From positions 248,001 to 312,000 of the forward strand of contig NZ_JACHVB010000035.1 of NCBI RefSeq assembly GCF_014230085.1: a stretch of 64,000 nucleotides of DNA. Direction: 5' to 3'. Of this stretch, positions 1 to 64,000 are shown in pieces. A program made the translations under genes and the position numbers. Each line of letters opens with the position of its first letter. Position 1 is the stretch's first letter. Below the pieces are notes generated by a model. It saw nothing but the letters and a program-made list of their open reading frames with translations, did no database searches and had not been told where the DNA came from. This stretch comes from Ruficoccus amylovorans. Its GTDB lineage: Bacteria; Verrucomicrobiota; Verrucomicrobiia; Opitutales; Cerasicoccaceae.

Positions 1-921
1 CCGTGGTGGCCTGCGATCCACAGTAACCCGCTGGTCAAGCCTTTCCAATCGCTCGGCGCGGTCTCTCAGTATCCGTGGTCGGGATTGGTGCTTTTCCGGG
101 GCGAGTTTATACCGGCGCCGGACTTGCCCTGGTATTATCCGCTGACATGGCTGGCGATCACGCTCCCCGACTTCCTGATTGCAGTGCTGGCGGCAGGCCT
201 GGTCCTGGCCGCCGTGAAGTTCCGCCAGCTCGCCGGGGCGCTTTTTACCGGGCGTGGTTTTCCCTGGGTTGTCGTGGCGACGACGGTGGTTTTCCCGTTG
301 CTGTTCGTCATCGTGCGGGACTCCGTTCTCTACGACGGGATGCGTCATCTGCTCTTTATCCTGCCGCCACTGGCCTGCCTGGGGGCTTTCGCCTGGACGC
401 GGCTGGTCGATGTGCTGCGCTGCGGCTGGCGGATTGTGGCTGGAGTTGTGCTGGCGGTGCTTATGCTGATGCAGTTACCGGTGGTGTATCGGCTGCACCC
501 TTACGAGTACGTTTTCTTTAACCAAGTCAGCGGTGGCGTGCAGTCCAAGGCAGGTCGCTACGAGGGCGAGTATTGGGGGACTTCCCTGCGTGAAGCCAGC
601 CAGTGGCTGATTCAGCACGTACCGGCGGGGAACTGCCGTGTGGCGACATCGGCTCCTCCGCTCATGGCAATCCTCTATCTGCCCGAGCGCTTCCAACTGG
701 TCAGCCCCCGCGATAACCCAGACTTTTTTATCAGCCTGACGCGCCTGAATTATGACCAGCGCATGCCGGGGGAGACGGTGCAGGTGATCGGGCGCTTGGG
801 GATTCCCATGGCTGTGATTAAAGACCTGCGGGGCTTTTCGCCGACTGCTCCCGCGCAGGGGGAGATGCCTTCGGGCTCAGAACTCCCGCTCGAGCTTGAG
901 AGACCTCCCGTTGAGGAGTAA
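1..921 (+). CDS. Membrane glycosyltransferase, C-terminal part (GT39/PMT-like), start outside window
   Basis: The frame is open from the window edge, so the start lies upstream; 306 residues are visible. Hydrophobic helices fall at about visible residues 48-72, 88-105, 116-132 and 144-160, followed by a soluble tail of about 145 residues. This helix-rich part plus hydrophilic C-terminus, with an aromatic 'PWYYPLTW' segment before the first visible helix, resembles the end of GT39/PMT-type enzymes, which transfer sugars from polyprenyl-phosphate donors on the outer face of the inner membrane. The downstream GT4 and the DPM-like GT2, a maker of such donors, fit an envelope-glycan role. The catalytic N-terminal loop is not in view, so the family call is tentative and the substrate unknown. 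Confidence 0.6.
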   Translation, partial: PWWPAIHSNPLVKPFQSLGAVSQYPWSGLVLFRGEFIPAPDLPWYYPLTWLAITLPDFLIAVLAAGLVLAAVKFRQLAGALFTGRGFPWVVVATTVVFPLLFVIVRDSVLYDGMRHLLFILPPLACLGAFAWTRLVDVLRCGWRIVAGVVLAVLMLMQLPVVYRLHPYEYVFFNQVSGGVQSKAGRYEGEYWGTSLREASQWLIQHVPAGNCRVATSAPPLMAILYLPERFQLVSPRDNPDFFISLTRLNYDQRMPGETVQVIGRLGIPMAVIKDLRGFSPTAPAQGEMPSGSELPLELERPPVEE

Positions 922-1107
922 CGGGGCGAATTATCCGGGTGGTTTGGGAGCAATCTATCGGTATCGGTATGCGGGGGTGTGCATTGTCTTGATCCGTCAA
1001 GCGGGGGGATTCATGATCAGGTTTCAATTCATTTCACTTGTGCTGTCCCTTCGCTCCGTGCCGGACGCCTCTCCATCCGCAACACCTGATCTACCTGCTT
1101 TCGTCGC

Positions 1108-2256
1108 ATGCCGCGTCCGCGTATCCTGATTATTGGCCCGTCGCATCCGTTTCGCGGCGGGATTGCCGCGTATTCGACGCTGCTCTACGACACGTTGAGG
1201 AAACGCACGGCAGTCGATTTCTTCGGCTATCGGCGTCAGTTCTGGAAATGGCTTTACCCGGGCCGTTCGCAATTGGAACCTGGCCGCGTGAACATGGCGC
1301 GCAAGGGAATCGAATACTGCCTGGACACTTATAACCCCTTTAGCTGGCTGCGGGCCGGGCGTCGGGCCAGAGACTACGATGCGGTAGTGTTGCCGTGGTG
1401 GGTGGTTTTCTGGGTTCCCTTTTATGCGCTGTTTCTGTGGGCGTCGCGAGGGGGAGCGGTCAGGGTGCTGCTCTGCCACAACGTGCAGGATCACGAAACC
1501 GGGCTGCTGACACGGCTGGGAGCGCGGTTTATTTTTAACCGGGCGGATGCCTTTGTGGTGCAGAGCGAGGCCGAGGCTGCCCGCCTGAGAGCGGTGCTGT
1601 CGCATCCCCATCCGGTGGCGGTGCATGGGCATCCGAGCTACGCCTTTTACAACAGCGGAGAGTGGACCCGTGAGGCCGCGCGCGAACATCTCGGCCTGGA
1701 TCGGCGTGACCGCGTTGCCCTGTTTTTCGGTTACGTGCGCGGCTACAAGGGGGTGGATGTGCTCCTGCGGGCGATGGGACGTTTGAAGTCGGACAATGTC
1801 CCGCTGCGGCTGCTCGTGGTTGGGGAAATCTGGAAAGACGACCCCGTGTACCGTCAACTGGCCGATGAGCTTGGTCTTGGCGACCGGGTGGAGTTCGTGG
1901 ACCGCTATGTGGGAATCGAAGAGATTGAGCCTTATTTTAAAGCCGCCGACGTGAGCGTGCTTCCCTACCGTTCGGCCACGGGCAGTGGGGTGCTCCAGCT
2001 TGCGTTTGGGATGGGGACACCCGTTGTTGCCAGCGATTTGCCTGCTTTTTCCGAGGCGATGACCGACGGGCGCGAAGGCTTACTCGTCCCTCCTGGCGAT
2101 GAGGTGGCTCTCGCTGCCGCCCTGAGACGGGTGTTCGGTGACAATCTGCTCCCTGCGATGAGGGTAGAACTAGCGGCGCTGCCCCCGGATGCGAGTTGGG
2201 AAGCGCTTGCCGACAAGCTGGAGGCGCTCATCGCCGAGGCCCGTGCCACTCGCTAG
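1108..2256 (+). CDS. Glycosyltransferase family 4 (GT-B) protein
   Basis: This 382-residue protein has the two Rossmann-like halves of GT4 enzymes. The N-terminal acceptor half opens with 'RILIIGPSHPFRGGIAAYS', whose GGIA loop is typical. The C-terminal nucleotide-sugar half contains 'FFGYVRGYKGVDVLLRAM' near residue 205 and 'DLPAFSEAMTDGREGLLVP' near residue 313, the acidic donor-binding region. There is no signal peptide, so it acts on the cytoplasmic face of the membrane, probably adding a sugar to a lipid carrier, an envelope polysaccharide or a glycolipid. It is 186 bp downstream of the GT39-like gene on the same strand and convergent with the GT2 gene. Sugar and acceptor cannot be told from sequence. 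Confidence 0.85.
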   Translation: MPRPRILIIGPSHPFRGGIAAYSTLLYDTLRKRTAVDFFGYRRQFWKWLYPGRSQLEPGRVNMARKGIEYCLDTYNPFSWLRAGRRARDYDAVVLPWWVVFWVPFYALFLWASRGGAVRVLLCHNVQDHETGLLTRLGARFIFNRADAFVVQSEAEAARLRAVLSHPHPVAVHGHPSYAFYNSGEWTREAAREHLGLDRRDRVALFFGYVRGYKGVDVLLRAMGRLKSDNVPLRLLVVGEIWKDDPVYRQLADELGLGDRVEFVDRYVGIEEIEPYFKAADVSVLPYRSATGSGVLQLAFGMGTPVVASDLPAFSEAMTDGREGLLVPPGDEVALAAALRRVFGDNLLPAMRVELAALPPDASWEALADKLEALIAEARATR

Positions 2257-2275
2257 AGCGGTTGCGCCCCGTGGG

Positions 2276-3223
2276 CTAGGCCCGTTCAATGACCTTGCCG
2301 CGGTGATCGTGGCTTTGGAAGCGGATGACAAGCTCGCCGATCACCCCCATCGAGATCAATTGGGACCCCAGAAGCATGAGCAGGATACCCAGAAAGAAAA
2401 GTGGGCGGCCCGCGATGGGCATTCCCGCGATCAGCTTCATGCAGGAGATATAGAATAGGATGAGAAAGCCGCCCGCCGCCGAGATAAGTCCGAGCCCGCC
2501 GAAGAGGTGTCCGGGCCGGTCGAGGAACCGCGTGGTAGCCAGAACCGTGAGCAGGTCGAGCATGCCTTTGATATAGCGTTTCCAGCCGTACTTGGAGACA
2601 CCGTGCTCACGCGGATGATGTCGGACGGGGATCTCCGCCACGCGGAAACCCTCCGCGTGCGCCAGCACCGGCACGTAGCGGTGCAGTTCGCCGTAGAGGT
2701 TCAGGTGGGGGAGGACTTCGCGCCGGTAGGCCTTGAAACCACAGTTCATGTCGTGCAGTTGGACGCCACCGGCCCGGCAGGCCACAGCGTTGAAGAGCTT
2801 CGAGGGCAGGCGTTTTTCCAGCGGGTCCTGACGGTCTTTCTTCCACCCGCTGACGAGGTCGTAGCCCTCATCCAGTTTTTCCAGAAAGTGTGGAATCTCC
2901 TCCGGGTCGTCTTGCAAGTCCGCGTCGAGCGTGAATACGATGCGCCCGCGCGCCTCGGAAAAACCGGCGGCCAGGGCGGCGGCCTTGCCGAAATTACGCC
3001 GGAAGCGCAGGCCTCGCACATCGGGATGGGCGGTGGCCAGTTCGCAGATGGCCTGCCAGGAGTTGTCCGTGCTGCCGTCGTCCACAAAAATGATCTCGAA
3101 GCTACCCAGTCCGTGTTCCTGCACGGTAGCGGTGATTTTGACAAAAAGCGTGTTCAGCGTCTCTCCCTCGTTGAGCACGGGGATGATGAAGGAAAGGCTG
3201 GGCGTGGGCTGGGCGGCTTCCAT
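2276..3223 (-). CDS. Glycosyltransferase family 2, polyprenyl-phosphate sugar transferase type (DPM1/GtrB-like)
   Basis: I chose the ATG at 3223 because family homology begins right after it ('PSLSFIIPVLNEGETLNTLF'); a longer in-frame start exists at 3361 but adds no recognisable sequence. The 315-residue protein has the GT-A features 'VDDGSTDNSW' and 'DADLQDDPEEI', the latter typical of enzymes that load a sugar from a nucleotide donor onto undecaprenyl or dolichyl phosphate. Two C-terminal membrane helices (about residues 230-252 and 265-290) anchor it, as in GtrB/ArnC relatives. It is convergent with the GT4 gene, with 19 bp between them. It would supply the lipid-linked sugar used by GT39-type transferases such as the one at the window start. 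Confidence 0.88.
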   Translation of the reverse strand: MEAAQPTPSLSFIIPVLNEGETLNTLFVKITATVQEHGLGSFEIIFVDDGSTDNSWQAICELATAHPDVRGLRFRRNFGKAAALAAGFSEARGRIVFTLDADLQDDPEEIPHFLEKLDEGYDLVSGWKKDRQDPLEKRLPSKLFNAVACRAGGVQLHDMNCGFKAYRREVLPHLNLYGELHRYVPVLAHAEGFRVAEIPVRHHPREHGVSKYGWKRYIKGMLDLLTVLATTRFLDRPGHLFGGLGLISAAGGFLILFYISCMKLIAGMPIAGRPLFFLGILLMLLGSQLISMGVIGELVIRFQSHDHRGKVIERA

Positions 3224-3372
3224 GATGCGGTCAGGGCGACGAGTTTTGGGCGCATCATGGATGATTGCAAGACCGGCCTGAGTGATGGAGTAAGCTTTAC
3301 CGGGTATTGACAGGAGGGGACGGGGAACAATTGCGTTGTCGGCGTTCCGGCAGGGCGGCAAGCTTACCCTCC

Positions 3373-4065
3373 ATGCTCAAACTCGTCCTGCGTCACCGCT
3401 TGAAAGTCGCTCTGGTGCTGCTCGCCCTGGTGGCGGCCGTGGTGGTAGCGGTGCTCTGGGGGCCGAATGTGGGCATGGCCGACCTGCTCCGGGCCAAGGA
3501 CGAGGTCTTGGGCTGGCTGCGGGATACCCCGGCGGCTGTGGTGACGGTGGCCATCGCGGTCCTGCCGTTGGCGGGCTTTCCCATCAGCCCGCTGCTGATC
3601 CTGGCCGGGCTTGCTTACGGGGGCCCGGTCGGGATGCTGATCGGCGTCGCCGGGGTGGCGCTCAACAACGCGCTGGGCTACGGCATCGCCGCCTGGCTGC
3701 GCGAACCGGTCCGGCGCTGGCTGGAAAGGCGCGGGATGCGTGTCCCGGTGGTGCAGCGCGGAGATTATGTCAAAGTCGTGCTGTTGTTCCGGTTGACGCC
3801 GGGCGTGCCCGCGTTTTTGCAGAATTATGTCCTCGGGCTGTCGGGGATTCCGTTCTGGACGTTTTTCTGGGTCTCCCTGCCTCCGCAACTGGTGACGGTG
3901 GCGGGATTTGTCCTGACCGGCGGGGCCCTTTTTGAAGGCGAATGGGGCGTGATTGTGCTCGGGGTCAGCCTGCTGATCGTTTTCGGTATTGTCGGACGGT
4001 TGATCCACAGTCACCGTAAAAAGAAAGAACTCACCGATGCCGCCGCTGACACAGACGCCCCATGA
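3373..4065 (+). CDS. TVP38/TMEM64 (VTT domain) family membrane protein
   Basis: The start at 3373 gives a 230-residue protein beginning with a membrane helix; earlier in-frame codons encode a non-conserved leader. About five hydrophobic segments are seen. The VTT core includes 'GFPISPLLILAGLAYGG' (about residues 75-91) and 'LLFRLTPGVPAFLQNYVLGL' (about residues 138-157), the conserved R..P....NY..G pattern of this family. VTT proteins are inner-membrane proteins; the DedA and TMEM41 relatives move or scramble lipids. Its end overlaps the start of xseA by 29 bp, so the two are probably co-transcribed, though no functional link is obvious. Confidence 0.85.
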   Translation: MLKLVLRHRLKVALVLLALVAAVVVAVLWGPNVGMADLLRAKDEVLGWLRDTPAAVVTVAIAVLPLAGFPISPLLILAGLAYGGPVGMLIGVAGVALNNALGYGIAAWLREPVRRWLERRGMRVPVVQRGDYVKVVLLFRLTPGVPAFLQNYVLGLSGIPFWTFFWVSLPPQLVTVAGFVLTGGALFEGEWGVIVLGVSLLIVFGIVGRLIHSHRKKKELTDAAADTDAP

Positions 4066-5386
4066 CGATGCTATCCTTTCGGTGGGAGACTTTACCCGGC
4101 GGGTTAAGGAACTGCTGGAAACCAACCTGCCGCCCTGCTGGGTGCGGGGCGAGATTTCCAATCTGCGCCGCCAGCACAGCGGGCATGTTTACTTTACCCT
4201 GAAGGACGCGCAGAGCCAAGTCTCGTGCGTGCTGTTTCGGGGGGATGCCATGCGCCAGCAGGTGGACCTGCGCGACGGCCTGCAGGCCATCGTGTACGGG
4301 CAGGTCAGCGTTTACGAGCCGCGCGGCACGCACCAGCTTATCTGTCGGGTGGTGATGGACGATGGGGCCGGGCGGCTCCAACAGGAGTTCGAGCGGCTCA
4401 AGGCCAAGCTCGCCGCCGAGGGGCTCTTCGAGGCGGAGCGCAAGCGGCCCCTGCCGCCGCTGCCGCGTGCGGTCGGCTTTGTCACTTCGCCCACGGGTGC
4501 GGCTATCCGCGACTTTTTGAGCATCCTGGCCCGCCGTCAGTGGCGGGGGCGGGTGGTTGTCATCCCCGCCCAGGTGCAGGGCGCGGGCGCGGCGGCGCAG
4601 ATCGTGGCCGGAATCGAGGCCGCGCAACGGCTTGACGGGCTGGACTTGCTCGTGGTCGGGCGCGGGGGCGGCAGCCTCGAAGACCTCTGGTGCTTTAACG
4701 AAGAGAGCGTGGCTCGCGCCGTTGCGGCCTGTTCGTTGCCGGTCATCTCCGCCGTCGGGCACGAGATCGATTTTACCCTGAGCGACTTTGCCGCCGACAA
4801 GCGCGCCGAGACGCCTTCCGCCGCCGCCGAGCTTATCAGCAGCGGTTATCTTGAAATCCTGGACCGGCTCGACCTGGCGCGGGACGGCTTGAGTGAGCTC
4901 GCAGCGCGGACGCTGGAACGCCTCGGCTACCGGATGCAGTCCGCCCGCGCCGGGCTGGAAAGCCACCACCCGCGCCCCCGGTTGGAACAGGCCAGCCTGC
5001 GGCTGGATGACCTCGGAAATCGCCTGCGGGCGAACCTGCGGCATCTACTCTCGGATCGCCGAAGTGTATTGGTGAAATCAATACACGGACTGGCCGCGCA
5101 CACCCCGCAGGCGGTGCTGAAGCTTTCGGCCGTGCAGCTCAAGTCCGCCCGTGAGCGGATGGGGCGACAGACGCCCGCGGTGCTACGCCAAAAGCGCGAG
5201 CATTTGAAACAGCTCTGTACGCGGCTGGAAAACGCCAGCCTGCAGAAAGCGCTCGACCGGGGCTTCGCCGTGGCCCGGGACGAACGTGGCGAACTTGTTT
5301 CGGCCAAGGCGGGGCTTCTGCCCGGCCAGCGGCTCGCTCTCGATTTCAAGGACGGGGAAATCCTCGTCCGCGTCGAGGATATGTAG
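4037..5386 (+). CDS. xseA: Exodeoxyribonuclease VII large subunit
   Basis: The 449-residue product matches XseA in length and order: an N-terminal OB-fold (about residues 12-105, 'WVRGEISNLRRQHSGHVYF'), a catalytic domain with 'VGRGGGSLEDLWCFN' near residue 206 and 'AVGHEIDFTLSDFAADKRAE' near residue 240, then a long helical region (about 270-400) and a short C-terminal segment. Exo VII degrades single-stranded DNA to oligonucleotides in both directions and works with the small subunit XseB, which is not seen nearby. It starts inside the preceding VTT gene. A decayed inverted repeat follows at 5429. Confidence 0.96.
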   Translation: MPPLTQTPHDDAILSVGDFTRRVKELLETNLPPCWVRGEISNLRRQHSGHVYFTLKDAQSQVSCVLFRGDAMRQQVDLRDGLQAIVYGQVSVYEPRGTHQLICRVVMDDGAGRLQQEFERLKAKLAAEGLFEAERKRPLPPLPRAVGFVTSPTGAAIRDFLSILARRQWRGRVVVIPAQVQGAGAAAQIVAGIEAAQRLDGLDLLVVGRGGGSLEDLWCFNEESVARAVAACSLPVISAVGHEIDFTLSDFAADKRAETPSAAAELISSGYLEILDRLDLARDGLSELAARTLERLGYRMQSARAGLESHHPRPRLEQASLRLDDLGNRLRANLRHLLSDRRSVLVKSIHGLAAHTPQAVLKLSAVQLKSARERMGRQTPAVLRQKREHLKQLCTRLENASLQKALDRGFAVARDERGELVSAKAGLLPGQRLALDFKDGEILVRVEDM

Positions 5387-5428
5387 CGGGTTCACCGTCT
5401 TCCTTGTGCTCTGGCGGTTTCTGTTTTT

Positions 5429-5597
5429 AAACCACAGAGGACACAGAGAGCACAGAGAATTTAAGAGGATTAAATCTCCGTGCGCCCTGCGCGTCGTGGT
5501 ATTTTAGAACCTGTTCCCAGAAAGATTGGAGCCAGAAAAACAACTCCGGGCTTATTTCTTAAATAAACCCTCTGTGCTCTCTGTGTACTCTGTGGTT
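5429..5597. repeat. Inverted intergenic repeat A (CACAGAG-type arms)
   Basis: Arm 5429-5457 carries repeated CACAGAG units and is matched in inverse orientation by 5570-5597 (CTCTGTG units). They enclose about 112 bp with no credible gene. It is the same kind of structure as the CACGAAG elements at 20004, 30758, 33784 and 35058 but with a different heptamer. The whole 5387-5658 gap holds only this. Confidence 0.7.
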
Positions 5598-5658
5598 AAA
5601 CAAAAACTCGCACAGAGCCAAAGAGGTGAGTCACCGGATGAGACTTGAACCTTCCGGC

Positions 5659-5958
5659 CTACTCCTCGTCGCTGCTGCCGAGGAGCTTCCACGCGCCGAA
5701 GCCGACAGCGGCGATACCCACGACCTTGAGCATGCGCTTGCTGGTGAGTCCTCCGATCGTGCGGCTGAGCAGGCCGAAGGCGAGGGGACGCAGGAGGGGG
5801 AGCGCCTTGCGGGCTCCCCAGGCAACCGTGCCGACGGTGGCGGCACGGCGGGCCTGAGGGGCTAAAATGCGCAGATGGTATCCGGCCGCCTGCCTTTCGG
5901 CGCGGAGACGTTCTTTCAGCACACTTATTCTTTGCTCCTGGCGGCGGATACCAAACAT
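5659..5958 (-). CDS. Small YqjK-like hypothetical protein
   Basis: This encodes 99 residues: a charged N-terminus ('RRQEQRISVLKERLRAERQA'), a weakly hydrophobic middle and a C-terminal segment 'MLKVVGIAAVGFGAWKLLG' that could be a membrane helix. Its start lies inside the 3' end of the holin-like gene (34-bp overlap), so it is the third gene of a minus-strand operon with DUF883 and holin-family members. In enterobacteria the order yqjD-yqjE-yqjK is the same, with a small basic third protein. The equivalence is inferred from position and composition, not from a clear motif. Confidence 0.6.
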   Translation of the reverse strand: MFGIRRQEQRISVLKERLRAERQAAGYHLRILAPQARRAATVGTVAWGARKALPLLRPLAFGLLSRTIGGLTSKRMLKVVGIAAVGFGAWKLLGSSDEE

Positions 5959-6302
5959 TGCACGTCTTGTTTAAGTTCTTGCCGGGTCTCGTGGAAGGGG
6001 AGCTCGGTTTTTTGAAAAATCCGGGTGAGGAAAAATGCGCAGGCTCCGGCGGCGGCCAGATAGGCGAGCATGCAAAGCCCCAGCGCGAGTAGCCGGTAGT
6101 CCGGCGGCACGGCCCAGATCAGGCCCGCCGTGAACGCCACCCCGGCCAGCAGTAGGCTGCCGCTGCCGATCACCACCAGCATGAGGACGGTGGCGAAGCG
6201 GGCCCGCTCCAGTCGGAACTCCAGCGCGAAAAGCTCAAAGCGGGTTTCGAGCATGTGCAGGAGCGTTTCGGCCAGGGCACCGACTGATTGTAGCGACTTC
6301 AT
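5925..6302 (-). CDS. Phage-holin-family (PF07332-type, YqjE-like) membrane protein
   Basis: The 125-residue protein has an amphipathic N-terminus ('LAETLLHMLETRFELFALEF') and two membrane helices at about residues 38-65 and 72-98. This is the layout of the 'putative actinobacterial holin-X / phage holin family' proteins found in many non-phage contexts next to DUF883 genes. There is no phage around it, so a lytic role is unlikely; a membrane or stress function coupled to the DUF883 protein is more probable. It lies 41 bp downstream of the DUF883 gene. Confidence 0.78.
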   Translation of the reverse strand: MKSLQSVGALAETLLHMLETRFELFALEFRLERARFATVLMLVVIGSGSLLLAGVAFTAGLIWAVPPDYRLLALGLCMLAYLAAAGACAFFLTRIFQKTELPFHETRQELKQDVQCLVSAARSKE

Positions 6303-6343
6303 AGCGGGAAAAAGCAGGGGGGCGGTGACGGCGACGGGCGCGG

Positions 6344-6679
6344 TCAGTCGCGCGCCAGCCGGTCAATGACGATCCCTGCCAGCAGGGCGATGCCGAGCGA
6401 TTTCCACGGGTTGTCCTTGATGAGCTTTTCCACGGTGTCGAGGGTTTCCTGTCCCTTCTCCTTGGCGACCTGGCCATGCTCTTTAAGCTTTTCGAGACCG
6501 TCCTTGAGCTGAGCCTGGACCTGTGCGGCCTTTTCGCTAAAAACTTCCTGCGAGGTTTCGGCGGCGTCCGTGGTGAGCAGCTTCGCGTCTTCGATCAAGG
6601 TCTTGAGGTCCGACACGAGCTTGTCGCGGTCATCGGCCAGGGTACGTTCGGAGTCCTTGGTAGCTGTTTTCGTGGGCAT
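6344..6679 (-). CDS. DUF883 family (ElaB/YqjD-like) membrane-anchored protein
   Basis: The 111 residues are mostly a charged helix with heptad character (about 10-85, 'LVSDLKTLIEDAKLLTTDA'), ending in a short C-terminal anchor 'NPWKSLGIALLAGIVIDRL'. The Asp-Asn-Pro-Trp followed by a glycine-containing helix is the hallmark of the DUF883/ElaB/YgaM/YqjD family, whose E. coli members are tail-anchored inner-membrane proteins that bind ribosomes in stationary phase. It is the first gene of the three-gene minus-strand operon, with its promoter expected just upstream of 6680. Confidence 0.88.
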   Translation of the reverse strand: MPTKTATKDSERTLADDRDKLVSDLKTLIEDAKLLTTDAAETSQEVFSEKAAQVQAQLKDGLEKLKEHGQVAKEKGQETLDTVEKLIKDNPWKSLGIALLAGIVIDRLARD

Positions 6680-6964
6680 GGTTATATCCGTTTCTAATTT
6701 AGGTTGGTGAGAGGTCGTTTGGAAAAATCAGTATGTTGATGCAGCATCGCTGCCGATTGGAGTTGGCGGCTTTTATAAAACAGTCAGTTCCCGCGGGAAC
6801 ATGTGCGGAGATGAGATAGCGGGCGGTCGTAGGCAGCGTTCGCAGACATTGATAACTAGTATAGGCACGGTTAGGGAGACTGTCAAGGCGAGTGCCCAAT
6901 CGCCGGAATAAAGCGAAGATCGCCTGGCCATACAGCCCGTTGGAGGGGTTTTTGCGGACATGCA
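6680..6964. other. Intergenic region upstream of the DUF883 operon
   Basis: About 285 bp lie between the DUF883 start and the terminator at 6971. It is lower in GC than the flanking genes and probably holds the operon promoter on the minus strand. I cannot assign a firm -35/-10 pair, and I see no credible gene or RNA. Confidence 0.4.
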
Positions 6965-7000
6965 GAAAAAAACTCCCGGCTTGCGGGCCGGGAGTTTTTT
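6965..7000 (-). terminator. Bidirectional Rho-independent terminator
   Basis: A perfect 10-bp stem (6971-6980 AACTCCCGGC pairing with 6987-6996) has a 6-nt loop and is flanked by A-runs on the left and T-runs on the right, so it can stop transcripts on either strand. It lies 22 bp beyond the stop of the Gfo/Idh gene and closes the 9504-7022 minus-strand operon. Confidence 0.9.
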
Positions 7001-7021
7001 AGAAAAAGCGGGCGGGCTGCC

Positions 7022-8104
7022 TCACAGTTCGACGGCCTTGCCGCTGGCGGCGGAAGCGTAAACGGCATCGATGATTTTCATCAGCTTGAGCGCCTGGTCC
7101 GGGGTGTTGATCGGCTCTTCCTTCCCCTCGATGGCGAGCACGAAGTTCTGCGCCGAGCGGATACGGCCCATGTCCTCGCATGCGGAGGTGACGATGGAGC
7201 GGTTGACGGCGTTACCGTGTTCCTGCACGTAGAGTTCGCAGGTGTCGATGGCGGTCGCGTCGATCCCGTCCGAGCCGAAGAGGCGTTCGATCTTGCCTCC
7301 GGCCTGGGTCCCCTGGAAGGTGACCGAGACCTCTTCGCGCTTGACCATCTCGGCCCACGAGACCTGGAGGGTGAGTACCTGGCCGGTCTTGAACGTGACC
7401 ATCCCGTGGGCGGCGGCTTCGACATCGTTGACCACGCCTTCGCGGTCGGGGATGCCCCAGGGGCCTTTGAAGCCCTTGTCGTTGATGAAGTCGTCAAAGG
7501 TGCGGGCGAGCACGACGGCAGGCTCGGGGAAGTCCATGAAGTACAGCGCCAGGTCGATCATGTGCAGCAGGTCGATGAGCGGGCCGCCGCCGGAGAGGGC
7601 GCGTTGGGTGAACCAACCGCCAAAGCCGGGGATGCCGGTACGGCGCACCCACTTGGCCTGGGCGGAGTTGATGCGGCCCACGGTGCCGTCGCCGATGTAC
7701 CCGCGCAGCGCGAAGGACTCGGGCCGGGCGCGGTTGTTGAAGTTGAACATGAGCCGCTTGCCCGCCTTGTCAGCGGCGGCGATCATCTGCCCGACCTCAC
7801 CGGCGTTGAGCGCGGGGGGCTTTTCGCAAAAAACGTGCTTGCCCGCCTCCAGCATCTGGATGGCCAGCGGGGCGTGGAATTTGTTGGGGACGATGACGGC
7901 CACACCCTCAATACCGGGGCAGGCTGCGAGCATCGCTTCGGGCGAACCGTAGGCGGCGGGGATGCCCCACTTGTCAGCAGCGGCCTTGGCGGCGGCTTCG
8001 TTCAGGTCCGCGATGGCGACGATCTCAGCGCCCGCCGCGCGAAAACCCGCGGCGTGGTACTGGAGCATGCCACCGGCTCCGATGATTCCGATTTGTGTAG
8101 GCAT
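7022..8104 (-). CDS. Gfo/Idh/MocA family NAD(P)-dependent oxidoreductase
   Basis: The 360-residue protein has an N-terminal dinucleotide-binding fold beginning 'IGIIGAGGMLQYHAAGF' and the family's 'HVFCEKPPALNAGEV' (EKP motif, about residues 90-104), whose lysine is catalytic. The C-terminal half is the alpha/beta substrate domain with 'GGGPLIDLLHMIDLALYFM' (about residues 171-189), including the usual Asp and His. Members oxidise or reduce sugars and inositols. It is the last gene of a set with a TIM-barrel sugar isomerase and a small membrane protein, a pairing common in Verrucomicrobiota and Planctomycetota for unusual sugar catabolism. Substrate unknown. Confidence 0.9.
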   Translation of the reverse strand: MPTQIGIIGAGGMLQYHAAGFRAAGAEIVAIADLNEAAAKAAADKWGIPAAYGSPEAMLAACPGIEGVAVIVPNKFHAPLAIQMLEAGKHVFCEKPPALNAGEVGQMIAAADKAGKRLMFNFNNRARPESFALRGYIGDGTVGRINSAQAKWVRRTGIPGFGGWFTQRALSGGGPLIDLLHMIDLALYFMDFPEPAVVLARTFDDFINDKGFKGPWGIPDREGVVNDVEAAAHGMVTFKTGQVLTLQVSWAEMVKREEVSVTFQGTQAGGKIERLFGSDGIDATAIDTCELYVQEHGNAVNRSIVTSACEDMGRIRSAQNFVLAIEGKEEPINTPDQALKLMKIIDAVYASAASGKAVEL

Positions 8105-8182
8105 AGTAATTAAATGGGTTGGAGTTGCTGGATGGGGGAGGGGCGCGCCGGCAGAAGCGGTGCCGCACCGGATAAAAAGTCC

Positions 8183-8458
8183 CTAGTCCGGTCGCCGGGA
8201 CCGGCTCATCTTTTCAGTGTGGGTGAGGATGACGGAGGTTTGCGAAATGATAAAAGCCGCTCCCAGCGCGATCAAGGCGTAGTCTTTTCTGGTTTCCCGG
8301 TAGGCTTGGAGTTGGCTGAGGGGAAAGTTTGCTGCCTTTTCGTAGATAGGGGCGTTCAGGTACTCCACAACAGTGGGATGCTGCCGGTTGGCCGCGAAGA
8401 CCGCGCAGGCGTAGAGCACGAGCCAAAGCCCGGCCCAGGCGGCCAGCGATTGCAACAT
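8183..8458 (-). CDS. Small two-helix membrane protein
   Basis: I take the ATG at 8458; the frame runs open further upstream, but that part is antisense shadow of the isomerase gene. The 91-residue product has one helix at about residues 3-23 ('WAGLWLVLYACAVFAA') and one at 61-78 ('ALIALGAAFIISQTSVIL'), joined by a polar linker, with a basic tail 'RSRRPD'. It lies 14 bp after the isomerase and before the Gfo/Idh gene on the same strand, so it is probably co-transcribed. No family is recognised. It may be a small membrane partner, but function is unknown. Confidence 0.68.
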   Translation of the reverse strand: MLQSLAAWAGLWLVLYACAVFAANRQHPTVVEYLNAPIYEKAANFPLSQLQAYRETRKDYALIALGAAFIISQTSVILTHTEKMSRSRRPD

Positions 8459-8472
8459 GATTTTGACCGTGT

Positions 8473-9504
8473 TCACTTCTTGACGGCTTTCTTGGCAGGG
8501 GTGCGGTTTTTGCTGTCGAAGGCGGCGTCGAAGGCCAGGCCGGAGGGCTTGAAGTCGATGCGTTTGACGAATTCGCAGGATTCCTTCGCGCCGTGGAAGC
8601 GGTCCATGCGGATGTCTTCCCACTCGACCGAGAGCGGGCCTTCGTAGCCGATGTCGTTGAGGGCGACGATGATTTCCTCGAAGTTGATGTCCCCGTGGCC
8701 GAGGGAGCGGAAGTCCCAGTAGCGGCGCGGGTCGCCGAACTCGGTGTGCCCGCCGAAAACACCGACGGTGCCGTCGCCGTGGCCCCACCAGGCGTCCTTC
8801 ATGTGGACATGGTAGATGCGGTCCTTGAAGCGGCGGATGAACTTCACGTAGTCCACACCCTGATAGCCGAGGTGGGAGGGGTCGTAGTTAAAGCCGAAGG
8901 TCTCGCGGTTACCGAGGGCGTCCAGGGCGCGTTCGGCGCTGGCGATATCGAAGGCGATTTCGGTCGGGTGTACCTCCAGGGCGAATTTGACCTTGCACTT
9001 GTCGAACTCGTCCAGAATCGGGTTCCACATCTCGGCGAAGTACTTGAAGCCCTCGTCGATCATGCGCGGCGTGACCGGGGGAAAGGAGTAGAGCAGGTGC
9101 CAGATGGAGGAGCCGACGAAGCCGTTGACCACGGACACGCCCATGTTGCGGGCGGCGCGGGCGGTGGCTTTCATCGTGCTGACGGCCCACTCGCGCTTTT
9201 TCTCGGAGTTGCCGGCGCACTTGGCGGGGGCGAAGCCGTCGGTGCGGGCGTCGTCATTGGGGTCGCACACGAGCTGCCCGGCCAGGTGGTTGGAGATGGC
9301 GAAGCAGTCGAGCTTGTTGCGCTTGAGCATGGCGCGCTTCTGGGCGCAGTACTTTTTGTCCTTGGAGGCCTTGAGGACATCAAAGTGGTCGCCCCAGCAG
9401 GCCAGTTCCAGGCCGTTGTAGCCCATCTCGCCGGCGGCCTTGGCGAGCTTGGTCAGTGGAAGGTCGGCCCATTGGCCGGTGAAGAGGGTGACGGGTCGGG
9501 ACAT
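8473..9504 (-). CDS. Sugar phosphate isomerase/epimerase (xylose-isomerase-like TIM barrel)
   Basis: The 343-residue protein is an AP-endonuclease-2/xylose-isomerase-like TIM barrel. The metal site is visible along the strands: 'FALEVHPTE' (Glu), '[11 protein letters not shown]' (Asp and His), '[10 protein letters not shown]' (His) and 'SVEWED' (Glu), in the family order. Such enzymes isomerise or epimerise sugars or keto-inositols and are often paired with Gfo/Idh/MocA dehydrogenases, as here (gene at 7022). It is the first gene of the operon; the promoter should lie in 9505-9815. The C-terminal lysine-rich tail is not conserved. Substrate unknown. Confidence 0.9.
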
Positions 9505-9815
9505 GCGCTAAGCTCCTGGTTGTACTGTTGGAAATCTATGGCCCGGGTCGTGTCTTCAAATGATCTCACGTCAGCCGTAATGTGAAGTCACGCTCCAAGG
9601 GGGACAATCGAGACTGCTTTTGTGCAACAAAGGCCGGGGGGATGGCAAACGATTTTGCGGGCCAAGTGTATCGAATTACTCGGAGAATATCGAATTTCTC
9701 GGATGAGGAGGCAGAGATTTAACCCGGAACGCGCTGTGACGATAGCCAAGGTAGGGAGAGTTGACGGTTGCCATTGCTGGAAGCTTAGCCATGAGTCAAC
9801 TCTCTCACTCCTGAC
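9505..9815. promoter_or_regulatory. Divergent promoter region with a 16-bp direct repeat
   Basis: This 311-bp gap separates the divergent isomerase and TPR genes and must hold both promoters. It contains two copies of TATCGAATTNCTCGGA at 9669-9684 and 9688-9703 (15/16 identical, 19-bp period, about two helical turns). This looks like paired sites for a DNA-binding protein. No gene is credible here. Confidence 0.5.
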
Positions 9816-11501
9816 ATGACGCCCGAATCCAAGAAGCGTTTCACCTGGACCCTCGCCGTGCTGGCCTTGGGGGTGGTGGTGGCCGCGCTCGCTGCCCGGC
9901 CGCTGATGCGTGCCTATCGGGAGCACAATGCCCGGCAGGATGTCGCACAGGCGCGTGTCTTCCTCGGTGAAAAGGACTACGAGGCTGCGCTGGAGGCGGC
10001 CCATCGGGCCTATGTGGCGGACCCGCTCAACCCCGATGTGGTGCGCACGGTGGCGATGATTTATAACGACATCGACCCGGTCAAGGCCGAGGAATTCTGG
10101 GCTGAGGCCTTTGAACTCTCCGGCGATAACAATGACTTGGGCAACTGGGTCTCCGCCGCCCTCAAGGCCGGAGACTTTGAGACGGCCCGCGAGCAACTGG
10201 AGGTGATGAAGGCGCGCGGGCTGGAGGACTCGGCCTGGCTTTTTTACAACGGACAGGTGCTTCTGCACGATCAGGACGTGAACGGTGCGCTGGTCGAGGC
10301 GCGCAAAGCGCTTGCCCTGAAGCCGACCGACGAGCGCGTGCATTTTTTCTTTGTCCGGCTGACTCAGCTCTCGCCGGATGAGGCCCTGCGCAAGGAGGGG
10401 ATGGACTACCTCTGGCGGCTGGCCCGGCAGCGGGATACGCTCGGCCTTCGGGCCTTGCGCAATCTGGCCGAGTACACGACCAACACGGATGCCGAGCGGC
10501 TGGAAATCATTCGCCTGCTCAAGGAGCATCCTCAGGTCACACGCGAGGATCGCCTGCTCGCACTGCGCCTGGGGTACCAGCTCCCCGGGGCCAACGCCGA
10601 AGCGAATCTGGAGCAGGCCGAGCGCTTTTTCGACTTGAGTAGCCCGCTCGACCTCGTGGAACTGGGCCGCTGGCTCAACCTCCAGGGCCGTTATGAGCAG
10701 ACGCTTGCGCTGATCCCCTCCGATATGGCCTTCGCCCGCAAGGACTTGTTTCTGGTCAGGCTCGATGCGCTGGCCCAGCTCGGGCGCTGGGAGGAGATCG
10801 GCGAGATCATTCAGCGCCCGCACGCGCCGCTGGACGAGTTTTTGAAATTCCTTTTTCTTTCGCGGGTTTATTTCGAGACCGGAAAACTCGCCGAGGCGGA
10901 AATTACCTGGGACCGCGCAGTGTTGGAGGCCTCGCGCGAGGTGGACAAGCTCTGGTATCTGGTCAAATACGCCCGGCAGCTCAATTTCAACGCCGAGGCG
11001 ATCAAGGCGCTCTGGCGTCTGGCCGATTATCCGGCGCAGAAGCGCCAGGCCTATGCGCAACTGCTCGTGCTCTACCAACTGGGACACGACACCGCTGGCA
11101 TGCTGCGCGTGCTCGACCGGATGCTGGTCAGCTATCCGGATAATTTCTCCGTGCTCAATGACTGGGCCTACATTAATCTCCTGCGCAACCAGCGGGTGCC
11201 GGAGGCCTTACGGGCCGCCCAGCGGGTCCTGCGCGAGAGCACCCAGCCGTTTCTGGCTCATTACGTGACGCTCGCGCTGGCTTATTACCGGACAGGGGAT
11301 TTTAAGCAGGCGCTCGACACGCTCCAACCGCTCCAGATCAACTGGGCCGAGGCCCCGGCCAAGTGGCGGGTGGTTTTCGCCGCTATCCTCCGGGCCAACG
11401 GACGATTCTCCGACGCCGCGCTCATGCTTTCCGGCGTTCATGCCGAAGACCTGTTACCGGAGGAACTGGCACTTGTACGGGCGGGTGGATCGGCGTCTTG
11501 A
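9816..11501 (+). CDS. TPR-repeat protein with N-terminal membrane anchor
   Basis: The 561-residue protein starts with a short basic segment and one membrane helix (about residues 10-30, 'WTLAVLALGVVVAALAA'). The rest is alpha-helical with tetratricopeptide character ('YEAALEAAHRAYVADPLNPD' near residue 50 and again near 150, 380 and 480), so it is probably an anchored scaffold facing the periplasm. TPR proteins of this shape mediate protein interaction. No enzymatic domain is seen. It stands alone between a divergent operon and the acyltransferase gene, so its partner is not indicated. Confidence 0.8.
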   Translation: MTPESKKRFTWTLAVLALGVVVAALAARPLMRAYREHNARQDVAQARVFLGEKDYEAALEAAHRAYVADPLNPDVVRTVAMIYNDIDPVKAEEFWAEAFELSGDNNDLGNWVSAALKAGDFETAREQLEVMKARGLEDSAWLFYNGQVLLHDQDVNGALVEARKALALKPTDERVHFFFVRLTQLSPDEALRKEGMDYLWRLARQRDTLGLRALRNLAEYTTNTDAERLEIIRLLKEHPQVTREDRLLALRLGYQLPGANAEANLEQAERFFDLSSPLDLVELGRWLNLQGRYEQTLALIPSDMAFARKDLFLVRLDALAQLGRWEEIGEIIQRPHAPLDEFLKFLFLSRVYFETGKLAEAEITWDRAVLEASREVDKLWYLVKYARQLNFNAEAIKALWRLADYPAQKRQAYAQLLVLYQLGHDTAGMLRVLDRMLVSYPDNFSVLNDWAYINLLRNQRVPEALRAAQRVLRESTQPFLAHYVTLALAYYRTGDFKQALDTLQPLQINWAEAPAKWRVVFAAILRANGRFSDAALMLSGVHAEDLLPEELALVRAGGSAS

Positions 11502-11669
11502 ATGGCGTCATTTTTTGCACATGGGTATTCTATATATGTACGGATCGTAGGTGTTTTTTTAAGGGAGGCAATGGGAGGTATGGTTTTTATCCTGTTGGTT
11601 TACAGGTTTTAATGAATTAGATTGAGCCCTATCGGGCGCGGTTGGCATGCCTCGGGCAAAGAGATAGGC

Positions 11670-13976
11670 ATGGAAAGCTTATCTTGGATTAACAGCCCGG
11701 TCGAAGGGTTGCTGGTGGGAACGCTGGTGGTGTTCGTCATTGTCTGGCTGCCACTCATGGCCTATGCCTGGGGTGGCAACGTCTTGCGGCTGGGGCTGCT
11801 CTGGAGTATCCGGCGGGTGTACCGGGTGCGGGCGCGCGGACTGGAAAATCTCCCCGTCGAGGGCGGGGCGTTGCTGGTCTGTAATCATGTCAGCTACGTG
11901 GATGCGCTGGTGTTGGCGGCGGTCTCGCCCCGGCCCATCCGCTTCCTCAGCGCCGATTATCTCCAGCGCAAGCCGCTGCTGGGGGCCTTCTTGCGGTGGG
12001 CGAAGGTCATTCCGGTCTCGCCGGAACGCTCGAAGGAAGCCATCCGCACGGCCTCGGAGTGCCTGCGCCGGGGCGAAGTGGTGGGCATCTTTCCGGAAGG
12101 ACGCCTGAGCCGCGACGGGCGCGTGAACGCGTTTAAGTCCGGTTTCGAGCTGATCGCCCGCCGGGGAGGAGCACCGGTGGTGCCGGTCAACCTCGGGGGA
12201 CTGTGGGGGTCGATTTTCAGCTTTGCAGGCGGGCGATTTTTCTGGAAACTCCCCCGTAAAATCCCCTATCCCGTCCATATCACGATGGGTTTACCCACCG
12301 ATCCGCGCACAATGACAGCAGACCAAGCCCGACAGACCGTCCTTGACCTCGGCGTTGACGCCTACGAACAGAAGCCCGAACTTCAGGAGCACCTGGCGTG
12401 GCGCTCGCTGCTGGGCCTCAAGGCCAACCTCGACAAGGAACTTATCGTGGACCGGGCGCAGGGGCGTCGCGGCTTCAAGGGCGGGGTCGTGCTCGCGCTC
12501 GCGCTCGGGCTGGCCAAGCGCCTGCGCCGCGAGTGCCACGAGGAGCGCATCGGGCTGGTGCTGCCTCCCGGCGCGGCTGGGGTCGTGGGCAACCTCGCCG
12601 TGGTCCTGGCGGGCAAGACGCCCGTCAACCTGAACTTCACGCTCGGGCGCGAAGCGGTCACAGCCTGCATTGAGCGGGCCGGGATCAAGACCATCATGAC
12701 CGTCGGCCCGATCAAGGAAAAGATCGACGAGAAATGCCCCGGCTTCCCGTGGACGGAGAAGCAGATCGACGTGAAGGACGCGCTTCAGGGCATGTCCAAG
12801 CTCGGGATCGCCCTGCGCCTGGCCGCCGCGAAGCTCCTCCCCGCGGGCTTGCTGGCCACTCTCTTCGGCGTCCCGCGCAAAGGCGGGCGGGCCGAGGCGG
12901 CCATCCTCTTTACCAGCGGGAGCGACGGTGCGCCCAAGGGTGTCGTCCTCTCGCACCGTAACCTGATTGCCAACTGCGTGCAAATCTCGCTCTGCCGCGC
13001 CCTGCCGATCAACGAGACCATGCTGGCCAACCTGCCCATCTTCCACAGCTTCGGGTTCACGGTCACGGTCTGGGTGCCGCTGCTGTACGGCTTGCGCACG
13101 GTTTACACGCCCACGCCGCTGGACTTCAAGCTGGCGGCCCGCGCCATCCGCGAGGAGAAGTGCGGCATCCTGCTGGGGACGCCGACTTTCTTCCGCCCTT
13201 ACCTGAAGCGGGTGGACGCCGCCGACCTGGCCTCGCTCAAGCTCGCCATCGCCGGGGCCGAGAAGACCCCGAAGGGCTTTCATCAGGCTTGGGAAGAGCG
13301 CTTCCCGAAGTGCTTTTACCTGGAGGGCTACGGCTTGACCGAGACCACGCCCGTGGTCGGTGTGAACGAGCCGGACATCCTCTCCGACAACCCCGACGAC
13401 TGCGTGATCGGCACGCGTTCGGGCTCTATCGGGCGACTCTTCCCCGGGATGGCGGTGCGTATCCGCAGCCTGGAGACGGACGAGCTTCAGCCTTTGAATC
13501 AGACCGGGATCGTGGAGTTCAAGGGGCCGAACGTCTTCGAGGGCTACCTCGACGAGCCGGAGAAAACCGCCAGCGTCCTGCGCGAGGGGTGGCTGACCAC
13601 CGGCGACCTCGGGCGCGTGGACCAGGACGGGTTCCTTTACATCGAGGGGCGCATCTCGCGCTTCTCCAAGATCGGCGGCGAAATGGTGCCCCACGGCACG
13701 GTCGAGACTGCTGTGGCCCGCGCCCTCGGGGTTGACGACAGCGAGATCCCGCTCATCGCGGTCTCTGCCCGCCAAGACCCGGCCAAGGGTGAGGCGCTCG
13801 TGCTGCTGGCCGCCATCGACATCGACCGCGAAGCCCTGGCCCGCAGTCTGGCCGAAGCCGGCCTGGCCAATCTCTGGATCCCCCGCGAAGTGCGCCGGGT
13901 GGAGGAGATTCCCACCCTCGGCTCGGGCAAGCTCGACATCAAGGCCCTCAAGGACCTCGCCAACACGAAAGTTTGA
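11670..13976 (+). CDS. Fused 1-acyl-glycerol-phosphate acyltransferase / acyl-AMP ligase (Aas-like)
   Basis: The 768-residue protein (start chosen at 11670, before the first membrane helix) joins two enzymes. Residues about 50-230 form a PlsC-type acyltransferase with 'CNHVSYVDALVLA' (HX4D) and 'GIFPEGRLSRDG' (EGR). Residues about 260-760 form an AMP-binding acyl ligase with 'FTSGSDGAPKGVVLSHRNL', 'YLEGYGLTETTPVVG' and 'LTTGDLGRVDQDGFLYIEG'. This is the order of E. coli Aas, which activates a fatty acid onto ACP and re-acylates lysophospholipid. The protein should sit at the inner membrane and act in phospholipid repair. The major facilitator part found in some relatives is absent. Confidence 0.9.
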   Translation: MESLSWINSPVEGLLVGTLVVFVIVWLPLMAYAWGGNVLRLGLLWSIRRVYRVRARGLENLPVEGGALLVCNHVSYVDALVLAAVSPRPIRFLSADYLQRKPLLGAFLRWAKVIPVSPERSKEAIRTASECLRRGEVVGIFPEGRLSRDGRVNAFKSGFELIARRGGAPVVPVNLGGLWGSIFSFAGGRFFWKLPRKIPYPVHITMGLPTDPRTMTADQARQTVLDLGVDAYEQKPELQEHLAWRSLLGLKANLDKELIVDRAQGRRGFKGGVVLALALGLAKRLRRECHEERIGLVLPPGAAGVVGNLAVVLAGKTPVNLNFTLGREAVTACIERAGIKTIMTVGPIKEKIDEKCPGFPWTEKQIDVKDALQGMSKLGIALRLAAAKLLPAGLLATLFGVPRKGGRAEAAILFTSGSDGAPKGVVLSHRNLIANCVQISLCRALPINETMLANLPIFHSFGFTVTVWVPLLYGLRTVYTPTPLDFKLAARAIREEKCGILLGTPTFFRPYLKRVDAADLASLKLAIAGAEKTPKGFHQAWEERFPKCFYLEGYGLTETTPVVGVNEPDILSDNPDDCVIGTRSGSIGRLFPGMAVRIRSLETDELQPLNQTGIVEFKGPNVFEGYLDEPEKTASVLREGWLTTGDLGRVDQDGFLYIEGRISRFSKIGGEMVPHGTVETAVARALGVDDSEIPLIAVSARQDPAKGEALVLLAAIDIDREALARSLAEAGLANLWIPREVRRVEEIPTLGSGKLDIKALKDLANTKV

Positions 13977-14021
13977 GCCGCGACAGTAGCCGCGCTTCGG
14001 CCTCGGTCATTCAAGGCAGAA

Positions 14022-14100
14022 ATTTAACAGGAAGAGCGGAAAGAGCGCTAAGAAAGACCGGAGGCATCTGCTTCCTTACTTTCCGGCCTTTCTGTTAAAT
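14022..14100. repeat. Inverted intergenic repeat F downstream of the acyltransferase
   Basis: Arms 14022-14043 (starting ATTTAACAGGAAGAGCGG) and 14079-14100 match in inverse orientation at 19 of 22 positions around a 35-bp loop. It may act as a transcription stop for the acyltransferase gene. A related half-arm (TAACAGG, AGCGGAGAGC) is seen near 22115. Confidence 0.65.
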
Positions 14101-14170
14101 CTCTTAATTCTCAAAATGAGCGATGATTCGTATTCATTGCCTCTTTGAACTTTAAGTAATATAAATTGCT

Positions 14171-15082
14171 ATGAAATCATTTTTTAACAAAACCCATTTT
14201 TACAATACCGACACGGTTTACCCCTCAAGGGGCGGTCTGGAAGAGTTGCTCGACCTGCGTACCGGCGACGTGATTTTTACCCGGATCGGGGGCTTCCTCT
14301 TCGGTCGTGTGGCCGAGGCGACGGGGAGCTGGACTTCGCACGTCGGCGTGCTCCACCACTGCGAGGACGGGCGCTGGTGGGTGGCCGAGAGTGCGGTGCC
14401 TCGTGTCCGGTTGACCCCGCTGGAGAAGTTTGTCGACCGCTCCGAGCGGGGACGCTTCGAGATCCGACGGCTGCGCGAAGGACTCAGCCCGGAGCAGGAG
14501 CGGCGGATGGTCAAGGCGGCGTACCGGCACTTGGGAGTGTGGTACGACTTCGGATTCAACTTCGACTCGCGCCGCCAGTTCTGCTCGAAGTTCGTGGACG
14601 CGGTTTACCGTGAGGCGGTCGGTTTCGGCGTCGGGCGGGTGGAGCGGTTCTCCGCGCTGCTGGCCCGCCAGCCGAAGGCCGCGCTGGGCTTCTGGCGCTG
14701 GTGGTTCGCCGGGTGGATTCCCCTGCGGCGGCGCACGGTCAGCCCGGCCAGCCAGGCCGGGGACCCGCGCTTTGTCACCGTGGCCGAAGGGATAAAAGAT
14801 CCGTCGCCCGCTGGGCGTAGTGAACCGTGCTGGCGGATTCGCCAGGGAGGGGAGTGGGCAGCGGAGGCGCTTGCTCCGGCTGCAGGTTTAGTCGGGGTGG
14901 CGAGGAGTGGAGAACCTGCCGGGTTCGGACCCGGGGAAACAACCGCGCCTGCCCGGCACATGCTCGGTACTCCTCGCGAGTCTGGTGGGTCAGACACATC
15001 GGGTAAACCATTGCCGGGTGGCGTGCTCAGCCTTGCCGGGGCGGACGGGAAGCGTTTGGCTCTGGAAAGGATTTCCATATGA
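14171..15082 (+). CDS. YiiX/YebB-like permuted papain-fold hydrolase (NlpC/P60 superfamily)
   Basis: Residues about 15-190 match the permuted NlpC/P60 papain fold. 'LRTGDVIFTRIGG' leads to 'SWTSHVGVLHHC' with the catalytic His, and 'RQFCSKFVDAVYRE' carries the catalytic Cys near residue 138. Members cleave lipid or peptide amide/ester bonds, often near the envelope. The family is usually about 180-210 residues. Here the frame continues for about 95 more residues (from about 14790) rich in Gly, Pro, Ala and Arg with no fold, so the annotated end may be run-on through non-coding sequence or a degraded tail. The stop overlaps the next gene by 4 bp. Confidence 0.75.
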   Translation: MKSFFNKTHFYNTDTVYPSRGGLEELLDLRTGDVIFTRIGGFLFGRVAEATGSWTSHVGVLHHCEDGRWWVAESAVPRVRLTPLEKFVDRSERGRFEIRRLREGLSPEQERRMVKAAYRHLGVWYDFGFNFDSRRQFCSKFVDAVYREAVGFGVGRVERFSALLARQPKAALGFWRWWFAGWIPLRRRTVSPASQAGDPRFVTVAEGIKDPSPAGRSEPCWRIRQGGEWAAEALAPAAGLVGVARSGEPAGFGPGETTAPARHMLGTPRESGGSDTSGKPLPGGVLSLAGADGKRLALERISI

Positions 15083-15762
15083 TCGGCCCGAAGCAGATAC
15101 GTCACGTCAGCCTGCCGCGCGAAGGCGCGCCGTTGGTCGTTTTGTTGGGCGGCATCGGCCCGAACCCGCATGTGCCGGGGCGAATGGGACGGGCGCTGTA
15201 CGCGGCCGGTTACGCGGTGGAGGCGATCCATTACCCCTCGACCCGCCACCCGATCCGCGAACTGGTGTCCGAACACGTTGGCCCGGCGCTGGCCAAGGTC
15301 AACACCGCCCCGGCACGCCCGTTGCATTTTGTCACCTTCTCGATGGGCGGGATCATCCTGCGCGAACTCCTGCGGGCGGCTCCGCCGGAGAATTTCTCTC
15401 GTGCCGTCCAGGTGGCCCCGCCCAACAACGGCAGCGAGGTCGCCCAGTTCCTGCTCAACTGGAAATTTTACCGCTGGATGTTCGGCCCGGCGGGCGGGCA
15501 ACTCGGGCAGGGCGACGAGTCTTACCCGAAACAGCTGGGGCCGCTTCCACCCGGTGTGGGCGTGATCGCCGGGACGCGCTCGTTCGATCCGTGGTTCTCG
15601 TGGATGTTCAAGGGGCCGCACGACGGCAAGGTCGCCATAGCCAGCGCGCAGCAGGACGGGATGGCGGACTTCGTGACCGTGCCCGCCGACCACTACCTGA
15701 TCCTCGGCCACCGCGATACCATCCGGCACACGCTGAACTTTTTGCGCGAAGGAAAATTCTGA
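15079..15762 (+). CDS. Alpha/beta-hydrolase (lipase-like)
   Basis: The 227-residue protein has an alpha/beta-hydrolase core. The oxyanion-side segment is 'LVVLLGGIGPNP' (about residues 18-29), the nucleophile elbow 'HFVTFSMGGII' (Ser near residue 89, a GXSXG variant whose first Gly is Thr), a probable Asp in 'KGPHDGKV', and the His in 'LGHRDTI' near the C-terminus. There is no signal peptide. Relatives are triacylglycerol-lipase/PGAP1-like esterases. Its start overlaps the YiiX-like gene by 4 bp, so the two hydrolases are probably translated from one mRNA. Substrate unknown. Confidence 0.8.
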   Translation: MIGPKQIRHVSLPREGAPLVVLLGGIGPNPHVPGRMGRALYAAGYAVEAIHYPSTRHPIRELVSEHVGPALAKVNTAPARPLHFVTFSMGGIILRELLRAAPPENFSRAVQVAPPNNGSEVAQFLLNWKFYRWMFGPAGGQLGQGDESYPKQLGPLPPGVGVIAGTRSFDPWFSWMFKGPHDGKVAIASAQQDGMADFVTVPADHYLILGHRDTIRHTLNFLREGKF

Positions 15763-15889
15763 ACGTTTCCGGTTCCGTCCCCGGCCTTCACGTCCTGGCG
15801 TGATACGCCGTGTGCGCGCCATCTGTTCGGACATAGGGATAACCCGCGCTTGCTTTCTGTAGGGGAATGCCCTTGGATGGACAGGATAC

Positions 15890-17215
15890 ATGCGGGAGAG
15901 CCTTCGCAATCGTATCCAGCGGCGTTTGAACGACATCGAGCAATTCACGATCGATGTCATCTATGACCGTCGCCACGGACTGGCGGAAACCCTTTATGGC
16001 GGGTTTCTGCGGGCACTCTCGTGGCTGTTTGGCGGGATCGTGCAGACGCGCGGCTGGCTTTACCGCAACCGGATTTTCCGCGATCAGCCGCTGGGCTGCC
16101 TCGTCGTGGTGGTGGGCAACCTCACCGTCGGCGGCACTGGCAAGACCCCCGTGGTGGAGAAGTTCGCCCGCTCGCTGCAGGAGCGCGGGCGCAAGGTCGC
16201 CATCCTCTCGCGTGGCTACCGCAGCAAGCCCGAGCGCAAGTACCAGAAGTTCTGGCGATGGCTGACGCACCGCGAGCCGCCCCCGCCGAAGGTCGTCAGC
16301 GACGGCAAGGACGTGCTGCTGGGCTCCTGGGAGGCCGGGGACGAGCCCTTTATGCTCGCCTGCAACCTGCCCGGCGTCGTCGTGCTGGTGGACAAGAATC
16401 GCGTCAAGGCCGGGGAGTACGCGATCCGCAAGTTCGGCTGCGACACCCTCATCCTCGACGACGGCTTCCAGTACATGCCGCTGCGCGGCCAGCTCAACCT
16501 GCTGCTGGTGGACAAGAGCAACCCCTTTGGCAACCAGTGCATGCTCCCGCGCGGTATCCTGCGTGAACCGGTCTCGCACATCCGCCGGGCCAGCTACGTC
16601 TTTTTAACCAAATCCGATGGCGAGCCCGACCCCGAACTGGAGCAGCTGATCCGCCAGCACAAGCCGGACGTGGACCTGATCGAGTGCAGCCACCAGCCGC
16701 AGTACCTCAAGCAGGTTTTCGGGCAGGAGACCCGCTCGCTCGACTCGCTCAAGGGCGTGCGCGTGGCCACTTTCAGTGGTATCGCCGTGCCGGAGAGTTT
16801 CGAGGCGTTCATCCGCCAGCTCGGGGCCAGCATCGTCCACAACCAGCGCTTTCTCGATCACCACCGTTTCACGCCGTTCGAGCTGGACCAGTTTTTCCGT
16901 CACGCCCGCGAGGCCGGGGCCGAGCTGGTCGTGACCACGGAAAAGGACGCCGTGCGCCTCGACCGCGACCACATCCCGCACGAGGTTCCTTTCTTCTACC
17001 TGCGCCTGGAGGTGGGGATTCTCAAGGGTGGCGAGGACTTCGACGCCGCCGTGGCCCGCATTTGTTTTCCTAAAACCGACCTCAAGGCCACCCGCTCGCC
17101 GTTTTTCTCCTCGCGCAATGGCCGGGGACCGGGCGAGGAATCTGGTGACGGCGGCGCGAATGCCCCCGCCGGGGAGACGTCTCCTGATGACGAGATTCAG
17201 GCCCGCGCAGGTTGA
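15890..17215 (+). CDS. lpxK: Tetraacyldisaccharide 4'-kinase
   Basis: The 441-residue protein carries the LpxK Walker A '[19 protein letters not shown]' (about residues 79-97), 'ILSRGYRSK', '[15 protein letters not shown]' and '[12 protein letters not shown]' (Walker B-like, about residues 185-196), all diagnostic. It phosphorylates the 4' position of the lipid A disaccharide precursor at the inner membrane, so the cell makes LPS. It is longer than the typical 330 residues because of an N-terminal extension of about 55 residues and a low-complexity acidic tail of about 40 residues. It is not next to other lpx genes here. Confidence 0.95.
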
Positions 17216-17361
17216 GGGGAGGCCATCGGAACCGTTGCGAGAAACCGCCGTTACGGGGCGATCCCCTGAGAGATTATATGCACGAGCATTAGCCGATGTT
17301 ATTTTGCTCTCGCATGGGCAGTGGAGGCACTTTATAAGGCCGCCTGTTTCTTTATACGGAT

Positions 17362-18582
17362 ATGACTGCTGACACGCCAGAAACTACTGCCCCCGCCGCC
17401 GAGAGCACCGCTCCGGTACGCGACCTCGAAATTAAAGACGCCCAGATCATTTTCAACAGTGTCTGGAACGACCTGGAAAAAGAACTCGGGGCCGACAACC
17501 TGTGCTTCCCGAAGGAAATTTTCTGGCTCAACGGCGCGCCCGGTGCCGGTAAGGGCACCCACACCCGCACGGCCATGCAGTACCGCGACTTCACCGAGTC
17601 GCCCATTGTGGTCAGTGACCTGCTCAAGAGTCCCGATGCCCGCAAGCGCATCGACGCCGGGCTGCTCGTGGGCGACCGCGAAGTGACCGATCTTGTCTTC
17701 CGCGCCCTGCTGGAGCCCCGCTACAAGAGTGGCGCGGTGGTGGACGGCTTCCCCCGCACCAAGGTCCAGGTCGAGTGCCTGAAGATGCTTTACAACAAGC
17801 TTAACGAGTTGCGCTCCAGCCACATCAACACCCTGCTGGCGAGCCGTTTCCCCAAGCCGCATTTCCACATTCTGGTGCTCTTCATCGACGAGGATGAGAG
17901 CATCAAGCGCCAACTGCTGCGCGGTCGCAAGGCTATCGAGCACAATCGCGAGGTCGAAATATCCGGCGTGGGCCGGAAGGTCGAAGTCCGCAAGACCGAC
18001 CTCGACGAGGATGCCGCCCGCAACCGCTACCGCACCTTCAAGGAGCAGACCTACGAGGCGCTCCAGTCGCTGCGGGATGTCTTTTTCTACCACTACATCA
18101 ACTCGCAGGGCACCATCGAGGAAGTGCGCCAGCGCATCGTCAACGAGCTCAAGTACCAGAGTTCGCTGGAGCTGGAAGAAGCCACCTTTGACCGGATTTC
18201 CACCATTCCGCTGGCGACATCCATCGTTGTTCACGCCCGGCAGGAACTGGTCAGCCGCCTCGACAGCTACGAGCAGCACGAGCCCGAGCTTTTCGGCCGC
18301 GTGGTTGAGCTGGTGCGCGAAAAGTTTATGCCGATCATCATCCGGCATGCGATTTCTGGCCGTGCCATCGTCAACAGCGAGGCCGACGTTTTCGACCATC
18401 CGCTGGCCTCGGCCATGCTGATCGACATCTTCTCCGAGCGCGGTTTTTACGCCACGGTGGACATTCAGCGTGAGGAGATGCCCGACGCCGTTGACCCGAA
18501 GACCTTTAAGATCACGACCCGCCCCAAGCGCGTTGTGCGCGTCCACATCCGCTTCCCCGGCAGCGAAATCCGCCGCGGCTAG
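17362..18582 (+). CDS. Adenylate-kinase-like nucleoside monophosphate kinase with C-terminal domain
   Basis: Residues about 45-250 form an NMP-kinase domain with Walker A '[19 protein letters not shown]' (near residue 54), '[15 protein letters not shown]' and '[17 protein letters not shown]', the adenylate-kinase order. It transfers phosphate between nucleotides in the cytoplasm. The 406 residues are about twice the usual adenylate kinase length. The C-terminal 150 residues ('[20 protein letters not shown]' and '[20 protein letters not shown]') form a separate domain I cannot name. This longer version seems to be a lineage-specific form; whether it is the only adenylate kinase of the cell cannot be told here. 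Confidence 0.85.
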
Positions 18583-18657
18583 GGCGGGTTGCACCCGCTG
18601 GCAATGAGGGGGGCGGGGCCCCCCTACGCGCCCAGAAAGGGCGCTACCCCTGGGTCA

Positions 18658-18870
18658 TTTGAGAGTTTGAAGGTTTGAGAGTTGGGGCGGGGAGTAGTCC
18701 CGCTATGGGGGCGTCCGCATGGTCGGGTGTACTGTTGCGCTCCGGCCTTGCCTTGGGCGGGCGGAGGAATAGATTTGTCCACGTGGCCTAAAGCCTTTGG
18801 GCTCGGATAGCTGGACGGTAAAACATCCGCCGAACTTTCAAACCCTCAAACTTTCAAACTTTCAAACTCT
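18658..18870. repeat. Inverted intergenic repeat G (TTTGAGAG-type arms) upstream of the M29 peptidase
   Basis: Arm 18658-18683 (TTTGAGAGTTTGAAGG and so on) is matched inversely by 18833-18858 at 23 of 26 positions, and the second arm continues as TTTCAAACT repeats to about 18870. The 302-bp gap (18583-18884) also has a GC-rich hairpin near 18608-18624 (GGGGGGCGGGGCCCCCC). No gene is seen between. Confidence 0.65.
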
Positions 18871-18884
18871 TAAACTTATCTCCG

Positions 18885-19997
18885 ATGGATTCCCGATACG
18901 AAGAACTCGCCACCGTGCTGACCGGCTTTTCCTGCTCGCTCAAGCGCGGCGAACACGTCCTCATCGACGCCTTTGACATCCCGGCCGGGATGGTCGTGGC
19001 GCTCATCCGCGCCGCCCGCAAGCGCGGAGCCGTCCCGCATGTGCTGGAGCACAACGCCCGTATCCAGCGCGAACTGGTCATGAAGGGGACGCCGGAGCAG
19101 TTCGCCGGGCTGGCCGAGATCGAACTGGCGCGGATGAAGAATATGGCCGCTTACATCGCCGTGCGCGGCTCACATAATATTTTCGAGTCCAGCGACGTGC
19201 CCTCGAAGCAGATGACCGCGTACATGCACGCCATGAAGCCCGTACTCGACCACCGCGTGAACCACACCAAGTGGGTCGTGCTGCGCTGGCCCACGCCCGC
19301 CATGGCCCAGCAGGCCATGATGAGCACCGAGGCGTTCGAGGATTTTTACTTCCGCGTGTGCACGCTCGACTACGCCCGCATGAAGCCCGGCATGGCTGCC
19401 CTGAAAAAGCTCATGGAAAAGACCGACCGGGTGCAGCTCAAGGGACCCGGCACGGACCTGAGTTTTTCGATCAAGGGGATTGCTGCCATCCCCTGCGGCG
19501 GTCAGTACAACATCCCCGACGGCGAAGTCTTCACCGCCCCGGTCCGCGACAGCGTAGAGGGCGTCATCAGCTACAACGCGCCGACCGTTTATCAGGGCGT
19601 ATCCTTTGACAACGTGCGGCTCGTCTTCAAGCAGGGCAAGATCGTCGAGGCCACCTCGTCCAACACGAAAAAGCTCAACCAGATCCTTGATTCCGACGAA
19701 GGGGCTCGCTACATCGGCGAGTTCGCCATCGGCTTCAACCCCTACGTCACCGAGCCCATGCGCGACATCCTCTTTGACGAGAAGATCGCCGGCTCCTTCC
19801 ACTTCACCCCTGGCCAGGCCTACGAGAACGCCGACAACGGCAACCGCTCGCAGGTCCACTGGGACCTGGTCAACATCCAGCGCAAGGACTGGGGCGGCGG
19901 CGAAATCATCTTCGACGGCAAGGTCATCCGCAAGGACGGCATCTTTCTCCCCAAAACCCTCCACAAGCTCAACCCCGAGTACTTGATGGGGAAGTAG
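18885..19997 (+). CDS. M29 family aminopeptidase (leucyl aminopeptidase, AmpS/AmpT type)
   Basis: The 370-residue protein aligns by eye to M29 metallopeptidases: an N-terminal Rossmann-like half ('[20 protein letters not shown]') and a C-terminal catalytic half. Probable metal ligands are the Glu in '[12 protein letters not shown]' (near residue 212), the Glu in '[12 protein letters not shown]' (near 280), the His in 'SQVHWDLVN' (near 326) and a following Asp. These enzymes release N-terminal residues from peptides in the cytoplasm using a co-catalytic metal pair. It stands alone on the plus strand between two inverted repeats. Confidence 0.88.
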
Positions 19998-20003
19998 GGA
20001 AAA

Positions 20004-20093
20004 GGTCACAAAGCACACGAAGGAGACACGAAGCTCACCAAGAGCTTTATAAAGCTTCGTGCTCTTTGTGTCTCCTTTGTGATCTTCGTGACC
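20004..20093. repeat. CACGAAG inverted repeat, copy B
   Basis: Two 39-bp arms, 20004-20042 and 20055-20093, match inversely at 31 of 39 positions around a 12-bp loop. Each arm is four CACRAAG-like heptamers spaced by 2, 4 and 2 bp. It lies between the M29 stop and the next ATG (20106) and could form a long hairpin in RNA. Same element as copies C, D and E. Confidence 0.85.
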
Positions 20094-20105
20094 CATTAAA
20101 AAGTG

Positions 20106-21146
20106 ATGACCGATTCCGCCCACAGCCTGCGCGCGTTTATCAACGCGCTGCCCAAGACCGAAACGCATCTGCACATGGAGGGGGCGCTGCCGTGGCGGCT
20201 CCTGCAGGAGCTGGATGGGATCAAGTACGCGGCCACGCCACCGTCATGGGAGGGGCACTTCAAGTTCCGCGACTTCGCGCACTTCGACGAGCAGTTGCTC
20301 GGGCACGCGCTGGCCTGGTACGTTTCGCCCGAGCGATACCATGAGGCGGCAAAGGTGGTTTTTCGTGAGCTTCAGGAGCAGAATGTGCACTACGTGGAAA
20401 CGAGTTTCGCCAGCGGCGTGATCGAGTTCCTCGGGGTGGACGGCAAGGGCATCCTCGACGGCCTGTTGGCCGCCGTCCCGGAGGGGATGGAGGTGCGGAT
20501 TTTCATGGGCATCCACCACGGCGGCATGAACGAAAAAATGCTTCCCGTGATCGAGGAGGCGCTCACCTGGGACGGCTTGGCCGGGATCGACCTGCACGGC
20601 ACCGAGACCCTGCCTGTCGATGAAATCGCCCCGCGCCTCTGGCGTGAGGCCCGCGAGACGGGGAAGTTTACCAAGGCGCATGCGGGCGAGTTCTGCGGGG
20701 CGGAGTTTGTCCGGTACGTGATCGAGGAACTCGGTGCCCAGCGCATCGAGCATGGCGTACGCGCGGTCGAAGACCCGGCGGTGCTGGCGCTTATCCGCGA
20801 GCGTGACCTCACGCTCGACGTGTGCCCGATCAGCAATGTCAAACTCATGCCCGGCATCACCCGCGACAACCACCCGATACGCGAACTTTTCGACGCCGGG
20901 GTGCGCTGTACCGTGAGCACGGACGATCCGTTGGTTTTCGGCAACAAGCTGGCCGACGAGTACGAACTGCTCCACGTGCACCGTGGTTTCAGCCGGGCCG
21001 AATTGGTCCGCATCGCCCGCAACGGCTTCGAGGCGGCGCTGCTGTGCGAGGAGCACCGGCAGGCCCTGCTGGAGGAATTCGACCGTACCGCTGCTTCGCT
21101 GCTCGAAGGTTCCGCCGAGCAGAGAGACTGTCCCGCCGATGCCTGA
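20106..21146 (+). CDS. Adenosine deaminase family protein
   Basis: I chose the ATG at 20106 over the GTG one codon earlier. The 346-residue protein has all metal-dependent deaminase signatures: 'KTETHLHMEGALPW' (HxH), 'GIDLHGTE', 'KAHAGEFCG' (His and catalytic Glu), 'AQRIEHGVRAV' (second His) and 'CTVSTDDPLVFG' (Asp pair). It deaminates adenosine, adenine or a related purine to the inosine-type product in purine salvage. The exact base specificity within the family cannot be assigned. Its stop overlaps the pseudouridine synthase start by 8 bp. Confidence 0.9.
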   Translation: MTDSAHSLRAFINALPKTETHLHMEGALPWRLLQELDGIKYAATPPSWEGHFKFRDFAHFDEQLLGHALAWYVSPERYHEAAKVVFRELQEQNVHYVETSFASGVIEFLGVDGKGILDGLLAAVPEGMEVRIFMGIHHGGMNEKMLPVIEEALTWDGLAGIDLHGTETLPVDEIAPRLWREARETGKFTKAHAGEFCGAEFVRYVIEELGAQRIEHGVRAVEDPAVLALIRERDLTLDVCPISNVKLMPGITRDNHPIRELFDAGVRCTVSTDDPLVFGNKLADEYELLHVHRGFSRAELVRIARNGFEAALLCEEHRQALLEEFDRTAASLLEGSAEQRDCPADA

Positions 21147-22068
21147 GCCTATCCCATTCATGGTGCCCGAGGGCGTCGAGCGCGAACGAGCCGACCGCGT
21201 GTTGGCCGAGAATTTCCCGAACTTCAGCCGCTCGCGACTCCAGAAGTCCTTTGACCGGGGCGAGGTGCTTTTGAACGGCGAAGCGATCAAAAAAAAGCAT
21301 CCGCTGGAGGCCGGGGACATCCTCAGTCTCGTGCTGCCGGAGCCGCCGCCGAGCAGCGTCGAGCCGGTGGATCTCGGGATCGAACTGCTTTACCAGGACG
21401 AGCATATCGCCGTCGCCCTGAAGCCCTGCGGCGTCATCACCCACGGCGGTCCCGGCATTGAGGTGCCGACCCTCTGCCACGGCATGATGCACGCCTGCGC
21501 GGGCAAGCTCAGCCGAGCCTCGGGGGATTTGCGACCGGGGATCGTCCACCGGCTGGATAAGGAGACGAGCGGGGCGATTGTCTTCGCCCGGACGGACGAG
21601 GCGTTTTTCAAGCTCGTGGCGGGCTTCGCGGGCCGCGAAATTCGCAAGGAGTACCTGGCCATCGTGACCGGTAATCCCCGGCTCGAATCCGGCACGGTGA
21701 AGGAACCCATCGACCGCCACCCGGTCAACCGCACCCGCATGGCCGTGATCGAGGGCGGACGCCACGCCCACACCGACTGGCAGGTGGTGGAGCACTTCGG
21801 GCACGCGCACACGCTGGTGAGGTGCTTTCTGCACACCGGACGCACGCACCAGATTCGCGTCCACCTGAGCCACCTTGGGCACCCGATCCTCGGGGACACC
21901 ACCTACGGCTACCGGCCCCGCCCCGGCGAGAAGGCCCCGCCGCACTTTTTCCTCCATGCGCAGCTGCTCGGCTTTTCCCACCCGATCACGGGGGAGGACA
22001 TGCTCTTTGAGGCCCCGCTGCCGGACGCATTCGAGGCGCAGGTGGAGCGACTGCGGCAATCTCGTTAA
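21139..22068 (+). CDS. RluA family pseudouridine synthase
   Basis: The start at 21139 gives 309 residues beginning at the S4 RNA-binding domain ('RADRVLAENFPNFSRSRLQK', about residues 15-60). The catalytic domain has 'PGIVHRLDKETSGAIVFAR' with the catalytic Asp near residue 140, and a C-terminal 'GRTHQIRVHLSHLGHPILGD', both diagnostic for the RluA/RluC/RluD group. It converts uridine to pseudouridine in rRNA or tRNA; which position cannot be read from sequence. The S4 domain favours an RluC/RluD-type rRNA substrate. It overlaps the adenosine-deaminase-like gene by 8 bp, so translation is likely coupled. Confidence 0.93.
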   Translation: MPEPIPFMVPEGVERERADRVLAENFPNFSRSRLQKSFDRGEVLLNGEAIKKKHPLEAGDILSLVLPEPPPSSVEPVDLGIELLYQDEHIAVALKPCGVITHGGPGIEVPTLCHGMMHACAGKLSRASGDLRPGIVHRLDKETSGAIVFARTDEAFFKLVAGFAGREIRKEYLAIVTGNPRLESGTVKEPIDRHPVNRTRMAVIEGGRHAHTDWQVVEHFGHAHTLVRCFLHTGRTHQIRVHLSHLGHPILGDTTYGYRPRPGEKAPPHFFLHAQLLGFSHPITGEDMLFEAPLPDAFEAQVERLRQSR

Positions 22069-22130
22069 AGATTTTACTCACACGGAGGCACAGAGGCACG
22101 GAGAGGATTTTTAACAGGAGGAAGCGGAGA

Positions 22131-22235
22131 GCGCAGAGGATGCGTGGCCGCGCACGATCTTTTTTATTTATAGCCACGAAAAACCACAAAAATCACTAAA
22201 CCGCATAGGAGTTATTCACGAGTAATCCTCTGCGC
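22131..22235. repeat. Decayed inverted repeat H between rluA-like and secreted protein genes
   Basis: GCGCAGAGGAT at 22131-22141 returns inverted at 22225-22235. The stretch before it (22076-22107) is a single arm of CACGGAGG/CACAGAGG units. The gap 22069-22267 holds only these remnants between convergent genes. Confidence 0.5.
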
Positions 22236-22267
22236 CTCAGCGGTGAAAAAAATACAGCACACCCGGC

Positions 22268-23161
22268 TTACGGGTTCTGCGGAGGCGGAGTCTGCGGCGT
22301 GCGCACGATGATGGTCGAGTTACCGGGGTAGCCGCCCTGGTAGTAGGGGGAGCCGCCGGAGGAGTAGCGGAAGTTCACGCTGCCGATGCTGCCGTTGACC
22401 TGGACGCCACTGCGGCGGTAGTAGGGGCGGGGGTTGGCGGGGATGACCGTGGTGTTGCCGTCGCTGTTGACGATGACGACGCGGCTCTGGGGATAGGGGT
22501 AATAGTAGGCTGGGTACTCGGTCCCGTAAAAGGCGGAGTAGTTGGAGTAGGCGGATTGACGGGCGGCGGCCAGTTCAGCCTCCTGGGCGCTCTTTTCGGC
22601 ATCCTGCACGCGCTGTTCGAGGGAGTTGATCTTCTGTTGCTGGGCTTTGAGCTGGCTTTCGGCGCGGGCCAGTTCCTCCTGCTCGCGGGCGAAGCGTTCG
22701 GCCAGCGGGGTGACAATTTCCGTCACACCGATTTCAGGGAAATCGCGCTGGAAACGCTTCCAGAAGGCGAGTTGCTCGCCGGAGGACAGGCTGAGAAAGG
22801 CCGGGTCGCTCAGCTTGTCGTTCTTGAGTTTTTCCCCCTTTTCCTGTTGTCGGGCCTGCTTCATCTGTTTGTGGGCTTCCCACTGGCGGGCGGATTCGGC
22901 CTTGAGGGCGGCTTCGCGGTCGAGTTCGGACTGGGTCTTGAGTTCGACCGCAGTCACGACTTGGTTGACCACGGTGACTTTACCTGCCGGGTAAAGATAG
23001 AGCGTTTTGTCCGCCAGTTCGAAATACCCCTGCGGCTCGCCGAGGGCGGAAACCATGTCCGCGTAAGTATCGCCGGGGGTAATATCGGCAGCGGGCGCTG
23101 CCGTTGTCCAGCAGAGCATAAGCGTCAACCACGCGGTGGCGTAAAGCTTGCCGCCCATCAT
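22268..23161 (-). CDS. Secreted coiled-coil protein of unknown function
   Basis: I place the start at 23161 (or the adjacent 23158), just before a signal peptide ('YATAWLTLMLCWTTAAPA', cleavage near residue 24). The following 50 residues ('GDTYADMVSALGEPQGYF') look like a small SmpA/BamE-like or OmpA-linker fold. A long charged helix follows (about residues 85-195, coiled coil), then a Tyr/Pro/Gly/Ser-rich tail ('YYYPYPQSRVVIVNSDGNT'). It is probably periplasmic or at the outer membrane. It is divergent from radC and close enough to share a promoter region. No family name is certain. Confidence 0.75.
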   Translation of the reverse strand: MMGGKLYATAWLTLMLCWTTAAPAADITPGDTYADMVSALGEPQGYFELADKTLYLYPAGKVTVVNQVVTAVELKTQSELDREAALKAESARQWEAHKQMKQARQQEKGEKLKNDKLSDPAFLSLSSGEQLAFWKRFQRDFPEIGVTEIVTPLAERFAREQEELARAESQLKAQQQKINSLEQRVQDAEKSAQEAELAAARQSAYSNYSAFYGTEYPAYYYPYPQSRVVIVNSDGNTTVIPANPRPYYRRSGVQVNGSIGSVNFRYSSGGSPYYQGGYPGNSTIIVRTPQTPPPQNP

Positions 23162-23255
23162 GGATGAAAATCTAGACCTGTCGGGGGCAAAAGGCAAGCC
23201 CGGGCGCGTCGTTTCAGTTGACCTGCGGGGCGGGGTGGGATTGTCTGCTTTTCAC

Positions 23256-23948
23256 ATGAATACACCAACGCCGGGAGAGGGACATCGGGCCAGGCTTCGC
23301 CAGCGGTTTCTCAAGTCCGGTTTCGACGGGTTCGCCGACCATGAGATCGTTGAGGTGCTGCTGACGCTGTGTATCCCCCGGCGCGATGTGAAAGCCCCGG
23401 CCAAGGCGCTGCTCCGGCGTTTTGGTTCGCTGCGGGGAATTCTGGACGCCCCTCCGGAGGAACTGCGCGAGGTGGAGGGTATTGGCGAGGTCGCCCCTGT
23501 GGCGTTGCGGATCATCCGGGAGTCGGCTACGCTCTACCTGCGCCAGCGGACCGAAAGCCGTTCCCTGCTTGACGGGGTGGACGAGTTGATCGACTTCTGG
23601 CGCGCGCGGCTCGGCGGCCTGCGGCACGAGGTCTTCGAGGTCGCCTACCTGGACAAGCGCTACCAGCTCCTGCCCGACGGAGTGCAGCGGCTGGAGGAGG
23701 GCGTGGCCGACCGGACCACGGTCTACCCGCGCAAGGTCATGCAAGCGGCGCTGGCCCGGCACGCGGTTTTCATCGTGGTCGCTCACAACCACCCCAGCGG
23801 CCAGCTCAAAGCCTCCTCCGAAGACCTGCACCTGACCCGCAAACTGGTCGAAGCCGCCGACGCCGTGGGGCTCAAGCTGCTCGACCATATCATCGTCACC
23901 CCGGACGACGCCCTGAGCTTTCTCGACCAGAAGCTGCTCAAACTGTGA
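23256..23948 (+). CDS. radC: RadC family JAB/MPN-domain protein
   Basis: The start at 23256 gives 230 residues beginning 'PGEGHRARLRQRF', the conserved RadC opening. A helix-hairpin-helix region (about residues 70-100, 'VEGIGEVAPVALRII') precedes the C-terminal JAB domain (about 110-230) with the JAMM metal motif 'VAHNHPSGQLKASSEDLHL'. RadC proteins were first linked to DNA repair, but their real substrate is unresolved; the JAMM motif suggests a zinc hydrolase. An upstream in-frame ATG at 23148 overlaps the divergent gene and is less likely. Confidence 0.92.
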   Translation: MNTPTPGEGHRARLRQRFLKSGFDGFADHEIVEVLLTLCIPRRDVKAPAKALLRRFGSLRGILDAPPEELREVEGIGEVAPVALRIIRESATLYLRQRTESRSLLDGVDELIDFWRARLGGLRHEVFEVAYLDKRYQLLPDGVQRLEEGVADRTTVYPRKVMQAALARHAVFIVVAHNHPSGQLKASSEDLHLTRKLVEAADAVGLKLLDHIIVTPDDALSFLDQKLLKL

Positions 23949-23989
23949 GTCCAGACCAGGCTGTGCGGCCCTGCTGTCTGCCGACCGGC

Positions 23990-24613
23990 TCAGGCCTGGC
24001 CGATGAGCAGCAGGATGGCGACCTGCACCAGTCCGATGATGAACCCGAGGATGCCGCCCAGCCACTCGATGAGCCGGAACTCCCTGGAGGCGACCTGCTT
24101 GACCACGGATTCGAGCTTGTCCAGGTCAAACTCGGCGATGCGCTGGCGTACGATGTCGCGGATTTGCAGGTGCTTTTCGAGGTCTTCGGCCAGGGTGGAG
24201 CGCATCTTGTCGGCCTCTTCGTGGACGGCGTCCACCGCCGCCTGTTCGATCATGCCGATGGTGCGGTCGTTGATGAAGCTGCCGATGAGCGGAATGGCCT
24301 GGAGCTTGCGGCCCGCTTTGTCGCGCACCACGCGCCGGACGAAGGCGTCCAGCCGCCCGGTCACGTCAAGGCGTTCCAGTTCGGTGCGGATGGTGTGCTG
24401 ACTGAGGACTTCGCGCTCGATGACCTCAGCCACAGTGTCGGCCACATCGGCCTGGCGGCGGGGGATGAGCCCCTGCCATTTGAGGAAAAACACCCTTACT
24501 TTTCGCCGGGGGCGAAAGAGCATCTGGATGGCGACCCAGTTGGTCAGCCAGCCGATGAAGGCGGTCACAAAGGGTATCCACGCGAGCGGAAAGATGGCGT
24601 CAAGGCTGGGCAT
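23990..24613 (-). CDS. DUF445 family membrane protein
   Basis: The start at 24613 gives 207 residues. An N-terminal helix 'FPLAWIPFVTAFIGWLTNWV' leads into 'AIQMLFRPRRKV', and 'LKWQGLIPRRQADVADTVAE' follows, the conserved DUF445 opening in which an N-terminal glycine-tryptophan helix is followed by a phenylalanine-arginine-proline turn. A helical soluble middle is followed by a C-terminal helix 'LGGILGFIIGLVQVAILLL'. These are inner-membrane proteins without known biochemical role. It is about half the length of the longer DUF445 members (YheB, around 380-400 residues) but matches the short class. Convergent with radC. Confidence 0.85.
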   Translation of the reverse strand: MPSLDAIFPLAWIPFVTAFIGWLTNWVAIQMLFRPRRKVRVFFLKWQGLIPRRQADVADTVAEVIEREVLSQHTIRTELERLDVTGRLDAFVRRVVRDKAGRKLQAIPLIGSFINDRTIGMIEQAAVDAVHEEADKMRSTLAEDLEKHLQIRDIVRQRIAEFDLDKLESVVKQVASREFRLIEWLGGILGFIIGLVQVAILLLIGQA

Positions 24614-24744
24614 GGGCAATAAGGGACCAGTTTCGCACATGCGCGGTTCCCTGACAAGTCCGGCTTGCGGTCCGACTGGACCGGTAGTCAGGGGGAGCGA
24701 CTTTTCTGGACATGCAGTCCCGGAAAGAAAGCCTCGAACAGACC

Positions 24745-26898
24745 CTACACGCCTTCGGGTGCGGGTCGGGGCCGGGTGGCCTCGAACTGTTCGCGGTGGT
24801 CGTCGGGGAGTTCGGTCACGGGCCAGTTGGCGCGGTCGTGGATGGGGGAGTCGGCGGCGGGCGTCAGCAGGTGGGTGTCCGCGTCGCGTTCCAGTTTCGG
24901 GTCAGCCAAGAGCGAGTCCAGGTCCTGTGCACTGGCGAATTGCCACCCGGCAAAGTCCGCCTGAAGCCCGTCGAGCAGCACGGTGCGGGCGGGGTGGGAC
25001 GTCCACCACAGGTTGCGGCTGGAGTGGAGGGTTTTGTAGAAAAACGGCCACTCGGTGTAGGGGGCTTCGACAAGGGCGGGGGCGGGACGCTCGGGGTCGT
25101 TGGCGGCGGCGGCGAAAATATTGTTCCGCCAGGTCCAGTTACCGGTGCGAACGCTGTGCTCGCTCTGGTCGGTCCAGTCCACGACCGGCTGGGCGTCGCG
25201 AACGGCGATTTTGAGCTGGGCCGAGAAGTTGTCCACCAGCAGGGAATCCTCCAGCAGCCCGTCGCTGGCGTTGTCCAACAGCAGGCCGACGCTATTGGCT
25301 GAGAATTGGCTTGAGCGGATCGCGACCGGCCCCTGGCTGGCCTGGATGATGAGGCCCGGCGAGTGAATATTGCTCAGTGACTTCATCTCATCAAGGAGGA
25401 GGCCGCGGTTGTTGTAGTCGAGCCAGATTCCGGCGCAGGCGTTGAAGCCGCTGGTGTGGTGGCGGACGGTGCCACGATGGACGTTGCGCAGGCGCAGCCC
25501 CGCGCGGTCCCAGCCGTGGAAGTCGCCCCAGTCGCCGCGCCAGTTGTTCATGGCGGTCAGGCTGTCCTCGACCAGAAGGTTTTTGAAACGCGAGCCGTTG
25601 ATCCCGCAAGCGCCGTTCTCTGTAGCCTGCACGCGGCGCAGGGTGACGGCCTCGCTCACCGGCTGGAGTTGGCGCTGGATATTGATATCGATACCGTTCC
25701 CGCCGTTGCGGAAGGCCCGCACGTCCTCGATCAACACGTTGCGGCAAGAGTCCAGTCGTAGCCCGTCCTGGACGGAATAGGCGAGGCTGAGGTTGCGCAG
25801 GACGAGGTTCGGCTTGTCCACGATATACAGGCAGGCGCTGGCGTCCTTGCGGCCGGGGTTGAAGTTCGTGGCAGCCTCGATCTGGCTGTTGGCCGGGGTT
25901 TTCCCTGCGGGCAGGCAGGCCAGGACATAACCGTCCTTGCGGTCGCGCAGGTAGCCGTCGTTGACGTAAAAGGTGCCCGATTCCTTGCCTGCCGTGAGTG
26001 CTTCCGGGGTCTCGACCATTTTGAGCGGGCGGCTGTCGAGGAAAAGCAGCTCCCGCCGCCGCACGACGTAGGGCTCGTAGCCGGGGCCTTCGGGGTCGCG
26101 GGCTCGACTGTTGACGATGCCCGAGGGGCGACTCTCGTTGCCCCATTTGTCAATCGCGGTGACGTAGTAGGCATACTGGTTGTTCTCAAAGGCGGTGGCT
26201 GGTTCTACGGAAAAGTCCTCCCACGCGGTCTCCTCAAGCTCGTCGGCCACGAGCCGGTAATCCTGCTCTGTGGTGCCTATCCGCTGCCGGTAAACGCGGT
26301 AGGCGACGATGGGGGCGCTCTGATCAGTGGGTGGCTCCCAGCTCAGGGCGACACTGGTGGCCCGGCTTTGGGAGATGAGGCGCTGCGGGGCTTTTTTCCC
26401 CTGGCTGGCTGACCAGCTCTGGTCCAGCATAAAGTCCCCCCAGTCGCGGTCCCAGGCGTGCCGCCAGATGTTTTTTTCCGCGTCGGCCAGTTCCCAGCCT
26501 TCAGTGAGGACCTCGCTGCCGCTGATAAGGGTGCCGTCGCGGGAGTCACCCTGGATAACCAGCAGTGCGCCGAGGGAATTACCGGGGATGGTGACCGATT
26601 CGCGGTAAAGAAAGTCACGCAGGCTGATGAGCACGGGGATGTCGCGCTCCAGGTACTGGATGGCGGCGTTGACGGCGCTCTGGATGGTTTTGAACGGGGC
26701 GTCGGTCGGGTCTTCCCCCTCGGGGAGGACAAAGGTCGGGTCCACCCGCAAGTAGATTTGTTCGACGGACTCATTCACAGCCGCGCCGCTCGCCGGTTGG
26801 ATGTCCGAAAGGGAAACGGCGACCGGTTCGGCTGCGTTCGCTACCGGCAGCAAAGAGAGAAGGGCGAACAGATTGAGCTTAAGCGCGGGGCGCATCAC
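24745..26898 (-). CDS. Secreted right-handed beta-helix protein with an Fn3-like domain
   Basis: The 717-residue protein has a signal peptide ('LFALLSLLPVANA', cleavage near residue 23). The fold starts as a pectate-lyase-like helix ('PFKTIQSAVNAAIQYLERD', about residues 68-86). It is interrupted by an Fn3-type domain (about 185-275, 'VALSWEPPTDQSAPIVAYRV' to 'YVTAIDKWGNES'), then resumes as parallel beta-helix repeats (about 350-600, 'LVLRNLSLAYSVQDGLRLDS'). Such proteins bind or cleave polysaccharides such as pectin or alginate. The neighbouring hexuronate genes fit a pectin- or alginate-related role, but catalytic residues are not identified. Confidence 0.8.
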   Translation of the reverse strand: MMRPALKLNLFALLSLLPVANAAEPVAVSLSDIQPASGAAVNESVEQIYLRVDPTFVLPEGEDPTDAPFKTIQSAVNAAIQYLERDIPVLISLRDFLYRESVTIPGNSLGALLVIQGDSRDGTLISGSEVLTEGWELADAEKNIWRHAWDRDWGDFMLDQSWSASQGKKAPQRLISQSRATSVALSWEPPTDQSAPIVAYRVYRQRIGTTEQDYRLVADELEETAWEDFSVEPATAFENNQYAYYVTAIDKWGNESRPSGIVNSRARDPEGPGYEPYVVRRRELLFLDSRPLKMVETPEALTAGKESGTFYVNDGYLRDRKDGYVLACLPAGKTPANSQIEAATNFNPGRKDASACLYIVDKPNLVLRNLSLAYSVQDGLRLDSCRNVLIEDVRAFRNGGNGIDINIQRQLQPVSEAVTLRRVQATENGACGINGSRFKNLLVEDSLTAMNNWRGDWGDFHGWDRAGLRLRNVHRGTVRHHTSGFNACAGIWLDYNNRGLLLDEMKSLSNIHSPGLIIQASQGPVAIRSSQFSANSVGLLLDNASDGLLEDSLLVDNFSAQLKIAVRDAQPVVDWTDQSEHSVRTGNWTWRNNIFAAAANDPERPAPALVEAPYTEWPFFYKTLHSSRNLWWTSHPARTVLLDGLQADFAGWQFASAQDLDSLLADPKLERDADTHLLTPAADSPIHDRANWPVTELPDDHREQFEATRPRPAPEGV

Positions 26899-27063
26899 CT
26901 ATAAGCGGACGAAATTGCCCGGCCCTTAACAAGCTTTTTCCCTGCCGCGCGAGTATCCCGAGTTTTAAGCTTCCGACATCGTTGTGTGATGCGGCAGCAT
27001 TAGAAATGTCCAGCGCGGCACGCACTGCGGGCGCGGGGCTCGCAGCCCCGGATAAGGCACGCC

Positions 27064-28326
27064 TTAGGCGCTTTCGGATTCGAGCAGGGAGAGGTGGCGG
27101 GTGAAGCAGGCTTCGAGCGTCTGGCGATACTCCCCGGCGTGGGTGTGAAGGGACTCGCGGATGGCTTCGTTAAAGGGGAGGCCGGAGGGGCGGCGTCCGA
27201 GCACGAGCACGGAGCCGAAGGTGACATGCAGGAGTTGCCGGCCCACGCGCTCCTCGAAGTAGGCGCTCTCGGGATCAACGGGCCAGTCGCGGGCCAGGGC
27301 GGCGACTTCCTCGTCGGTGGTGGAGATGAGAAAGGACGTCTTTTCCTCCTCGAAGTGCTCGGCGGCGTAGTGGGCGATTTCGCGGAAGAGCTCCGGATCC
27401 GTGCGCCAGACCACGCGGAGGGCTTCCAGGTAGCTGGTACCGGCCGTTTTCACATGCAGGAGATCGCCGCAGATGCGTCCGATGGAGGGGTAGAGCGAGA
27501 ACTTATCCGAGCCGCTGTGGACGGAGATCTTGTACGGCCCGAGGGTGCGGGCGATGGCTACATGGCGCTTCAGCTCGTCGTTAAAGGCCGCAATGTCGCC
27601 CACATAGTCGATGCCCTTTTCGAACTTGCCCACGAAGCGCGGGGCCAGGCTGATGAAGCTCACCCCCCGGCGTTTGAGTTCGAGGGCGAGGAAGAGGTGT
27701 TCGCGGTGGCTGGTGGGAGCACTGGTTTCGTCCACCGCGATCTCGACCTCGAAGGGTCGCGAGGTGCAGTGCTCGGCCACGGCCTGATAGAGACGGGCGC
27801 AGGTGGCGGTGGCGCGGGTGTATTTGACGGCGGCGCGCAGGAGGGATTCCTCGTCGAAGGTGAGGGGAGGGCCGTTGTCCACTTCCCACTTTCCGTCGAG
27901 GTAGCGGCGTGGCCAGTCACCGGGCAGGAGGCCCTCGGCGGCGAGCTTGCCGGTTTCCGCGCGCAATTCGTCCTCGCTCATGGTGTCGGCGGCGTTGGCC
28001 ACGCTGGCGCTCGGGTCGAGCGTGAAAAAGGTGAAACCTGCCTTGGCTGTGTGGGCGACATCTTCGACGGTCTTGAGGTGATCGGCGTCCGCGCCCCAGG
28101 GGCGGGTGAAGTGGGCGGCCTCGACGGCGGTGCGGGCGGCCTCCACTACCTGGTCGGCACGGCGGCGGCTGCGGGTCAGCTCGCGCATGGACTGTTGGGC
28201 GAGCATGCCGTAGAAAGTGGACTTTTCCAGTGCAGCAATGTGCCCCGGTCCGGCCAGGCCGAGCCGGTCACCGAAGCCGAAAGATTTTTTCAATCCGAGG
28301 ATGACGGGTGTATTCGCTTGAGGCAT
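27064..28326 (-). CDS. uxaE: Tagaturonate epimerase family protein
   Basis: The 420-residue protein matches the tagaturonate epimerase family by 'VILGLKKSFGFGDRLGLAGP' at the N-terminus, 'EIAVDETSAPTSHREHLF' in the middle and 'KISVHSGSDKFSLYP' near residue 265. The last carries the His/Ser/Asp cluster of the metal site. UxaE interconverts D-tagaturonate and D-fructuronate, so galacturonate (pectin) can enter the glucuronate branch. Other steps are nearby: UxaC (35246), an SDR that may be the fructuronate reductase (34269) and KdgK (32674). An ACACGTGT palindrome lies 38 bp upstream of the start, probably the site of the divergent LacI regulator. Confidence 0.85.
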   Translation of the reverse strand: MPQANTPVILGLKKSFGFGDRLGLAGPGHIAALEKSTFYGMLAQQSMRELTRSRRRADQVVEAARTAVEAAHFTRPWGADADHLKTVEDVAHTAKAGFTFFTLDPSASVANAADTMSEDELRAETGKLAAEGLLPGDWPRRYLDGKWEVDNGPPLTFDEESLLRAAVKYTRATATCARLYQAVAEHCTSRPFEVEIAVDETSAPTSHREHLFLALELKRRGVSFISLAPRFVGKFEKGIDYVGDIAAFNDELKRHVAIARTLGPYKISVHSGSDKFSLYPSIGRICGDLLHVKTAGTSYLEALRVVWRTDPELFREIAHYAAEHFEEEKTSFLISTTDEEVAALARDWPVDPESAYFEERVGRQLLHVTFGSVLVLGRRPSGLPFNEAIRESLHTHAGEYRQTLEACFTRHLSLLESESA

Positions 28327-28363
28327 GGGAAAGTGCTTGGTCTTGACAGTGTGGCGAGAATCC

Positions 28364-28373
28364 TACACGTGTA
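28364..28373. promoter_or_regulatory. Candidate LacI-family operator, uxaE/regulator intergenic
   Basis: TACACGTGTA is a perfect 10-bp palindrome located 38 bp upstream of the uxaE start and 191 bp upstream of the lacI-type gene. The same ACACGTGT core recurs at 29734 and 35127, each time upstream of a gene of the hexuronate set, as expected for one regulator. Confidence 0.7.
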
Positions 28374-28564
28374 AGTTCGCTTGCCGCTGCCTGCGACAGT
28401 TAATTCGAAATTCGTGGGTTGGCATTCGTGGTGGTGTTTTTGGTTGAAAATGGCAGTTCCCGGCTCGTTGAATCCGAAAACCGCCCTGTTCGTCCAAAGT
28501 ATCCGGCTTGCGCCAGCGTTGAAATTAAGAAAAAACCTCCGAAGACTTTCCCAAGCGCCCGATT

Positions 28565-29608
28565 ATGTCAACCCGTCCCTCCAAGCCCGCCACTGCCGCC
28601 GCCCTGGCGCGTCATCTGGGACTTTCGCGCTGGACGGTTTCCCGCGTGCTCAACGGCCATCCCGGTGTCCTCCCGGCCACGGTGGAGCGTGTGCAGCAGG
28701 CGATGGAGGAACTGGGCTACCAGCCCAACGCCCTCGCTCGCGGCCTGCGCGGGGGCAAGACCGGGACCATCGGCATTTGCTTTCAGGAGATCGAGAGCCC
28801 GATTCTGGTACGCAAGAGCACGATCCTGCAAAACCTCCTGCGCGAGCAGGGGCGGCACACGCTGATCGAGCTGACCGACGGTAATCCGGGGCTGGAGGAG
28901 CGCATTGTGGGGCATTTCCTGTCGATGCGGGTGGATGGGATCGTCTTGATCGGCTCCCGGCTGAGCGAGGAGGACCCGTCCCTGCGGCATGCCCGCGAGC
29001 AGGGGACGCCCGTGGTCTGGATCGACCCGGAAAAGGCCCGCGTCGAGCGCCGCGTCACCCTAGACCGCGCCTACTCGATGAAGCTCGCGCTGGAGCACCT
29101 CTATGGGCTCGGGCACCGGCGTTTTGTCAACCTCGGGATCGACCCCACCGACGCCAACGGCTCGGTCAAGTTCCAGGGGCTCAAGCGCACCTGCAGCCGC
29201 CTCGGGCTCGACTGGGAGCGTGATTTTAGCCACTTTTACGTGGAGGGCTGGCAGCAGCACGATTATGCCTTCGGGGAGCGGCTGGCTGGGGTGTTTGCTG
29301 CCTCCGCTCCATCCGCCACGGCGGCGGTCGTCCTCAATGACCGGGTGGCCATCGGCCTTATGCACCGGCTGCGCCGCAAGGGGTGGGATTTTCCCAAAAA
29401 CCTGTCCATCGTAAGCTACGACAACAACGACATGGCCGCTTACGCCTGCCCGCCGCTGACGACGATCGACCAGCGGGTCGAGTCCATGATGGAGGCTGCG
29501 GTCGAGATGCTCGATGCTTTGGTCGAGGGCGGCGAGGCCGCCGCCGCGCTCAAGCCCCGCAGCGTGCGCCCGACTCTGGTCGAGCGCGAGTCCACCGCTC
29601 AGGCGTAG
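28565..29608 (+). CDS. LacI family transcriptional regulator (hexuronate cluster)
   Basis: The 347-residue protein has a LacI DNA-binding head ('AAALARHLGLSRWTVSRVLN', about residues 11-30, then the hinge helix 'NALARGLRGGKTGTIGI') and a periplasmic-binding-like sensor core with 'VVWIDPEKARVERRVTLDRA' and 'LSIVSYDNNDMAAYACPP'. It should repress uronate genes until a pathway intermediate binds. The recognition helix differs from CcpA/PurR types, consistent with an unusual operator. The candidate operator is ACACGTGT, found near 28365, 29734 and 35127. It sits divergent to uxaE and directly before the dehydrogenase at 29770. Confidence 0.93.
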   Translation: MSTRPSKPATAAALARHLGLSRWTVSRVLNGHPGVLPATVERVQQAMEELGYQPNALARGLRGGKTGTIGICFQEIESPILVRKSTILQNLLREQGRHTLIELTDGNPGLEERIVGHFLSMRVDGIVLIGSRLSEEDPSLRHAREQGTPVVWIDPEKARVERRVTLDRAYSMKLALEHLYGLGHRRFVNLGIDPTDANGSVKFQGLKRTCSRLGLDWERDFSHFYVEGWQQHDYAFGERLAGVFAASAPSATAAVVLNDRVAIGLMHRLRRKGWDFPKNLSIVSYDNNDMAAYACPPLTTIDQRVESMMEAAVEMLDALVEGGEAAAALKPRSVRPTLVERESTAQA

Positions 29609-29732
29609 CAGGTTTTTTTGGGGGGGGTGGTCTTGGGGCGGCCAGCGTCTTTATTGAATGCTGTCAAAATGTAACTGTTTTGTTACTTAGCCGCGATGGC
29701 GGATTTCAGGCGGTTCATACTTGACTCCACCC

Positions 29733-29742
29733 TACACGTGTG
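29733..29742. promoter_or_regulatory. Candidate LacI-family operator upstream of the 2-hydroxyacid dehydrogenase
   Basis: TACACGTGTG carries the ACACGTGT core 27 bp before the ATG at 29770. Position and sequence match the sites at 28364 and 35126. Confidence 0.68.
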
Positions 29743-29769
29743 TGATTTTGAGCGTAAATTCCGATATTC

Positions 29770-30747
29770 ATGGCTAAAATACTCCTTACGACCACTTCCT
29801 ATCAGGATACCCCCGGCCCGCACCACGAACTGCTTAACGGCTCCGGCCACGAGGTCCACTGTGAGCGCGGCCCGCTCTCCGAGCAGCAGATGCTTGAGCT
29901 GGTGGGCGACTTTGACGCTTTCCTGTGCGGGGACGACGCCATCACCCGCAAGGTGCTGGAAAAGGCCACCCCGAAGCTCAAGATCATCGCCAAGTACGGC
30001 ATTGGCGTGGACAAGATCGACGTGGCCGCCGCCACCGAAATGGGCTTGCCACTCTGTTTCACACCCGGGGTCAACCACACCACCGTGGCCGAGCACAGCT
30101 TCGCGCTGATGCTGGCGCTGTTCCGCAGCCTGGTCGATGAGGCCAACTATGTGCGCGCCGGGAACTGGAAGCGCCTGACCGGCCACGAGATCATGGGCAA
30201 GACCATCGGTATCGTCGGTCTGGGCCGCATCGGCAAGGAGGTCGCCATCCGCGCCAAGGCCTTCGGTTTGAAGATCATCGGTAACGACCTGTACTGGCCC
30301 GAGGAGTTTGCCAAGGAGTACGGGATCGAACGGGCCGAGAGCTTTGACGGTGTTTTTGAAAAGGCCGACATCATTTCCCTGCACACCAACCTGACCGAGG
30401 AAACCCGCAACCTCATCAGCGCCGCTTCGATTGCGAAGATGAAGGATGGCGTCGTCATCCTCAACTGTGCCCGGGGCGAGCTGGTCAACACGGCCGACAT
30501 GGTGGCCGCGCTCAAATCCGGCAAGGTCGGCGGCTACGGCGCGGACGTGCTCGACGAGGAGCCGCCCCGCCCGGACCATCCGCTGCTGACCGCCCCGAAC
30601 TGCGTGCTCACGCCGCACATCGGCTCGCGCACGCACGAGTCCGTCCAGCGCCAGGCCATGATGGCCACGCAGAATCTCCTGCTGTGCCTGGAGGGCAAGA
30701 AACCGCTCGCGCAGGTCAATGACGTGCCGATTCCCGCTTTGAGTTAG
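29770..30747 (+). CDS. D-isomer-specific 2-hydroxyacid dehydrogenase (phosphoglycerate-dehydrogenase-like)
   Basis: The 325-residue protein has the NAD-binding core 'GIVGLGRIGKEVAIRAKAFG' (about residues 144-163) and the catalytic Arg/Glu/His set in 'NCARGELVNTADM', 'GADVLDEEPP' and 'LTPHIGSRTHESV'. It reduces a 2-keto acid or oxidises a 2-hydroxy acid with NAD(H). Preceded by an ACACGTGT site and lying inside the hexuronate region, it probably acts on a sugar acid rather than phosphoglycerate (it lacks the ACT domain). The precise substrate is unknown. It is followed by CACGAAG repeat C. Confidence 0.88.
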   Translation: MAKILLTTTSYQDTPGPHHELLNGSGHEVHCERGPLSEQQMLELVGDFDAFLCGDDAITRKVLEKATPKLKIIAKYGIGVDKIDVAAATEMGLPLCFTPGVNHTTVAEHSFALMLALFRSLVDEANYVRAGNWKRLTGHEIMGKTIGIVGLGRIGKEVAIRAKAFGLKIIGNDLYWPEEFAKEYGIERAESFDGVFEKADIISLHTNLTEETRNLISAASIAKMKDGVVILNCARGELVNTADMVAALKSGKVGGYGADVLDEEPPRPDHPLLTAPNCVLTPHIGSRTHESVQRQAMMATQNLLLCLEGKKPLAQVNDVPIPALS

Positions 30748-30757
30748 ATAAAAATAC

Positions 30758-30862
30758 GATCACGAAGGACACGAAGAAGGCGCGAAGAGCACGAAGTTTT
30801 ATTCTTTCAAACGTTGCTCCCGATTGTCCTGTCCTTGTGCCCTTCGTGCCTTCTTCGTGACC
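30758..30862. repeat. CACGAAG inverted repeat, copy C
   Basis: The arm 30758-30796 carries four CACGAAG-like heptamers and is opposed by 30824-30862, where the heptamers lie in a different register, so pairing is imperfect. The loop is 27 bp. It sits between the dehydrogenase and the Ldh2-like gene. Confidence 0.75.
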
Positions 30863-30885
30863 CACTTTAAACATTCCGATTAACC

Positions 30886-31986
30886 ATGAGCGAAACTTTC
30901 TATATCGTTCCCGAGGCGACCCATAACGAACTGGTCGTCGCCGCCTACCGCCACCGCGGGTTCACCGCGGACGAGGCTGCCGCCGCCGCGCGTTTCTCCG
31001 CGCATGCCAGCCGCCACGGTATCCGCACCCACAACGCGATCAAGGCGCTCCACCTGGACCACCTTTTCGGCTCCGCTGCCGGTGGCTGTAAGCCCGGGGC
31101 CGAGATCGAGAAAAAGCCCTCCCGTTTCGCCGCCAGCGAAATCTGGAACGCCAACCGCAAGCTCGGTCAGGCGACCGCCTACGCCGCCATGGATGAGGCC
31201 ATCGCGCTGGCCGACAAGTACGGCATCGGGCAGGTCTCGGTGGACAACGCCTTCCACTACCTGTGGGGCGGCGGCTACGTGATGGAGGCCGCCTCGCGTG
31301 GCTACATCGCCTACACTAATTGCACGGCGGCGCTGGCCGAAGTCGTGCCATTTATGGGGAAGTTCCCCACGCTCGGGACCAACCCGCACTCCTGGGGTTT
31401 CCCCACGGTGGACGCGGTGGGTTTTCCCATCGTGGTTGACTGGGCCACCTCGGTCGTGGCGATGGGCCGCGTCCAGCAACTCGCCCGCGAGGGCAAGCAG
31501 CTCCCTCCGAACGCGGCAGTGGACAAGGACGGTAACCCGACCACAGACCCCGCCGAAGTCGTCGCGCTGACGACCTTCGGGGCGCACAAGGGCTACGGGC
31601 TTTCCCTCATCAACGAGATCATGGGCGCCTTTATCGGCGGTTCGCTGCCGACCCTGCGCTCGCGCTGGCAGAAGAACCCCGAGGAGAAGCACACGCCCGC
31701 CTTCTACTTCCAGGTCATCCACCCGGAGGCGATTGCCGGCGGGGACTACGCCCTCGGGCGGAACCAGGCCGAGAATGTCAAGGCCGTCCTCGCCGACGTG
31801 CTCGGCCACGGCAACGAGTCCTGCATCCTGCCCGGACAGATCGAGGCCCAGGCGGCCAAGCGTTCCGACGCTGCCGGTGGCCTGCTCTTCTCCAGGGCCG
31901 AACTCGACGTTTTCAACGACATCGCCCATGAATGCGGCCATACCGGCTGGAAACTCGGCGATTTCGATCAGGCTGAAAATGTGTAA
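30886..31986 (+). CDS. Malate/L-lactate dehydrogenase family (Ldh2) oxidoreductase
   Basis: The 366-residue protein has the Ldh2/YiaK/YlbC fold, which is unrelated to classic lactate dehydrogenases. Visible features are the N-terminal 'HASRHGIRTHNAIKALHLD' (catalytic His region near residue 45), 'VSVDNAFHYLWGGGYVMEA' and 'ALTTFGAHKGYGLSLINEIM' (near residue 225). Relatives reduce 2-keto acids, for example 2,3-diketo-L-gulonate, with NAD(P)H. In the hexuronate cluster a sugar-acid substrate is likely. It ends just before a strong 13-bp hairpin at 31993. Confidence 0.88.
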   Translation: MSETFYIVPEATHNELVVAAYRHRGFTADEAAAAARFSAHASRHGIRTHNAIKALHLDHLFGSAAGGCKPGAEIEKKPSRFAASEIWNANRKLGQATAYAAMDEAIALADKYGIGQVSVDNAFHYLWGGGYVMEAASRGYIAYTNCTAALAEVVPFMGKFPTLGTNPHSWGFPTVDAVGFPIVVDWATSVVAMGRVQQLAREGKQLPPNAAVDKDGNPTTDPAEVVALTTFGAHKGYGLSLINEIMGAFIGGSLPTLRSRWQKNPEEKHTPAFYFQVIHPEAIAGGDYALGRNQAENVKAVLADVLGHGNESCILPGQIEAQAAKRSDAAGGLLFSRAELDVFNDIAHECGHTGWKLGDFDQAENV

Positions 31987-31992
31987 AACCGT

Positions 31993-32023
31993 CGTTCCCG
32001 CCCGGCTCGTCCGGGCGGGAACG
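31993..32023 (+). terminator. Strong hairpin after the Ldh2-like gene
   Basis: A perfect 13-bp stem (31993-32005 CGTTCCCGCCCGG pairing with 32011-32023) with a 5-nt loop begins 7 bp after the stop. No T-run follows, so it may be a Rho-assisted or processing signal rather than a classical terminator. Confidence 0.65.
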
Positions 32024-32120
32024 ATGCGCCTTGCCGGGGCTGTGCCAATCCGCTAAGGGTGCTCGTGAAAACACGTCACATCCACCCTCGGATTAACAAC
32101 ACTCTGGAAAGCGCGTCCCA

Positions 32121-32594
32121 ATGAAAATTTCGATCACCAGCTTCTTCCTCGCAGCCTTGCTGCTCATTCCCGGTCTGCTCCGGGCCCAGTCGGGCATTGA
32201 CCCGGCCCAGGCCATTATTGGCACCTGGGTCATCGACGCCGACGCCAGCTGGGAGCAGTTTGAGAAGTCGCCCGAATGGGAGGCGATGACGCCCGACCAG
32301 CGGGTGGACTTTCGCTCGACCATCTGGCCCAAGGCCCTGGAAAAGCTGCTTTTTACCGCCTACCACTTCGCGCCGAACCAGATCGTCATCGCGCACAAGG
32401 ACAGCCAGTTGCCGATCCCGGCCAGCTACGTGAAGTCCGAAGGCCGCACGCTGACCGTGGTCATGGGCGAAGCGCCCAATACGGTCACCCTGACCATTAA
32501 TTTCTACAACGCCAACCAGATCAACATCCGCAGCGCCGACGAGCTCAAGCCCAACTACTACGTGTGGGTGCGTCGGGGCAAGGATCGCCCCTGA
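32121..32594 (+). CDS. Small secreted lipocalin-like hypothetical protein
   Basis: The 157-residue product starts with a signal peptide ('TSFFLAALLLIPGLLRAQS', cleavage near residue 22). After it, 'AIIGTWVIDADASW' and later beta-strand-rich segments ('TVTLTINFYNANQINIRS') resemble small lipocalin-like or DUF4488-type periplasmic beta-barrels in which 'GTW' opens the barrel. Location is probably periplasmic. It lies between the Ldh2-like and kdgK genes on the same strand but has no known role in uronate use. Confidence 0.65.
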   Translation: MKISITSFFLAALLLIPGLLRAQSGIDPAQAIIGTWVIDADASWEQFEKSPEWEAMTPDQRVDFRSTIWPKALEKLLFTAYHFAPNQIVIAHKDSQLPIPASYVKSEGRTLTVVMGEAPNTVTLTINFYNANQINIRSADELKPNYYVWVRRGKDRP

Positions 32595-32673
32595 GCCTTT
32601 TTCTAAAATTTGCTTCAGGGCTCTCGATTAATTTAACCCTTACAAAACTACCAAAGACCCAAAGACATCAGTC

Positions 32674-33771
32674 ATGGCCATTGAAATCAAATCCCAGGAA
32701 TCCTGCCAATACGACATCCTCTCCCTTGGCGAGGTGATGCTCCGCCTCGACCCGGGCGAGGGCCGCGTGCACACCACGCGCCAGTTCGCTGCCTGGGAAG
32801 GTGGCGGCGAGTACAACGTGGCCCGTGGCCTGCGCCGCTGCTTCGGCCTGCGCGCCGCCGTGGTGACCGCTTTCGCGGAGAACCCCGTCGGGCGGCTGAT
32901 CGAGGACTTCATCCTCCAGGGCGGCGTCGATACGCGCTTCATCCAGTGGAAGGACTACGACGGCGTGGGCCGCACCGTCCGCAACGGCCTCAACTTCACC
33001 GAGCGCGGCTTCGGCATCCGCGGCGCCGTTGGCGTGCCCGACCGCGGCCACACCGCCGCCAGCCAGATCAAGGTCGGCGACATTGACTGGGAGTACATTT
33101 TTGGCGAATGCGGCGTGCGCTGGTTCCACACCGGCGGCATCTACGCGGCCCTTTCCGACACCACACCGGACGTGGTCATTGAGGCGGTCAAGATCGCCAA
33201 GAAGAACGGCACCATCGTCTCCTACGACCTCAACTACCGCCCCTCGCTGTGGAAGTCCATCGGCGGCCACGCCAAGTGCCAGGAAGTCAACCGCGAGATC
33301 GCCAAGTACGTGGACGTCATGATCGGCAACGAAGAAGACTTCACCGCGTGCCTAGGCTTCGAGGTCGAGGGCGTGAGCGAGCAGATCGGCAACATCCAGG
33401 TCGAGAGCTTCAAGAAGATGATCGCCACCGCCGTGAAGGAGTTCCCGAACTTCCAGGCCACCGGCACGACCCTGCGCGAAGTCCACACCGCCACGGTCAA
33501 CGACTGGAGCGCCATCTGCTGGCATGATGGGGGCTTCTACGAGTCGCGCGAGTACCCGCGCCTGGAAATCCTCGACCGCGTCGGCGGCGGCGACAGCTTC
33601 GCCAGCGGCCTGATCTACGGCTTCCTTTCCGCCAACGACCCCCAGCTCGCCGTCGATTATGGCGCGGCTCACGGCGCTCTTGCCATGACCACACCCGGCG
33701 ACACCACCATGGCCTCCTGTAAGGAAGTCGAAAAGATCATGAAGGGCGGCTCCGCCCGCGTCGTGCGCTAA
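32674..33771 (+). CDS. kdgK: PfkB family sugar kinase, probable 2-keto-3-deoxygluconate kinase
   Basis: The 365-residue protein has both ribokinase/PfkB signatures: the N-terminal 'GGGEYNVARGLRRCFG' (about residues 46-61) and the C-terminal 'LDRVGGGDSFASGLIYGF' with the catalytic Asp (about residues 304-321). The N-terminal 'SLGEVMLRLDPGEGRVHTTR' is typical of KDG kinases, which phosphorylate 2-keto-3-deoxygluconate to KDPG at the end of the uronate pathway. UxaC, UxaE and an SDR nearby support this. The mannonate dehydratase that would make KDG is not in the window. KdgK is the best call but other sugar-acid kinases remain possible. Confidence 0.85.
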   Translation: MAIEIKSQESCQYDILSLGEVMLRLDPGEGRVHTTRQFAAWEGGGEYNVARGLRRCFGLRAAVVTAFAENPVGRLIEDFILQGGVDTRFIQWKDYDGVGRTVRNGLNFTERGFGIRGAVGVPDRGHTAASQIKVGDIDWEYIFGECGVRWFHTGGIYAALSDTTPDVVIEAVKIAKKNGTIVSYDLNYRPSLWKSIGGHAKCQEVNREIAKYVDVMIGNEEDFTACLGFEVEGVSEQIGNIQVESFKKMIATAVKEFPNFQATGTTLREVHTATVNDWSAICWHDGGFYESREYPRLEILDRVGGGDSFASGLIYGFLSANDPQLAVDYGAAHGALAMTTPGDTTMASCKEVEKIMKGGSARVVR

Positions 33772-33783
33772 GGGAATGAGGCT

Positions 33784-34259
33784 GGTCACGAAGGACACGA
33801 GGAAGACACGAAGAGCACAAAGATGAAGGTGGACGCTTCAATAACTTCTGACGTCGAGGCATTGGCGAATCGGGTTATTGGAGCGGCTATCGAAGTGCAC
33901 AAAAGTGTTGGCCCTGGCTTACTGGAAAGTGCTTACGAAAAATGCCTTTCCCACGAACTGACGCTTCGAGGCATTTCCCATCAGTGTCAGCTTTCTGTTT
34001 CCATTTCCTACAAAGACTGCCTGATCGAAAATGCTTACCGCATCGACTTGTTAGTCGAGGGTGCGCTCGTCGTCGAGCTCAAGGCCGTTGATGAACTTCT
34101 CCCTGTCCACACCGCCCAAGTCTTGACCTATTTAAAATTTCAGCAGGCCCGGCTCGGTCTGTTGATTAATTTCAGAGCCAGAACTCTAAAAGAAGGACTG
34201 AAGAGGATCGTTCTGTAGCGCTTTGTGCTCTTTGTGTCTCCTTGGTGCCCTTCGTGACC
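33784..34259. mobile_element. CACGAAG inverted-repeat element, copy D, enclosing a GxxExxY gene
   Basis: Arms 33784-33822 and 34221-34259 are both 39 bp, match inversely at 34 of 39 positions and consist of four CACGAAG-like heptamers spaced 2, 4 and 2 bp. The loop (33823-34220) is filled by the GxxExxY gene: its ATG is the first loop codon and its stop ends 2 bp before the second arm. Copies B, C and E carry the same arms with no gene. I infer a repeat element that carries a nuclease-like gene; direct target duplications are not evident. Confidence 0.65.
33823..34218 (+). CDS. GxxExxY protein (PD-(D/E)XK-like superfamily)
   Basis: The 131-residue protein has the family-defining 'VGPGLLESAYEKCLSHEL' (G..E..Y, about residues 29-46). 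It also has a PD-(D/E)XK-like core: 'YRIDLLVEGALVVELKAVDE' gives Asp, then Glu-x-Lys, then 'HTAQVLTYLKFQQARLGLLI' with the Gln/Tyr helix. Family members are small single-domain nuclease-fold proteins of unproven function, scattered as multiple copies in Verrucomicrobiota and relatives. Its base composition is lower in GC than the flanking kdgK and SDR genes, and it fits exactly between two 39-bp inverted arms, which suggests it arrived as a unit and interrupts the uronate genes. Confidence 0.85.
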   Translation: MKVDASITSDVEALANRVIGAAIEVHKSVGPGLLESAYEKCLSHELTLRGISHQCQLSVSISYKDCLIENAYRIDLLVEGALVVELKAVDELLPVHTAQVLTYLKFQQARLGLLINFRARTLKEGLKRIVL

Positions 34260-34268
34260 CATTAAAAA

Positions 34269-35048
34269 ATGTCTAATTACCTGAACGAACTTTTCTCCCT
34301 CGAAGGAAAAACCGCGGTCGTCATCGGCGGCACGGGCGAGCTGTGCGGCGCGATGGCCGAAGGGCTGGCCGGAGCCGGGGCCGAGGTGGTCCTCGTCGGT
34401 CGCAGCGAGGAAAAAGCCGCCGCCCGCCTGGAGAAGCTCCACCGTTTCCACGGCAAAAGCTACTTCGAGTCTTGTGAAGTCGGCGACGCGGAGCAGCGCA
34501 AGGAGCTGCTTGAGCGCGTGCTGAAAAAGTCCGGCCAAGTGGACATCCTCGTCAACGGCGCGGGTGTCAACAGCCCGACCCCGTTCTTCGAAATTTCCGA
34601 AGAGGAGCTGGACCGCATCCTCGACATTAACTTCAAGTCGCTCTTCGCGTGCTGCCAGGTCTTTGGCAAGTACTTCGTCGAGCGCGGGCAGGGCGGGTCG
34701 ATCATCAATGTCGGCTCCATGTCCGGGGTGATCCCGCTCTCGCGCGTCTTCACCTACTCGGCGACCAAGGCCGCCGTCCACAACCTCTCAAAAAATCTCG
34801 CCCGCGAGTGGGCCACGCAGAACATCCGCGTCAACACGCTCGTGCCCGGTTTCTTCCCGGCGGAGCAGAACCGCAAGGTGCTCACCCCCGAACGTGTCCA
34901 GCAGATTATGGGGCACACCCCGATGAAGCGCTTCGGCGAGGCCCGTGAACTGGTCGGCGCGACGCTCCTGCTCGCCAGCGACGCCGGGAGCTTTATTACC
35001 GGCGCGGAGATCCTCGTCGATGGCGGTTATGCCGCCATGACCATTTAG
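34269..35048 (+). CDS. SDR family oxidoreductase, probable fructuronate/tagaturonate reductase
   Basis: The 259-residue protein is a classical SDR: nucleotide motif '[20 protein letters not shown]' (about residues 19-38), '[10 protein letters not shown]', catalytic Ser in '[11 protein letters not shown]' and '[14 protein letters not shown]' (YxxxK, Tyr near residue 165). The C-terminal '[15 protein letters not shown]' is standard. In the same region as UxaC, UxaE and KdgK, a reductase from fructuronate to mannonate is the missing activity, and SDRs replace UxuB in many non-enteric bacteria. That assignment is inference; a general sugar dehydrogenase is the alternative. It lies directly after the second arm of repeat D. 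Confidence 0.83.
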
Positions 35049-35057
35049 TTTTTAAAA

Positions 35058-35207
35058 GGTCACGAAGGGCACGAAGGAGACACGAAGACCACGAAGTTGG
35101 TCACTTTATTTTTACCCACAAATCAAACACGTGTAAGTTCTTCATGTATTTAAAGATCGATACATATGCTTTGTGATCTTCGTGTCTCCTTCGTGCCCTT
35201 CGTGTCC
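35058..35207. repeat. CACGAAG inverted repeat, copy E, with operator in its loop
   Basis: Arms 35058-35096 and 35169-35207 match inversely at 36 of 39 positions, the best-preserved copy. The AT-rich 72-bp loop holds an ACACGTGT site (35127-35134), so the uxaC promoter and operator probably lie between the arms. Confidence 0.88.
35126..35135. promoter_or_regulatory. Candidate LacI-family operator upstream of uxaC
   Basis: AACACGTGTA contains the ACACGTGT core 111 bp before the uxaC start and shares the flanking AAGTTC with the site at 28364 (GTGTAAGTTC in both). That makes recognition by one regulator more convincing than the 8-bp core alone. Confidence 0.72.
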
Positions 35208-35245
35208 CATTTTTATTTCATCCATCACCTAACCCGCCCACGCCC

Positions 35246-36661
35246 ATGAAGCCCTTCATCCACGACGATTTCCTGCTGCAAACCGAGGCCGCCCGCCGCC
35301 TGTACCACGAGTACGCCAAGGACGAGCCTATCTTCGACTACCATTGCCACCTGCCTCCGCAGGACGTGGCGGCGGACCGGCGCTTTGCCAACTTGTTTGA
35401 AATCTGGCTGGAGGGCGACCACTACAAGTGGCGGGCCATGCGTGCCAACGGCGTGGATGAGTCGCTGTGCACCGGCGCGGCGGACCCGTATGAAAAATTC
35501 CTGGCCTGGTGCAAGACCGTACCCAACACTCTGCGCAACCCCCTTTACCACTGGAGTCACCTGGAACTGGTGCGCTATTTCGGAATCACGGAGACGATCA
35601 ACGAGAAGACCGCTCCGGCCATTTGGGAAGCTGCCAATGCGCGCCTGAAAGAGCCGGACATGAGCGCGAAGGGCATTCTGGACAAGTTCAAGGTGGCCGT
35701 GGTCTGCACGACCGACGACCCGATTGACACGCTCGATCATCACAAGGCAATCGCCGCCTCCGGCATTGCGACGCGGATCTATCCGACTTTCCGCCCGGAC
35801 AAGGCCATGCAGCTTGGAGATCTCGACGCCTACGGCGTGTGGTGCGATCGTCTGGCCGAAGTCTCCAGCATCGACACGGGTGATTACGCCGGGCTGCTCG
35901 CGGCCCTGAAGCAACGGCACGACTTCTTCCACAGCATGGGGGGCCGACTGTCCGACCACGGGCTGACCGCGCTGCCGTCGGCTTTCTGTTCCGAGGCGGA
36001 GGCTGCCGCCATCTTTGCCAAGGCCCGCGCCAAACAGGCTGTGACTCCGGAAGAGGAGCAACGGCTGGCCACCGCGTTGATGTTTTACTTCGGCCACCTC
36101 GACGCCGAAAAAGGCTGGACGAAACAGCTCCACCTCGGAGCCATGCGCAACAATAACGGCTCCGCCGTGCGCCGTCTCGGGCCGGATACGGGCTTCGACT
36201 CTATCGGGGACTATCCGCAGGGCGTGGCGCTCTCGCGCTACCTGGATCGCCTGGCCGCGGACGGCTCCCTGCCCAAGGTCGTGCTCTATAACCTCAACCC
36301 GGCCGACAATTACCTCTTCGCCACCATGATCGGAAATTTCCAGGACGGCACCGTGCCGGGCAAGATCCAGTTCGGCAGCGGCTGGTGGTTCCTCGACCAG
36401 AAGGAGGCGATGGAGATGCAGATGAACGCGCTGGGCAACCTCGGGCTGTTCTCGCGCTTTGTGGGTATGCTGACGGATTCCCGCAGCTTCCTGAGCTATC
36501 CGCGTCATGAGTACTTCCGCCGCGTGATGTGCAACCTCGTCGGCGGCGAAATGGAGCGCGGCGAACTGCCCGACGACCTCGACCTGGTCGGCGGGATGAT
36601 CAAGCGCATCTGCTTCTCCAATGCCCGGGAGTATTTTGGGCTGGAACTTGGGATCGGCTGA
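35246..36661 (+). CDS. uxaC: Glucuronate isomerase (uronate isomerase)
   Basis: The 471-residue protein has the usual UxaC length and amidohydrolase-like features: 'IFDYHCHLPPQDVAADRRFA' (HxH, near residue 30), 'VVCTTDDPIDTLDHH' (near residue 150), 'KQLHLGAMRNNN' (His, near residue 297) and 'FVGMLTDSRSFLSYPRHEYF' (Asp near residue 412). It converts D-glucuronate to D-fructuronate and D-galacturonate to D-tagaturonate, the first step of the pathway served by uxaE, the SDR and kdgK upstream. An ACACGTGT site lies in the loop of repeat E upstream. Very secure call. Confidence 0.97.
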   Translation: MKPFIHDDFLLQTEAARRLYHEYAKDEPIFDYHCHLPPQDVAADRRFANLFEIWLEGDHYKWRAMRANGVDESLCTGAADPYEKFLAWCKTVPNTLRNPLYHWSHLELVRYFGITETINEKTAPAIWEAANARLKEPDMSAKGILDKFKVAVVCTTDDPIDTLDHHKAIAASGIATRIYPTFRPDKAMQLGDLDAYGVWCDRLAEVSSIDTGDYAGLLAALKQRHDFFHSMGGRLSDHGLTALPSAFCSEAEAAAIFAKARAKQAVTPEEEQRLATALMFYFGHLDAEKGWTKQLHLGAMRNNNGSAVRRLGPDTGFDSIGDYPQGVALSRYLDRLAADGSLPKVVLYNLNPADNYLFATMIGNFQDGTVPGKIQFGSGWWFLDQKEAMEMQMNALGNLGLFSRFVGMLTDSRSFLSYPRHEYFRRVMCNLVGGEMERGELPDDLDLVGGMIKRICFSNAREYFGLELGIG

Positions 36662-36680
36662 GGCTACGAATAACGGCGTC

Positions 36681-37382
36681 ATGCGCCGTCTTATTTATTT
36701 TCTCCTGCTGTCACTGGCAGCGTTCCCTGCTCACGCTCGCACCTGGACTGATAGTCAGGGGCGCACGATGGAGGCCGAGGCCGTCTCGGTCGGTGAGGAC
36801 ACGGTGACCTTCCGCAAGGCGGATGGGGGTACGTACTCCTTTCCGATGGCTTCACTGAGCGAGGCTGACCAGGCCTATCTCAAGGAGCAGCTCGCGGCGG
36901 GTGAACTGTCGGTCGAGCCACTCAAGCCAACCACCTACACCTCCTGGCTGGAGGCGAACCTCGTCAGCCTTCAGGGAGGCAAGCTGAAGCGTGAGCGCAC
37001 CTCCGATATCCCGCAGGCCCGGTACATCGCCCTGTACTACTCGGCCCACTGGTGCCCGCCGTGCCGTGCCTTTACCCCGAAACTGGTGTCGTTTTATAAC
37101 GAGCAGAAGGCGAAGCACCCTGACTTTGAAATCATCTTCATCAGCTCCGACAAGGACGAGGAAGCGATGGCGGAATACATGCGTGTGATGGACATGCCCT
37201 GGCCGGGGCTGGACTACGACAAGCGCAAAAGCAGCGACGCCCGAAAGAAAACCGGCAACGGCATTCCCTGCCTGACGATTGTTGACCGCGAGGGAAACCT
37301 GCTCATGGACAGCTATCAGGACGGCAAATACATCGGCCCGACTCGCGTGATGAACCAGCTCGCCGAATGGCTGTCGGAGTGA
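36681..37382 (+). CDS. Secreted SHD1-thioredoxin fusion (nucleoredoxin/tryparedoxin-like)
   Basis: The start at 36681 gives 233 residues with a signal peptide ('LIYFLLLSLAAFPAHA', cleavage near residue 19). Residues about 20-70 ('RTWTDSQGRTMEAEAVSVGE') form an SHD1-like domain often attached to secreted planctomycetal and verrucomicrobial enzymes. Residues about 85-233 are a thioredoxin-like domain with 'YYSAHWCPPCRAFTPKLV' (WCPPC) and the nucleoredoxin-type 'IIFISSDKDEEAMAEYM'. It should carry out disulfide exchange in the periplasm. It follows uxaC by 19 bp, but nothing ties it to uronate metabolism. Confidence 0.87.
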   Translation: MRRLIYFLLLSLAAFPAHARTWTDSQGRTMEAEAVSVGEDTVTFRKADGGTYSFPMASLSEADQAYLKEQLAAGELSVEPLKPTTYTSWLEANLVSLQGGKLKRERTSDIPQARYIALYYSAHWCPPCRAFTPKLVSFYNEQKAKHPDFEIIFISSDKDEEAMAEYMRVMDMPWPGLDYDKRKSSDARKKTGNGIPCLTIVDREGNLLMDSYQDGKYIGPTRVMNQLAEWLSE

Positions 37383-37418
37383 GTCAACTGCGTCCGGGTT
37401 CGGGTGAGGGGATGGTCG

Positions 37419-38060
37419 TTACTGCCCGACTGTGAGCGGAATTTCTCCGGCTTTGATTTCCTTGAGCCAGAGGCTTTCCTGTTCAGTGAAGGCGCTGTGT
37501 GGGTCAAGGTCCGTCGCCTGGTGTCCGGAAGAAGGCATGGTGACGATCTCGACCGGCCCCTCGATCTGGTTGGCCGCGATGAAAATCCCAGCCGGGGGGC
37601 AGGTGACGTCGGCCAGACCCATGCCGATGAGGGTGGGGCAGCGGATGTCCGGGGCGAAGTTGACCACGTCAAAATACTGCGCGGTCTGGCGGACTTTTTC
37701 GGGGTCCTTGCCGCCGGTGGCGTAGTAAGAGCGGGGCCAGCCGGGGGCGTTGCGGTTGACCGGGCCGTTCAGGTCGCAGCCAGCGGGGACTTTCGCGCAG
37801 GCTGCGGTGACGAGGTCATTGCACAGGGCGGCGGTGACGAGCGTTTGCATACCGCCCTGGCTGGTGCCACGAACGACGAGCGTCTTACCGTCCCAGTCCG
37901 GACGGTCCTTGAGGTATCGGACAGCCTGGGTGCAGCTCAGGTACATGCGCAGAAAGTAGCTGGTCTCCCGGTCGTCGTTGCCGATCTTGGGGTAGTCTTT
38001 GAGCGCGCCTTCCTTGAGTTCATCATAGAACGACTGAGGCTCGTAGATGGGCAGGCACTG
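37419..38060 (-). pseudogene. Acetylxylan esterase (CE7), 5'-truncated
   Basis: The minus-strand frame from 38060 to the stop at 37419 encodes the C-terminal part of a CE7 acetylxylan/cephalosporin-C esterase: 'DYPKIGNDDRETSYFLRMYL', 'GTSQGGMQTLVTAALCND' (nucleophile Ser), 'MGLADVTCPPAGIFIAANQI' (Asp) and 'MPSSGHQATDL' (His). An in-frame stop at 38061-38063 cuts it off, and the N-terminal half of the domain is missing; an alternative start at 37946 would be even shorter. Just upstream another frame is open (about 38024-38130, 'GQPFDVFAPWAPDM') but does not look like the lost part. I regard the gene as a remnant left by a deletion next to the sulfatase. Confidence 0.75.
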
Positions 38061-38188
38061 TCATATCCGGTGCCCACGGCGCGAAAACGTCGAAGGGCTG
38101 ACCATCTTTTCCGTTTACCTGACAGTCCCTAAAAGGTGTTCAGCTTTATATTTGTAGCCGCGATCTGAAATTGTATATTTTATGCCTT

Positions 38189-39571
38189 ATGCGGCCGAAT
38201 ATTTTATTTGTTTTCTCGGATCAACATCGCTGGTCGGATCTGGGGTGCTACGGTAACAAGGAAGTACAGTCACCTTATCTTGATGAGTTTGCGCGGAGCG
38301 GAACAACGGTGGAAGCTTGTCTATCGAACTGCCCGCTATGTGTGCCCGCTCGTGGCTCTCTGTTGACCGGCCTCTACCCAATGAAGCACAGGGCTGTTTC
38401 GAACGACCTGCCGATTGATCCTTCGGCCAACAGTGTTGCTCATGCTCTCAACGGGAAGGGATATCATACTGGCTACATGGGGAAATGGCACTTGGGCGGT
38501 ATTCCCCGGGACCAGGCGATTGAGCAGGAACGGCGTCTTGGATTTACGGAGTGGAAGGTGTGCAACTGTAGTCACGACTATCTGAACTCCTACTACTACG
38601 ATGAGAAAAACCGACGGCATGAGATCAATGGTTACGACGCCGAAACCTACACCACGCTGGCGGTTGACTTTATCAGGCGAAACAAGGACGAAGACCAGCC
38701 CTGGGCTCTCTGGCTTTCCTGGGGGCCGCCGCACGACCCGTACTTTGCCGTCCCGGAAAAGTACCTGGCCCGCTACGACGAGCAAACGCTCAGCCTGCGT
38801 CCAAATGTTCCTGATACGATTGTCCACAGTCTCGGACATCGATGGACGAGGGAGGAGGCTCGTCGCAATTTGAAGGGATATTATGCGCACATTACCGCGC
38901 TGGATGAACAGTTCGGGCGTCTGGTCAAAACCTTGGAGGAGAGTGGCCAGCTTGAGAACACAATCGTTGTCTATACGAGTGACCACGGTGATCAACTCGG
39001 CAGTAACGGCTATACCAACAAGCAACTACCCTATGAGGAGTCTGTGCGCGTGCCGCTGATCGTTCGCGGTCCGGGGATTCAACCCGGCGCCCGCACTTCG
39101 GCCATGATTGGAACCACGGACCTTCCCGTTACAGTACTGTCTCTGGCCGGTGTCGAGCTTGATGGGGCTGATGGCCGGGATCTTTCGAGCATTTTTTCCG
39201 ATAACTCAGCTACGGGGCTGGATGAGTGTTACCTCTTTGATCTGGTGCCGTGCCATCAGTCGGCCAGGCGTGGTACGGGTGCCTGGCGAGCCGTGCGTAC
39301 TCGGCGTTACACTTACGCGTGTAGTGATAATGGCGAGCCAGCACTGTTTTTCGATAACTTGGCCGACCCTGCCCAGCGCAACAATCTCGTCGCGGATCGT
39401 GCATACGCGGATATTTTGAGTGCTCTGCAAGCCCGAGTCAAAGCCTTCGCTGACGAGTATGATGCCCTGATCCCTTGGCCTAACCTACTCAAGGAAAATG
39501 GCCTGCTTGACGAATGGAACAAGAGCCAGCGGTATTTTGGTGAACCTGAGACGATACCCGCCATTACGTAA
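38189..39571 (+). CDS. Sulfatase (formylglycine-dependent, arylsulfatase type)
   Basis: The ATG at 38189 gives 460 residues opening 'PNILFVFSDQHRWSDLGCYG' with the metal-binding Asp. The sulfatase signature 'CPLCVPARGSLLTG' (about residues 50-63) supplies the Cys of C-x-P-x-R that must be converted to formylglycine. 'GKWHLGG' and 'VYTSDHGDQLGSNG' (metal Asp/His) complete the active site. There is no clear signal peptide, so it may be cytoplasmic. Verrucomicrobiota use many such enzymes on sulfated algal polysaccharides. Its codon use is less GC-rich than that of the neighbours, and it borders a truncated esterase, hinting at a recombination point. Substrate unknown. Confidence 0.92.
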   Translation: MRPNILFVFSDQHRWSDLGCYGNKEVQSPYLDEFARSGTTVEACLSNCPLCVPARGSLLTGLYPMKHRAVSNDLPIDPSANSVAHALNGKGYHTGYMGKWHLGGIPRDQAIEQERRLGFTEWKVCNCSHDYLNSYYYDEKNRRHEINGYDAETYTTLAVDFIRRNKDEDQPWALWLSWGPPHDPYFAVPEKYLARYDEQTLSLRPNVPDTIVHSLGHRWTREEARRNLKGYYAHITALDEQFGRLVKTLEESGQLENTIVVYTSDHGDQLGSNGYTNKQLPYEESVRVPLIVRGPGIQPGARTSAMIGTTDLPVTVLSLAGVELDGADGRDLSSIFSDNSATGLDECYLFDLVPCHQSARRGTGAWRAVRTRRYTYACSDNGEPALFFDNLADPAQRNNLVADRAYADILSALQARVKAFADEYDALIPWPNLLKENGLLDEWNKSQRYFGEPETIPAIT

Positions 39572-40378
39572 ACTCTTATTACAAGTATTAGTGAGTTACT
39601 GATATAGCGTCTATATTGATACCAGGATTTGTTTTCTGAAATCGATTCTCACTATTTCCAACTCCGTGCTGTGATTTCACTTTTTATTAGTTACCAGCAG
39701 CTTACGAGAGGGGGAGGCGGACGTCAGATGCGTGGAAGTGCATATAAATGCTTGTTTTGGGGCAAATAATTGGCAAATCGTGTATTCTTTGCCTGAGGAG
39801 CAACGCCAGTTTTTAGTCTGAAGGTTCTTATTGTTCCTAACCAGAAGGGAATTGCAAGATATGCGTCCGGAACGTCCGGCGGAAATCTTTCGGGGCGGAT
39901 GTCCCATTGTGGTGTTCGTTTTCGAAGCCATGTGTGGCTGAGTGAGCAGTTTAATAGATGAACTTCTACCGAAACACCGGGTTTGCGTGTCCCTATCTTG
40001 GGTGAAGACCCAGTTCCGACACAAACGACAAGGCAACGGCTTGTTCCTCATTCACTAACGAAATCCGATGGCTGGCGGGGCTTTCTCTCAGTGCCCGTTT
40101 GGGCCGATTGAGCGTGGTTTCTATTCGCCTTCGGCGTACCTGTTGAACGGGACTAAACTCCTCGGCGTGGGGGTTGGGATCACTTTTTTACCGTCCATAT
40201 TTCCGAGTGGTTCCGTGTGGGACCCGTGTACCTCGTTTAGTGAATTCTCTCGCCGAGGTAGGGGGCTTGAGAAAATGCTCATCCTGACCCCGGCGGCGAG
40301 ATCAGGCTTTCAATTAAGTTTCGCATTTGTTCTTGAATGACCAATCTTAATATTATTATGTGATTGCAAGTCGGTTGC
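39572..40378. other. Long intergenic region upstream of cas3
   Basis: About 800 bp of lower-GC sequence separate the sulfatase from cas3. I find no convincing gene: open stretches at 39677-40051 (minus) and 40068-40340 (plus) have no domain, signal or membrane pattern. The cas3 promoter should lie near 40330-40370 (AT-rich, TATTATTATG). The boundary of the CRISPR island, or decayed genes, may be here. No repeat-like sequence of the CRISPR type is seen. Confidence 0.5.
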
Positions 40379-42724
40379 ATGTCCTCTCTATCTCATTCGC
40401 CCTATGCTCATACCCGGACAGGTCCGGATGGTCGCCTGATGTCGTCTGATGAGTGGGAGCCGTTGCTGACGTTTCAATGCCTGTCAGGCTTGGATCGAGG
40501 TTGCCCCTTTTGTTGTAAACTCGATCCGCAACACGGGCACTTGAACAAAGTTGCTCATCTCGCCGGGCTCAATGCCGAGACTCTCTTCCGGAAAGGAAGT
40601 CAGGAGGCCCAATGCGCCCGTGATTGGGGAGAACTCGCTGGCTGGTGGCATGACCTGGGAAAGTTTGCGCCCGAGTGGCAGGCATATTTGCGCCGGAAGG
40701 CTGAAGGGGAATCCGGATCAGTGGATCACTCAACGGCGGGCGCGCAGCAGGCTGTGCGGGCGCAGAGCCTGCTGGGTCATCTGCTGGCATACGGGATTGC
40801 CGGGCACCACGCAGGCTTGCCCGACGCGGAGGGCACACCAGCTTGCTTGCGGGAGCGTCTGCATCGTGGGCTTTCTTTTCGGGAGTCGGATATACCTCTT
40901 GAGCTATTGCGGATGCCGGTGCCGTTATTGCCACCGTTTCTACTCAATGCTCTGCGAGAGAGGGAGGATGCGTTCAGTGCAGGCTTTTATGCACGAATGC
41001 TATTTTCCTGTCTGGTCGATGCGGATTTCCTGGCCACGGAATCGTTTATGTCCCCCGGCCTTCATGAGCAGCGTAACGCTGTTCAGGCGGGTGTCCTAAA
41101 CAAGATTGAGCAGCTTGTCACGGCCAGGATCGCGGGGTTCCCGTCTCCGGTACCCGGCGACGTTGTCAACGCTATGCGCGCTGAAGTGGTGGCAGACTGT
41201 GCGCGCGCGGCGGTGGGACCGACGGGTATTTATACGCTCACGGTCCCGACCGGCGGAGGCAAGACTCTCTCTTCGCTGTTGTTTGCGCTACGTCACGCGC
41301 TTGCCAATGGCCAACTGCGTGTGATCTACGTCGTCCCCTTCACCTCGATCATCGAACAGAATGCCGAGGTGCTGCGCGAGATTGTTCGCCCGCTGGCGAG
41401 CGATACCTTCACTCCCCTGATCGAGCACCACAGCTCGCTTGACCCGGACAAGGACACGCCTATGGCCCGTCTGGCTGCGGAAAACTGGGATGCTCCTTTG
41501 GTTATCACCACGGCGGTGCAATTTTACGAGTCACTCTTTGCGGCCCGTACGTCGCGTGCGCGAAAGGTGCACAACATCGCCAATGCAGTCGTCGTGCTGG
41601 ATGAAGCGCAGACGCTGCCAGTGGATTACCTGCACCCGTGCCTGCGGGTGTTGCAGGAGCTGGGCGATCACTACAATACGACCAGCGTTTTGTGCACGGC
41701 GACGCAGCCTGCTATCCGCTATGACGCGGCGGCATTCCCGATCGGACTGAGGGGGTGCAGGGAGATTATCTCCGATACATGTAAGCTGTTTGCGGCGCTC
41801 AAGCGGGTGGAGATTCAAGAGCTTGGAGAGTTGGACGATGCCGAACTGACCCAACGCCTTTGTTCACACAGGCAGGTACTGTGTATTGTCAATCGCCGTC
41901 GGCACGCGCAGGAGCTATTCCGGCTCTTGGAGGCGGACGAGGCGCACTTTCACCTCTCGGCCTTGATGTGCCCCGAACATCGCACGCAGATTCTCAAACG
42001 CGTGCGTGCCCGGTTGGAGCGTGGTTTGCCAGTGCGCTTGATCTCTACCCAGTTGATTGAGGCGGGGGTGGACGTAGACTTTCCCGTTGTTTACCGTGCT
42101 TTGGCCGGGCTGGACTCTATTGCCCAGGCGGCGGGTCGCTGCAACCGTAATGGTAAACTCGATACACTGGGAAAGGTCTTTGTCTTTCGTCCCCAGGATC
42201 AGGCAGCGGAACGGTATTTTCGGGAAACGGCCCAGGTCACCAGCCAATTGCTTGGTCTGCACGAAGACCTGCTCGGAGAGGATGCCATCCGCCACTATTT
42301 CGATCTTTATTACTATCAGCAGAAAAACCGTTGGGATTCTCGCAATATTCTCGCCCCGGAAAATCTCCGGCTGTGCCGCGACAAGCCCGAGCTGCCCTTT
42401 CACTTTAACTTCCGCACGATTGGGGAAAACTTCCGGCTGATCGACGACGGGCAGGTGTCCGTCATCATCGAACACGGCGAAAAGGCTGAGGCGCTCGTCG
42501 CCGAGCTGCGCAACGAGCACATCCCGCTCAGCCGTCGTCTCCTGCGCGCGCTTCAACGCTACACAGTGCAGATCCGACCCGCCGAGCTGAACGCGAACTG
42601 GCACTGTTTCGAGCATCTGCGTGATGATGAGTTTCACGTGCTGATTTCTCCCGAACTCCATTATTCCTGTGAGACCGGCCTGTGCCTGGATGAAACGGCG
42701 AGCGAGAGACTATTGATATATTAA
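40379..42724 (+). CDS. cas3: CRISPR-associated helicase-nuclease Cas3 (type I-C)
   Basis: The ATG at 40379 gives 781 residues starting with the type I-C pattern 'YAHTRTGPDGRL...EWEPL'. The N-terminal HD nuclease has 'AGWWHDLGKFAPEW' (near residue 85) and 'GHHAG' (near 143). The SF2 helicase follows with 'VPTGGGKTLSS' (Walker A, near 288), 'VVLDEAQTLP' (DEAQ), 'LCTATQPA' and 'IAQAAGRCNRNG'. It unwinds and shreds DNA bound by Cascade. Odd point: about 23 residues with four Cys ('FQCLSGLDRGCPFCCKL') separate 'EWEPL' from 'HLNKVAHLAG', where other Cas3 proteins are contiguous. A minus-strand terminator ends 2 bp after its stop. Confidence 0.96.
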   Translation: MSSLSHSPYAHTRTGPDGRLMSSDEWEPLLTFQCLSGLDRGCPFCCKLDPQHGHLNKVAHLAGLNAETLFRKGSQEAQCARDWGELAGWWHDLGKFAPEWQAYLRRKAEGESGSVDHSTAGAQQAVRAQSLLGHLLAYGIAGHHAGLPDAEGTPACLRERLHRGLSFRESDIPLELLRMPVPLLPPFLLNALREREDAFSAGFYARMLFSCLVDADFLATESFMSPGLHEQRNAVQAGVLNKIEQLVTARIAGFPSPVPGDVVNAMRAEVVADCARAAVGPTGIYTLTVPTGGGKTLSSLLFALRHALANGQLRVIYVVPFTSIIEQNAEVLREIVRPLASDTFTPLIEHHSSLDPDKDTPMARLAAENWDAPLVITTAVQFYESLFAARTSRARKVHNIANAVVVLDEAQTLPVDYLHPCLRVLQELGDHYNTTSVLCTATQPAIRYDAAAFPIGLRGCREIISDTCKLFAALKRVEIQELGELDDAELTQRLCSHRQVLCIVNRRRHAQELFRLLEADEAHFHLSALMCPEHRTQILKRVRARLERGLPVRLISTQLIEAGVDVDFPVVYRALAGLDSIAQAAGRCNRNGKLDTLGKVFVFRPQDQAAERYFRETAQVTSQLLGLHEDLLGEDAIRHYFDLYYYQQKNRWDSRNILAPENLRLCRDKPELPFHFNFRTIGENFRLIDDGQVSVIIEHGEKAEALVAELRNEHIPLSRRLLRALQRYTVQIRPAELNANWHCFEHLRDDEFHVLISPELHYSCETGLCLDETASERLLIY

Positions 42725-42726
42725 AA

Positions 42727-42812
42727 GCTCCCCTCGGGCTTTGCCCGAGGGGAGCATGGATACTAGCATTTCCTATAACAGGTTTCAATCCGCGCACGAT
42801 TATTCGCGCGAC
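42727..42812 (-). ncRNA. CreA-like crRNA-mimic: degenerate repeat, pseudo-spacer and terminator
   Basis: On the minus strand, 42812-42782 reads as a degenerate CRISPR repeat. It keeps the 5' GTC, a rebuilt hairpin (CGCGCGA, loop ATAA, TCGTGCG, with one G-T pair) and the exact 12-nt 3' end GCGGATTGAAAC of the array repeat. A 26-nt pseudo-spacer follows (42781-42756, beginning CTGTTATAGGAAATGCTAG). A perfect 13-bp terminator hairpin (42755-42727) then runs into TTTTAA at the cas3 stop codon. The conserved handle and stem mean Cas5c could process it and Cascade could carry it. The first 19 nt of the pseudo-spacer match two TTC-flanked sites upstream on the same strand. This is the architecture of CreA/CreR RNAs; function is inferred. 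Confidence 0.82.
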
Positions 42813-42988
42813 AATAAAACACCAGCAATGAGCGATCCGAATAAAAGCATTGAGGCGATAAATATGATTTGTTCATTTTCTACCCAAAATCCGGCCCCGA
42901 TCAATGAAAAGGACATCATAAGCGCTAATGCGCAAAAGCGTACTTTCGGGGGAAGTAACTTTAGAATCTCTTTTTTAGGGTCGTCCAT
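42800..42988 (-). CDS. Small two-helix membrane peptide, possible CreT-type toxin
   Basis: This 62-residue frame between cas3 and cas5c runs opposite to both. It starts 'DDPKKEILKLLPPKVRF', then has a membrane helix (about residues 19-35, 'ALALMMSFSLIGAGFWV') and a second (about 41-58, 'IIFIASMLLFGSLIAGVLL'), ending 'SRE'. No Shine-Dalgarno sequence is seen; a TATTAT box 12-17 bp upstream of the ATG suggests a nearly leaderless mRNA. Its stop codon lies inside the degenerate repeat of the CreA-like RNA, and both Cascade target sites are upstream of it. Small hydrophobic peptides are common toxins, so a CreT role is plausible; no homologue is recognised, and the true toxic product could instead be the RNA. 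Confidence 0.65.
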   Translation of the reverse strand: MDDPKKEILKLLPPKVRFCALALMMSFSLIGAGFWVENEQIIFIASMLLFGSLIAGVLLSRE

Positions 42989-42992
42989 TTTT

Positions 42993-43014
42993 CAAGCATA
43001 TAATAGAACAGGAA
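42993..43014 (-). promoter_or_regulatory. Predicted Cascade target site 2 (PAM TTC), over the small-gene promoter
   Basis: On the minus strand TTC (43014-43012) precedes CTGTTCTATTATATGCTTG. This agrees with the pseudo-spacer at 14 of 19 positions, and three of the five mismatches are at positions 6, 12 and 18, the bases that Cascade flips out and does not read. It covers the TATTAT box (43005-43000) just before the small gene's ATG. Confidence 0.65.
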
Positions 43015-43051
43015 CAGATAAATATGCTTTGGTTAAGAGCGAATTTATCAT

Positions 43052-43073
43052 CAAGCATTTACTATAACAGGAA
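43052..43073 (-). promoter_or_regulatory. Predicted Cascade target site 1 (PAM TTC) between the small gene and cas5c
   Basis: On the minus strand TTC (43073-43071) precedes CTGTTATAGTAAATGCTTG. This equals the pseudo-spacer at 17 of 19 positions (mismatches at 10 and 18), with a perfect 9-nt seed. It contains TATAGT, a possible -10 box, and ends 28 bp before the cas5c ATG, so binding could also block plus-strand transcription into cas5c. Confidence 0.75.
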
Positions 43074-43088
43074 TATTTAAAAGATTGA

Positions 43089-45595
<2,507 letters not shown>

Positions 45596-45606
45596 TTATT
45601 AAAACT

Positions 45607-46461
45607 ATGGATAAACGATACGACTTCATCTACCTCTTCGACTGCCAGGACGCTAACCCCAACGGCGACCCCGATGCCGGGAACCTGCCCCGTATTGATG
45701 TGGAGACCGGCCAGGGCCTCGTCACCGACGTTTGCCTCAAGCGCAAGATCCGCAACTTCGTTGCTCAGGCGACGCCGGAGCGGATTTACTTCGTCGAGGG
45801 TGCCGTCCACAACAACCAGCACAAGGATGCTCATGCCGCTGTCGGCATTGATACTAAAGACGCCAAGGCTCCCAAGGGGGGGAAGAAAGACGAGGCGCGC
45901 GAGTGGATGTGCCGCAACTACTACGATGTACGCACCTTTGGGGCGGTCATGTCCACCGAGGTTAACTGTGGGCAGGTGCGTGGCCCGGTGCAGCTTTCGT
46001 TCGCTCGTTCACTCGACCCGATTGTGACGAGCGAACACGCCATCACTCGCACCTCGGTGACGAACGAAAAGGACATCGAAAAGGAGCGTACGATCGGCCG
46101 CAAATTCACCGTCCCCTACGGCCTGTACCGTTGTCATGGGTTTATAAATCCGTTTCTGGCCGCGCAGACGGGATTTGGTGAGGAGGACCGCGAACTGTTG
46201 TTCCAAGCCTTGGAGAACGCCTTCCAGTTTGACCAGTCGGCGGCCCGCCCGGCAGGCAGCATGAATCCGCGCGGTCTGCTGGTTTTTGAACATGACAACC
46301 AACTTGGCAAGGCTCCCTCGCACCGACTCTTTGACGCGGTGCAGGTCCAGCGCAAAGACGGCGTCGAGGTCGCCCGCAGTTGTCGGGATTACGAGGCGCG
46401 GATCGACGAGGCAGCGATCCCCACGGGCATTACCTTGCACCGTCGTATCTGGAGTTGGTAG
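45607..46461 (+). CDS. cas7c: CRISPR-associated protein Cas7c (Csd2), Cascade backbone
   Basis: The 284-residue protein has the Csd2 opening 'RYDFIYLFDCQDANPNGDPD' followed by 'PRIDVETGQGLVTDVCLKRK', then 'VRTFGAVMSTEVNCGQVRGP' and 'ITRTSVTNEKDIEKERTIGR', the conserved thumb and palm regions of type I-C Cas7. Multiple copies coat the crRNA spacer and flip every sixth base. Length and motifs are as expected for the family. It lies 11 bp after cas8c and 15 bp before cas4 in one operon. Confidence 0.96.
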   Translation: MDKRYDFIYLFDCQDANPNGDPDAGNLPRIDVETGQGLVTDVCLKRKIRNFVAQATPERIYFVEGAVHNNQHKDAHAAVGIDTKDAKAPKGGKKDEAREWMCRNYYDVRTFGAVMSTEVNCGQVRGPVQLSFARSLDPIVTSEHAITRTSVTNEKDIEKERTIGRKFTVPYGLYRCHGFINPFLAAQTGFGEEDRELLFQALENAFQFDQSAARPAGSMNPRGLLVFEHDNQLGKAPSHRLFDAVQVQRKDGVEVARSCRDYEARIDEAAIPTGITLHRRIWSW

Positions 46462-46476
46462 CAGGAGAAGCACCTC

Positions 46477-47118
46477 ATGCGGATGGCTTCGCAGTCTGTG
46501 CCCCTTTCGGCCTTGCAGCACTACCTGTACTGCCCGCGGCAGTGCGCGTTGATCCATGTCGAACGCGAGTGGAGCGAGAACACCGGCACAGCCGAGGGAA
46601 AGGTCATGCATGAGAAGGCACACTCCGGGCAGGGTGAGTCCCGGCCCGGAGTACGCATCGTGCGCGGGCTGGAGGTGCGCTCCGTCCGCTATGAGCTTCA
46701 TGGCGTCTGCGATGTTGTGGAAATCCATCAGGCAGGGACGATTATCCCGGTGGAGTATAAGCGTGGGCGTCCCAAAGGACACCGCGCCGATGAGATCCAG
46801 CTCTGCGGTCAGGCTATCTGCCTGGAAGAAACCTTTGGCCGGGGAGAAGGCTTCATCGACGAAGGTCACCTCTACTATGGAAAACTCAAGCGGCGCACCG
46901 TCGTGCCCCTGGGGGCTGAGCTTCGGGCTCTGACGCTGGAGACGGCTGAAAAGACGCGGAGTATGATTGCATCCGGCCTTACTCCACCCGGGGAGTATTC
47001 GTCTCGACTCTGTGACCGCTGTTCGCTGATCGAACTTTGTCAGCCACGCTCCCTGCGGCTCAGGCAAGGGGTGGACCGATGGTTCCTGAGAAGTCTGGAC
47101 AAATCATTGATGGAATGA
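46477..47118 (+). CDS. cas4: CRISPR-associated exonuclease Cas4
   Basis: The 213-residue protein has the Cas4 layout: 'SALQHYLYCPRQCALIHVER' (first Fe-S Cys pair region), RecB-like nuclease residues in 'GKVMHEKAH' (His), 'IIPVEYKRGRPKGH' (Glu-x-Lys) and 'EIQLCGQAICLEE' (Gln), and the C-terminal 'LCDRCSLIELCQP' cysteines that bind the iron-sulfur cluster. It trims prespacers and helps Cas1-Cas2 choose PAM-flanked DNA. It overlaps cas1 by 4 bp. Confidence 0.95.
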   Translation: MRMASQSVPLSALQHYLYCPRQCALIHVEREWSENTGTAEGKVMHEKAHSGQGESRPGVRIVRGLEVRSVRYELHGVCDVVEIHQAGTIIPVEYKRGRPKGHRADEIQLCGQAICLEETFGRGEGFIDEGHLYYGKLKRRTVVPLGAELRALTLETAEKTRSMIASGLTPPGEYSSRLCDRCSLIELCQPRSLRLRQGVDRWFLRSLDKSLME

Positions 47119-48149
47119 AAACGCATTTGAACACGCTGTTTGTCACCCAGGAGGGAACCTATCTGCACCGGGACGGTGCTGCTGTCGAGGTGCGCCAGGA
47201 GGGCAAGCCCCGTCTGCGGGTGCCTCTTCACAACTTGGATGGGATCTGCTGCTTTGCCTGGGATTGTACGGCTAGTGCCGCCTTGCTGGCAGCTTGCGCG
47301 GAGGCCGATGTGACCGTCTCCTTTCACACACCCAGTGGTAAGTTCCAGGCCGCGACGCGCGGGTTTACCTCTGGTAATATCCTCCTGCGCCGGGCTCAGT
47401 ATCGCGCCAGCGAGGATGAATCGCTCTCACTGGCGATCGCTCGCAACATGGTGGCGGCCAAAATTGCCAACGCCCGGCAGGTCATCTTGCGAGTTGTGCG
47501 CGATCACGGTTCGCGAGATGAGGAGAAAGCCGCACGTTTGTCTGCCGCTGCCGAACAGCTTACCCACCGTGTGCGTTTTGCGCAGGCCGCAGATAATCTC
47601 GACAGCCTGCGCGGAGTCGAGGGTGACGCGGCGACTTTTTATTTTGGAGCGTTTTCGGATCTGCTAACCAACAACGAGTTCGTGCTGGATGCCCGTCAGC
47701 GCCGCCCCCCGATCGATCCGGTTAACGCGCTCTTGTCCTTCTGCTACACGCTGCTGATGCATGACTGTCGTAGTGCGTTGGAGGGATGCGGACTAGATCC
47801 GCAATGCGGGTTCCTTCACCGTGATCGTCCTGGCCGTCAGAGCTTGGCTCTTGATCTGATGGAGGAGTTAAGGGCACCTATTGCTGACCGGGTTGCCCTC
47901 ACACTGCTCAATCGCCGCCAACTCGGTCACAAAGATTTTGAGACACGGGAGAACGGTGGGGTTTACCTCAAACCCGATGGGCGCAAGACTGTCTTTGCCG
48001 CCTGGCAAGAGCGTAAGCAGACTGAGATCCTGCATCCTCTGCTCGACGAGCGCATCAGTTACGGGCTCTTGCCGCATATACAGGCTCGCCTGCTGGCCCG
48101 ACATCTGCGGGGTGATCTCGACGGCTATCCCGCTTTTCTCACTCGTTGA
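47115..48149 (+). CDS. cas1: CRISPR-associated integrase Cas1 (type I-C)
   Basis: The ATG at 47115 (ATGA overlap with cas4) gives 344 residues beginning 'LNTLFVTQEGTYLHRDGAAV', the type I-C Cas1 opening; an earlier in-frame start lies inside cas4 and is unlikely. The metal-binding residues are the Glu in 'LRGVEGDAATFYFG' (near residue 166), the His in 'CGFLHRDRPGRQSLALDLME' (near residue 234) and the acidic residues after it. It integrates new spacers at the leader end with Cas2. Confidence 0.96.
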   Translation: MKTHLNTLFVTQEGTYLHRDGAAVEVRQEGKPRLRVPLHNLDGICCFAWDCTASAALLAACAEADVTVSFHTPSGKFQAATRGFTSGNILLRRAQYRASEDESLSLAIARNMVAAKIANARQVILRVVRDHGSRDEEKAARLSAAAEQLTHRVRFAQAADNLDSLRGVEGDAATFYFGAFSDLLTNNEFVLDARQRRPPIDPVNALLSFCYTLLMHDCRSALEGCGLDPQCGFLHRDRPGRQSLALDLMEELRAPIADRVALTLLNRRQLGHKDFETRENGGVYLKPDGRKTVFAAWQERKQTEILHPLLDERISYGLLPHIQARLLARHLRGDLDGYPAFLTR

Positions 48150-48160
48150 TCGACTGCCTT

Positions 48161-48454
48161 ATGTATCTTCTCGTAGCCTACGATGTTTCCACCTCGACAC
48201 CCGCTGGTCAGCGTCGCTTGCGCAGAGTGGCGAAAGTCTGCCAGGATTACGGTCAACGCGTGCAGAATTCGGTTTTCGAATGTAAAGTCGAGCCAGCGCA
48301 CTATGTTGCATTCAAGCAAAGTCTCCTTACTATCATAAATTCCCAAACAGACTCGTTGAGGTTCTATCACTTGGGAAGAAACTGGAAGCATCGTGTCGAG
48401 CAGTACGGTAAAAATACTGGCTACGACATCGAAGGGCTTCTTTTGGTCGAGTGA
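48161..48454 (+). CDS. cas2: CRISPR-associated protein Cas2
   Basis: The ATG at 48161 gives 97 residues: 'MYLLVAYDVSTSTPAGQRRL' contains the metal-binding Asp of Cas2 (position 8), and 'VAKVCQDYGQRVQNSVFECK' is the family's second signature. The C-terminal strand 'GYDIEGLLLVE' is typical. It forms the dimeric core of the Cas1-Cas2 integrase. It is the last cas gene, 197 bp before the first repeat. Confidence 0.96.
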   Translation: MYLLVAYDVSTSTPAGQRRLRRVAKVCQDYGQRVQNSVFECKVEPAHYVAFKQSLLTIINSQTDSLRFYHLGRNWKHRVEQYGKNTGYDIEGLLLVE

Positions 48455-48651
48455 TCTATAGCGCATAACGGTGCGCGAACCTGAAGTTCACTGTGTTTTC
48501 CCGTGAGGTTCGCGATTGTCGCAAGCGCTTGGCCACGCGTTCTTTGACAGTTGTGTCTATTGATTTTTCATCCTGAGCGAACTAAGTGAACGATAGGTTC
48601 GCGTTTTCTTGCCCATAACCCGCTCTATATCCATAACTTGGCTTATGTACG
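48455..48651 (+). promoter_or_regulatory. CRISPR leader
   Basis: The 197 bp between cas2 and the first repeat carry the array promoter and integration signals. CGCGAACCT at 48474-48482, its inverse AGGTTCGCG at 48506-48514 and a third copy at 48595-48603 mark a motif likely bound during transcription or adaptation. TTGACA at 48544-48549 is a possible -35 box. Confidence 0.75.
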
Positions 48652-50157
48652 GTCACCCCCCGCGAGGGGGGTGCGGATTGAAACCGTGCGCTTTGTCTGA
48701 TGGTGTATGGGCTGCATACGTCACCCCCCGCGAGGGGGGTGCGGATTGAAACCAGCACCTCCGAGTTACACTTGCGCGTCGCCAAGTCACCCCCCGCGAG
48801 GGGGGTGCGGATTGAAACAGCCGGCTCCAGCGCTGGTTACTCGGGGCGATGCGTCACCCCCCGCGAGGGGGGTGCGGATTGAAACGATCACCATCGTCAT
48901 GCCCTCCTCAGTTCAGCCGAGTCACCCCCCGCGAGGGGGGTGCGGATTGAAACCACACGCACGGCTCGCAAGCTCAGGGCCGCCGTGTCACCCCCCGCGA
49001 GGGGGGTGCGGATTGAAACTCGCTGATCGTGAGCTTCATGCTGTGATCGTTGGCGTCACCCCCCGCGAGGGGGGTGCGGATTGAAACTCGCGCTGGGGGC
49101 CTCGGCTGAACTCACCGAGGGGTCACCCCCCGCGAGGGGGGTGCGGATTGAAACTCGTCCCTGGGCACGTGCCGCGGCTGCCGCCCGGTCACCCCCCGCG
49201 AGGGGGGTGCGGATTGAAACGACAGGGTGTGTGTACGATTTGCCGCATAAAATGTCACCCCCCGCGAGGGGGGTGCGGATTGAAACTGCTTGACGAAAAG
49301 CCGACCGACCTGACCCCCTGTCACCCCCCGCGAGGGGGGTGCGGATTGAAACGCACCAGCAACAAGCAGCACGACGAGATCACCGAGTCACCCCCCGCGA
49401 GGGGGGTGCGGATTGAAACCGGCGGCGCTGGAAGCGATCGAGGAGGCGAGGGCGTCACCCCCCGCGAGGGGGGTGCGGATTGAAACAAACGAGCGCGTCA
49501 CCGAGCGCCCGTCATCCAGCAGTCACCCCCCGCGAGGGGGGTGCGGATTGAAACCGCAGGACATTGGCTACCCCGGTCGCATCACTCGGTCACCCCCCGC
49601 GAGGGGGGTGCGGATTGAAACGTTTTCGTAATCCCACATACGGATGGAAAAACCATGTCACCCCCCGCGAGGGGGGTGCGGATTGAAACATCAAAAGCTC
49701 GATGCCAACGCCCGTGATCTGGCGTCACCCCCCCGCGAGGGGGGTGCGGATTGAAACTTCTGCGAGTTCATCAGGCGGCCGCTCCACACCGGTCACCCCC
49801 CGCGAGGGGGGTGCGGATTGAAACGGGACCAGCCTGTGCCGCCGGTGCGAGGCGGCGCGTCACCCCCCGCGAGGGGGGTGCGGATTGAAACGTTATTCCA
49901 ATATTTTCTACCAAGATGGAAAGGGTCACCCCCCGCGAGGGGGGTGCGGATTGAAACTCGCGCTCATCGCCCGCTTTGCCGTGGCGCACCTGTCACCCCC
50001 CGCGAGGGGGGTGCGGATTGAAACACCAGCGCCTCATGCGGGACGTGTGGCCAGCGCTGTCACCCCCCGCGAGGGGGGTGCGGATTGAAACAAGGTTCCC
50101 GCCTCGTGGCGCATCGTCCGCGCAGTCACCCCCCGCGAGGGGGGTGCGGATTGAGCG
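48652..50157 (+). CRISPR. Type I-C CRISPR array, 23 repeats and 22 spacers
   Basis: The repeat is 33 bp: GTCA, six C, GCGA, six G, then TGCGGATTGAAAC. It folds into an 8-bp stem (CACCCCCC with GGGGGGTG) with a GCGA loop, leaving the usual GGATTGAAAC handle. Repeats start at 48652, 48720, 48786, 48853, 48921, 48987, 49055, 49122, 49188, 49254, 49320, 49387, 49454, 49522, 49589, 49657, 49724, 49792, 49859, 49925, 49992, 50059 and 50125. Spacers are 33-35 bp and all different by eye. Repeat 17 (49724-49757) has seven C and is 34 bp. The last repeat has lost its 3' end (TTGAGCG instead of TTGAAAC), marking the old end of the array. The leader is at the left, so the youngest spacers are near 48685. 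Confidence 0.99.
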
Positions 50158-50245
50158 CGCCGGACATCAGTCTGGACTATGGTCAGGATAACGCCGCCAT
50201 TTGAAGCTATTGTTGAGGGCAACATCCATCAGAAGGACCCCTAAG

Positions 50246-50754
50246 TCAGAACTTGTATTGCAGGTCGGTGATGAACAAATTGTATTCTTGGCGGCCAAGA
50301 TTGACGTTCCAGCTCGTCGTCGGGAGGTGAACGCCGGGATAGTCCGTGGAGCCAAACGTATAGCTGGTCGGATCGATGAAGAGGTACCGGTATTCGAGAA
50401 ACAGGTAAGTGTTTTTGAATATTTCAGCTTTGATACCGGCTTTCAACTGCCACGCGAAGACGAAGTCGGAGGCGTCCGGGTCCGAATTGAAATGGTTGAT
50501 GCCGGATTCGGACGGGTTCGCGGAGTCCGATCCGCTGATGGAGACAAAGGCCCCTCCGGCTCCCAGCTCGAAGTAAGGAAAAATCTTGTCGGAGTGCGGA
50601 GTCTGAAGGACAAGAACCGCGTTGGGCAGGACGATGCTGGTGGAGATGGGAACCGTCACATACTGCGTGCCCAGAAAGCTGGAGTGAACCGGCATGGTAC
50701 TGACCGGCGAATGTTCACTGATATAAATCCCTTCAAGTTCAAGGGCGGATTTAA
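50246..50754 (-). pseudogene. Outer-membrane beta-barrel protein, 5'-truncated
   Basis: The minus-strand frame encodes amphipathic beta-strands ending in the outer-membrane C-terminal signature 'NLFITDLQYKF' (terminal Phe). Homology-like sequence runs upstream of the ATG at 50695 ('ALELEGIYISEHSPVSTM') to about 50754, where it stops abruptly with no signal peptide. I therefore treat it as the C-terminal 165 residues of an OmpW/opacity-type porin cut by recombination next to the CRISPR array. A short 149-residue product from 50695 would lack export signals. Confidence 0.65.
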
Positions 50755-50855
50755 GTAAACGGCCCCATCTGCTGGCGCAGACGCTGCACGAGTCGCTTGC
50801 CCACGTCCCAGCCGTCCTTTTTGAGCAGATGCGCGATTTTCGTAACCTCGACCAC
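50751..50855 (-). pseudogene. Short gene remnant joined to the truncated porin
   Basis: A 34-codon minus-strand frame reads 'VTKIAHLLKKDGWDVGKRL' and ends '...RLRQQMGPFT' at a stop at 50751-50753. It looks like the end of a real DNA-binding or transposase-type protein but begins without a start codon (stop at about 50856). It meets the truncated porin almost base to base, marking a junction. The identity is a guess. Confidence 0.35.
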
Positions 50856-51075
50856 CTATGCCCGGACCCACCACAGAATACCTCAAAATCAAAAGCGCCG
50901 CCTAATAGGGCTTTTTAAGTGACGACTAACTTTGCAAGAGGCCCACTTCGCCTGGACGCGTCAATATTGTGAGCGGCTGCTCATTTGTTTAACTGATTAG
51001 CAATGGCAAAGTCGTCCTTTGGGGTGAGTATAGTTTGCTCAATGGCATTGTGTTGTTATTCTCTTATCAAGTGCT
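50856..51075. promoter_or_regulatory. Promoter region of the sugar ABC transporter with candidate operator
   Basis: TTAACTGATTA at 50989-50999 lies 77 bp before the solute-binding protein start and resembles the TTAACTGTTTA sites at 54214 and 56064. No gene is visible in this stretch. Confidence 0.5.
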
Positions 51076-52428
51076 ATGCCTGCCCCGCGTGTATTGATTT
51101 TTGGTGTCATCTTTGCCGGTATTGTCGCGTTCGGTTTCTGGCTCGGGGAGACCGCCGACGATCAGGTGGGCGGTGATCGCATCGTCATCGAATACTGGGA
51201 GAAGTGGAGCGGACCGGAGCGCCAGGCAATGGCGGATCTGGTGGACGAGTTCAACGCTTCGCAGGATCGTATTTACGTCAAATTCCTCTCGGTCAGCAAC
51301 ATCACCCGCAAGCTCATGCTGGCGACGGCGGGCGGAAATCCCCCTGATGTCGCCGGTGTCTGGGCGGCGGACTTGCCGGTTTTTTCCACCAATGGGGCGC
51401 TCACTCCACTCAACCCATACGCGGAGCGCGCCGGGATCGAGCCCGGAGATTATCTGCCCTCGGTCTGGGGGCAACTGGTCGTTTACGACCGGCTCTGGGG
51501 CCTGCCGACGACGCCGAGCGCGAATGCCCTGCACTGGAATAAACGACTGTTTCGCGAGGCGGGTCTGGACCCGGACAAGCCGCCGCGCACCATCGCCGAG
51601 CTGGAGGCGTACAACGACCGCCTCACCCGTATTAACGACGAGGGCGACATCCTCGTGCTCGGACACCTGCCGACGGAGCCGGGGTGGTGGAACGCCAACT
51701 GGAGCTTCTGGTTCGGGGGCGATGTCTGGAACGGGGAGGATGCGGTGACCGCGACCGGCGAGGCCAACATGGCCGCCCTGAAATGGATCGCCAGCTATCC
51801 GGAGCGTTACGGGGTGGGGCCCCTGCTGGGGTTTCGCCAGCTCAGCGGCGTTTTCGCATCGCCGGAGAATCCGTTTTTTCGCGGGCGGGTGGCGATGGCT
51901 TTGCAGGGGCCGTGGATGTACAACTTTATCCAGAACTTCGCCCCGGACGACTTCGAGTGGGGGGTGGCGCCTTTCCCTTCGCTGAAGGCGGAAAACTACG
52001 GCACGAGCCTGGTTGAGTGCGACTGCCTGGTCATCCCCCGCGGGGCCCGGCATCCCGAGGAAGCCTTTGCCTTTATCGCCTGGTTGCAGGAGCCCGCCCA
52101 GATGGAGCGGCTGTGCCTGGCGCAGTTGAAATTCAGCCCGCTGGCACAGGTCAGCGAGGACTTTTACGTCCGCCACCCCAACCCGCACATCCGCGTCTAT
52201 CGCCATCTGGCGGAAAGCCCGCTGGCGCGCTGGCGTCCGCAGATGCTGACCTTTAACGAGTTCAGCGCGGATATGGGCAGCGCCATCGACGACATCATGC
52301 GCGGGGCGGAGAGCCCGGAGCAGGCCGCCGGGGAATTGCAGGAGCGCCAGCAGGGCCTTTTTAAACGCAAGTACGACAACTGGCAAAAAGTGCGCGACGA
52401 ACGCATGAAGGAGTGGGACCAGCAATGA
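51076..52428 (+). CDS. Sugar ABC transporter substrate-binding protein
   Basis: The 450-residue protein has an N-terminal export segment ('VLIFGVIFAGIVAFGFWLG', about residues 5-23) without a clear lipobox. A type-1 binding-protein fold follows: 'IVIEYWEKWSGPERQAMADL', 'KLMLATAGGNPPDVAGVWAA' and 'VAMALQGPWMYNFIQNFAPD'. It captures an oligosaccharide in the periplasm for the two permeases directly downstream (overlaps of 4 bp each). Nearby alpha-glucan hydrolases and the TTAACTG operator-like sites suggest malto- or isomalto-oligosaccharides. No ATPase gene is present, so a shared MsmK/UgpC-type ATPase elsewhere is expected. Confidence 0.9.
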   Translation: MPAPRVLIFGVIFAGIVAFGFWLGETADDQVGGDRIVIEYWEKWSGPERQAMADLVDEFNASQDRIYVKFLSVSNITRKLMLATAGGNPPDVAGVWAADLPVFSTNGALTPLNPYAERAGIEPGDYLPSVWGQLVVYDRLWGLPTTPSANALHWNKRLFREAGLDPDKPPRTIAELEAYNDRLTRINDEGDILVLGHLPTEPGWWNANWSFWFGGDVWNGEDAVTATGEANMAALKWIASYPERYGVGPLLGFRQLSGVFASPENPFFRGRVAMALQGPWMYNFIQNFAPDDFEWGVAPFPSLKAENYGTSLVECDCLVIPRGARHPEEAFAFIAWLQEPAQMERLCLAQLKFSPLAQVSEDFYVRHPNPHIRVYRHLAESPLARWRPQMLTFNEFSADMGSAIDDIMRGAESPEQAAGELQERQQGLFKRKYDNWQKVRDERMKEWDQQ

Positions 52429-53342
52429 CCCGGCATGAAAAACGTAACCTCCGCGTCGGACTGATTTTCATCAGTCCCTGGCTGGCAGGCTTTATCCTGA
52501 TGAGCCTGTATCCGCTCATCAGCTCCGGCTATTACTCGCTCACGGACTACTCCGTGCTGTCCAAGCCCGTGTACACCGGGCTGGACAACTACCGCGAGCT
52601 GATGCGCGACGAGCTTTTCTGGCAGTCGCTGTGGAACACCTTTTACTTCGCCGCGCTCTCGATCCCGATCAACCTCGTCTCGGCCATCCTGCTGGCCGTG
52701 CTCTTGAACTTCGACCTGCCGGGCAAGAAAATCTTCCGTACGGTGTATTTCCTGCCCTCGCTGGTGCCTATGGTCTGCCTCGGGGTGCTGTGGCAGTGGA
52801 TGCTCAACGGGCAGATGGGGCTGATCAACCAAATGCTGAGCCCGCTATGCGACGCGATCAACGCCGTGCTCGGCACGAGCGTCAACCCGCCCAACTGGCT
52901 CGCGGACCCGGCCTACGCCAAGCTCGGCCTGGTCCTGGCCAGCATGTGGGGCGTGGGCAATGCCGTGGTGATCTTCCTGGCCGGCCTGCAGGACGTGCCG
53001 CGCGCCCTCTACGAGGCGGCGGAGATCGACGGCTGCGGTTTCTGGCGGAAGACCGTCCACGTGACGCTTCCGATCATCTCGCCGGTTATTTACTTTAACG
53101 GCATCATGGGGCTGATCGGTTCGTTCCAGGTGTTCGCCGTACCCTACGTGATGACGAACGGCGGGGAGGGCCCCGGACGCTCGCTGCTTTTCGCCGCCAC
53201 CTATGTTTTCAATAAGGGGTTCCAGGCCTGGAGCATGGGCTACGCCTGCGCCATCGCGCTGATCCTGTTCGTCATCATCCTGGTGCTGACGTTGCTGGCG
53301 AGTTATGTCGCCGAGCGCCATATCTACTACGCTGGAAAATGA
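52425..53342 (+). CDS. Sugar ABC transporter permease (MalF/UgpA type)
   Basis: The ATG at 52425 overlaps the binding-protein stop (ATGA). The 305-residue protein has six predicted helices, starting 'LIFISPWLAGFILMSLYPLI', and the ATPase-contacting EAA loop 'ALYEAAEIDGCGFWRKTVHV' (about residues 195-214). Together with the next gene it forms the membrane channel. The opening and EAA loop are typical of carbohydrate uptake CUT1 transporters. Confidence 0.93.
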   Translation: MTRHEKRNLRVGLIFISPWLAGFILMSLYPLISSGYYSLTDYSVLSKPVYTGLDNYRELMRDELFWQSLWNTFYFAALSIPINLVSAILLAVLLNFDLPGKKIFRTVYFLPSLVPMVCLGVLWQWMLNGQMGLINQMLSPLCDAINAVLGTSVNPPNWLADPAYAKLGLVLASMWGVGNAVVIFLAGLQDVPRALYEAAEIDGCGFWRKTVHVTLPIISPVIYFNGIMGLIGSFQVFAVPYVMTNGGEGPGRSLLFAATYVFNKGFQAWSMGYACAIALILFVIILVLTLLASYVAERHIYYAGK

Positions 53343-54181
53343 GTTCGAAGACCGCGCACATCCTCCAACGCCTCTGCCTGTACGTGCTCCTGCTGGCGGG
53401 CGCAGTGGTGTTTATCCTGCCCTTTGTCTGGATGCTCTCCACCTCGCTCAAGCCGCTGAACGAGACCATGACCGTGCCGCCGCGCTGGCTGCCCTCGCAC
53501 ATCCAGTGGGACAACTACCCCCGCGCCATCGAGGAGATGAAGATGTTCTGGCGCTACACGGGCAACACGGTTTACCTGTGCACGATGACGGTCATCGGCA
53601 CGGTGCTGAGCAGCGCACTGGCGGCCTACGGGTTTTCCCGCATCGAGTGGCGCGGGCGCGACAAGGTCTTTGTTCTGGTGCTGGCGACGATGATGATCCC
53701 CTTTCCCGTCGTGATGGTGCCGCTGTACACGCTGTTTCGCGAGCTGGGCTGGATCGGGAGCTTCAAGCCGCTGTGGGTGCCGAGCTTCATGGCCGGGGCC
53801 TTCAACGTTTTTCTGCTGCGGCAGTTCTTCCTCACGCTGCCCAAGGAACTTTCCGAGGCGGCTAAGATCGACGGTGCCAGCGAGTGGCAGATATTCTGCC
53901 AGGTCATCCTGCCCCTGGCCAAGCCCGCGCTCATTGTGGTCGCACTCTTCCAGTTCATGGCCACGTGGAACGACTTCCTGGGGCCGTTGATCTACCTGAC
54001 GGACCAGTCGGACTTCACACTCGCGCTCGGCCTGCAGGCCTACCAGAGCCGCGAGGGGGGGACGGACTGGCATTACCTGATGGCGGCCTCGACCCTCGTC
54101 GTCATCCCCGTCGTCGTGCTCTTCTTCTTCACCCAGCGCTATTTCGTGGAAGGAATCGCGACCACGGGGGGCAAAGGATGA
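53339..54181 (+). CDS. Sugar ABC transporter permease (MalG/UgpE type)
   Basis: The 280-residue protein overlaps the preceding permease by 4 bp. It opens with a helix ('LYVLLLAGAVVFILPFVWML') followed by 'STSLKPLNETMTVPPRWLPS', the signature start of MalG-type CUT1 permeases, and carries the EAA loop 'ELSEAAKIDGASEWQIFCQV' (about residues 175-194). It pairs with the MalF-type subunit. It is the last gene of the transporter operon. Confidence 0.93.
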   Translation: MSSKTAHILQRLCLYVLLLAGAVVFILPFVWMLSTSLKPLNETMTVPPRWLPSHIQWDNYPRAIEEMKMFWRYTGNTVYLCTMTVIGTVLSSALAAYGFSRIEWRGRDKVFVLVLATMMIPFPVVMVPLYTLFRELGWIGSFKPLWVPSFMAGAFNVFLLRQFFLTLPKELSEAAKIDGASEWQIFCQVILPLAKPALIVVALFQFMATWNDFLGPLIYLTDQSDFTLALGLQAYQSREGGTDWHYLMAASTLVVIPVVVLFFFTQRYFVEGIATTGGKG

Positions 54182-54213
54182 TGAACGCTGCGCTTAGGAC
54201 GAAATCGTTTGAG

Positions 54214-54224
54214 TTAACTGTTTA
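54214..54224. promoter_or_regulatory. Candidate LacI-family operator upstream of the pilin-like gene
   Basis: TTAACTGTTTA (with AG before it) is identical to the site at 56064 beside the LacI-type gene and lies 50 bp before the ATG at 54275. Confidence 0.6.
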
Positions 54225-54274
54225 CATGTGCTTGCATTGCTGCACGGCCCAAACCCGACTGAAATAGGAAAACC

Positions 54275-54988
54275 ATGAAAGATTGGTCCGGAAATACCCC
54301 CCGTCCTGGATTTACCCTGATCGAGCTTTTGGCGGTGATCGCGGTGATCGCGATTCTGGCATCCCTGATCATCACGGTGGGCGGCAACACCCTGAAGCAT
54401 TCTCGTGCGAGCGAGGCGGCGGTTCAGGTGCGTCAGATTCTGCTGGCCGGGCAGCTCTACGCCAACGAGCATGGCGGACACCTGCCCAAAGTCGCCTCGG
54501 ACAATGTGGGGCTGGACGAGCCGCGCGACTACTTTTACGTGACCCGTAACGGCGTAGCCGAAACCGAGGGCACCGCCCTGGCCGCCTATATGGGCGGAGC
54601 GGAGGCCGCCGCCGCCGGACTGCGTGCGCCCAACGACGCGGGCCTGGCCGAGGTCGGTCAGCCGGGCAGGAATTTCAGCTATACGTTTAACTTCCTCATC
54701 AACCAGGGTGAACTGCAAGAGGGGGCGAGTGAGCCCAGCGGCTTTGAAAAGGCCCTCTCCACGATCAACCTGTACTACGTGGACGATCCTGCCGAAAAGG
54801 TGATCGTGTACGAAGAGGAGAACCCCAACGACGCTTTCTGTGTCTGGTTCATCGACCGCCCGTCCTCCCGTTTCGACGGCAAGGGCCACGTCGGCTTTGT
54901 CGATGGGCACGTCGAGTTACTGCCCGCGGACGAGATCTACGGCAGCGCCGAGCTGGGCGAAATCGTGCCCCCGGACAAGCAGTACTGA
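54275..54988 (+). CDS. Pilin-like protein with prepilin N-terminus and H-X9-DG motif
   Basis: The 237-residue protein begins with a prepilin peptidase site 'PRPGFTLIELLAVIAVIAIL' (cleavage after Gly 13) and its long hydrophobic helix. It ends in 'HVGFVDGHVELLPADE', the H-X9-DG-type C-terminus found in large pilin-like families of Planctomycetota and Verrucomicrobiota. These are exported by type II secretion or pilus-like machinery and form pseudopili or surface proteins; individual roles are unknown. It sits between the sugar transporter and the LacI regulator and has a copy of the TTAACTGTTTA site in front, so it may be induced with alpha-glucan use. Confidence 0.87.
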   Translation: MKDWSGNTPRPGFTLIELLAVIAVIAILASLIITVGGNTLKHSRASEAAVQVRQILLAGQLYANEHGGHLPKVASDNVGLDEPRDYFYVTRNGVAETEGTALAAYMGGAEAAAAGLRAPNDAGLAEVGQPGRNFSYTFNFLINQGELQEGASEPSGFEKALSTINLYYVDDPAEKVIVYEEENPNDAFCVWFIDRPSSRFDGKGHVGFVDGHVELLPADEIYGSAELGEIVPPDKQY

Positions 54989-54996
54989 GCTGAGGG

Positions 54997-56019
54997 TCAT
55001 TGCTGCTTCACGCTCGGTCCAGGCTGCCACTCGCTCTTGATCGTGATGCACTTGGGGAAGCTGGAGAACGCGGTCTCGTTGCGGTGGATTTTCCCGATGA
55101 GCATATCGACGGCCGCCTTGCCCGCGTGGTGGTGGTTCTGGCTCATCCCCGCCCAGTCGGCCAGGGCCGGTTCGTGATCGAGGTGGATGAGGCCGACATC
55201 CCGCGGTGCGAGGATATTGATTTCCTCCAGCCAGGCGCGGATCTCGGTGTGCAGGGTCAGGATGATGTCGGGGCGGCGTTGTAAAAACCACTTCTGAAAA
55301 ACTTTCTTGCCCTCGCTCATGTAGTCGAACGGCATCAGCTTGCTCTGCCAGGGCTGGGTCCGCAACTCCACCAGATAGCCGCCCGTGAGGCGGTATTCGA
55401 GGATCTCATCGACGTAGGGATGGACGCAGAGCGCCGGTTTGCGATAGCCCAGTCGGTGCGCTTCGATCATCGCCTGGCGGACCGTGTTGTATTGGTCGTT
55501 AATGACGGAGGAGAGCGAGGTCCCGTCCGGGCGTTCCCCCAGGATGATGGCGGCGAAACGCTCCCACAGCGGCGCGTATTTCGCCGCGATATCATCGTCG
55601 TGGAAGGGGCCGGTCACAATGAGTCCCTTGATCCCGCGGGTTTCCAGCACCTTGGCGAGCCGCTGCGGGCGCATGGGCTCCCTGGCCAGGACGAAGTGGT
55701 CCACCGTGTAGCCCAGTTCTGCCGCCCGCTCCATGCTGGCGTGGTTCCAACTCAGGACCGTGTGCTCTTCGGCGTCCTTGCGGTGCTGCGCGGTTTTGAT
55801 GACTGCGAGCGTGCATTTGTAGTTGGCGCTCTGGCCGGTGCGCACCTGGGCGATCAGTTGAGAGACGATGGGGTTGGGCTTGTAACCTTCTTTTTCCGCG
55901 AGTTCCTGCACGCGCTTGCGTACCTGTGCGCTGATGCGGATGTCGTTGCGAAGGGCGAGAGAGATGGTAGCAGGCGAGACGCCCGCCAATTTGGCAAGGC
56001 TCCTGATCGTTGGGGGCAT
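54997..56019 (-). CDS. LacI family transcriptional regulator (alpha-glucan cluster)
   Basis: The 340-residue protein has a LacI head 'TIRSLAKLAGVSPATISLAL' (about residues 4-23, helix-turn-helix) and the PBP-like sensor core ('RGIKGLIVTGPFHDDDIAAK', 'AWLEEINILAPRDVGLIHLD'). It is convergent with the pilin-like gene and divergent from the glycosidase at 56166. TTAACTGTTTA in the divergent promoter (56064) and at 54214, with variants at 50989 and 60875, is its likely operator. The ligand is probably an alpha-glucan oligosaccharide, judging from the neighbours. Confidence 0.93.
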   Translation of the reverse strand: MPPTIRSLAKLAGVSPATISLALRNDIRISAQVRKRVQELAEKEGYKPNPIVSQLIAQVRTGQSANYKCTLAVIKTAQHRKDAEEHTVLSWNHASMERAAELGYTVDHFVLAREPMRPQRLAKVLETRGIKGLIVTGPFHDDDIAAKYAPLWERFAAIILGERPDGTSLSSVINDQYNTVRQAMIEAHRLGYRKPALCVHPYVDEILEYRLTGGYLVELRTQPWQSKLMPFDYMSEGKKVFQKWFLQRRPDIILTLHTEIRAWLEEINILAPRDVGLIHLDHEPALADWAGMSQNHHHAGKAAVDMLIGKIHRNETAFSSFPKCITIKSEWQPGPSVKQQ

Positions 56020-56063
56020 AGCTCTTAGTCTGTCCTTGTATATTCGATAATGTCAACGCGAAG

Positions 56064-56074
56064 TTAACTGTTTA
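56064..56074. promoter_or_regulatory. Candidate LacI-family operator between regulator and glycosidase
   Basis: TTAACTGTTTA lies 45 bp upstream of the regulator start and 92 bp upstream of the GTG at 56166, placed to control both. It is identical to the site at 54214 over 11 bp, including the preceding AG. The half-sites TTAAC and GTTTAA are inverted. Confidence 0.68.
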
Positions 56075-56165
56075 AGGGCTCGTCCTTTGATTAATTCCTC
56101 TCAGCGCCTCTTATGGTTATAACGATTTTCCCTCCCTTTCAGACGAACCATAACTCAACCTGCCT

Positions 56166-58673
56166 GTGGCGACACCCTCAATCATTTACAAGGACCTGCT
56201 GTTTCAACCTCACACCGGAGCAAACGGTCTGCCAACGGTCGAAATGGTCGATGAATCCGCCGGCGGCGCGCGTGCGTATGAGCTCCGGACGGATCGGCCC
56301 TTGCGGGATGAGTTTCCGCCCGACGGACGCATCCGTATTGCGGAGCCGGAGGCGGGGCCGCGCTGCCGCAGTGGCAGTATGCGCTTTGACGCGCTTTACG
56401 CGATGGCGGTCCAAGAGGCGCGGCAAAACGCCGTCTCCCGGGTCAGCGACGCCGACTACGCGCACGGTAAAGCCTTCGAGGCGGATGTTTACCAGACCGG
56501 AGAAAAGTGGCACTTCGTGTGGACGCGGGATCTGGCCTACGCGCTTCACCTGGGGCTGGCTCTTTACGACCCCGAGCGGGCCATGCGCTCGCTGCGCTTT
56601 AAGGCCTCGGAGCTCAAAGCCTGCGTCGAGGGCGGGTTCCGGCACCAGATCGTGCAGGACACCGGCTCGGGCGGGAGCTACCCGGTCTCGACGGACCGTG
56701 TCGTCTGGGCGCTCGGCGCGCACCAGACCCTGTGCTGTCTGGAACCCGCGCAACGTACCGCGTGGCGGGCGGAGATATTTCCCTTTCTGCGTGACACCAT
56801 CGAGCAGGACCGGCGGCTGATTTTCGACGAGGCCGATGGACTCTATCGCGGGGAACAATCGTTCCTGGACTGGCGGGAGCAGACCTATCCGCAATGGACG
56901 GCGGACAACGTGCTCGCCATCGCCATGTCCAAGGCTCTCTCCACCAACGCCGCCTATATTTTCATGCTGGAGACGACCTCGGCTTGCGCGCGCGAGCTGG
57001 GGCACCCGGCCGAGCAGGAGCGTTATGCGAGCTGGGCGCGGGAACTGCGGGAGGCGGTCAACCGCGTTTTTTACGACGCGGACGAAGGGCTCTACCGGGC
57101 CTACCAACTGACGGAGTCCGGCGAATGCACCCTGCCGGTCAAGCGCTACGACTTGCTCGGCCAATGCCTGGCGATCCTCTTTGATATTGCCGACGAGGAG
57201 CGCGCCCGGCGGATGCTGGCCCGCTACCCGGTCGGTCGGTACGGCCCGCCTGTGGTCTGGCCGCAGGAAGCTGACGTCCCCATCTACCACAATCAGGGGA
57301 TTTGGCCGTTCGTGACGGCCTACTGGCTCAAGGCTGCCCGCAAGGTGAACAACGTTGCGGCGATGGATGCCGGGGTCCGTTCCCTGGTGGAACTGGCCGC
57401 GTCCAATCTCTCCAACATGGAAAACTTCGACTTCGTATCCGGGCTCGCCCATGTGAGCGTGGGGGAACGGGTGGGGCCCGTGATCAACTCCCGGCGGCAA
57501 CTGTGGTCGGTCGCCGGGTACTTGTCTCTCGTCCACGAGGTGGTGTTCGGCTTCCGGGCGACGGAGGAGGGACTTCGCCTGGAGCCCACCGTCACGGCCT
57601 GGATGCGGCGCTCGCTCTTTGCCAGGAGCGCTCACATGGAGATCAGGGACTTGCCCTATCAGGGAACGGTCAACGACATTTTGGTTCACCTCCCGCCTGT
57701 GGCGGAGTTTAGCTCCGCCGTCGCCCGTTGCGTCCGAGTACTGGTGAACGGTACGGATGTGACCGGGCGGACTCTTTCCGCCTCCGAACTGAGCCCCCGC
57801 AATGCGTGGGAGGTCTTCCTCGACGCTTCCCGGGGAGATACGGGAGATACCCCGGACGGGATCGTCCTGACGGTCAACGAGCGGAACGGGATCTACAGCC
57901 CGCCGGCCCCGGAATGGGACGATGCCGCTGGCGCGGTCAGGCCGGAAGAAGGCCGGCTACGACTGAGCTTTACCCAACCCTCCGACCCCCGGATCGTTGT
58001 CGATATCTTCCGTGACGGGCAGGTGTGCGCGCATGGGATCACGCAGGGAGAGTGGGTGGACCCCGACTCGGGGGCGTATAGGGAAAAAATTTACAGCTAC
58101 CACCTCGTGAGCCGCCATCTGCACTCGGGCTTTACGTCCCATCCGACACCGGGGCGCAGCACCCGCAGCGCCGGGCAGTCGGTGCGTATTCCCGTTGCGC
58201 AAATGTCCTCCGCGGGCGGGCAACGGGACGAACACGGCAGTCTCGAGCGCTGGGGCAGGCCGGACGATGTCATCGACCTGCGGGGGGTGAGGGTGCCCCG
58301 CACCGGTCGCTACGCGGTGAGGGTCGAGTTCTCCAACGGCTCCGGCCCGATCAACACCGGTATCACCTGCGCGGTAAAGCGCCTGGAGGTGCTGGCCCAG
58401 GAAAGCGGAGCAGTGATCCGCTCGGCCCATGTGATTATGCCGCAATCAGGCAGTTGGGATAAGTACGCTCTGTCCAACTCCCTGCTTGTTGATCTGGACG
58501 AGAAGGCGTACTATCGCCTGCGCTTGTTCGAAGATCCCCTCTCCCGGAATATGAGCTACCTTGCCAGCAACGAAAAGTACACGGCGCGGGCTGGTGGCGG
58601 CGACTCTTGCTATAACTTTGTCAACCTGGCGGGAGTCCATCTCTCGCTCATCAACGCCAGCCAGGATCAGTGA
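56166..58673 (+). CDS. (alpha/alpha)6-barrel glycoside hydrolase, cytoplasmic
   Basis: The GTG at 56166 gives 835 residues; an ATG at 56244 would drop 26. There is no signal peptide. Residues about 80-500 look like a six-hairpin glycosidase: 'WHFVWTRDLAYALHLGLALY' (near residue 118), 'GGSYPVSTDRVVWALGAHQT', 'RYGPPVVWPQEADVPIYHNQ' and 'INSRRQLWSVAGYLSLVHEV'. The Trp-Thr-Arg-Asp motif is shared with GH15-, GH63- and GH37-like enzymes. The C-terminal 300 residues are beta-rich. Context (sugar ABC transporter, GH66-like and pullulanase genes) points to an alpha-glucan oligosaccharide. The family is not certain. The next gene overlaps by 1 bp (TGATG). Confidence 0.75.
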   Translation: MATPSIIYKDLLFQPHTGANGLPTVEMVDESAGGARAYELRTDRPLRDEFPPDGRIRIAEPEAGPRCRSGSMRFDALYAMAVQEARQNAVSRVSDADYAHGKAFEADVYQTGEKWHFVWTRDLAYALHLGLALYDPERAMRSLRFKASELKACVEGGFRHQIVQDTGSGGSYPVSTDRVVWALGAHQTLCCLEPAQRTAWRAEIFPFLRDTIEQDRRLIFDEADGLYRGEQSFLDWREQTYPQWTADNVLAIAMSKALSTNAAYIFMLETTSACARELGHPAEQERYASWARELREAVNRVFYDADEGLYRAYQLTESGECTLPVKRYDLLGQCLAILFDIADEERARRMLARYPVGRYGPPVVWPQEADVPIYHNQGIWPFVTAYWLKAARKVNNVAAMDAGVRSLVELAASNLSNMENFDFVSGLAHVSVGERVGPVINSRRQLWSVAGYLSLVHEVVFGFRATEEGLRLEPTVTAWMRRSLFARSAHMEIRDLPYQGTVNDILVHLPPVAEFSSAVARCVRVLVNGTDVTGRTLSASELSPRNAWEVFLDASRGDTGDTPDGIVLTVNERNGIYSPPAPEWDDAAGAVRPEEGRLRLSFTQPSDPRIVVDIFRDGQVCAHGITQGEWVDPDSGAYREKIYSYHLVSRHLHSGFTSHPTPGRSTRSAGQSVRIPVAQMSSAGGQRDEHGSLERWGRPDDVIDLRGVRVPRTGRYAVRVEFSNGSGPINTGITCAVKRLEVLAQESGAVIRSAHVIMPQSGSWDKYALSNSLLVDLDEKAYYRLRLFEDPLSRNMSYLASNEKYTARAGGGDSCYNFVNLAGVHLSLINASQDQ

Positions 58674-60868
58674 TGATTTCGCCCCTTACCCTGTCCCCCT
58701 CCCGCCTGCTGCCCGCGCTCGCTTTTGCCCTGATGCTTCTGGGCGGGAGCGCCGCGTCAGCTACTGCAAAGACATCCCCGCCTGCGGTGCCGATGGACGT
58801 AACCTTTGAGCAATCGTTGGAAAGCGATGGCCCGCCGCTGATTGGCACCGCGGGAGTTTTGTTTCGTTTTACGCCCCCGGAGGAGTTGGACGTGAAGCAG
58901 GTCCACCTGGCTGGTTCTTTTAACAGTTGGGCCAGTAACGACGACGGCGTGATCCGCGGCTCGCGCTTCGCGATGCGCCGGGCTGATTCCGGCGTCTGGT
59001 ACAAGTTGATCGACCTGCCGGAGGCACGGTTCGTGTACCAGTACGTGGTGGAAACGACGGACGGAGCCATGATCTGGGTTGCGGACCCGAATGTGGACGA
59101 GCGGGACGGGAGTAATTCGGTCGGACAGCTGAGCGGCTTACCCACGCTTCCGGGCGAAGCGCCAGCCGTGTTGCCTGAGAAATCGCCCGTGCTGCAACTG
59201 TCGGCGGGCAAGGTCTGGGCCGCCCCCGGCCAGCCGAACGAGATCAACGCCCGTGTGCAAGCGCCAGAGCCTGGAATGACCCTGCACCTGCGCGTCACGA
59301 CGCCGTGGGGGCGGGAGCTTTACTCGGCCTCCGAGCCGGTCGGGGGAGCGGAGAACGTCCTGCCGGTGCCGGGCTTCCCCGCGATCGGCGGCTACGTGGC
59401 CCATGTCGCGCTGACTTCGCCGAGCGGAGAGACGCTTGCCATCGAGCGGATCATCCTGTCGGTGACGGACGAGCCCGAAGACGATCTGCGCTACGGGTTT
59501 TTCGCCAGTTATCCCGACGAGCCCGCGGATTATACGGCCAAGGCGGACATGCTGGCGGACCTGTACATTAACGCGGTCGAGTTCTATGACTACTTCCCGG
59601 CTCACGGCAACTATGCCCCCCGGCGCGAAGCGTACCCGTTCGAGCCTTTCGGCATCGCCATCAACGGCCTCGATGTGAAGGCGAAAATCGAAGCCTGTCA
59701 GCGTAAGGGGATTCTGGCGCTGGCCTACATCGCGGCCTACGCCGCCTCCGAAAGCGTGTACCGGAAAATCCCCGACCCGATGACGGACGCGCAGGGCAGG
59801 GCGAAGATCTTTAACGGCGAGATCATGACCGAAAGCCGGGCCGACGCCGAAGGTAAACAAAAATGGTTCTGGCTCATGAACATTTCCGAAGGGTCTCGCT
59901 GGCGCTCTTATATCATGCCGGAACTGGAGCGTGCCCTTCGCCCCGGGGACGGAGACATCGCCGCGTTTGACGGCTTTGAGATCGACACCTACGGTGACAA
60001 CGCTGACGCGCGCTTCTACGCGGACGGCAGCCGCTACGACGGCGAACCGCTTGCGGAGGTGCTTCAGGGCTTCGTCGCCGATGTCACCGAGATGACGCGC
60101 CGGACCAAAGAACACGGGCTGGTCTCCTTTAACAGCGTGAATGAGTTCGGGGTGGAGAATATGTACGGGGTGACGGATTTCCTCTTTCTGGAGATCTGGC
60201 GCTGGCACGCCCCCATGCTGAGCGATCTGGTCGATATCTGCTTCCATCACCGCGCGGCTCGCAACCAACGCGTCATTCTCAAACTCTACCCCGCCGATAT
60301 GGACCCGCCCCGCTCGACCTGGCCCACGCTGGCTCTGACGCGTATCCTGGGCGCGACCATGACGGGCGGCGGAAGCCTCATGGTGGTCGGCGAGCCCGAC
60401 GAGGCAACAGGCAGCATGCACGCGCTGAACTCCCTTTTCTACCCGGACCATCAGCCCCTGAGCGCCGCCAGCGAGGCGATACTCAAGGCCTACTACGCGC
60501 ATGACGCCATGCTCTACGGCTATACGCACGGGCGTGAGGTGAATAACTGGGACGCCTATGTCCCCGTCGAGGGTTGTGTAACCCGCTCCTTCCTCGCTCC
60601 GCGCCGCCGGGCGCTGTGCTTGCAGATGCTGAATCTGGGCAACCAGCCGAAGTGGTCGGAAGTTCCCGGCTCCGTTTCGGTGAAAAAGGACTTTCCTGTG
60701 TCGATGGTGCTTCCCGACGGGGTGCGTCCGACCGCTGTTTTCTACGCCAGCCCGGACAGTCCGCAGTATCAGCTCCCGGTCGAACTTCCCTTTGAGCTTC
60801 AGAATGGCCAAGTGCTGTTCACCGTCCCTGAACTGGCTGTGTACGGCACTGTCATTGTCCAGTATTGA
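58673..60868 (+). CDS. GH66-like dextranase / cycloisomaltooligosaccharide glucanotransferase with N-terminal CBM48-like domain
   Basis: The ATG at 58673 overlaps the previous stop (TGATG) and gives 731 residues with a signal peptide ('LLPALAFALMLLGGSAASA', cleavage near residue 32). Residues about 60-140 are a CBM48/glycogen-binding-like domain ('KQVHLAGSFNSWASND', 'RFVYQYVVE'). The catalytic part (about 275-640) matches GH66: 'INAVEFYDYFPAHGNYAPR', nucleophile region 'FDGFEIDTYGDN' (Asp near residue 436), and 'FNSVNEFGVENM' with the probable acid/base Glu. GH66 enzymes cut alpha-1,6-glucan. Together with the cytoplasmic glycosidase and the transporter it would release and process isomalto-oligosaccharides. 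Confidence 0.8.
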   Translation: MISPLTLSPSRLLPALAFALMLLGGSAASATAKTSPPAVPMDVTFEQSLESDGPPLIGTAGVLFRFTPPEELDVKQVHLAGSFNSWASNDDGVIRGSRFAMRRADSGVWYKLIDLPEARFVYQYVVETTDGAMIWVADPNVDERDGSNSVGQLSGLPTLPGEAPAVLPEKSPVLQLSAGKVWAAPGQPNEINARVQAPEPGMTLHLRVTTPWGRELYSASEPVGGAENVLPVPGFPAIGGYVAHVALTSPSGETLAIERIILSVTDEPEDDLRYGFFASYPDEPADYTAKADMLADLYINAVEFYDYFPAHGNYAPRREAYPFEPFGIAINGLDVKAKIEACQRKGILALAYIAAYAASESVYRKIPDPMTDAQGRAKIFNGEIMTESRADAEGKQKWFWLMNISEGSRWRSYIMPELERALRPGDGDIAAFDGFEIDTYGDNADARFYADGSRYDGEPLAEVLQGFVADVTEMTRRTKEHGLVSFNSVNEFGVENMYGVTDFLFLEIWRWHAPMLSDLVDICFHHRAARNQRVILKLYPADMDPPRSTWPTLALTRILGATMTGGGSLMVVGEPDEATGSMHALNSLFYPDHQPLSAASEAILKAYYAHDAMLYGYTHGREVNNWDAYVPVEGCVTRSFLAPRRRALCLQMLNLGNQPKWSEVPGSVSVKKDFPVSMVLPDGVRPTAVFYASPDSPQYQLPVELPFELQNGQVLFTVPELAVYGTVIVQY

Positions 60869-61124
60869 AAGCATTTAACTGTCAAATCCTGACAAACTGG
60901 AGAATCCGCCCACTCTGAACAAAACTAACCCTGTCACCGTTAATCAAGGATGTGTACTTTTCGCATGGACCAGGCACCGAGGGCTATTCGTTGGCAATTC
61001 CGAATTGCGCGGCGAACGGTTTATGGGTTTCAGCGCTTCGGCGTGCCTCAGGGGTATGGAGCCCTTTGGGGCCATGCGAGAGAGTACCTGCTTTCTATCT
61101 CACGCCTAACCCAACTGTCGAAAT
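60869..61124. promoter_or_regulatory. Intergenic region with candidate operator before the PEP-CTERM gene
   Basis: TTAACTGTCAA (60875-60885) is a variant of the TTAACTGTTTA sites and could place the downstream gene under the same LacI regulator. The remaining 240 bp hold no gene that I can support. Confidence 0.45.
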
Positions 61125-61907
61125 ATGAATAAACTAACTAATCTTGTCCTCGCTTTGGCGAGCGGTATTGCGCTGCCTTCACTGGCCTTCTCAGCGACTC
61201 TCGGCACGGATAATGCGAGTGCCTCCGCCTATGATAGCGGATGGGTGGATGGGACCGATGGTTTCATCACCGGTCCCGGTGCCTATGGTATGTGGTTCCT
61301 TAACAGCGACACCTCGGATATCACCCACGAGACGGCCAGCGTCTCCAGTCTCAGCAGTAATGCGCCCCTTCTGGATACCAACGGGGTGTCGTTCCGCATG
61401 GCGGGGTCCAATGGATCCGAGGCCACCGCGTTCCGCTTCATTGACCCGGCGGGCCTGAGCGCGGGGCAGAGCTTCTCCATCGACATTGCGGTCAACTTCC
61501 GCAACGGCAATAAGGGAATCGACCTGCGCGGGGCCTCAGAGGAAACCATCTTCAACTTCAATGTCGGCGGCGACGACTATGTCGTGAACAGCGCCGCCAC
61601 CGGTAACGGAAGCATCGGTAACGCCTATAGCGACGACACGCTTTTCCACATCGTATTCACGCAAGACTCCGCCTCGGGCGGTACCTGGTCGATCACCCGC
61701 AGCGGCGGTGTGGAAGACTATGCCAGCGGTACCTACGATGGCGTTGCCCGGAGCATCAAGCTGTACGCCGGGGACACCGCCGGTACCGACGCCGACGCGC
61801 TGTTTTTCAACAATCTCTCGACAATCCCCGAGCCGGGCCAGATGGCCGTCCTTTTCGGGGCGGTCGCCTATGGGCTTGTTGCTCTGCGCCGCCGTAAGAA
61901 TGCCTGA
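61125..61907 (+). CDS. PEP-CTERM sorting-domain secreted protein
   Basis: The 260-residue protein has a signal peptide ('LVLALASGIALPSLAFSA', cleavage near residue 24) and a beta-rich, Ser/Gly/Asp-rich body. Its end is a PEP-CTERM sorting tail: 'IPEPGQMAVLFGAVAYGLVA' followed by 'LRRRKNA', that is motif, membrane helix and basic stop. Exosortase would cleave the tail and release or anchor the protein in the extracellular matrix. The middle ('FNFNVGGDDYVVNSAATG') suggests a LamG/jelly-roll-type carbohydrate-binding fold. Location beside secreted alpha-glucanases suits a binding or matrix protein. It ends with a strong terminator. Confidence 0.9.
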   Translation: MNKLTNLVLALASGIALPSLAFSATLGTDNASASAYDSGWVDGTDGFITGPGAYGMWFLNSDTSDITHETASVSSLSSNAPLLDTNGVSFRMAGSNGSEATAFRFIDPAGLSAGQSFSIDIAVNFRNGNKGIDLRGASEETIFNFNVGGDDYVVNSAATGNGSIGNAYSDDTLFHIVFTQDSASGGTWSITRSGGVEDYASGTYDGVARSIKLYAGDTAGTDADALFFNNLSTIPEPGQMAVLFGAVAYGLVALRRRKNA

Positions 61908-61936
61908 TTCGGGCGGTTTTGTTGTGCCAGTCAAAG

Positions 61937-61972
61937 AGCGGTCCGGCAGTGCATGCCGGGCCGCTTTTTTTT
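61937..61972 (+). terminator. Rho-independent terminator of the PEP-CTERM gene
   Basis: A 12-bp stem (61937-61948 AGCGGTCCGGCA with 61954-61965, one G-T pair) is followed by eight T residues, 30 bp after the stop codon. Confidence 0.93.
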
Positions 61973-62064
61973 GGGATAGAGACGGATGGGGTAGGCCGGT
62001 TCGGTCTGATCGTGGCTGACGCAGGGATCAGACGGGTCCTCGTGAGGCGGATAAATGAGATTCG

Positions 62065-62119
62065 CCGCGGATGAACGCGGATAATAATGATTAAAAACAC
62101 CATCCGTGTTTCATCCGCG
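62065..62119. repeat. Inverted intergenic repeat I (GCGGATGAAC type)
   Basis: CCGCGGATGAACGCGGAT (62065-62082) is opposed by 62102-62119 with near-complete inverse identity across a 19-bp AT-rich loop. It lies between convergent transcripts in a 388-bp gap that otherwise holds only the two terminators. Confidence 0.7.
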
Positions 62120-62222
62120 TCTGAGTCATGATCTTGAACCAAATGGGATAGGGATGACAGGACGACTCGAAAGAGCCGAAAGCATTGCCTGTAACGATGG
62201 CTTTCGATCTGGCTGTTAATAA

Positions 62223-62270
62223 GAAAGCCTGCGGCCCGGGCGGCGCGTTACACCCCCAGAGCCACAGGCT
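62223..62270 (-). terminator. Terminator of the pullulanase gene
   Basis: On the minus strand AGCCTGTGGC (62270-62261) pairs with 62235-62226 (10 bp, one G-T) around a 25-nt loop and is followed by TTTCTT, 26 bp after the pullulanase stop. Confidence 0.6.
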
Positions 62271-62295
62271 CATCTGATAACTGCGAAAGCGGGAG

Positions 62296-64000
62296 CTACT
62301 CCTGGTAGAGCACAGTGACGGCGGTGCCCTCGGCTACGATGCTGCCGGATACCGTGCGACCGTTGCCCTCGGTTGGGTCGGCTTTTTCGATCGCCACGTG
62401 CCAGTCTCCCGAGGGGAGGGTGACAGTCGTATTGAGGCCGCAGTTGTAGATCACGAAGATTTCGCTCCAACTGTCGGTGTTGTTGGCGGCGCCGTGGATG
62501 TGGTTGACGAGTACGGTGGAGGTCGGGCTGTAGGTGGTGATGTTGTCGGTGATCTCCTGCCAAGTATTCATGCGAAAGCCCGGATGAGCCCGGCGGGTGC
62601 TGATGAGGTCCTGATAGTAGGCGAAGATGTCGAGGTTGTCAGCCTTGCGCTGCCAGTCGAACTGGTTGATAGCATCGGGCGACTTGTAGCTGTTGCTGTC
62701 GCCTTGCTTGGTGCGCAGGAACTCTTCACCGCCGTGAAGGAAGGGAATTCCCTGCGAGGTCAGGACGATCCCGTTGGCAAAGGTCGAGATGCGCTTTTTG
62801 TAGGTCGGGTTACTGATGCCGTTCAAGCTCGCCCAGGCTTCGATTTTGTCCCAGAGGCAGAGGTTGTCGTGCGCGGAGACGTAGTTGATGCATTGCTCCG
62901 GGTCGTTGGCGAACATCGAGTCCCAGGTGTTGACCGTGGTGCTGGGGGTATAGGCATAACGGATGCCTCCCCGGCTTCCGACCTGGATTTCCCACATGTT
63001 GGCGAGCTGGTTGAAGGCGTATCCGCCGCCACTGCCGTTGTCGTTGTTGCCCTTGATGGCTTCGCGCAGTTTCGGGTTGAAGCAGCCGACATGGGTGTCG
63101 GCGATGAGCCCGATCGTACCCAGCCGCACGCGCTCGGCTTCGTCCGGATCGGTGGCGTAGCCGTTCCAGGGCTCGCCGTAGATCAGGAGTTGACGGTCGG
63201 GAAAGCGCGTCTCGAGGTAGCTGGCCCAGCCGGCCACTTCCGAGTAGTCGAAGATGCCGATCAGGTCGAAGCGGAATCCATCGACCCCGATCTCACCGGC
63301 CCAGTATTCGAGGGAGTCGCGGATCATGCGGCTGACCATTGGGACGCGCGGGTTGATCGAGTTGCCGGTCCCGGCCAGCCCATAGGTTCCGGGCGCGTTG
63401 GTGTTGAAGTAATCCAGCGTGATGTCCGAGAACATGTTCTCGCCCTCGGGATGGGAGAACTGCTTGTTCCCGTAGGCGTCCTCGGTCTCGATGACCCAGG
63501 TGTGGTTGTAAACCACGTCCATGATGACGCGGAGGCCATGCGCGTGCAGAAGGTCGATCATCTCCTTGAGTTCGCGGATGCGCCCGTGATAGTCGTAGGG
63601 ATCGACCGCGTAGCGTTCCTCGGGGATGTTGTAGTTTTCCGGGTCGTACCCCCAGTTGTAGCTGTCCGGTTGGTAATCGGGGTCTTTGGCGGAGCAGGTC
63701 CCGTAGTCGAAGATGGGCAGAAGCTGCACATGGGTGACCCCCAGGTCGATCAAGTGCTGAAGCCCGGTGCTGACCCCGCCATAGCTGGTGCCGGGCTGGA
63801 CCATCCCGAGGAACTTTCCGCGCTTGTCCGCATCCACGCCACTGGAACTGTGGATGGTGAAGTCGCGCACATGCACTTCATAGATGACGGCGTCCTCGCG
63901 CTCGACCAGGGAGGGCGGCGCGATACGCCCACCGCTTGGAGTGGTTTGGAACGGATCGATCACGATGTTTGTGTCCGTGCCCGGCACAACCATACGGCCA
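62296..64000 (-). CDS. Type I pullulanase (GH13), C-terminal part, start outside window
   Basis: The frame stays open to the window edge, so the N-terminus is missing; 568 residues are seen. The GH13 barrel has all four conserved regions: 'VIMDVVYNHTWV' (region I), 'DGFRFDLIGIFD' (nucleophile Asp), 'LLIYGEPWNGYA' (acid/base Glu) and 'YVSAHDNLCLWD' (third carboxylate). 'YNWGYDPENYNIPEERY' is the pullulanase signature. A beta-sandwich of about 90 residues closes the protein. It cuts alpha-1,6 branch points in pullulan and starch. It is convergent with the PEP-CTERM gene and continues the alpha-glucan theme of the region. Signal peptide and N-terminal carbohydrate-binding domains would lie beyond 64000. 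Confidence 0.95.
   Translation of the reverse strand, partial: GRMVVPGTDTNIVIDPFQTTPSGGRIAPPSLVEREDAVIYEVHVRDFTIHSSSGVDADKRGKFLGMVQPGTSYGGVSTGLQHLIDLGVTHVQLLPIFDYGTCSAKDPDYQPDSYNWGYDPENYNIPEERYAVDPYDYHGRIRELKEMIDLLHAHGLRVIMDVVYNHTWVIETEDAYGNKQFSHPEGENMFSDITLDYFNTNAPGTYGLAGTGNSINPRVPMVSRMIRDSLEYWAGEIGVDGFRFDLIGIFDYSEVAGWASYLETRFPDRQLLIYGEPWNGYATDPDEAERVRLGTIGLIADTHVGCFNPKLREAIKGNNDNGSGGGYAFNQLANMWEIQVGSRGGIRYAYTPSTTVNTWDSMFANDPEQCINYVSAHDNLCLWDKIEAWASLNGISNPTYKKRISTFANGIVLTSQGIPFLHGGEEFLRTKQGDSNSYKSPDAINQFDWQRKADNLDIFAYYQDLISTRRAHPGFRMNTWQEITDNITTYSPTSTVLVNHIHGAANNTDSWSEIFVIYNCGLNTTVTLPSGDWHVAIEKADPTEGNGRTVSGSIVAEGTAVTVLYQE

What the first reader, a model, noticed from the sequence alone, without database searches (positions are those of the whole stretch)
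43052..43073. Near-perfect pseudo-spacer target with TTC PAM just upstream of cas5c
Pseudo-spacer CTGTTATAGGAAATGCTAG versus site CTGTTATAGTAAATGCTTG: 17 of 19, with a perfect 9-nt seed and mismatches at positions 10 and 18; beyond 19 nt they diverge. Limited pairing is expected to allow binding but not Cas3 cutting, which is what a regulatory target needs. The site contains TATAGT, and its PAM lies 28 bp before the cas5c ATG, so binding could silence the minus-strand promoter, plus-strand entry into cas5c-cas2, or both (autoregulation).
Basis: partly seen in the sequence, partly recalled or inferred. Interest (0 to 1): 0.85.

Follow-up and report, generated by a model that had tools for sequence, protein, structure and literature searches.

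The report
CRISPR-gated membrane-toxin module beside cas5c
A bacterial CRISPR system appears to carry a built-in small membrane protein, probably a toxin, that its own guide-RNA machinery keeps switched off, so losing or blocking the CRISPR machinery would release it.

Summary
The match is real. A 19-nt target with a TTC PAM (minus, 43070-43052) matches the ectopic pseudo-spacer at 17 of 19 positions. With its PAM, no other site in the 4.5-Mb assembly comes within 3 mismatches except creA itself.

A second TTC target (43011-42993) ends 4 nt before its ATG. This is CreTA/CrePA anatomy: a crRNA-like RNA guides Cascade to silence a toxin.

A same-genus relative keeps the layout, with a 36%-identical protein and a different, self-matching spacer/target pair. 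Of 117 cas5c loci scanned in the phylum, 11 have such pairs. In guide positions 1-13, 15 of 19 mismatches fall on positions 6 and 12, bases Cascade flips out (recalled). Four sister loci carry FitA-PIN toxin-antitoxin cargo, with the target between the two genes.

Best reading: a Cascade-repressed toxin module in a type I-C system. Autoregulation of cas5c is possible but secondary. Expression and toxicity are inferred, not tested.

The parts
43052..43073 (-). Cascade target 1: TTC PAM (43073-43071) plus 19-nt target; contains TGTTATAGT, an extended -10-like element by eye
   Evidence: 17 of 19 identity to pseudo-spacer; apart from creA itself the only site in the assembly within 3 mismatches of the 22-mer
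42993..43014 (-).
   Evidence: 14 of 19 identical, 14 of 16 outside positions 6/12/18; second of 1930 TTC sites in window; 4 of 20000 shuffled spacers reach 13 or more of 16
42800..42988 (-). creT-like gene: 62-aa predicted two-helix membrane protein, candidate toxin
   Evidence: ORF; homologue in same-genus G003, BLASTP E 2e-11 for that one comparison; hydropathy; AlphaFold2 helical hairpin, mean pLDDT 83.7 from a two-row alignment; no Pfam, NCBIfam or PADLOC match
42782..42812 (-). degenerate repeat (psi-R) of creA, overlapping the last 13 nt of creT; its last 12 nt equal the array repeat
   Evidence: sequence; hairpin; CRISPR-DR9 match far below the gathering score, 21.3 bits, E 0.48
42756..42781 (-). 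pseudo-spacer (psi-S) of creA, about 26 nt up to the terminator stem
42727..42755 (-). intrinsic terminator of creA (13-bp stem followed by TTTT)
40364..42724 (+). cas3 (HD and helicase)
43101..43826 (+). cas5c
   Evidence: TIGR01876, Cas5c
43823..46461 (+). cas8c (43823-45595) and cas7c (45607-46461)
46477..48454 (+). cas4, cas1, cas2
48652..50157 (+). CRISPR array, 23 copies of a 33-nt repeat, the last one degenerate
   Evidence: 22 of the copies also match CRISPR-DR9 below its gathering score

Best explanation
[quoted passage not shown] The minus strand encodes a small two-helix membrane protein (creT-like) and, overlapping its 3' end, a crRNA-like gene (creA: degenerate repeat, 26-nt pseudo-spacer, terminator). 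Inferred mechanism: Cas5c processes the degenerate repeat, and CreA loads Cascade (Cas5c-Cas8c-Cas7c). Cascade then binds two TTC targets upstream of creT through at most 19 bp of pairing, blocking creT transcription without normal Cas3 degradation. If Cascade is lost or inhibited (cas mutation, anti-CRISPR), creT is released and arrests or kills the cell. Shown: the anatomy, the matches, the conservation and the Cascade-type mismatch pattern. Inferred: transcription, processing, repression and toxicity.
For: Two TTC targets matching the pseudo-spacer, both far above shuffles. Same-genus G003 keeps the order target, small hydrophobic-protein gene, degenerate repeat, pseudo-spacer and GC hairpin with a T-run in the same gap. 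Its protein is homologous (E 2e-11), while its pseudo-spacer and target both differ from the window's and still match each other, which is co-variation of guide and target. Among 117 cas5c loci, 14 carry an ectopic GGATTGAAAC and 11 of these have a nearby target above shuffles. In positions 1-13 over those 11 pairs, 15 of 22 cells at positions 6/12 mismatch against 4 of 121 elsewhere, Fisher p 7e-12; 0 of 100,000 permutations reach this. Without the window and G003, where I first saw the pattern, it is 13 of 15 mismatches (counted from the list). Of the 10 targets that are top by plain identity without regard to PAM, 6 have TTC, 2 GTC and 2 GTT. Four sister loci have a PIN-domain gene downstream of the target. 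The small protein was found in 2 of 372 genomes of the order, both with this module; the two other same-genus genomes in the set lack both Cas5c and it. The cas set is complete.
Against: No expression or toxicity data. ORF length alone is not significant: 226 of 2000 shuffles of the gap have an ATG-ORF of 62 aa or more. Only two homologues are known. In characterised CreT toxins the small ORF can be conserved while the RNA is the toxin (PMC10097628, passages). The promoter scan lists no promoter at either target, and none was identified for creA, which must be transcribed while creT is repressed. PMC8501985 (passages) says most creA carry two repeats; here I see one. The tandem second target is not seen in G003, whose next-best TC-flanked site scores 9 of 15. 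In the window's best pair the mismatches are at 10 and 18, so only one of the two follows the every-sixth rule. Three of 14 loci with an ectopic repeat have no target above background, and five of the 11 with one have no evident protein cargo.
Confidence: 0.74

Rival explanations
1. CreR-type autoregulation: creA guides Cascade to target 1 to repress the cas5c-cas2 operon, and the minus ORF is incidental or only a passenger.
For: Target 1 is 27 bp from the cas5c ATG. CreR RNAs that repress cas promoters are described in type I systems (PMC12737573, passages). G782 and G362 have targets on the cas-sense strand upstream of cas5c, and G437's target is about 13 bp from cas5c, so autoregulation may exist in the phylum.
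Against: The distance to cas5c is not kept in G003 (91 bp), nor in the four PIN loci (above 300 bp). A homologous gene lies downstream of the target in both genomes. The second target abuts the creT ATG. No plus-strand promoter was found by the consensus scan, though none was found at the targets on the minus strand either.
Confidence: 0.15
2. Both at once: target 1 overlaps divergent creT and cas5c promoters, so one Cascade-CreA complex tunes cas expression and silences the toxin.
For: Target 1 contains TATAGT on minus and the complementary ACTATA, followed by AC, on plus (by eye). Two targets exist, and target 2 alone could serve creT.
Against: No consensus plus-strand promoter; in G003 the single target is 91 bp from cas5c.
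Confidence: 0.25
3. An anti-CRISPR pair of mobile origin: the small protein is an Acr and the ectopic repeat a Racr, as in the AcrIC5-RacrIC1 operon.
For: A small protein followed by a solitary I-C-type repeat is the described AcrIC5-RacrIC1 layout (PMC10651486, passages). The gap is AT-rich (40% GC against 58% and 61% in cas3 and cas5c).
Against: The segment after the repeat matches PAM-flanked targets beside the gene, with co-variation in G003 and the every-sixth mismatch pattern over loci; a Racr needs no target. No homologue in the viral contigs scanned. The location inside the cas operon is shared by two species.
Confidence: 0.04
4. CreT acts as RNA, not protein (classical CreTA, type VIII toxin-antitoxin).
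For: The CreT described in the parts I read of PMC8501985 and PMC10097628 are RNAs. In G437 the stretch between target and creA has no convincing ORF but an 18-bp closed stem around a GGGTTCGATTCCC T-arm-like motif.
Against: Protein-level conservation with G003 (E 2e-11); third codon positions are least conserved (identity 31, 35 and 22 of 59); both proteins are hydrophobic.
Confidence: 0.12

Closest known systems
CreTA (CRISPR-regulated toxin-antitoxin, haloarchaeal I-B and Acinetobacter I-F)
   Same: Toxin gene with creA beside cas genes; creA is a degenerate repeat plus spacer-like sequence partly complementary, with PAM, to the toxin promoter region; a one-repeat form ending in a terminator is described for H. 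hispanica (PMC8501985, PMC10097628: passages read).
   Different: Type I-C, where Cas5 processes crRNA (PMC10651486 passage), whereas previously identified creTA surround cas6 (PMC10097628 passage). Most creA are said to carry two repeats (PMC8501985 passage); here one. Cargo looks like a membrane protein, not an RNA. Two tandem targets.
CrePA (protein toxin with KilA-N domain plus CreA)
   Same: Protein toxin repressed by a Cascade-CreA complex (review PMC12737573, section 3.3 read).
   Different: No KilA-N or any other Pfam/NCBIfam domain in the 62-aa protein; type I-C host system.
CreR (crRNA-like RNA repressing the cas operon)
   Same: Guide near the cas genes; target 1 just upstream of cas5c.
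   Different: CreR is generally not coupled to a toxin gene (PMC12737573 passage); here a homologous gene lies under the targets and distance to cas5c is not conserved.
Type I toxin-antitoxin hydrophobic peptides (Hok/TisB-like; names recalled)
   Same: Short hydrophobic membrane protein as toxin candidate, controlled by an RNA.
   Different: The RNA would act on DNA through Cascade, not by antisense pairing to the mRNA; no sequence family match.
AcrIC5-RacrIC1 operon
   Same: Small protein followed by a solitary I-C repeat (PMC10651486, passages).
   Different: Here the repeat is followed by a spacer-like guide with matching PAM-flanked targets.

Membership tests
CreTA/CrePA (Cascade-gated toxin) | Ectopic degenerate repeat with a spacer-like sequence, outside the array, beside cas genes | tested here: met
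   42812-42756 minus, last 12 nt of the repeat identical to the array repeat
CreTA/CrePA (Cascade-gated toxin) | Partial complementarity to a PAM-flanked site upstream of the toxin gene | tested here: met
   Two TTC sites, 17 of 19 and 14 of 19
CreTA/CrePA (Cascade-gated toxin) | Guide and target co-vary between relatives while the design is kept | tested here: met
   G003 (same cargo) and nine further loci with different pseudo-spacers, each matching its own target
CreTA/CrePA (Cascade-gated toxin) | The gene under the target is toxic | not testable with these tools
   Only inferred from the two-helix membrane form and from PIN cargo in four sister loci
CreTA/CrePA (Cascade-gated toxin) | CreA is processed and represses through Cascade without Cas3 | not testable with these tools
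   No RNA or expression data
Classical CreTA (type VIII) | Toxin is a small RNA | tested here: inconclusive
   Protein-level conservation speaks against it, but only two homologues exist
Classical CreTA (type VIII) | creA usually flanked by two degenerate repeats | tested here: not met
   One repeat, then a terminator stem, as in the H. hispanica form (PMC8501985 passage)
CrePA | Toxin typically carries a KilA-N domain | tested here: not met
   No Pfam or NCBIfam domain
CreR | Target in the cas promoter | tested here: inconclusive
   27 bp before cas5c, but no plus-strand promoter found and distance not conserved
CreR | Not coupled to a toxin gene | tested here: inconclusive
   A homologous small gene lies under the targets in window and G003; that it is toxic is untested
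Type I-C CRISPR-Cas | cas3, cas5c, cas8c, cas7c, cas4, cas1, cas2 and a CRISPR array | tested here: met

The most novel reading that the evidence does not exclude
Type I-C systems of Verrucomicrobiota carry an exchangeable Cascade-gated toxin cassette. The guide and promoter-target pair is kept as a design, while the cargo is swapped between a two-helix membrane protein, a PIN toxin with its own FitA-like antitoxin and, perhaps, a tRNA-like RNA. In the PIN form the target sits between antitoxin and toxin genes, so Cascade would act as a road-block that lets the antitoxin but not the toxin be made.
Probability: 0.55. Interest if true: 0.82.

Novelty: new variant of a known kind. Interest (0 to 1): 0.74.

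Why it matters
CRISPR-gated toxins explain how costly CRISPR systems persist and how cells can punish anti-CRISPR carriers. In the parts of papers that I read they rest on small RNAs or a KilA-N protein. A type I-C version with a membrane protein, and sister loci where Cascade would sit between the halves of an ordinary toxin-antitoxin operon, would show that the guide is a general gate onto which unrelated toxins are fitted. The every-sixth-base mismatch signature over loci also gives a simple way to find such modules, even though their sequences are not conserved.

Tried and rejected
Tried and rejected as evidence: ORF length alone (226 of 2000 shuffles give an ATG-ORF of 62 aa or more). The one sigma-70-like hit, inside repeat and pseudo-spacer, is within chance (1 found, shuffles mean 1.2); so is the one terminator by number (1 found, mean 0.6), which I keep for its position and 13-bp stem. 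Further weak hits of the creT profile, E 0.001-0.1, in 46 of 372 order genomes were taken as noise; many lie in frames of over 100 aa or have stops inside. The genome-contig scan with the single protein found nothing; with the two-row alignment it found one contig of 208,274 bases, the length of G003's contig, so probably the same record. No homologue in viral contigs. Rfam adds only a CRISPR-DR9 hit far below its gathering score. G579 has a pseudo-spacer resembling a TTC site only if three single bases are gapped; not counted. ARAGORN found no tRNA in G437's stretch and Rfam gives only 8.6 bits to the tmRNA T-arm there. The terminator scan did not list G003's hairpin; I read it from the sequence and fold.

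Limits of the 117-locus scan: it looks only for repeat ends of the form G.ATTGAAA or GATTGAAA plus one base, so 11 is a lower bound; 113 of 117 had the full 1.5 kb upstream. Left out: L029 (G174, match cut at a contig end), L068 (G552, 537 bases) and a second 61-aa fragment hit in G552. Two loci without GGATTGAAAC came close to the cut-off (L112 0.043, L036 0.053) and were taken as chance. In one search overlapping pattern hits list most of these loci twice, with slightly different shuffle fractions; I counted loci once and quote the larger. Candidate targets were picked with a score that ignores positions 6/12/18, a bias; 10 of 11 are also top by plain identity with any PAM. G437's is not, but was kept; without it 13 of 17 mismatches still fall on 6/12. 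In some searches the coordinates of L035 are off by 75 because its contig starts 1425 bases before cas5c; one search corrects this.

Literature: searches showed no paper on CreTA in type I-C, on a membrane-protein CreT, or on Cascade targets inside a FitA/VapB-PIN operon. Their lists were capped at 10-20 papers, searches were swamped by unrelated papers, and the library holds only open-licence PMC papers. Seen: PMC8501985 (first sixth of the text and passages), PMC9458426, PMC10097628 and PMC10651486 (passages), PMC12737573 (abstract, passages, section 3.3). The original CreTA (Science 2021), CreR (2023) and CrePA (2024) papers are known to me by recall or through the review only. That Cascade flips out every sixth base and that I-C uses a TTC PAM are recalled.

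Full report
Observation. The pseudo-spacer (42781-42763, minus) and the site (43070-43052, minus, TTC at 43073-43071) are as described: 17 of 19, mismatches at 10 and 18, divergence afterwards. The window holds no other site within 3 mismatches, and shuffles of the window give a mean of 0.00. In the 4.5-Mb assembly the 22-mer with PAM finds only creA itself and this site. Of 20,000 shuffled pseudo-spacers none reached the same score at any of the 18 TTC sites of the region.

(a) On the minus strand between site and pseudo-spacer is a 62-aa ORF, 42988-42800, hydrophobic, predicted as a helical hairpin (helices 14-36 and 39-61, mean pLDDT 83.7, two-row alignment), with no family in Pfam, NCBIfam or PADLOC. 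(b) Its last 13 nt overlap the degenerate repeat (42812-42782), so its stop codon TAA lies in the loop of the repeat hairpin. (c) After the pseudo-spacer comes a 13-bp stem followed by TTTT, listed as a terminator on the minus strand only. (d) A second TTC target, CTGTTCTATTATATGCTTG (43011-42993), ends 4 nt before the ORF's ATG. It matches at 14 of the 16 positions outside 6, 12 and 18, and of 1930 TTC sites in the window targets 1 and 2 rank first and second (15 and 14, the next 12). The design therefore reads, on the minus strand: target 1, target 2, small gene, repeat, guide, terminator. The consensus scan lists no promoter at either target; TGTTATAGT in target 1 is an extended -10-like element by eye only.

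The host system is type I-C: cas3 with HD and helicase parts, cas5c, cas8c, cas7c, cas4, cas1, cas2 and 23 repeats. The nearest named record is a Verrucomicrobiia MAG contig whose length equals that of the contig of same-genus genome G003.

Conservation. G003 has the same order in the same gap: TTC + CTATGAATTCTTTTATAGA, a 63-aa ORF, repeat GTCGCGAAAATCTCGCGCGGATTGAAAC, pseudo-spacer CTATGTATCCTGTTATACAGG, GC hairpin with a T-run. The proteins are 36% identical over 58 residues (BLASTP E 2e-11 for this one comparison), and codon positions 1/2/3 are 31, 35 and 22 of 59 identical. Guide and target differ from the window's, yet match each other in positions 1-18 except at 6, 9, 12 and 18. G003 shows no second target (next-best TC-flanked site 9 of 15). 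The ORF length alone is not significant (226 of 2000 shuffles); the homologue is what supports coding. The gene was found in 2 of 372 genomes of the order at a convincing E-value; 46 more have hits at E 0.001-0.1 that I take as noise. G001 and G002, same genus, have neither Cas5c nor it.

Wider survey. Cas5c searches gave hits in 26 of 372 (order), 50 of 384 (class) and 70 of 387 (phylum) genomes, with overlap. I scanned up to 1.5 kb upstream of cas5c in 117 loci from 117 genomes (two truncated ones left out). Fourteen hold an ectopic GGATTGAAAC, and 11 of these have a nearby target above shuffled spacers (fraction of 300 shuffles at or above observed: 0 to 0.023); three do not (L047, L081, L090). 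Over the 11 pairs, positions 1-13: 15 of 22 cells at positions 6 and 12 are mismatched, 4 of 121 elsewhere (Fisher p 7e-12); permuting mismatches within loci never reached this in 100,000 trials, also not without G437, nor without the window and G437. Without the window and G003, where I first saw it, 13 of 15 mismatches fall there (counted). This is the signature of pairing inside Cascade, where every sixth base is flipped out (recalled). The picking score ignored those positions, but 10 of 11 targets are also top by plain identity with no PAM demanded; of these 10, six have TTC, two GTC and two GTT. The window's own best pair has its mismatches at 10 and 18, so it adds nothing to this test; target 2 has 6, 9, 10, 12 and 18.

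Cargo. In G029, G063, G223 and G583 the stretch contains, antisense to cas, a FitA-like ribbon-helix-helix gene, then the target, then a PIN-domain gene, then creA (Pfam: PIN 4 of 4, FitA-like RHH 4 of 4). The end of the 19-nt target lies about 39-42 nt upstream of the cargo start in G003, G063, G223 (to its first ATG) and G583, and about 10 nt in G029; in the window, target 1 is 63 nt and target 2 is 4 nt upstream. By contrast the distance to cas5c ranges from about 30 (window) and 91 (G003) to more than 300 bp (the four PIN loci). So in these six the target goes with the cargo gene, not with cas5c. The other five pairs have no evident protein cargo. In G437 the stretch has no convincing ORF but an RNA closed by an 18-bp stem with a GGGTTCGATTCCC motif. 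In G782 and G362 the target is on the cas-sense strand, and in G017 creA, target and a 49-aa ORF all lie on the cas-sense strand, so autoregulation of cas genes may apply there. G323 was not resolved.

Mechanism. Most likely CreA-loaded Cascade covers the creT promoter region and start, keeping a membrane toxin silent; loss or inhibition of Cascade releases it. Shown: anatomy, matches, conservation, mismatch pattern. Inferred: transcription, processing by Cas5c, repression, toxicity. How creA is transcribed while creT is repressed is open.

Comparison. The module works like CreTA/CrePA. Against classical CreTA (RNA toxin; PMC8501985 and PMC10097628, parts read) the cargo looks like a protein, and there is one repeat rather than the commoner two. 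Against CrePA (KilA-N; PMC12737573 section 3.3 read) it has no such domain. Against CreR, a homologous gene sits under the targets. PMC10097628 (passage) states that previously identified creTA surround cas6; type I-C uses Cas5 for processing (PMC10651486 passage), and here the module abuts cas5c. Nine paper searches (capped lists, open-licence papers only) showed no I-C case of this kind. Hence: a new variant of a known kind.

Noticed in passing
L005, L015, L020, L035 (upstream of cas5c): FitA-like antitoxin and PIN toxin genes antisense to cas, with a TTC-flanked creA target between the two genes and creA after the PIN gene: possible Cascade road-block inside a type II toxin-antitoxin operon.
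   Followed up: partly
L040:2250-2356 (+): Between target and creA of G437 lies an RNA closed by an 18-bp stem with a tRNA/tmRNA T-arm-like GGGTTCGATTCCC (motif by eye; Rfam only 8.6 bits); candidate RNA toxin.
   Followed up: partly
L047 (G579), about -410 to -822 upstream of cas5c: AbrB-like and PIN-like ORFs (by eye, not searched) on the cas-sense strand, with an ectopic repeat whose pseudo-spacer resembles a TTC site only with three single-base gaps.
   Followed up: partly
L023 (G362) and L093 (G782): creA-like guides whose targets lie on the cas-sense strand with GTC PAM: possible cas autoregulation.
   Followed up: no
L006 (G017) and L022 (G323): creA-like guides whose targets have GTT instead of TTC beside them, with mismatches at 6 and 12 like the rest: perhaps systems with another PAM.
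   Followed up: no
window 50125-50157: Last copy of the CRISPR repeat lacks the AAAC end (GGATTGAGCG), so this end of the array is degenerate.
   Followed up: no
window 34220-34263 and 35168-35211: Two 44-nt copies, 91% identical, 948 bp apart, of unknown nature.
   Followed up: no
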